Source: a virus
Virus record (IMG/VR): IMGVR_UViG_3300036846_000307
Location: 1 to 21,663 of that record
DNA length: 21,663 bases
Reading direction: 5' to 3' (one strand)
Shown here piece after piece: positions 1-21,663 of the stretch; within the stretch, counting starts at the first letter, position 1; every line of letters begins with the position of its first letter. The notes under the pieces were generated by a model, which worked only from the letters and a program-made list of their open reading frames with translations, searched no databases and had not been told where the DNA came from. The position numbers and the translations under genes are program-made.

Positions 1-79
1 CAGCGCGTTTCTCCCTGGGGAGAACAGGTAGCAAACGATCCGGCGCCGATCCGCCCGGATCAGGGACAGACTGGGGACG
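1..79. other. Left-end non-coding segment with dyad symmetry
   Basis: No convincing gene is seen before the small terminase start. The segment contains GATCCG at 37-42 and again at 48-53, and the second copy forms a perfect dyad with CGGATC at 56-61 across a 2-base centre. CGGCGCCG at 41-48 is itself palindromic. In tailed phages the packaging site (cos or pac) usually lies next to the small terminase gene, so these symmetric elements are candidate terminase-binding sites. That role is inferred from position only. Confidence 0.4.
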
Positions 80-388
80 ATGGCGCCCAGTACGAACCTG
101 ACGATGACGCGGCGCACGATCCGGGCGCTGCGGCGCGCGGAACGGCTGACCGATACGGACGCGGGACTGGCCCGCCTGGCGCTGACGACCGCGCAAGCGC
201 TCGACGACGTGCTGGCGCAGGGCGAGAAGGCGTACGCGGTCGCGCAGGCGTCCCGTGTTCACCTGCTCGCGCTCGAGGCGCTACTGGCGCTCCCGGCCCC
301 GGTGGATTCGGACGCTGACGGATTCGACAACTGGCTGGCCGAAATCTCGCGGCCCGGCCCCGGCGCTGGCGACGGCGCGCAGTCCTGA
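80..388 (+). CDS. Terminase small subunit (probable)
   Basis: This 102-residue protein is largely helical. An N-terminal basic segment (TIRALRRAERL) is followed by a long Ala/Leu-rich region to about residue 70 and a short acidic/Gly-Pro tail. That composition, the length and the position directly before the large terminase match small terminase proteins of actinobacteriophages, which recognise the packaging site and load DNA onto the motor. The start at 80 is favoured because a purine-rich GGGGA lies just upstream, although its spacing is short; an ATG at 104 is the alternative. Its 3' part overlaps the longest reading of the next gene in another frame. The assignment rests on context more than on a signature motif. 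Confidence 0.7.
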   Translation: MAPSTNLTMTRRTIRALRRAERLTDTDAGLARLALTTAQALDDVLAQGEKAYAVAQASRVHLLALEALLALPAPVDSDADGFDNWLAEISRPGPGAGDGAQS

Positions 389-1754
389 ACGGGCGACGTT
401 CGGGCCCGCAGTAGGGGCGATGGCGGCCGCGCAGCGCCGCCCGCTGATGCCCTGGCAGCAGTACGTCGCGGACGTGGCCTATGAGGTCGACGACCGCGGC
501 CGGTTCGTCTACAAGCTGGTGATCGTCACGGTCCCGCGCCAGTCGGGGAAAACAACCCTGTTCGGCGCGTCGATGGATCACCGCGCGCTGACGGTCGAAC
601 GGGCGCGCGTGTGGTTCACGATGCAGACCGGAAAAGACGCGGTGGACTGGCTGGTGAACGAGCACTGGCCGCTACTCGCGGATTTCGGGAAGCTCGCGCA
701 CCTGCGCCTGGCTGCGGGCTCTGAGCACATTCGCTGGGAACCGACCGCGGGACTGATCCGCCCGTTCCCGCCGACCCCCGCGGGGCTGCACAGCAAGATC
801 AGTGACCTGGTAGTTGTCGACGAATGCTGGTCGCTGGATTTCATCCGCGGCCAGGCGCTTGACCAGGCGATCGTCCCGACCCAGGCGACACGCGAAAACG
901 CCCAGGTGCTCAAGTGTTCGACCGCGGGCGATGCGGCGTCCGTCTGGTGGCTGGGCACGGTCGAACAGGGCCGCGCCGCCGCGCGCGCGGACCGGCGCGA
1001 CGGGATCGCGTTTTTCGACTGGTGCTGCGCCGACGACCTCGACCCGTGCGACCCGTCATCGTGGCCGCAGTATCACCCCGCGTACGGGCGCACGATCGGG
1101 GAGGCGGCGATGCACGCCGCGCTCGACATGCTCGGCCCCGAAGAATTCGCGCGGGCGTACGGGAACCGCTGGACCTCGACGGTCGCCCGTGTGATCCCCC
1201 TCGCCGCGTGGCGGGCCGCGGCGGACCCGGACCTGCCGCTGCCCGAACCGGGCCAGGTCGCGCTGGCGTTCGACGTAGCGGTCGACCGTTCCGACGCGAC
1301 GATCGTCGCCGCGTGGCGCGATCCGGGCGGCGGGCTGCTCGAGGTCGCGGACTATCGGCCGGGCGTCGCGTGGGTCCCGTCGCGCATGTTGGAACTGATC
1401 GAACGCTGGTCGCCGCGGGCGATCGGCTATGACGCGGCGGGCCCCGCGCTCGACGTGGCCGACGTGCTCGAGCGGGCCGAGGTCGGGCTGGTCGGACTCA
1501 AGGCACGCGAGTACGCGGCCGCGTGCCTGTCGCTGCTCGAGGCGCTGACCGTCGATCCGCCCGCGGTTCGTATCCGACCTCACCCCAACCTCGACGCGGC
1601 CGCCGCGGCCGCGGCCCGGCGCACGTTGGGCGACGCGTGGGCGTGGGGCCGACGCCAGTCGACGGTCAGCATTTCGCCCCTGACCGCGGCGACGTGTGCG
1701 CTCTGGGCCTATGACCATGCGCCCGCCGACCTGGGCGCCTTCCGTGTCTGGTGA
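255..1754 (+). CDS. Terminase large subunit (ATPase-nuclease)
   Basis: This is the packaging motor ATPase and headful/cos nuclease. Numbering from the ATG at 255, it has LMPWQ near 64-68, a Walker A-type VPRQSGKT at 93-100, and Walker B VVVDE at 186-190. The RNase H-like nuclease half has Asp340 in LAFDVAVD and Asp393 in IGYDAAG, and ends with a GDAWAW...SPLTAAT segment typical of actinophage large terminases. The 499-residue length is normal. The start is uncertain. ATG 255 overlaps the small terminase by 134 bases, ATG 420 would give 444 residues, and no GTG or TTG lies between. Residues just before 420 (GPAVGAMAAA) resemble the usual lead-in to the PWQ motif, so translation probably begins upstream of 420. 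Confidence 0.95.
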   Translation: MFTCSRSRRYWRSRPRWIRTLTDSTTGWPKSRGPAPALATARSPERATFGPAVGAMAAAQRRPLMPWQQYVADVAYEVDDRGRFVYKLVIVTVPRQSGKTTLFGASMDHRALTVERARVWFTMQTGKDAVDWLVNEHWPLLADFGKLAHLRLAAGSEHIRWEPTAGLIRPFPPTPAGLHSKISDLVVVDECWSLDFIRGQALDQAIVPTQATRENAQVLKCSTAGDAASVWWLGTVEQGRAAARADRRDGIAFFDWCCADDLDPCDPSSWPQYHPAYGRTIGEAAMHAALDMLGPEEFARAYGNRWTSTVARVIPLAAWRAAADPDLPLPEPGQVALAFDVAVDRSDATIVAAWRDPGGGLLEVADYRPGVAWVPSRMLELIERWSPRAIGYDAAGPALDVADVLERAEVGLVGLKAREYAAACLSLLEALTVDPPAVRIRPHPNLDAAAAAAARRTLGDAWAWGRRQSTVSISPLTAATCALWAYDHAPADLGAFRVW

Positions 1755-1760
1755 ACGTGG

Positions 1761-1781
1761 TCTAGTCGCATTGTGACTAGA
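1761..1781. repeat. Perfect inverted repeat between terminase and portal genes
   Basis: TCTAGTC (1761-1767) and GACTAGA (1775-1781) form a perfect 7-bp inverted repeat around a 7-base centre. It lies in the 46-base gap between the large terminase stop and the portal GTG start. It could be an operator, an mRNA hairpin or a processing site. No T-run follows, so an intrinsic terminator is unlikely. Confidence 0.6.
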
Positions 1782-1800
1782 TCGGCGTAAGGTTGTCCGC

Positions 1801-3006
1801 GTGGTCATGCTCGCGGCCCCGGCCCGGCAGCTAGTCCGACGGTCAGGCGGCCCGATCATCCCGCCCCCTGGGATCAGTACGCGCGGCACCCCTGGGCCGT
1901 ACGTGTTCGACACGCAGAGTGCGCGCACGGTCCCGTCCGTGTCGCGGGCGCTGCAGTTGTACGGCGGCCTGGTGAAACAAATGCCGATCGACGCGTACCG
2001 CACCTATACGCGCATCGAACCGGCGCCGCGTATCTGCCGACGGCCCGACCCGGATCGGGCCGGATCATGGTTCGTGCAGGTGAACCTCGAGGACTACCTA
2101 CTGTCGGGCAACGCGATTTCGCTGGTGACCGCGCGCGGGATCGACGGCTGGCCGCTGTCGGTCGCGTGGCTGCCCGCAACCTGGGTTTACATCGTGTGGC
2201 AGCCGTGGGCCGAGAACGCGATTACGTACACGTACCTCGGTCAGCCGTTGCCATTCGCGGACGTGATCCACGTACGGCGCGGCGCCGATCGTCTCTATCC
2301 GGTGCGCGGCGTCGGCATCGTGGAAGAACACCTACCGACCCTCGATCGTGTCGCGATGGAAGAGGAATACGAACGGGGCGCGCTCGAGGGCGGCGCGGTC
2401 CCGTCGGTCGCGGTGATTACTCCGCAGGCGCAGATCACCCAGGACATCGCGGACGATGCAAAACAGCGCTGGCATGACAAGTTCGACGGGCCGCAACGCG
2501 AACCGGTATTCCTGCCCGCGGGAACGCAGGTGATCCCCCTCGCATGGTCACCTACCGACACGCAACTGGCCGAGGCGCGCCGCCTGTCGCTGCTCGACGT
2601 TGCCAACATGTTCAACCTCGACGGCTACTGGCTGGGCGCGCCCGTCGCGGGCATGACCTACCGGACTGCGGGCCCGCAATATCAGCAGGTGTTACGTACA
2701 TCGCTCGAGCCGATACTGGCTGATTTCGAGGACGTGTGGAGTAACGCGTGGCTGCCACGCGGGACCGATATTCGGTTCCGCCGATCGCAACTGTTACGCG
2801 AAGACCTCGCAACGTCGACGACCGCGGCCGTCGCCGCGTTCGGCGCGGGACTGATGACGCTGGAAGAGGGCCGCGTAGAAATCGGCCTGCCGCCGACCAT
2901 GCCCGGCTCGACCGGGATCGGCGCCGACCTCGAGCCTGCGCCCGCCGCGCCTGCCGATCCGAACCCCTCACTACCGGAAGGCGAACCGGGAGGCGACACG
3001 CCATGA
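1801..3006 (+). CDS. Portal protein (HK97 type)
   Basis: The 401-residue product fits the family size for the dodecameric ring at the capsid vertex through which DNA is packaged. Features seen are an N-terminal SVSRALQLYGGLVKQMP helix, a clip/stem region with LLSGNAISLVTAR and WLPATWVYIVW, the segment RGVGIVEEHLPTLDRVAMEEEYERGALEGG, and the later LSLLDVANMFNLDGYWLG. These are arranged as in actinophage HK97-like portals. Translation probably starts at GTG 1801, with ATG 1807 as an alternative. The C-terminus is Pro/Glu-rich and disordered. Its stop overlaps the protease start by ATGA, so the two are probably translationally coupled. Confidence 0.93.
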   Translation: MVMLAAPARQLVRRSGGPIIPPPGISTRGTPGPYVFDTQSARTVPSVSRALQLYGGLVKQMPIDAYRTYTRIEPAPRICRRPDPDRAGSWFVQVNLEDYLLSGNAISLVTARGIDGWPLSVAWLPATWVYIVWQPWAENAITYTYLGQPLPFADVIHVRRGADRLYPVRGVGIVEEHLPTLDRVAMEEEYERGALEGGAVPSVAVITPQAQITQDIADDAKQRWHDKFDGPQREPVFLPAGTQVIPLAWSPTDTQLAEARRLSLLDVANMFNLDGYWLGAPVAGMTYRTAGPQYQQVLRTSLEPILADFEDVWSNAWLPRGTDIRFRRSQLLREDLATSTTAAVAAFGAGLMTLEEGRVEIGLPPTMPGSTGIGADLEPAPAAPADPNPSLPEGEPGGDTP

Positions 3007-3635
3007 TCGACGCGCCCGAACTGCGCACCTATTCGACGACCCTGGAACTGCGCGACGCCCAGGCGGTCGGCGCAGGCCGCGTGTATCGGTACCTCGAGGG
3101 CCGCGCCGTCCCGTATGACACCTGGGCCGACCTCGGCCTGTTCATGGAACGGCACGCGCCCCGGTCTTTCGTGCAGTCGACGAAAGCGGGCAGCGGGAAA
3201 AACCTGCCGCTGCTGCAGTTCCACGATCGGGCCGCGTACCCGGTCGGCCGGGCCGAATCCTGGTCGCACGATGACGGCGCACTGTCGGGCGTGTGGCGCC
3301 TGTCCGACTCGCCCGACGCGCAACGCGCGGCGCGGGAAGCCGCGGACGGCGGGCTCGGCCTGTCGATCGGTTTTCAGCCGATCCGATCGGACGTGACGAA
3401 ACAGGCGCAGACGTGGGCGCCCGACCTCGGCCCCGATCACAAAGACTGGATTACGCGCGCAGAGTCGCGGCTACTCGAGGTCAGCCTGACGCCCGTACCC
3501 GCCTACACGGATTCGATCGTGACGATGGTGCGCAGCGCGTTCGACCCTGACCGTCGGCCGACGGTCGACGTACCGACTCCGCTACGTGACGCTTGGCAAG
3601 CGGACCTAGAACAGTTACGGTCGACCCAGCACTAA
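3003..3635 (+). CDS. Prohead maturation protease (S78/HK97 type)
   Basis: This 210-residue protease should cleave the scaffold-like N-terminus of the capsid protein during head maturation. The catalytic signatures are visible: His74 in LLQFHDRAAYPVGR, Ser121 in LGLSIGF, and an acidic residue in the LLEVSLTPVPAY segment, which is a hallmark of the family. The start at ATG 3003 overlaps the portal stop by 4 bases. A longer in-frame reading from 2748 lies within the portal gene and is rejected. It is followed by a 147-base gap before the capsid gene. Confidence 0.93.
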   Translation: MIDAPELRTYSTTLELRDAQAVGAGRVYRYLEGRAVPYDTWADLGLFMERHAPRSFVQSTKAGSGKNLPLLQFHDRAAYPVGRAESWSHDDGALSGVWRLSDSPDAQRAAREAADGGLGLSIGFQPIRSDVTKQAQTWAPDLGPDHKDWITRAESRLLEVSLTPVPAYTDSIVTMVRSAFDPDRRPTVDVPTPLRDAWQADLEQLRSTQH

Positions 3636-3782
3636 ACCGCGGCCGACCCGTCGAACCGGTCGACCTCGCGGCCACGGTGCCCGCGTCGAACGGGCCCGTA
3701 CCGCGACGGTCACCGCATGTTCCGGCAGTCGTGCGCCCTGCATTTAGCGGCCCCGACACGTCGAATGAAACGTGAGGTCGTC

Positions 3783-5120
3783 ATGGCGAATCCCGTACTC
3801 GAGGTCATGCGCGCGGAGCGCGCCGAACAGATCAGCAACATGGACGCGATTCTGGGCCAGGTCGAAAACCGCGACCTGTCCGAAGCAGAACGGGGACTGC
3901 TCGAGCGGGCCCGTGACCGTATCGGCCTGCTCGACGAACAGATTTCCCCCCTCGCAGAATTCGAGGCGCTGCGCTCCGCGCACGATGCGACCGTCGGCGC
4001 GTTGCCGCGGCCCGCGCTCGAGGTCGGCGGACGGCGCGCGGACATGTCAGGCGAAGGCGTGCAGTACCGCAGCGCCGGAACGTTCCTGGTCGACTACCTG
4101 CGCGCGCACGGGATCATGGAACGGGGCGTGCCCGACGACCAGGCCGCAGCGCGACTCGCATACGCGCAGCGGGCCGATCAGACAACGGGCGACACGCCCG
4201 GACTGCTCCCGGTCCCGATCGTCGGTCAGGTCGTTTCGCTGGTCGACGCGAACCGGCCGCTGATTACATCGCTCGGCGGCGCGAAGGCGCTCGGCGGGAT
4301 TCCCGGCACGTCATTCACGCGCCCGAAGGTGACCGTACATACGCAGGTCGGGAAGCAGGCCGCAGAAAAAACCGCGCTGGCGTCGCGCAAGATGACGGTC
4401 GCGGGCATCACGTTCACCAAGGAAACGCACGGCGGCTACGTCGACATTTCCCGCCAGGACATTGACTGGACCTCGCCCGCGGCGTGGGACATTCTCGTGC
4501 GCGACCTCGCGCAGCAGTACGCGATCGAAACCGAAACCGCGGTAGCTACGCAGTTCGTCACGTCCGCGGTCGGCGCCAAGCCTCCCGCGTTGCCCGCGGC
4601 GCCCGTCCTCGCGGACTGGACCCACGCGCTGTACACCGCGGCGATGCACAGCTATAGCGCGGGCCAGATGATGCCCGATCGGCTGTGGGTCAGCCTCGAC
4701 GTATGGGCCGCGCTCGGCTCACTGGTCGACACGACCCGCGTTGTGCTCCCGCCCGACGCGCGCGCAGGCGGCGATTCGTCGAACGGATTCGATATCGGCG
4801 GATCGTCACTCGCGGATTTCCGCGGCGACGTGCTCGGCCTGCCGCGTGTCGTGGTCCCGCTGCTGCCCCCGAAAACGTGCATCATCGGTCCCGCGTCACT
4901 GTTCGAGGTCTACGAAGAGGTCCTCGGCCTGCTGTCGGTCATCGAACCGTCGATTCTCGGCGTGCAGGTCGCGTATGGCGGCTATGTCGCGTACGGCGGC
5001 CTCGCGGGCTCGGCGTTCGTACCGCTCGACCTGTCCGCGGTGACGAACCTCCCGACGATGGCGGAAGCCGAAGAGACAGCGGCCGACGACGCGCCTGCGC
5101 CCAGCACGCGCGCCAAGTAG
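3783..5120 (+). CDS. Major capsid protein (HK97 fold)
   Basis: At 445 residues this is the expected size for an HK97-fold shell protein with its own N-terminal delta (scaffold) domain. Residues 1 to about 70 are charged and coiled-coil-like (VLEVMRAERAEQIS, RARDRIGLLDEQ). A linker around residues 85-130 follows, where the protease should cut. The shell domain includes LVDANRPLITSLGG, TKETHGGYVDISRQDIDW and a C-terminal GVQVAYGGYVAYG run. Start 3783 is chosen because GAGG (3774-3777) sits 5 bases upstream; ATGs at 3717 and 3765 are in frame but lack such a site. The C-terminal tail is acidic and Ala/Pro-rich. Confidence 0.93.
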   Translation: MANPVLEVMRAERAEQISNMDAILGQVENRDLSEAERGLLERARDRIGLLDEQISPLAEFEALRSAHDATVGALPRPALEVGGRRADMSGEGVQYRSAGTFLVDYLRAHGIMERGVPDDQAAARLAYAQRADQTTGDTPGLLPVPIVGQVVSLVDANRPLITSLGGAKALGGIPGTSFTRPKVTVHTQVGKQAAEKTALASRKMTVAGITFTKETHGGYVDISRQDIDWTSPAAWDILVRDLAQQYAIETETAVATQFVTSAVGAKPPALPAAPVLADWTHALYTAAMHSYSAGQMMPDRLWVSLDVWAALGSLVDTTRVVLPPDARAGGDSSNGFDIGGSSLADFRGDVLGLPRVVVPLLPPKTCIIGPASLFEVYEEVLGLLSVIEPSILGVQVAYGGYVAYGGLAGSAFVPLDLSAVTNLPTMAEAEETAADDAPAPSTRAK

Positions 5121-5133
5121 GGGGGAGTAGTCG

Positions 5134-5460
5134 ATGGCGGCCTGGCCGACGTTGCCCGAGGTCCGTAAATTCTTACGGCTCGCGGTCGACCCGGACAGCG
5201 ACGCGGTACTGACGACCGCGCTCGCGGCCGCCATCGACTACGGGATGGGCCGCTACGGCGGTAAGTATCCGGCCGACAATACCGACGTGCCCGACAGCGG
5301 GCACCAGGCGTGCCTGATGCACGCGGCCCGCCTGTACCGACGACGGGACAGCGCCGACGGGACGATCGGCTGGGGCGACATGGGCGTGATCCGTGTCGGG
5401 CGCCTTGACGCAGATATCGACGCGCTGTACGCGCAGGGCGCGCCGCTGGTGTTCGGATGA
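5134..5460 (+). CDS. Head-tail connector (gp6/Ad1-like)
   Basis: The 108-residue product has the layout of head-tail adaptor proteins that bind under the portal: TLPEVRKFL at the start, a middle helix (AAAIDYGMGRY), then the segment HAARLYRRRDSADGTIGWGDMG followed by VGRLDADIDALYA. That last part recurs in actinophage Ad1 connectors. GGGGGAG at 5121-5127 is a strong ribosome-binding site 6 bases before the ATG. The stop overlaps the next ATG by 4 bases. Confidence 0.85.
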   Translation: MAAWPTLPEVRKFLRLAVDPDSDAVLTTALAAAIDYGMGRYGGKYPADNTDVPDSGHQACLMHAARLYRRRDSADGTIGWGDMGVIRVGRLDADIDALYAQGAPLVFG

Positions 5461-5852
5461 CATGGCAGCGCGCCCCGGTCGCGGCCGCGCTGGTAACGAT
5501 CCTCGCCGCGGTCGATGACAGCGTGCCCGCGTTCGCGGTACCGCCCGACACGTTCAACCCGCCCGCGTACATCGTCGGTTATCCGCGCACGGTCAACTAC
5601 CGAACACCGCAGTTCGGCGTCGATGAAGCGCAGTTACCCCTAGCGGTCGCGTGCGGCGTGGCCGAGGTCGATCGCGTCGACGACCTGCTACGCCGCGCGT
5701 ATGACGCGCTGTCGGCCGCGACCGCGACCGATCCGACCCTGGGCGGGACCGTGCTGCTGGTCGATCCCGGCCCGCAGGACAATTGGCGACTGCTCAAGGT
5801 CGCGGGCGTCGACGTGCTCGCCGCGGACCTGCTGCTACGCGTACTCATGTAA
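5457..5852 (+). CDS. Tail terminator-like head-tail joining protein
   Basis: This 131-residue protein begins with a helix (APVAAALVTILAAV), then FNPPAYIVGYP, a central DEAQLPLAVACGVAEVDRVDDLL strand-helix segment, and ends in NWRLLKVAGVDVLAADLLLRVLM. This is the usual layout of tail terminator or tail-completion proteins that cap the tail tube and join it to the head. Its position between the connector and the tail tube agrees. It overlaps the previous gene by ATGA. A different joining-protein role, such as stopper, is possible because no separate stopper is recognised. Confidence 0.65.
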   Translation: MTWQRAPVAAALVTILAAVDDSVPAFAVPPDTFNPPAYIVGYPRTVNYRTPQFGVDEAQLPLAVACGVAEVDRVDDLLRRAYDALSAATATDPTLGGTVLLVDPGPQDNWRLLKVAGVDVLAADLLLRVLM

Positions 5853-5866
5853 CGAAAGGCGAACCG

Positions 5867-6343
5867 ATGACAGACACCGACTACGCGCCTGCGCCTCGAG
5901 TCGATCCGACTCCGCCCGTCGCGTCGCCCGTAATGATGACCGACTGTTACGTGGAAATCGGCGCCGCGAACCTGTCCTGCCTGGGGCTCGAGGTTTCCGT
6001 GGAACCGGAGAACAAACCGATTGACCAGGTGACGTTCTGCGGCGAGAAGGAGTACCCCGGTTCCGTCAAGTGGCATTTCAAGGCGAAGCTTGCGCAGGCG
6101 TTCGACACGGGCGCGACCTATGACACGCTGAACACGGCGCTGCTCGCGTACCAGGCCGACGGGACGTTGTGCCCGGTCAAGGTGCGCGCGTACAAGAGTC
6201 GCGTAGTCGGGCCCGATAATCCGTCATTCGAGGGCGACGTGATCCCGCAGGCGTTTGCGCTGATCGGCGGGACCGCAGGGACCGCGGCCGAGGTCGACGT
6301 GGACTGGATTTATGACGCGCCGCCGACCTCAGTAGTCGCGTAG
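5867..6343 (+). CDS. Major tail protein (tail tube)
   Basis: The 158-residue product resembles actinophage tail tube subunits: a disordered Pro-rich start, then CYVEIGAANLSCLGLEVSV, a PIDQVTFCGEKEYPGSVKWHF strand pair, the GATYDTLNTALLAYQADG helix, and an Ile-Gly-Gly...VDVDWIYDAPP ending. These subunits stack as hexamers to form the tube. The start is ATG 5867, with GAAAGG at 5854-5859 upstream. The longer in-frame reading from 5783 lies in the preceding gene. The same TAACGAAAGGCG leader recurs at the small gene at 12311. Confidence 0.87.
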   Translation: MTDTDYAPAPRVDPTPPVASPVMMTDCYVEIGAANLSCLGLEVSVEPENKPIDQVTFCGEKEYPGSVKWHFKAKLAQAFDTGATYDTLNTALLAYQADGTLCPVKVRAYKSRVVGPDNPSFEGDVIPQAFALIGGTAGTAAEVDVDWIYDAPPTSVVA

Positions 6344-6347
6344 CGCG

Positions 6348-6818
6348 ATGCCTGCGCCCGGCCCGGTTGTTGGCGTGATCGGCCTCGACGCGCTGCGGCG
6401 CGACCTGAACCGTATGGCGACCGACGTCAGCGGGCCGCTGTATCAGGCGATGAAAGAGGCGGGCCGCCAGGCTGCGGAACCGGTCGCGATGCTGACGCGC
6501 TCGAGCCTGCCGCGCGAGTCGCGCAGTAACGATGCGGGCGCGCTGCTCGAGACGGTCAAGGCGACCGGGACGCGCACGGGCGCCGCGGTCCGCATGGGAT
6601 CGCGGGCGGTCCCGTGGGCGGGCTGGGTGGAGTTTGGCGGGAAACGGCCCGACGGCAGCGCGCGCCAGTTCGTCGCGTCGGGGCGCTACCTGTTCCCCGC
6701 GGCCCGTCAACTGGCCGCGACCGCGGCCGAGGCGTACTCGCAAGGGATCGGGCGCGTGCTGAACACGGACGCGGTATGGACGAACACGACGACCGACGGG
6801 AGCAAGGTGCATGACTGA
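6348..6818 (+). CDS. HK97 gp10-like neck protein
   Basis: The 156-residue protein has a helical N-terminus (GLDALRRDLNRMA, QAMKEAGRQAAEP) and the family signature WAGWVEFGGKRPDGSARQFVASG followed by YLFPAARQLAATA. HK97 gp10-like proteins take part in head completion and tail attachment. It starts 4 bases after the tail tube stop, with no clear ribosome-binding site, suggesting reinitiation. It lies downstream of the tail tube gene, whereas it normally precedes it. The C-terminus overlaps the next gene by 8 bases. Confidence 0.83.
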   Translation: MPAPGPVVGVIGLDALRRDLNRMATDVSGPLYQAMKEAGRQAAEPVAMLTRSSLPRESRSNDAGALLETVKATGTRTGAAVRMGSRAVPWAGWVEFGGKRPDGSARQFVASGRYLFPAARQLAATAAEAYSQGIGRVLNTDAVWTNTTTDGSKVHD

Positions 6819-7164
6819 CGACCGGCCCGCATGGGCCCTCGAGGACGTAGAAATACACGTCGACAAACCGCTACGGCTGTCGGCCGACGCGATGCGCGCA
6901 CTGACGAAAGGGTCAGGCCGCACGCTGACCGACATACTGCAGGACACCGACGACGACGCGACCCGCTGGCAGGCGACCGCGTTCGGGGAACTGTTCCGGC
7001 GCGGCGACCAGGCGGGACACCTGCCCGACGCGGCGACGCTGTGGGAATGGGCAGGCCGCGCCGATATCGCGTTCAGCGCCGACGCGGAGACGTTGCAACT
7101 GGCGGACCCTACCGGGCGCGAGTCCTCGGCAACCTCGCCGCGTTCTGTCATTACTGGCGAATGA
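6811..7164 (+). CDS. Tail assembly chaperone, short form (gpG-like)
   Basis: This 117-residue protein lies directly before the tape measure gene, the conserved position of tail assembly chaperones that coat the tape measure during tail building. It reads as a compact acidic helical protein (LRLSADAMRALTKGSGRTLTDILQ, DATRWQATAFGELFRRGD). AAGG at 6804-6807 precedes the ATG. Its last 18 or so codons (GRESSATSPRSVITGE) look unstructured. The overlapping -1 frame carries a second coding region, as expected for the gpG/gpGT pair. Confidence 0.78.
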   Translation: MTDDRPAWALEDVEIHVDKPLRLSADAMRALTKGSGRTLTDILQDTDDDATRWQATAFGELFRRGDQAGHLPDAATLWEWAGRADIAFSADAETLQLADPTGRESSATSPRSVITGE

Positions 7165-7280
7165 CGCCCGACGACGTACACGCCCTCGACGATGACACCT
7201 ATAACGCATTCGTCGCCTACATGGAACGTGACGCGCGCGAGCAGGCACGCGCGATCGCGGACGCGAAACGTCGACGGTAG
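6811..7280 (+). CDS. Tail assembly chaperone, frameshifted long form (gpGT-like)
   Basis: The -1 frame after about 7110 reads YRARVLGNLAAFCHYWRM then TPDDVHALDDDTYNAFVAYMERDAREQ, ending at TAG 7278-7280. This resembles the T domain of actinophage tail chaperones. The resemblance begins upstream of the only ATG in that frame (7161), so a -1 ribosomal frameshift from the short form explains it better than a separate gene. A shift at the CCT codon would give LADP-YRARV and a product of about 157 residues. The alternative is a 39-residue protein from ATG 7161, which overlaps the short form's stop by ATGA like many genes here. Confidence 0.65.
7104..7110 (+). other. Candidate -1 ribosomal frameshift site
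   Basis: GGACCCT lies where the zero frame reads GCG GAC CCT ACC and the -1 frame reads GGA CCC TAC. The proline tRNA on CCT (7108-7110) can re-pair with CCC (7107-7109) after a one-base backward slip. It is not a canonical X-XXY-YYZ heptamer, because GAC to GGA does not re-pair well. It is the best site seen between the end of conserved G sequence and the start of T-like sequence. Confidence 0.4.
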
Positions 7281-7287
7281 GTAACGC

Positions 7288-9174
7288 ATGGCTGGCCCGT
7301 CCGTAGTCGTCAGGGTCCTGGGCGACCTGCGCGGCCTGGGTCAGTCGATGGCGGCCGCGGGCTCGACCGCATCGCAGGCCGCGTCGCGCGCGCAGCAGGG
7401 ATTCGGGAAAATGCTGGGCACGCTGAACGCGTCGGGCGCGCTCGGCCCGTTCGGCGCTGCGCTCGGCGGGATCAATGACGCCATCGGCAACATCATTTCC
7501 AGCGGTAAGAAAATCGGCCCGGCGATGATCGGCGCAGGCGCCGCGGTGACGGGCGTCGGCGCGCTGCTGTCCGGGCTCGGCTCACATGAACAGGCCGCGC
7601 ACCAGCAACTGCACGCGGCGATCGACGCGACCGGGCACGACTGGGGCGAGTACGGGAAGCAGATCGACGGGGCAATAAAAAAGGGCGAGTCCTACGGGCA
7701 CGGCGCCGCCGAAACGATGGGCGCGCTGCAGGCGCTGACGCAGGCGACACACAACCCGGCGAAGGCGCTGCAGCTACTGGGCACAACGTTCGACCTGTCG
7801 GCCGCGAAGCATGTCGGGCTGACCGACGCGGCATCGTCGCTGGGCAAGGTTTACAACGGGAACACGCGGCTGCTGAAACAGTACGGGATCAATGTCGCGA
7901 AGGCGGGCAGCGCGCAGGCCGCGATCGGTAAGGACACGAAAGCCGCGGAGTCCGCCGACCGGAAACTGGCCGCCGCGAAACAGCGGCTGAACGACCTGCA
8001 GACGATCGACGCGACGAAAAAACACCTGGGCGCGGCGGGCGCGATCGCGCTGCGCAACGCGCAGACGAAAGCGAACGCGGCCGCGCTCGAGGCGCTGGCC
8101 GCGCACCACAAGCTCGCGGGCGCGCAGGACGCGGCGCGCATATCGGCGGGCAAGGGCAAGGACGCCATATCGCAACTGGGCGGCGTGCTCAAGGGGCAGG
8201 CGTCCGCGTCGGCCGACACGTTCGCGGGGAAGCTCGCCGCGATCCGTACGCGCGTGTCGGATTCGGTCGCGATGTTCGGACAGAAATACGGGCCCGCGCT
8301 GCAGGCCGCAGGGCTGGGGATCATGGCGCTGGGCACTATCTGGTCGACGGTCGGCCCGCTGATCGCGGCGATGGAACTGGCATCGCTGGGCCCAATCCTG
8401 CTGATCGCGGCGGGCGTGGTCGCGCTGATCGCGGTCGGCTACCTGATCTATCGCAACTGGTCGACAATCTGGGGCGCGATCCAGAAGGTGATTCAGGTCG
8501 TCTGGGACTGGGTGAAAACGAACTGGCCGCTGCTGCTGGCGATCATCGTCGGCCCGGTCGCGCTCGCCGCGTATTTCATATGGAAACATTTCGACCGGAT
8601 CAAACAGCTAGCGCTCGACGCGGTGCAGTTCATCGAACGCGTGTGGGACGCGGTGAAAGCCTGGTTCTCTGGCCTGGTGACCAGCGTCGGCAGCACACTG
8701 TCGACCCTGTTCGACAAGGCGAAGAGTGCCGCGACGACCGTCGTCAGCGCGGTGAAAACAACGTGGACGACGTTCGAGACATGGCTAACGGGACTGCCCG
8801 CCCGACTGGTGAACACGTTCGCGGGCATGTTCGACGGGATCAGCGCCGCGTTCAAGGCGGCTATCAACTGGGTGATCGGCGCGTGGAACAGTCTGCATTT
8901 CAAGCTGGGCGGCTGGACCGTCGGGAAAGGTCCGTTCTCGGTCACGCTGCCGACGGTCGATATCGGAATGCCGACGATCCCGAAGCTGGCGCAGGGCGGC
9001 CTGGTCACACAGTCGGGGCTGATCTTCGCGCACGCGGGCGAGGCGATCACTCCGCTGCCGCGCGGGCGCCTGGGCCCGATCGTGCATATCGAACACGCGC
9101 ATTTCACCGAACCCGTCGACGTGGACGTGTTCACCCAGCACATCGCCGCGCTCTCGCGCAGTCGGGCCGTGTGA
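7288..9174 (+). CDS. Tape measure protein
   Basis: This is the largest gene of the window (628 residues) and lies straight after the chaperones. It sets tail length and is ejected during infection. The N-terminus is Gly/Ala-rich with repeated glycines; residues about 215-282 are Lys/Ala-rich and coiled-coil-like (ADRKLAAAKQRLNDLQ). Hydrophobic membrane-type segments run at about 342-391 (LGPILLIAAGVVALIAVGYL) and 413-434 (WPLLLAIIVGPVALAAYFIW). The end has the common LAQGGLVTQSGLIFAHAGE motif. It is short for a tape measure, which predicts a short tail. The start is ATG 7288, 8 bases after the chaperone stop. Confidence 0.93.
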   Translation: MAGPSVVVRVLGDLRGLGQSMAAAGSTASQAASRAQQGFGKMLGTLNASGALGPFGAALGGINDAIGNIISSGKKIGPAMIGAGAAVTGVGALLSGLGSHEQAAHQQLHAAIDATGHDWGEYGKQIDGAIKKGESYGHGAAETMGALQALTQATHNPAKALQLLGTTFDLSAAKHVGLTDAASSLGKVYNGNTRLLKQYGINVAKAGSAQAAIGKDTKAAESADRKLAAAKQRLNDLQTIDATKKHLGAAGAIALRNAQTKANAAALEALAAHHKLAGAQDAARISAGKGKDAISQLGGVLKGQASASADTFAGKLAAIRTRVSDSVAMFGQKYGPALQAAGLGIMALGTIWSTVGPLIAAMELASLGPILLIAAGVVALIAVGYLIYRNWSTIWGAIQKVIQVVWDWVKTNWPLLLAIIVGPVALAAYFIWKHFDRIKQLALDAVQFIERVWDAVKAWFSGLVTSVGSTLSTLFDKAKSAATTVVSAVKTTWTTFETWLTGLPARLVNTFAGMFDGISAAFKAAINWVIGAWNSLHFKLGGWTVGKGPFSVTLPTVDIGMPTIPKLAQGGLVTQSGLIFAHAGEAITPLPRGRLGPIVHIEHAHFTEPVDVDVFTQHIAALSRSRAV

Positions 9175-9175
9175 C

Positions 9176-10069
9176 GTGGCCGCGTGTGTGCGGGCCGCGT
9201 GGCTGGACTGGCAGGGCGCGACGATCGCGCTCGAGGATGAAGCTGCGGGCTATTTCTGTGCCGCGCTCGACCTCGGCGCGCCGACCGTGCGCGAGGTCGT
9301 CGACAACCTGCCCGACGCGGACGGCGCGGTAGACCGCACGCAGTTCATGGGCCCGCGCGCGGTGTCGGCCGATATCACCGCGCTGGCAGGCGCGGGCGCG
9401 GTGATCGACGACGTGGCCCGTCGGTTCGGCCCGTTCATGGTCCCTAGCGCGCGGCCCGTGCTGCACTACGTCCTCGACGTGGGCACGCCCGACGGGCTCG
9501 AGCACACGCTGACCGTGCGGCCCGCTAGCTATGACTGGCAACTGGTCGGCAACGTGCAGCGCGACATACACCTGGCCTGGGTCGCGGCCGATCCTGTCGC
9601 CCGTGACGCGCTGGTGCAGCAGGCGATCGCGTGGGCAGGTAGCGCGACGATTCCGGGCCGTACCTATCCGCTGACGTTCCCGCGCGCGTATCCCGCGACC
9701 GGGGGGAGTCCGAACACCGCGATTCTGCACAGCGACGGCGACGTACCGATACAGCCCGCGGTTCGTATCTGGGGACCGATCGGCGGGCCCGTCGTCACGT
9801 TCACGCCACCTAGCGGGCCGACGTTCCGCATCGCGTTCCTGTCGACGTTCATGGTCGCGGCCGGTTCCTATGTCGACGTGGACACGCGGCTACATACCGC
9901 GTTCTACAACGGCGACCCGGCGCAGAATCAGCTAGTGAGTATCGACTGGTCGACGAATAGCTGGCCGATCCTGTCGCCCGGTATCGACTGGCAGATGATC
10001 GTTTCCGGCACGTCGACGACGGGCGTCAGCCAGGCGGTCGCGACCTGGCAGGACGGCTACCTATCGTGA
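9176..10069 (+). CDS. Distal tail protein (Dit-like)
   Basis: The 297-residue product follows the tape measure, as distal tail proteins do; these form the hub at the tail tip. Beta-rich character is visible, with segments such as DRTQFMGPRAVSADI, VRPASYDWQLVGNVQRDIHLAWVAADPV and AVRIWGPIGGPVVTF followed by a C-terminal jelly-roll-like half. The start is taken as GTG 9176, one base after the tape measure stop. The stop overlaps the next start by GTGA. The call depends on gene order and overall pattern. Confidence 0.78.
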   Translation: MAACVRAAWLDWQGATIALEDEAAGYFCAALDLGAPTVREVVDNLPDADGAVDRTQFMGPRAVSADITALAGAGAVIDDVARRFGPFMVPSARPVLHYVLDVGTPDGLEHTLTVRPASYDWQLVGNVQRDIHLAWVAADPVARDALVQQAIAWAGSATIPGRTYPLTFPRAYPATGGSPNTAILHSDGDVPIQPAVRIWGPIGGPVVTFTPPSGPTFRIAFLSTFMVAAGSYVDVDTRLHTAFYNGDPAQNQLVSIDWSTNSWPILSPGIDWQMIVSGTSTTGVSQAVATWQDGYLS

Positions 10070-11349
10070 CCGCGCTACTCGAGGCGCCCCGCGCCGCGCC
10101 GCTGCCTGCAGGCCGCGGCCGCTGGCGCCTCACGTTGCACGATCGCACGTTCGGCGCCTACGGGACACCCGCGCCGACGTGGGGACAGACGATCCTGCTC
10201 GAGATTGACGATGCACGCGGGCGGCGCCTCGAACAGTCCTGGGATAGCGGCGCGACCCTGACGTTTACGTGCGACGGGCATTCACCATGCGCGGCGATGA
10301 TCCTCGAACTGCAGCATGACGTTATGGCGTGGCGCTGGTCCGACACGGACGGGCGCGACGTATGCATGTTCCGCGGGCCGATCACCCAGGCCGAAGATCA
10401 GCTAACCGCCGATACCCATACGGTCACCTACACCGCGCACGACTACCTCGCGATGCTCGAACGGCGCATGTTCACCGCGCTGACGGCGGCCGCGTACAAC
10501 GTCGACCAGGACACGCTGGTATCGGCGCTAGTGCAACTGGCGTCACAGCAGGTGACGATCAGCGGGCCCGCGCTCAGTTCCTACCTGCCGCTGATCGCGG
10601 CCCGTGTCGACGGCGCAGGCGCGCCGCGTGCGCTGTCGGGCCAGGTGCGACAGCGCAGCTACTACGGGAACGCCACGCTGCTCGAGACGATCGACGCGCT
10701 GGCGAAGGTGCAGGGCGGTTTCGACTATGACGTGCTGCCTGCGCCCGAAGCTGCGGCGCTCGGCGGCCCGGCAGGGACCGACGTGCTACGCGTGTTCTAT
10801 CCGGCGCAGGGCGTGTTCCGCGCCGACCTCGCGCTGGTCTACGGCGCGAACGTGCAGGCGCTGACCCGCACAGTGAACAGCGCCGATTATGCGAACTACG
10901 TGCGCGAACTGGGCAACGCCGCGAGTAGCGATCCTGCGGCGCCGCAACTGGCCCGCGACGCATGGAACGCGGAGGCGACCTCGGCCGCGCCTGCGGTCGG
11001 ACTGTTCATGCTGGGAAACAACCTGGCCGACGTGACCGATCCGACAACGCTCGCGCAGCACGCGGCGGGCGACCTCGGCATATCCGACGACCTCGAGCCG
11101 ACGTACACAATCGACCTGACGCCCGGCGCGTACCAGTACCGGGAACCGAACCTGGGCGACACGCTGCAGCTAGTCGTGCAGTCCGGGCGCCTCGACGTGA
11201 ACACGGTCATTCGCGTACTCGGCCTGTCCTATGACGTGGGCGAGGACGGGAACGAGAACGTGAGCATGACCGTCGGGAAACCGCTACCGACCTTGCGCGG
11301 CGCGTTCCGGCGCATGAACCGCGACATTTCCGCGCTGACGCGCAGGTGA
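10066..11349 (+). CDS. Tail hub / tail-associated minor tail protein
   Basis: The 427-residue protein resembles the Gp37-like hub proteins of actinobacterial siphophages. It has an N-terminal beta domain (WRLTLHDRTFGAYG, LEQSWDSGATLTFTCDG), then FRGPITQAEDQLTADTHTVT and YTAHDYLAMLERR, and the segment TLLETIDALAKVQGGFDYDVLP. It ends in VNTVIRVLGLSYDVGEDGNE. Such proteins form the trimeric hub below Dit and often anchor receptor-binding parts. The GTG start overlaps the previous stop by 4 bases. Confidence 0.75.
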   Translation: MTALLEAPRAAPLPAGRGRWRLTLHDRTFGAYGTPAPTWGQTILLEIDDARGRRLEQSWDSGATLTFTCDGHSPCAAMILELQHDVMAWRWSDTDGRDVCMFRGPITQAEDQLTADTHTVTYTAHDYLAMLERRMFTALTAAAYNVDQDTLVSALVQLASQQVTISGPALSSYLPLIAARVDGAGAPRALSGQVRQRSYYGNATLLETIDALAKVQGGFDYDVLPAPEAAALGGPAGTDVLRVFYPAQGVFRADLALVYGANVQALTRTVNSADYANYVRELGNAASSDPAAPQLARDAWNAEATSAAPAVGLFMLGNNLADVTDPTTLAQHAAGDLGISDDLEPTYTIDLTPGAYQYREPNLGDTLQLVVQSGRLDVNTVIRVLGLSYDVGEDGNENVSMTVGKPLPTLRGAFRRMNRDISALTRR

Positions 11350-11359
11350 GGGGGACACG

Positions 11360-12295
11360 ATGACACGCTACGCGCCTCAGTGGCTGCAGGCGTCGAACTA
11401 CGCGGCGGGCGTCGACCGTCGACTGATCGCGGCGCTGTGGCCGATCGCGGCGTGTGCAGGTTGCGCGGTGACGCCCGGCGCGGGAATGCAGGTGGTCGTC
11501 GCGCCCGGACAGGTCGCGGCGCCGACTCCGAATAACACGGGCTCGACCCTCTGCACGTCGGACGCGCCCGAAAACGTGACGCTGCTCGCCGCGCCCGCGG
11601 CGGGCAACAATCGTATTGACCTGATCGTCTGTCAGCCACGCGGGAACGACCTCGACGGCGGCGTCAATAACGATTTCATTTTCACCGCCATCGCGGGGGT
11701 CGTCGCCGCGTCGCCCGCAGTTCCCGCGATCCCCGCGGGTGCGGTCGCGCTCGCGCAGGTGTACGTCACGGGCGGCGCGTCCGCGATCGTCGCGGGGAAC
11801 ATTACGGATCGGCGCCCGATATCGGGGCTGGCGGTCCCGACGAACCGGCCCTGGGGTGTCGCGTGGGGCGAGGTTTCGTACGCGACCGGCGCCGTGACCG
11901 TCGGCGGCGTCGGCGCTAGCTACACACCGATTATCAGCTATCCGACGTTTACCGCGGTTGCGAATCGTATCTACGTGTTCGAGTTCTACTGCGCGTCGAT
12001 CAACGTCGCGGCGGGCGCGTACACGAAAATGCAGGTCGTCGACGGGACCGGTACGCAGGTCGGCGGACTACTCGCGCAGCTATCACCGGCAGGCGCGGGC
12101 CGCGAATCCGTGAACCCTGCCAGTGTGCGCGTTGTCGGCCTGCCCGCGGGACCGGTCGCGAACTGGCGCGTACAGGCAATGTCGAACCTGGCGGGCGCGT
12201 CCTTCAATGCCAACGCGGCAGGCGACCCTGGGCCGCTGGTCGCGCGCGTGCTCGACGCGGGACCGGTCGCGGGCAGCAGTCCGCCCCCGAACTAA
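11360..12295 (+). CDS. Minor tail protein, possible receptor-binding or tail-tip protein
   Basis: This 311-residue protein starts with the pattern [15 protein letters not shown], then a [20 protein letters not shown] beta segment, [37 protein letters not shown] and a [18 protein letters not shown] repeat-like stretch. Actinophage minor tail proteins commonly share this N-terminal anchor. Residues after about 170 form a separate beta-rich domain, which may contact the host surface. GAGGGGG (11348-11354) gives a strong ribosome-binding site. The receptor role is inferred. Confidence 0.7.
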
Positions 12296-12310
12296 CGAAA
12301 GGCGCAGGAC

Positions 12311-12427
12311 ATGACACCTACCGAAACGCCCGACAACGGCAACGGCGAACACGGCGAGGACACGGGCGAGATTCCCGCGACCGAACAGCCCGACGCGCAA
12401 CCGGCCGACGACGACGACGGCGACTAA
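12311..12427 (+). CDS. Acidic 38-residue microprotein
   Basis: A short reading frame starts at ATG 12311, preceded by GAAAGG in a TAACGAAAGGCG leader like that of the tail tube gene, and ends at TAA 12425-12427. That stop shares one base with the endolysin ATG (TAATG). The protein has 13 Asp/Glu, no Lys or Arg, and ends in DDDDGD, so it should be disordered and strongly negative. I do not recognise it. The ribosome-binding site and the stop-start coupling on the 3' side argue that it is translated. It could serve only to couple endolysin translation, or act as a small lysis- or tail-associated factor. Confidence 0.6.
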
Positions 12428-13089
12428 TGCCTGCGCCCGTCGACCTGGTGACCGTTCACCATGAAGGCGCAGGGGCGCCGTCGAACGTCACACGCGGCGC
12501 GGAGGGCGGTTACACGTACTGGATCGGCGCGACGAACTGGTCATGGCTGCGCGACGTGTGGTCCAGTTTCGGGACGCTGAACTACAACGGCGACAGCCTC
12601 GACGTATGCCTGTCCGGGAACCGGATGGAACACGCGGTGACCGATGCCGACGTGGCGCTGATCGGCGCCGCGGTCGCGGACGCGCGCGCACGCGGCTACG
12701 TGACCGACGCGCCGACCGTGCGCGCGCATCGCGACTCGCCCGGCAGTTCGACCGTCTGCCCTGGCGACCGCACGATGGACCGCTGGCCGCAGATCGTCGC
12801 GGCCTGCACGGCGGGCAGCGCGCCCGTCGAACCGACGACCGAAGGAGGCGCGGTGGAAATCGTGAGCACACCTAGCGGCGAGGGCTACTGGATCGCGGCC
12901 GCCGATGGCGGCGTGTTCAGCTACGGGGACGCCCGGTTTTACGGCAGCATGGGCGGCGAGGCGTTGCACGCGCCCATCGTCGGCATGGCCGCGACGCCCG
13001 ACGGCGACGGCTACTGGCTGCTCGGTCAGGACGGCGGCGTGTTCGCGTTCGGATCGGCGCGGTTCCACGGCGCGCCGACAGACCTATGA
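12427..13089 (+). CDS. Endolysin: N-acetylmuramoyl-L-alanine amidase with C-terminal repeats
   Basis: Residues 1 to about 125 form an amidase_2/PGRP-type domain that cuts the bond between muramic acid and the stem peptide. VTVHHEGAG supplies a zinc His (His11 or 12), and [14 protein letters not shown] supplies His101 and Cys111. A short linker rich in Thr, Glu and Gly follows. The C-terminus holds two repeats of the type GYW...DGGVF.(Y/F)G.ARF.G, with GYW tyrosines at 154 and 196, a 42-residue period. Such repeats are common in actinobacterial surface proteins and probably bind the envelope. A strong internal ribosome-binding site lies at the domain border. The stop overlaps the holin-like gene by ATGA. 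Confidence 0.88.
12842..12855 (+). promoter_or_regulatory. Internal ribosome-binding site and in-frame GTG within endolysin
   Basis: AAGGAGG (12842-12848) is the best Shine-Dalgarno match I found in the window. It lies 4 bases before GTG 12853, which is in the endolysin frame. The site falls in the linker codons GAA GGA GGC between the catalytic domain and the repeats. Initiation here would make a 78-residue protein consisting only of the repeat domain (12853-13089). Dual-start endolysins of this design are established in some Gram-positive phages, such as enterococcal Lys170 and clostridial CTP1L. Confidence 0.5.
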
Positions 13090-13271
13090 CTGCCGCGCTG
13101 ATAGTCGCCTATCTGGCATCGAAACCGGTAGGCGCGGCGCTGGTCTACCTGATCGTCGCCGCGGTCCTGTTCGGCGTGGCGGGCATGATCGCGGCGTACG
13201 CGCGCGACCTGTTCCATTCCGTGCTGTGCGCGGCGCTGCTCGCGCTCACACTCGCGTTCCTGGTCCGCTAG
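13086..13271 (+). CDS. Small two-helix membrane protein, probable holin
   Basis: This 61-residue protein is almost entirely hydrophobic, with two predicted membrane segments at about residues 16-38 ([20 protein letters not shown]) and 43-59 ([17 protein letters not shown]), joined by a short loop containing ARD. Directly after the endolysin, such a protein is most likely the holin that releases the lysin or depolarises the membrane. It overlaps the endolysin stop by ATGA. Holins have no universal motif, so the call rests on topology and position. Confidence 0.7.
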
Positions 13272-13281
13272 GGAGGGCACT

Positions 13282-14427
13282 GTGGCCGAGAGACTGGTAA
13301 CGACCCTGACGCTGCACGATGACGGGCGCGTGAGCGGCCTGTGGCGTCCGCTCGAGGTCGCGCCGCCCGATCGGCCCCTGTCGGCCGCGGAGCAGGTCGC
13401 GGGGACGTGGGCGCTGCAGCAGGTCATGGACCTGGCCGACCTCGAGCGGCTACGCCCGTCGATCGACCTGGCGCTGTCGACTCCGGGCCTGCGCGGATTC
13501 TCGGCCCGGTTCCCGCTGCGGGCTGTCCTGCCCGACGGGCACAACCTCGACCCGGCGCTGGTCGACGCGTGCGCCCAGGTCGCGCTCGAGGCGGGCCTGG
13601 CGTTTTCGTGGCGGACGATGGCGGGCAGGCACACGCCCGCCGCGATCCTCGACGCGTGCCGCACGTACAGCGACGGGACGAACCGCTACCCCGCGCCCTT
13701 CGAGGTCGACGGCGCCCCGGCGCGCCGGTTCGTCGACGCGCTGGCCGGATTCGCGGAACAGGCGGCCGCCTGGTCCCGCGAGCATGGCGTGGCCCTGCTG
13801 CATTTCCCCTGGTACGGGCACGACTGGGCGGAACTGTGGCACGGGACCGACGTACGCGGCCTCGAGGGCTACAGCCTCGAGGCGTTCGTGGCGGGCCACG
13901 CGGCCCTCTGGGATGGCGCCTGGACGGTCGCGGGCTATGACCTGGCGGTCGAATTCCCGCTGTCGGGGCATGGGCCGCTGTCGGGCGCCGATGGCGTGTC
14001 CGATCGGCTGGCCGAACACATGGCGGAAACGGGCGGCCCCGACGCGGCGAACCTCTGTTCGATCCAGGCGAACGGCTGGGGCTGCATTCTGAACGGCCTG
14101 GCGCCGCCAGGGAACGTCGGACTGTTCGGGACGCCTGACCCGGCGATCGAAACCCAGTTCGCGCCCGTGTGGACCTGGCCGCTGCTCCACGGCGTGCAGG
14201 CGATCCAACCGCAGGATTATGGCAACTGGCCCGACATGTTCGCCGCGGCCGAGGGCGAACACGCGCTGTACGCAGAGGTCTACTGCGGGCCGTCATTCTC
14301 CGGGCCGCACGCGCCCGACCTGGCCGCCTGCATCGCTGCGTTCCGCCCGTCGCTGCCCGATGGCACTACTAACGGCCCTACCTGGCGCAGCGATCCGCCC
14401 GGAAACGGCCCCGGTACTGGGCTGTAG
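13282..14427 (+). CDS. Putative TIM-barrel glycoside hydrolase-like protein
   Basis: GGGAGG (13271-13276) precedes GTG 13282. The 381-residue product reads as alternating strands and helices of a barrel: LRGFSARFPLRAVLPDG, an ACAQVALEAGLAFSWRTMAG segment, HGVALLHFPWYGHDWAELWHG around residues 168-188, TVAGYDLAVEFPLSGHG with Glu224, and VWTWPLLHGVQAI. Trp, His and acidic residues at strand ends suggest a carbohydrate-active site, but I cannot name the family or catalytic pair. As the last gene of the late block, after the holin-like gene, it could attack host glycans during lysis or be a virion component. The C-terminal 40 residues are Gly/Pro-rich. Confidence 0.4.
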   Translation: MAERLVTTLTLHDDGRVSGLWRPLEVAPPDRPLSAAEQVAGTWALQQVMDLADLERLRPSIDLALSTPGLRGFSARFPLRAVLPDGHNLDPALVDACAQVALEAGLAFSWRTMAGRHTPAAILDACRTYSDGTNRYPAPFEVDGAPARRFVDALAGFAEQAAAWSREHGVALLHFPWYGHDWAELWHGTDVRGLEGYSLEAFVAGHAALWDGAWTVAGYDLAVEFPLSGHGPLSGADGVSDRLAEHMAETGGPDAANLCSIQANGWGCILNGLAPPGNVGLFGTPDPAIETQFAPVWTWPLLHGVQAIQPQDYGNWPDMFAAAEGEHALYAEVYCGPSFSGPHAPDLAACIAAFRPSLPDGTTNGPTWRSDPPGNGPGTGL

Positions 14428-14445
14428 CGCTCGAGGTTTCTGGCC

Positions 14446-14468
14446 CCCGGTACGTGACAGTTACCGGG
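14446..14468. promoter_or_regulatory. Inverted repeat overlapping the integrase promoter (candidate operator)
   Basis: CCCGGTA (14446-14452) and TACCGGG (14462-14468) form a perfect 7-bp inverted repeat with a 9-base centre. The centre includes the possible -35 box GTGACA. A further ACCGGTA (14482-14488) and TACCGG (14569-14574) lie downstream. Repeated TACCGG half-sites around a promoter suggest a dimeric regulator, such as a phage repressor or the integrase/excisionase system. A terminator for the late operon is less likely because no T-run follows. Confidence 0.5.
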
Positions 14469-14480
14469 TCCAGGTATAAT
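14454..14480 (+). promoter_or_regulatory. Sigma-70-type promoter upstream of integrase
   Basis: A perfect consensus -10 hexamer TATAAT lies at 14475-14480, striking in DNA of about 70% GC. GTGACA (14454-14459) could act as -35, but the spacer is 15 bases, shorter than ideal. Transcription would begin near 14487 and give an integrase leader of about 100 bases that contains the 14500-14524 hairpin. Confidence 0.55.
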
Positions 14481-14499
14481 GACCGGTAGGCAGTCGCAA

Positions 14500-14524
14500 G
14501 AAACCCTAGTAAACACTAGGTTTC
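14500..14524. repeat. Inverted repeat in integrase leader
   Basis: GAAACCCTAGT (14500-14510) and ACTAGGTTTC (14515-14524) form a 10-bp stem with one bulged C and an AAAC loop. It lies between the TATAAT box and the integrase start. It may be an RNA hairpin controlling integrase expression, an integrase arm-type binding site, or part of attP, since attachment sites usually adjoin the integrase gene. No tRNA-like core is recognised. It lacks a T-run. Confidence 0.5.
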
Positions 14525-14585
14525 GCGGCTACACCCCTGGTGGCCGATGGCACCATGAACGGCCCCACTACCGGAAGGCGACACA

Positions 14586-15710
14586 ATGAGCACACGCAGG
14601 TACGGCGAAGGCAGCGTTACGCATGACGACGTTCGCGACCTCTGGGTCGGCACGGTCGAACTACCGGCCGGGCTCGACGGGAAGCGGCGCCGTAAGCGCG
14701 TCACCGCCAAGCGGAAAACCGACATGCTCGACAAGCTCCGGGCCGTGCAGCGCGCCGTCGACTCGCACCTGCCGATCACGCCCGCCCGGCTGACCGTCGC
14801 CGCGTGGCTGGACACCTGGCAGCGCGACGTGCTCCCGCTGCGCACGGGCCGCACGGGCGAAAAGCTGTCCGACGAAACGCTGCGCGCCTACCGCGGCAAC
14901 GTCGACCGCTACCTGGCCCCCGCGCCGTTCGGGACGATCCCGCTGGCGAAGCTGCAGCCGTCGGACGTGCGGGCGCTGCTGGGCGACCTCGAGGCGCAGG
15001 GACTGGCGCCCCGGTCGATCCGCCTGGCCCGTCAGGTGCTGGTGCAGGCGCTGAACGTCGCGGAGCATGACGGGCTGGTGCCGCGCAACGTGGCCCGGAT
15101 CGCGTCGCCCCCGGCGAAGCACACGGCCCGTACCGACGATTCGCTGTCGGCCGACCAGGTGCGCCTGGTCCTCGACGCGGCGAAAGGCGACCGGCTCGAG
15201 GCGTTCGCGGTGATCCTGTTCACGACGGGACTGCGGCGCGGCGAGGCGCTGGGGCTGCGCTGGTCCGACGTGGACCTGAGTACCGCCCGCCTGACCGTCC
15301 GCCCGGAGGTCGCGAAAACGCCCTCGAGCGCACGGACGATCGCGCTGGCGCCGATGGCAGTCGACGCGCTCCGGGCGCACCGGACGGCGCAGAACGTGGA
15401 ACGGGCCGCGGCGCTGATCTGGGATGACCCGCAGGTTGTGTTCGCGACGACGATCGGGACACCCATCGACGGGCGCAACGCGTGGGGCTGGTTCACCGCG
15501 CTGACCCAGCGGGCAGGCGTCGGGCACGTCAGGGTCCACGCGGCCCGGCACACGGCCGCGACCCTGATGCTGAACGCGGGGATTCCGCTCGAGGTCGTCT
15601 CGAAAACGCTGGGCCACAGCGGCTACGCGATCACCGCGGATATCTACGCGAAGGTGCAGGACAAACTGCAGGCGACGACCGCGGACGCGATGCAGTCGGT
15701 CCTCGGCTAA
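14586..15710 (+). CDS. int: Tyrosine integrase
   Basis: This 374-residue recombinase should insert the phage into the host chromosome. Residues 1-50 form an arm-site-binding AP2-type domain (RYGEGSV...KRRRKRVTAKRK). A core-binding helical domain spans roughly 65-165. The catalytic domain shows Arg217 in TGLRRGEALGLRW, His318 and Arg321 in HAARHT, His344 in LGHSG and the nucleophile Tyr354 in DIYAKV, so all key residues are present. GGAAGG (14573-14578) sits 7 bases before the ATG. An active integrase, with an excisionase-like gene at 17350, marks the phage as temperate. Confidence 0.97.
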   Translation: MSTRRYGEGSVTHDDVRDLWVGTVELPAGLDGKRRRKRVTAKRKTDMLDKLRAVQRAVDSHLPITPARLTVAAWLDTWQRDVLPLRTGRTGEKLSDETLRAYRGNVDRYLAPAPFGTIPLAKLQPSDVRALLGDLEAQGLAPRSIRLARQVLVQALNVAEHDGLVPRNVARIASPPAKHTARTDDSLSADQVRLVLDAAKGDRLEAFAVILFTTGLRRGEALGLRWSDVDLSTARLTVRPEVAKTPSSARTIALAPMAVDALRAHRTAQNVERAAALIWDDPQVVFATTIGTPIDGRNAWGWFTALTQRAGVGHVRVHAARHTAATLMLNAGIPLEVVSKTLGHSGYAITADIYAKVQDKLQATTADAMQSVLG

Positions 15711-15734
15711 ACGTTGGAAAGTCTGTCTACCAGG

Positions 15735-15766
15735 TAGACACGCCGGAACTGGCCCCGGCGTGTCTA
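15735..15766 (+). terminator. Perfect 12-bp hairpin after integrase (terminator-like)
   Basis: TAGACACGCCGG (15735-15746) and CCGGCGTGTCTA (15755-15766) form a perfect 12-bp stem with an 8-base loop, 24 bases after the integrase stop. The stem could end integrase transcription, but no T-run follows. It is built from the facing halves of the two operator repeats, so it may be a by-product of operator arrangement. Confidence 0.4.
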
Positions 15767-15771
15767 CAAGG

Positions 15772-15777
15772 TATACA
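15772..15777 (+). promoter_or_regulatory. Candidate -10 box giving a leaderless transcript
   Basis: TATACA at 15772-15777 ends 8 bases before ATG 15786. No ribosome-binding site precedes that ATG, so a leaderless mRNA, common in actinobacteria, would fit. No good -35 is seen. The box lies inside the second operator-like repeat. Confidence 0.4.
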
Positions 15778-15785
15778 CTGACGCC

Positions 15786-16223
15786 ATGACAAACACACAG
15801 ACACCCACCACCCCCACGGCCGTACGGACGTGGAACCGACCGCACACTAAGGCGACCGTCACGATCACGTTCGCGGACGGGACGACCGCGAAGGCGGGCG
15901 GCGCACGCGCGGAGCGCTGCTCCTACGCCCTGCTCTATTCCGACCGACGTACCGGCGCGTGGCGCCTGCTGGGGCTGCGCTCCGAACCGAAAACTGACAG
16001 CAACTACGGCGCGCAGTTCATCGTCCCGATCACCGAGGGCGAGGCGGTCGGCGGCCGCATCGACTGGATCGTGTCGCCCGTACACCACCAGTGCGCGACG
16101 TGCGACCAGGCCGCGAACGAGGCGATCAGCCTGGCCCGTGTGACCGGCGCGACCGGCGCGACGTTCGCAAGCGGGCACGTCGGCAACTGCGGCGCCAGTG
16201 TCACCCGTCAGGGCGCACGATGA
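15786..16223 (+). CDS. Hypothetical protein with Cys/His cluster
   Basis: I do not recognise this 145-residue protein. The Thr/Pro-rich start is followed by a beta-like stretch (KATVTITFADGTTAKAG, DRRTGAWRLLGLRSEP). The C-terminal third has His100, His101, Cys103, Cys106, His131 and Cys135, which could bind a metal. It is the first gene behind the paired operator repeats and overlaps the HTH gene by ATGA, so the two are probably co-expressed and tightly regulated. It may be part of a lysogeny or control module; this is inferred from position. Confidence 0.7.
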   Translation: MTNTQTPTTPTAVRTWNRPHTKATVTITFADGTTAKAGGARAERCSYALLYSDRRTGAWRLLGLRSEPKTDSNYGAQFIVPITEGEAVGGRIDWIVSPVHHQCATCDQAANEAISLARVTGATGATFASGHVGNCGASVTRQGAR

Positions 16224-16408
16224 CTCCCCGCGCCGATATCGCCCGGCTGGACCGTATCCGCCAGGCCGCCGACAACGCTCGAGCCTGGACTGAGGACCGG
16301 GACGTACTGGTGCGCCAGGCGGTCGCGGCGGGCGCGTCGCTGCGCACGGTCGGCGCGGTGGCGGGACTCAGCCACGGCGCCATCGCGAAGATCGTGGCCC
16401 GCGGCTAG
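16220..16408 (+). CDS. Small helix-turn-helix protein
   Basis: The 62-residue protein consists of a charged N-terminal helix (DIARLDRIRQAADNARAWTED) and a C-terminal helix-turn-helix, AGASLRTVGAVAGLSHGAIAKIV, at about residues 37-60. It probably binds DNA as a dimer. The ATGA overlap places it in an operon with the preceding gene behind paired palindromes at 15724-15777, so autoregulation is plausible. It could be the phage's immunity or control repressor, though it is much smaller than cI-type repressors. The stop overlaps by 4 bases the stop of the convergent minus-strand gene. Confidence 0.72.
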   Translation: MTPRADIARLDRIRQAADNARAWTEDRDVLVRQAVAAGASLRTVGAVAGLSHGAIAKIVARG

Positions 16409-16827
16409 CGCCGCCTGGTGATCCCCGCGGCCTTGAGGTCCGCGGCGGGCACGCCCATTTCCCGAAACGTTGCGTACTCGATAGGGCCGCCCGGCCGACG
16501 GGCGGCCCATTGCGCGCCGTAGGCGATGAACACGGCCCGGTCGTCGGTTCCGTCCTCGCCCGCCTGCGCACGCTCGAGCGCAGCGCGCAGGTCGCGGATG
16601 CGCTGACGCTGCTGCAGTTCCGCGACCTTGCTCGAGGTCGTCGCGGCCTTCGCCGCGATCACGTCGATGGCGCGGGCGATCACCGCGGGATCGTCGGTCA
16701 CCGCGGGGAAGCCGCGCAGCGCACCTAACGCGATCCTGACGCGGCCCGCGCGCTGCCCGTTCACGGAACGCAGGTAGCGGCCGACCGCCTTACTGATTTC
16801 GGAATCGGTCGGTTCCTGGTCGGTCAT
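16405..16827 (-). CDS. Hypothetical helical protein, minus-strand operon gene 2
   Basis: This 140-residue protein is not recognised. It has an N-terminal helical part (SEISKAVGRYLRSVNG), a central coiled-coil-like region (KVAELQQRQRIRDLRAALERAQ) and a C-terminal YATFREMGVPAADLKAAGI segment. Its ATG overlaps the stop of the upstream minus-strand gene (ATGA), so the two are co-translated. It is one of only two leftward genes, divergent from the excisionase-recombination operon, a typical place for lysogeny genes. No helix-turn-helix is evident. Confidence 0.72.
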   Translation of the reverse strand: MTDQEPTDSEISKAVGRYLRSVNGQRAGRVRIALGALRGFPAVTDDPAVIARAIDVIAAKAATTSSKVAELQQRQRIRDLRAALERAQAGEDGTDDRAVFIAYGAQWAARRPGGPIEYATFREMGVPAADLKAAGITRRR

Positions 16828-17111
16828 CGTGACGCCCTCCCGCGGCGTAGGTGTTTCAGCAGGTCCAGCCGTAGCTGCGCGCGCGTGGGGGTTTCGTCCG
16901 CGGCCAGGCTGTAGTCGGGCGGCGCGTCATAGTGGCGTGTCGACAGTTCGCCGCGGCTGTCGATCACGTCGTGGCGTTCCATCGTGCAGCGCACACAACG
17001 CAGGCTGAACCGCTGGCCCCAGTCGGGCGGACGTTTCCCGTGGGGGATGAAATCCTCCCAGGCGTGGCCCCAGGTCCGACACTTTTCGTACTCGAGTCGC
17101 AAGCGCGGCAC
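16824..17111 (-). CDS. Zinc-ribbon-like protein, minus-strand operon gene 1
   Basis: With GTG at 17111 as start, the 95-residue product has Cys11 and His16 in CRTWGHAWEDF and the pair Cys39/Cys42 in LRCVRCTMERHDV, a probable zinc site. Similar short proteins occur in many actinobacteriophages, function unknown to me. The start is chosen because a run of eight G (17119-17126 on the minus strand) lies 7 bases upstream and homologous sequence seems to begin there. An in-frame ATG at 17369 would give 181 residues but would overlap the divergent gene. It could be a DNA-binding regulator. Confidence 0.68.
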   Translation of the reverse strand: MPRLRLEYEKCRTWGHAWEDFIPHGKRPPDWGQRFSLRCVRCTMERHDVIDSRGELSTRHYDAPPDYSLAADETPTRAQLRLDLLKHLRRGRASR

Positions 17112-17349
17112 GGGCGATCCCCCCCCGATCGGGAAAAACTTTCGCACGTTCGACCAGTTCGGCAGACCGTTTACCACAGAATCGGTCGGGATGGGTGAAC
17201 GGAAGGGAAATCCTGCTGGACCCAGGCGCCCGGCCGGTTTACGGTCGTCGGTACCGCCAGTTGGGGGTGGCGCGGTCGACACGGCAGGGAACGGCGCGGC
17301 AGACCGCACACAACGTACGCGGGGGACGAACGCGAAGGGGTCCGCGCCC
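17112..17349. promoter_or_regulatory. Divergent intergenic region (candidate lysogeny-lysis switch)
   Basis: This 238-base stretch separates the leftward pair from the rightward early operon, so promoters for both should lie here. ACCGTTTACC (17166-17175; GGTAAACGGT on the other strand) and GGTTTACGGT (17236-17245) are related 10-mers facing opposite ways. I see no convincing -35/-10 pair on either strand. An 8-base C-run at 17119-17126 is best explained as the minus-strand ribosome-binding site. Confidence 0.45.
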
Positions 17350-17553
17350 ATGCCGCCGAAGAGTCGCAACCGCGAAGAGTCGACCTACTACACCGCGCAG
17401 GAACTGGCCGACGTGCTCGAGGTCAGCGTGCAGTCGGTCTACACGTTCCTGCAGCGCGGGTATTTCCCGTCGATGCGCGTCGGGCACCAGTACCGCATTC
17501 CGAAACGGGCAATTGACGAACTGATCGCGCGGGCCACGACGAACGCGCGCTAG
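17350..17553 (+). CDS. Excisionase-like helix-turn-helix protein
   Basis: This 67-residue protein carries the MerR/excisionase-type winged helix: YYTAQELADVLEVSVQSVYT as helix-turn-helix (about residues 13-32), then FLQRGYFPSMRVGHQYRIPK as the wing, then RAIDELI. Such proteins direct the integrase towards excision or act as early regulators. GAAGGGG (17334-17340) lies 9 bases before ATG 17350; the in-frame extension upstream to 16984 is non-coding. As first gene of the rightward early operon it is well placed to act at induction. Confidence 0.82.
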   Translation: MPPKSRNREESTYYTAQELADVLEVSVQSVYTFLQRGYFPSMRVGHQYRIPKRAIDELIARATTNAR

Positions 17554-17557
17554 CGCC

Positions 17558-18325
17558 ATGCCCGGCGCAACGCGGCGCATCGACCGCGGCAGCGGACACA
17601 GCTACGTCCTCGACGGCGAACCGGTCGCGGGAGTCACGACGATCCTGTCCGAAGGCGTCCCGAAACCGGGACTGATCGACGCGGCCGCGCGCGAGACCGC
17701 GAACTACGCGGTGAACAACTGGGACACGCTCGGCGCGCTCGACCTCGCGCAACGGCTGCGCAAGGTGGAGAAGGGCCGTTACGAATCGTGGAACCGGGCG
17801 ACCGTGCGCGGCACGAAAGTCCACGCGTACGCGGCCGCGCTCATGGCGGGCGAAGAGGTCGACGTGCCCGATCAGTACGTGGCGCACGTCGACCAGTGCC
17901 TGGCGTTCATGGCTGATTTCGACGTGACCGCGCTCGCGCTCGAGGTCACGGTGATAAACCGGCAGTACCGGTACATGGGAGCGCTCGACCTGCTCGCGAC
18001 CCTGGGCGACGCGCCGGAACTGTGGCTGCTCGACTGGAAAACCTCGGCGTCGGGCGTGTGGCCCGAGGTCGCGTTACAACTGGCCGCGTACGCGCACTGT
18101 TCGACCATGCTCGACCCGGACGGCGCAGAGGTCCCGCTCCCGCCGATCGCGCGCGCGGGCGCGGTTCACCTGCGCGCTGACGGCTATGACCTGCTGCCCG
18201 TCGACGTGTCCGATGACACGTTCCGAACGTTCCTGTACGTGCAGCAGGTCGCGCAGTACCGGGCGCAACCGCGCAGCGACTACATCGGGGACCGCGTGCC
18301 CGTGCCGCAGGCGGTCGGATCGTGA
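17558..18325 (+). CDS. PD-(D/E)XK exonuclease (RecB/Cas4-like)
   Basis: The 255-residue protein shows the nuclease core: TVRGTKVHAYAAAL with His, Asp144 in YMGALDLLA, the metal-binding Asp159-Trp-Lys161 in LLDWKTSASG, and Gln174...Tyr178 in ALQLAAYAHC. This matches RecB/Cas4-type exonucleases paired with annealing proteins in actinophages, which resect DNA ends to single strands. It starts 4 bases after the previous stop with no clear ribosome-binding site. Its stop overlaps the RecT-like gene by GTGA, so the partners are made together. Confidence 0.9.
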   Translation: MPGATRRIDRGSGHSYVLDGEPVAGVTTILSEGVPKPGLIDAAARETANYAVNNWDTLGALDLAQRLRKVEKGRYESWNRATVRGTKVHAYAAALMAGEEVDVPDQYVAHVDQCLAFMADFDVTALALEVTVINRQYRYMGALDLLATLGDAPELWLLDWKTSASGVWPEVALQLAAYAHCSTMLDPDGAEVPLPPIARAGAVHLRADGYDLLPVDVSDDTFRTFLYVQQVAQYRAQPRSDYIGDRVPVPQAVGS

Positions 18326-19281
18326 CCCTGGCCCGCATCGTGCCCGACTACGAACCGGCCCGCAGGTCATGGGTCGAATTGATGGCGCCCGCGATCGAAC
18401 TGGCGAAGGCGATCGCGGCGACCGATTTCGTGCCGCGGGCGATGCGCAACAGTCCCGCCGCGATCAGCGCCGCCATCCTGTACGGCGACGAAATCGGGAT
18501 CGGGCCCATGCAGTCCCTGTCGAAAATCGCGGTCATCGACGGGCGCCCGTTCATCGCCGCGGAAGCGCAGCGGGCGCTGGTCCTCGCCGCGGGACATTCA
18601 CTGTGGATCGAATCCGCGACGAACACGTCAGTCACCTGGTGCGGACGGCGCAACGGTACCGACCAGGTGACGAAAATCACCTGGACCGACGATGACGCCC
18701 GGCGCGCCCACCTGGACGGGAAACCGAACTGGCGCAGCTACCCGCGCGCCATGCTCAGCGCGCGGGCGTCGGCCGAACTGGTGCGGGCCCTGTTCCCGGA
18801 CGTGATCGGCGGCCTCGGCGCGCTCGAGGAACAGGACGATCTCGACCTCCCGGACGGCGCGGGCTCGAACCCCGCACTGGGCGCCGCGCCGTCCGGGACT
18901 CAGCGGAGGCGCAGGGCGAAAGTGGCTGACTCCCCTGCGCCACCGACGGCGGCCGCGTCAGTACCGACCGGCGAACGTCCGGGCGTTCCCATACTGGCGC
19001 GGCCGCCCCTACCCGGCGAGGTCGTCGACGAACCGGCGCCGACGATCACCCGCGCCCAGTCGAACCGGCTGCACGGCCTGTTCAAGCGGCGCGGCATGAC
19101 CGGCCGGAACGACCGGCTGAACCTGACGCGCGAGGTCGTCGGCCGCCCCGACCTGCAATCGTCGAAAGACCTCACCAGCGCCGACGCGGACCGGCTGGCG
19201 GACTACCTGGAATCGCTGCCCGTGCTCGACCAGCAGGCGCTCGACCTCGAGGGCCAGGGCGAAGGCGAGGGCGACCAGTGA
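18322..19281 (+). CDS. RecT-like single-strand annealing protein
   Basis: Residues about 10-170 match the actinophage RecT-like pattern: LAKAIAATDFVPRAMRNSP, AAISAAILYGDEIGIGPMQS, LSKIAVIDGRPFIAAEAQRA, and NWRSYPRAMLSARASAELVR followed by FPDVIGGLGALEEQ. A Pro/Ala-rich linker leads to a second small domain at about 241-300 (TITRAQSNRLHGLFKRRGMT...SSKDLTSADADRLADYL), common at the C-terminus of these proteins. It should coat and anneal single strands made by the adjacent exonuclease. The acidic tail ends in GEGEGDQ. The GTG start overlaps the exonuclease stop. Confidence 0.9.
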   Translation: MTLARIVPDYEPARRSWVELMAPAIELAKAIAATDFVPRAMRNSPAAISAAILYGDEIGIGPMQSLSKIAVIDGRPFIAAEAQRALVLAAGHSLWIESATNTSVTWCGRRNGTDQVTKITWTDDDARRAHLDGKPNWRSYPRAMLSARASAELVRALFPDVIGGLGALEEQDDLDLPDGAGSNPALGAAPSGTQRRRRAKVADSPAPPTAAASVPTGERPGVPILARPPLPGEVVDEPAPTITRAQSNRLHGLFKRRGMTGRNDRLNLTREVVGRPDLQSSKDLTSADADRLADYLESLPVLDQQALDLEGQGEGEGDQ

Positions 19282-19388
19282 TCCGGCGCCGCTGGCCGCG
19301 CCGCACACGCCCGCATCGCGACCGCTGGCCGCGCTGGTTCGTCACGATGCACGCGCCGCCCGCGACCGTGCGCAAGGTGCCCCGATGA
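19278..19388 (+). CDS. Arg-rich 36-residue microprotein
   Basis: A frame runs from GTG 19278, which overlaps the RecT-like stop (GTGA), to TGA 19386-19388, which overlaps the next ATG (ATGA). The 36-residue product has 11 Arg, one Lys and four Trp, with related segments RRRWPRRT and HRDRWPRWF. The double 4-base overlap matches the coupling rule of this operon and argues for real translation. It may bind nucleic acid. I do not recognise a family. It could also be only a coupling peptide. Confidence 0.55.
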   Translation: MIRRRWPRRTRPHRDRWPRWFVTMHAPPATVRKVPR

Positions 19389-19645
19389 TCCTCGACGACG
19401 ACGACCCGGACGCGGTCGCGCAGCGACTGGCGTTCGCGTTCCGGCGCCAGGACCCGTCCGCGTTCCGGCTGATCGAACTGGCCGACGCGATCCCGCCCGG
19501 CCCCTGGTATCACCAGCGCGGCGACGACGGCGTACTGGTCCTGTGGGCAGGTGACGAACCCCTGGCCGCGCTGTATGGCGGCGTCGACCTCGCGAAATAC
19601 CTCGAGGCGTGCGCCCCGGCCCGCCTACTGGGCGGTAACCCGTGA
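19385..19645 (+). CDS. Hypothetical acidic protein
   Basis: This 86-residue protein is unrecognised. It starts with an Asp run (MILDDDDPDA), then a helix (VAQRLAFAFRR), and a probable beta region PGPWYHQRGDDGVLVLWAGDE followed by PLAALYGGVDLAKYL. It is coupled on both sides, by ATGA with the preceding microprotein and by GTGA with the following gene. Confidence 0.68.
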   Translation: MILDDDDPDAVAQRLAFAFRRQDPSAFRLIELADAIPPGPWYHQRGDDGVLVLWAGDEPLAALYGGVDLAKYLEACAPARLLGGNP

Positions 19646-19896
19646 ACCTGGCCGACATGCCGCCACGGATGCGCAGGGCCGCTACTGTCGCGCTCGCCCG
19701 CGACCTGGCAGTCAGGGCGGCGTCGGCCGAATCCCCCCGATCCGGCCGACCGAAGGGCGGGCGCGTGTCCGACGGAACGGGCACGCGCCCGGCCCGGTAC
19801 CGCTGTGCCCGCTGCGGCGCCCTGTTCAGCGCGTGGGCGCCCGCGCAACGCCACGCGACCGATCAGCGCCACCCGCGTATCGGGATCGTCCTTTGA
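19642..19896 (+). CDS. Small zinc-finger protein
   Basis: The 84-residue product has an Ala/Arg-rich helix, a basic disordered middle, and a C-terminal C2H2-type site: Cys55-x2-Cys58-x12-His71-x5-His77 in YRCARCGALFSAWAPAQRHA. It probably binds DNA or protein. The GTG start overlaps the previous stop, and its own stop overlaps a TTG start (TTGA). Confidence 0.7.
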   Translation: MNLADMPPRMRRAATVALARDLAVRAASAESPRSGRPKGGRVSDGTGTRPARYRCARCGALFSAWAPAQRHATDQRHPRIGIVL

Positions 19897-20459
19897 GCGT
19901 GTCCGTCGTGATCGTGTGCCCGTCGGGCACTGACCCGGCCGCGCAGACACGCGCCGCGCTCGAGGTCGGCGCCTGGTCGCGCGTCGGCGCGGACACCTGG
20001 GCGCTGATCGTCGACGACGATGAAGCGGTACGGCGCGCGCGGGGTCGGGAACGGCAGCGGCGCTACCGCGACACCCACCGATCGGGCGTCACATCCCGTC
20101 ACGAGGATGAGGACCCAGGGCGTCACATCCCGTCACGAAATGGTGACGCGATGTCACACGGCGACCCGGAAAATCCCTGGTCAGACCCGGCGCGTCACCA
20201 GGGCGTTACAGGGGAACCCCCTTTAGGGGGGTTTCCCCCTGTAACGGACCCCCTGGGTGACGCTGGCGTGACAGGGGCTACAGATGGCGCGGGTGACGCG
20301 CTGTCACCGCGTCACACGACGGCCGCGCGCGACAACGTGACACGGCACTACTGGGAACGCACCGATGACGCAGGACCGCTCGACGACCTCGAGCGCGCGA
20401 AGGCACAGCGCGGACTCGCGTCGATGCGCGCCGCGCTGCCCGATCGGAACCGGGAATGA
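19893..20459 (+). CDS. Candidate replication-initiator-type protein carrying an iteron array
   Basis: The start is TTG 19893 (TTGA overlap) or GTG 19899; the longer form has 188 residues. Residues 1-50 are folded in appearance (VVIVCPSGTDPAAQTRAALE, WSRVGADTWALIVDDDEAV), followed by a basic stretch RRARGRERQRRYRDTHRSG. The middle, about residues 64-150, is low-complexity and repetitive with GVT and RH elements because the DNA consists of GTCAC repeats and a hairpin. The C-terminus (DDLERAKAQRGLASMRAALP) looks helical. A gene that holds its own binding sites recalls lambda O. No winged helix is certain, so the initiator role is inference; it may simply host the DNA element. Confidence 0.55.
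   Translation: MSVSVVIVCPSGTDPAAQTRAALEVGAWSRVGADTWALIVDDDEAVRRARGRERQRRYRDTHRSGVTSRHEDEDPGRHIPSRNGDAMSHGDPENPWSDPARHQGVTGEPPLGGFPPVTDPLGDAGVTGATDGAGDALSPRHTTAARDNVTRHYWERTDDAGPLDDLERAKAQRGLASMRAALPDRNRE
20084..20138 (+). repeat. Perfect 21-bp direct repeat in two reading frames
   Basis: Positions 20084-20104 and 20118-20138 are identical over 21 bases and contain GTCACATCCCGTCACGA. Their offset of 34 bases is not a multiple of three, so the first copy is read as VTSRH and the second as RHIPSR. Confidence 0.85.
20196..20259. repeat. Long near-perfect hairpin inside the iteron array
   Basis: 20204-20221 pairs with 20227-20246 over 18 bp, with two single-base bulges and a TTTAG loop at 20222-20226. 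After a 4-base bulge (20247-20250), CACCAGGG (20196-20203) pairs with CCCTGGGTG (20251-20259) with one bulge, giving about 26 bp in total. No T-run follows and the reading frame continues through it, so an intrinsic terminator is unlikely. It could be a cruciform or single-strand initiation structure of the proposed origin. Confidence 0.75.
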
Positions 20460-20833
20460 CCGCGCTAGCCGTACACCTGGAAGGCACCAGGGGCGCCCGA
20501 ACGCTCTGCGGACACCCAGGCGCCCGCCGAATCACGGCGATCCCGCAGGACGTGACCTGCGCCGACTGCCACTACATCGCGCAGGCGCGGCGAATCAGCG
20601 CGCGCCGAATGGCCGACGACCACCGCGCGGGCGAACTGCTCGACCTGATCCGCGCCTACCTGGCCGCGTGTGACGCGCTGGTCGACGATCCCGGCGGGCC
20701 CGGCTGGCTGGCGAACACGATCACCCGCGACAACGCCCTACACGCCCTGTACGTGGCTGTCGGCTGGCAGTACCCGACGACGTGCCGCCTGCCCAAAGGC
20801 TGGGTCGACGTGGACACCCAGGGGCGTACGTGA
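20456..20833 (+). CDS. Hypothetical protein with possible zinc knuckle
   Basis: This 125-residue protein is unrecognised. It has LCGHPGARR then DVTCADCHYIAQARR, giving Cys, His, Cys-x2-Cys and His that could bind zinc, followed by a helical part (HRAGELLDLIRAYLAACDAL) and an end with NALHALYVAVGWQYP. The ATG overlaps the preceding stop and its stop overlaps the HNH gene by GTGA. Confidence 0.7.
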   Translation: MTALAVHLEGTRGARTLCGHPGARRITAIPQDVTCADCHYIAQARRISARRMADDHRAGELLDLIRAYLAACDALVDDPGGPGWLANTITRDNALHALYVAVGWQYPTTCRLPKGWVDVDTQGRT

Positions 20834-21096
20834 CCACCTATGACCCTCGGCTGAACACGCGGGGTTACAAGCTGCTGCGCGCCTGGGTCCTCGACCGGGA
20901 CCGGCACGCCTGCCAGATACGCGGGCCGCGCTGCACCCATGTCGCCACCGAGGTCGATCACATCGAATGTCGGGCCGACGGCGGCGACGTGTTCGCCCCG
21001 ACGAACCTGCGGGCCGCCTGCCGCCCCTGTAACGGCTGGCTGGCCGCGTTGCGTACCAACCGCCTGCGGCGCGGTGCGCTCGACCTACGGCTGTAG
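20830..21096 (+). CDS. HNH endonuclease
   Basis: The 88-residue protein carries a complete HNH core: Cys28 and Cys35 in ACQIRGPRC, Asp43-His44 in VDHIECRADGG, Asn59 in PTNLRAACRPCN, and Cys64-x2-Cys67 followed by Asn68. Small HNH nucleases near the terminase genes often assist cos cleavage and packaging in siphophages; if the genome is circular, this gene is about 900 bases upstream of the small terminase. It is translated from GTG 20830 by overlap with the preceding gene; the longer frame from 20782 is rejected. Confidence 0.9.
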   Translation: MTTYDPRLNTRGYKLLRAWVLDRDRHACQIRGPRCTHVATEVDHIECRADGGDVFAPTNLRAACRPCNGWLAALRTNRLRRGALDLRL

Positions 21097-21105
21097 GGGG
21101 GACCT

Positions 21106-21312
21106 ATGGAGACTGCTGCACGTTCCCGCTGCTGCTACTGCGGTCAGCCGTGCGACCCTCGATATCGGGAGGTCACGGGCTGGGAACAGGTACGTTCGCA
21201 AGGCGGCGCGAACCGCATCATCGCCCGTACCGAAACCGGGCGGTACGTCTGCACGTTGCACGCCCAGCAGATACAGCGCGGACTGTCACCCGATCAGGGC
21301 ACGCTGCTATGA
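21106..21312 (+). CDS. Small Cys-rich zinc-binding protein
   Basis: The 68-residue protein has CCYCGQPC near the N-terminus, then GWEQVRSQGGANRIIARTETG and YVCTLHAQQIQRG with Cys and His, so it likely folds around one zinc ion. Similar short proteins with a GWEQ.R..GG motif are frequent in actinobacteriophages, function unknown. GGGGGGA (21096-21102) lies 3 bases before the ATG, with the preceding stop at its edge. Its stop overlaps the next ATG. Confidence 0.75.
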   Translation: METAARSRCCYCGQPCDPRYREVTGWEQVRSQGGANRIIARTETGRYVCTLHAQQIQRGLSPDQGTLL

Positions 21313-21542
21313 CCTGGTACCCGGCCCAGTGCGAAGAGTGCGGGCGCACCATGTCGACGAACGTGCTGGCTGCCCATCGTCGCACCCATGCGCTACCACC
21401 TGCGCCCGTGTCCGTGACTGCGCCGTGTGCCCAGTGCGGCGACGTGCTACCCGCGGCCCGGCTGTCGCTGATCGTCAGTCCCGGCCCGCTGCTGCTGTGC
21501 GCTGGGTGTCTGGCCGCCACGCTCGAGGGGATGGGTCAGTGA
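21309..21542 (+). CDS. Small double zinc-finger protein
   Basis: The 77-residue product shows CEECGRTMSTNVLAAHRRTH, a C2H2-type finger, and a second Cys set CAQCGDVLP...LLLCAGCLA (C-x2-C...C-x2-C). Both suggest zinc-stabilised DNA or protein binding. ATG 21309 overlaps the previous stop. It is the last clear gene of the early block before the presumed packaging region. Confidence 0.72.
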   Translation: MTWYPAQCEECGRTMSTNVLAAHRRTHALPPAPVSVTAPCAQCGDVLPAARLSLIVSPGPLLLCAGCLAATLEGMGQ

Positions 21543-21663
21543 CACACGCGCACGCGCAGAAATCGCGCGCTGATCGTCAGGATGGTCCTGCAGCGAAACG
21601 CGCGACACGCCCGCGCGCGCGACGTATGCACATGCGCGTTTTTGGTGCGAAGGCGCGCACCAT
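21543..21663. other. Right-end GCGC-rich region, candidate cos/pac segment
   Basis: The last 121 bases are dense in GCGC/CGCG. They contain the dyad GGTGCG (21644-21649) / CGCACC (21656-21661) and GCGCGTTTTTGG, which resembles GCGCGTTTCTCC at the other end of the window (3-14). A GTG-started frame from 21539 (GTGA overlap) stays open to the window end and would stop at 29-31 after circular joining, but its codon third positions are unlike those of the other genes. I favour non-coding packaging DNA. Confidence 0.4.

Follow-up and report, generated by a model that had tools for sequence, protein, structure and literature searches.

The window, by which we mean the whole 21,663-bp stretch of DNA that was analysed, is a complete IMG/VR record. 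Among its genes we recognised those for a large terminase, a major head protein, a tape measure protein, an integrase and HTH proteins, as well as an exonuclease, a RecT-like annealing protein and an HNH endonuclease. Two of the HTH proteins, one of them excisionase-like, are encoded near the integrase in the early region (16091-16405 and 16984-17553). The initial annotation stated that the genome has no polymerase, helicase or primase, and indeed none was recognised among the window genes that were scanned, which are part of the gene set. An open frame with syntenic homologs in other phages, which we propose to be the gene of a minimal replication initiator of 186 amino acids (19899..20459, plus strand), begins roughly 0.6 kb downstream of RecT. 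We place its start at the GTG codon at 19899, and a TTG at 19893 is also possible. Searches against named phages with the window (megablast) and with the protein (tblastn) found no match. A RecT profile search of bacterial genomes also had no match, and a search with profile A1 of 397 genomes from the phylum of a Streptomyces locus gave a single marginal match (E = 5e-4) that has an internal stop and lacks the array described below. Because no cultured genome carrying the window's family was found, we assign no host, and the earlier label of actinophage is not established.

The proposed initiator gene contains a dense array of pentamers. There are 13 exact copies of GTCAC/GTGAC between positions 20088 and 20341, as the initial annotation reported. 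Elsewhere in the window the count in equally sized stretches peaks at 4, and across 60 second-order Markov genomes it reached 6 at most. When all 5-mers were admitted, counts of 13 were reached in the simulations, solely by GC-rich words that are frequent genome-wide. The genome-wide total of GTCAC/GTGAC is ordinary (72 in 21.7 kb, near expectation), so the array is a local cluster; the genome mean of 0.86 per 260 bp is near the value of about 0.5 copies expected earlier. Several of the pentamers are separated by steps of 10-11 bp, which agrees with the one-turn spacing noted before. They occupy all three reading frames of the gene, so a repeat in the protein does not explain the array. Judged by pentamer positions, the array comprises two unstranded blocks of six GTCAC/GTGAC each, on the left (20088..20157) and on the right (20257..20341), and the left block includes two copies of GGGCGTCACATCCCGTCACGA (20084-20104 and 20118-20138). 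An iteron-free gap of 36 bp (20158..20193, unstranded), which contains the sequence GGAAAAT and is a candidate opening region, follows the left block.

Between the blocks lies the long hairpin that was described earlier as flanked by pentamers. It has 28 pairs (20192..20263, unstranded), and its region has a fold z-score of -5.4; we found no second copy of it in the window genome. The outer base of the hairpin is itself formed by GTCAC/GTGAC, and its inner base (20205-20245) by GTTAC at 20205 and GTAAC at 20241. Since these two words, overlooked by the initial annotation, raise the array to 15 members, its unit is better given as GTNAC.

By searches with the window protein and with RecT we found 10 syntenic homologs of the array gene (L005, identical to L133, and L006, L007, L010, L135, L136, L137, L139, L140 and L141), which also lie downstream of RecT. 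Amino acid identity to the window protein is 63% for L005 and 27-32% for L006, L007 and L010. A common order–small N-terminal domain, basic motif, left block, gap, hairpin, right block and C-terminal helix–is kept nearly completely across the ten relatives, L140 being the least clear case. The array is retained in relatives that keep the gene, and it is the exact pentamer that is not, being replaced by lineage-specific words: GTCAC in the window, GTCAC and GTTAC in L005, CGTGACA in L135, GTAAC in L007, L010 and L139, GTAAC and GTGAC in L136, GCGAC/GACGC in L006 and L141, and GGGGACA in L137. The L137 array (L137:6440-6680) has about 20 GGGGACA/TGTCCCC words inside the gene, and the basic region of its protein has diverged to EREKKRRQRAKRG. 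In six members of the family the iteron step preceding the hairpin is 41, 41, 41, 40, 42 and 39 bp, and in six the iteron-free gap is 34-37 bp long. The gap contains a 20-mer among the top 1% of its locus for AT-richness in L005, L135, L007 and L010; that of the window is weakly AT-rich (its best 20-mer is only in the top 12% of the locus), and the L136 gap is weak too.

The central hairpin occupies a constant position in the relatives, with sequences that are unrelated across deeper branches. We read these hairpins by eye from the sequence because our automated procedures were unreliable: an ungapped hairpin finder overlooked the bulged hairpin of the window, and sliding-window folding caught palindromic iterons in several relatives. 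Among the window, L005 and L135, both partners differ in 5 of the 28 pairs, and pairing is preserved in 97.6% of cells, whereas shifting the partners abolishes it. The two inner-stem changes between the window and L005 replace amino acids (P to S and F to I). The changes of word, the replacement of the hairpin and the co-variation of its paired bases indicate selection on the DNA; the array is constrained as DNA rather than as protein.

The AlphaFold2 model of the 186-residue protein has low overall confidence. It predicts an N-terminal beta-alpha-beta domain (residues 1-37, 19899..20009, plus strand; pLDDT about 70), a helix at residues 41-61, disorder from residue 64 to 155 and a C-terminal helix (residues 163-179, 20385..20435, plus strand; pLDDT about 80). 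The first helix carries the basic motif RERQRRYRD (residues 50-58, 20046..20072, plus strand), which we propose to be the reader of the iterons, and whose R52 and Q53 are unchanged throughout the family alignment. The C-terminal helix, with PL, R and AL positions unchanged across the same alignment, is our proposed contact to host replication proteins. Neither Pfam nor PHROG yielded a match to the window protein, including the Phage_rep_org_N and DnaD-like profiles, and a fold search of the PDB with the model found nothing; the L010 homolog matches PHROG 2447, a replication initiation family (E = 2e-4).

We then asked where such arrays occur among other viruses by scanning viral contigs for three consecutive CGTNACG words, using DNA alone and ignoring protein, and obtained at least 120 loci with a pattern that was CGTTACG-first, whereas the window array is mainly GTCAC. 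The CGTNACG arrays among the matches listed lie largely in phage initiator genes of DnaD-like, Phage_rep_org_N, DnaT-like and O-like types. In 51 of 120 matches listed, the motif R[QTM]x(x)[YFWH]R occurs in the frame of the array no more than 60 residues upstream, compared to a background rate of 2.8% at positions drawn at random from long frames, with relatedness ignored. For about nine of the 51, what matched was not the basic motif but MRTDLYRDP, an N-terminal segment in one family; with these left out, the excess persists. A control scan of contigs from bacterial genomes, with a differing, CGTCACG-first pattern, found the motif in 1 of 120. Of the motif-bearing proteins, 36 match PHROG families for replication initiation, DnaD-like helicase loaders, primosomal proteins or replisome organisers, and their Pfam matches include Phage_rep_org_N (8), DnaT (5) and DUF1376 (3). 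Array frames that lack the motif are likewise headed by primosomal and replication families, with some evident chance matches such as a collagen-like tail protein. Beside the arrays, the consensus of the basic motif is (T/S)(N/A)(A/R)E-R-Q-R-R-Y-R-(E/D)-R-K-K, and the core NAERQRRYRERKK is common to many array-bearing initiators and the window protein, where RERQRRYRDTH lies a little upstream of the array. The recurrence of this class of repeat together with the basic motif in many phage initiator genes speaks against the earlier view of the window as an unrelated solution. In one array-bearing initiator (L039:2411-3364), the C-terminal part has a weak match to the N-terminal domain of DnaA (E = 0.001, under the Pfam cut-off) and is possibly helicase-recruiting.

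The repeat word tends to change with the basic motif: RQxxYR accompanies GTNAC, and RKxxYR accompanies GGACANNTGTCC. Using the neutral pattern R-x-x-x-[YFWH]-R to compare the second residue between word sets, we counted 34 Q and no K with GTNAC words, versus 7 K and no Q with GGACA words (Fisher P = 4e-8, with relatedness ignored). Among Bacillota Phage_rep_org_N genes, GTNAC words are present in L357 and L358, and GGACAAATGTCC-like words with a different, (D/E)RK-type basic region are present at the equivalent place in L356, L359 and L360. A scan for paired GGACAWWTGTCC words matched mostly frames that are initiator-like and contain ADRK or AERK. The GGACANNTGTCC words form a second class of in-gene iterons, found in replisome-organiser genes (L356, L359, L360 and L383-L413) with an (A/G)(D/E)RK basic region. 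Our scan of viral contigs for Phage_rep_org_N consists of near-identical records and is no independent sample.

Two findings run counter to a simple code. The Phage_rep_org_N genes L361, L362, L375-L377 and L379 have an RVRRYRER-type motif and no GTNAC array, and closely related phage types combine RQQRYRE with GTAAC/GTTAC on the one hand and RKQKQRE with GTCAC/GTGAC on the other. Two such types occur among L155-L234 (for example, L155 and L199), in phages that are probably staphylococcal: their near-identical Phage_rep_org_N genes have five adjoining GTNAC words, with CGTAACGTTACCGTAACGTTACGTAACG beside RQQRYRE in one type and GTCACGTGACGTCACGTGACAGTCAC beside RKQKQRE in the other. We tentatively suggest that initiators with unrelated N- and C-terminal domains may have in common an exchangeable basic helix, by which each reads the short origin words in its own gene, RQxx[YFWH]R being paired with GTNAC and RKxxYR with GGACANNTGTCC; the odds are somewhat against this generalization. 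Under it, the pairing of motif and word would mean that initiator and origin evolve jointly as a self-contained cassette, and the window family would be its smallest form, with hardly more than a reader helix, a linker encoded by the array, one recruiting helix and a replaceable hairpin.

The best-supported reading of the locus, which was also that of the initial annotation, is a candidate replication origin inside a gene; it is supported by the retention of the array in relatives and by a pentamer density that is unique in the genome. We estimate a probability of roughly 0.78 that the array and central hairpin are an origin lying in the gene of its own initiator and working by a mechanism such as the following. 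The short basic helix (RERQRRYRD) of the 186-residue protein would read the GTNAC words, and the protein, probably acting as a dimer or multimer, would coat the left and right blocks of iterons. Opening or extrusion could follow in the DNA that separates them, at the iteron-free gap (about 36 bp) and at the hairpin, and the helicase machinery of the host could be recruited through the C-terminal helix, so that replication would start at the array. Host DnaA was also put forward as a binder of the array. We found no DnaA boxes (TTGTCCACA) in the window at up to one mismatch, and judging from the sequence the encoded protein is the likelier one to bind. GC skew has no turn at the array.

The array could alternatively be an operator, with the encoded protein or another phage HTH protein binding GTNAC to control early transcription while replication starts elsewhere. 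Clustering of words in direct and inverted orientation is characteristic of operators as well, and the phage does encode HTH proteins, but the array is deep within a gene and away from a promoter, and an operator leaves unexplained why such arrays recur in the initiator genes of unrelated phages. We consider this explanation unlikely, and binding might in any case serve both functions. Less likely again is some other DNA site, for partition, packaging or recombination (for example, as a loading site of the exonuclease and the RecT-like protein). The distances of the array to the genes of that pair (about 0.6 kb) and to the record end (about 1.3 kb) would suit it, but none of the scanned proteins was recognisable as a partition protein, and CGTNACG arrays elsewhere accompany replication-initiator genes.

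It is very improbable that the repeats serve the protein, coding for a disordered linker with abundant VT, SRH and RD and leaving the DNA pattern as a by-product. The array does encode a linker that is predicted to be disordered, but its words are spread over all three frames, compensating changes in the hairpin alter amino acids, and relatives swap words and hairpins wholly while retaining the layout. The idea that the hairpin and its flanks are an inserted mobile element is the hardest to credit: a long hairpin within a gene would fit, but it is single-copy in the genome, relatives have hairpins of unrelated sequence at this very position of the gene, and the frame stays open. On the grounds of frame usage, co-variation and the lack of further copies, we rejected both the coding-repeat and the mobile-element explanations.

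In-gene iteron origins are a known kind. In the literature searched (subscription reviews of phage replication modules excepted), we found no earlier description of the minimal initiator family of the window, of GTNAC words as phage iterons, or of the pairing of motif and word. If the in-gene origin reading is true, it would become possible to read origins directly from the sequence of many phages, by locating the basic motif and the word array just downstream of it, and the pairing yields testable predictions of binding specificity. It would also be a clear case of co-evolution between an initiator and an origin that are both written in one DNA, and would provide a minimal initiator for a phage that seemingly borrows its remaining replication proteins.

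The basic motif resembles the basic region of Yap1/Pap1-type bZIP proteins (NRAAQRAFRKRK), whose N-x3-Q-x2-[FY]-R-x-R-K spacing fits the phage consensus. The half-sites of Yap1/Pap1, TTAC/TGAC, resemble GTTAC/GTGAC, and GTTACGTAAC or GTGACGTCAC is present in two phage arrays. We confirmed the Pap1 basic-region sequence in PDB structure 1gd2. A profile of the basic motif and a representative peptide had no match to any solved bZIP in the PDB, and, unlike in bZIP proteins, no zipper is seen in the phage proteins. We rejected homology, there being no detectable similarity of sequence or profile, and the resemblance is at most an analogy.

TP901-1, in which an in-gene origin is established by experiment and the repeats lie within the replication protein gene rep, was considered as a proven GTNAC origin and rejected, because rep lacks both the RQxxYR motif and a GTNAC array. 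For RepA-type mycobacterial prophages, an in-gene origin has been considered possible (PMC7157519). Many replisome organisers of the Phage_rep_org_N, DnaD-like, DnaT-like and DUF1376 families resemble the window in having CGTNACG arrays directly after RQxxYR, but their N-terminal domain and helicase-loader-like C-terminus have no counterpart in the window protein, and few of their arrays were checked for a central hairpin.

In phage lambda, the iterons of the origin are in the middle of gene O and are bound by the O protein, and replication uses the host helicase with no phage polymerase (PMC8508860). The window is similar in that its iterons lie within the gene of their own proposed initiator and no phage polymerase was recognised. 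Lambda has four longer repeats, bound by the N-terminal domain of O, whereas in the window a hairpin is surrounded by 15 short GTNAC words, the protein is far smaller, with a basic helix as the likely reader, and no P-like loader is recognisable. In phage SPP1, gene 38 encodes the origin-binding protein and itself harbours the origin oriL, which has direct repeats and an AT-rich opening element (PMC6316719). The window shares the placement of repeats in the gene of a proposed origin-binding protein, but SPP1 has its own loader, its own helicase and a second origin. Genes of that sort were not recognised in the window, where the gap is only weakly AT-rich. Our best reading from these sequence comparisons is that the window probably represents, in minimal form, a widespread design in which the origin lies within a gene, of the same kind as in lambda and SPP1.
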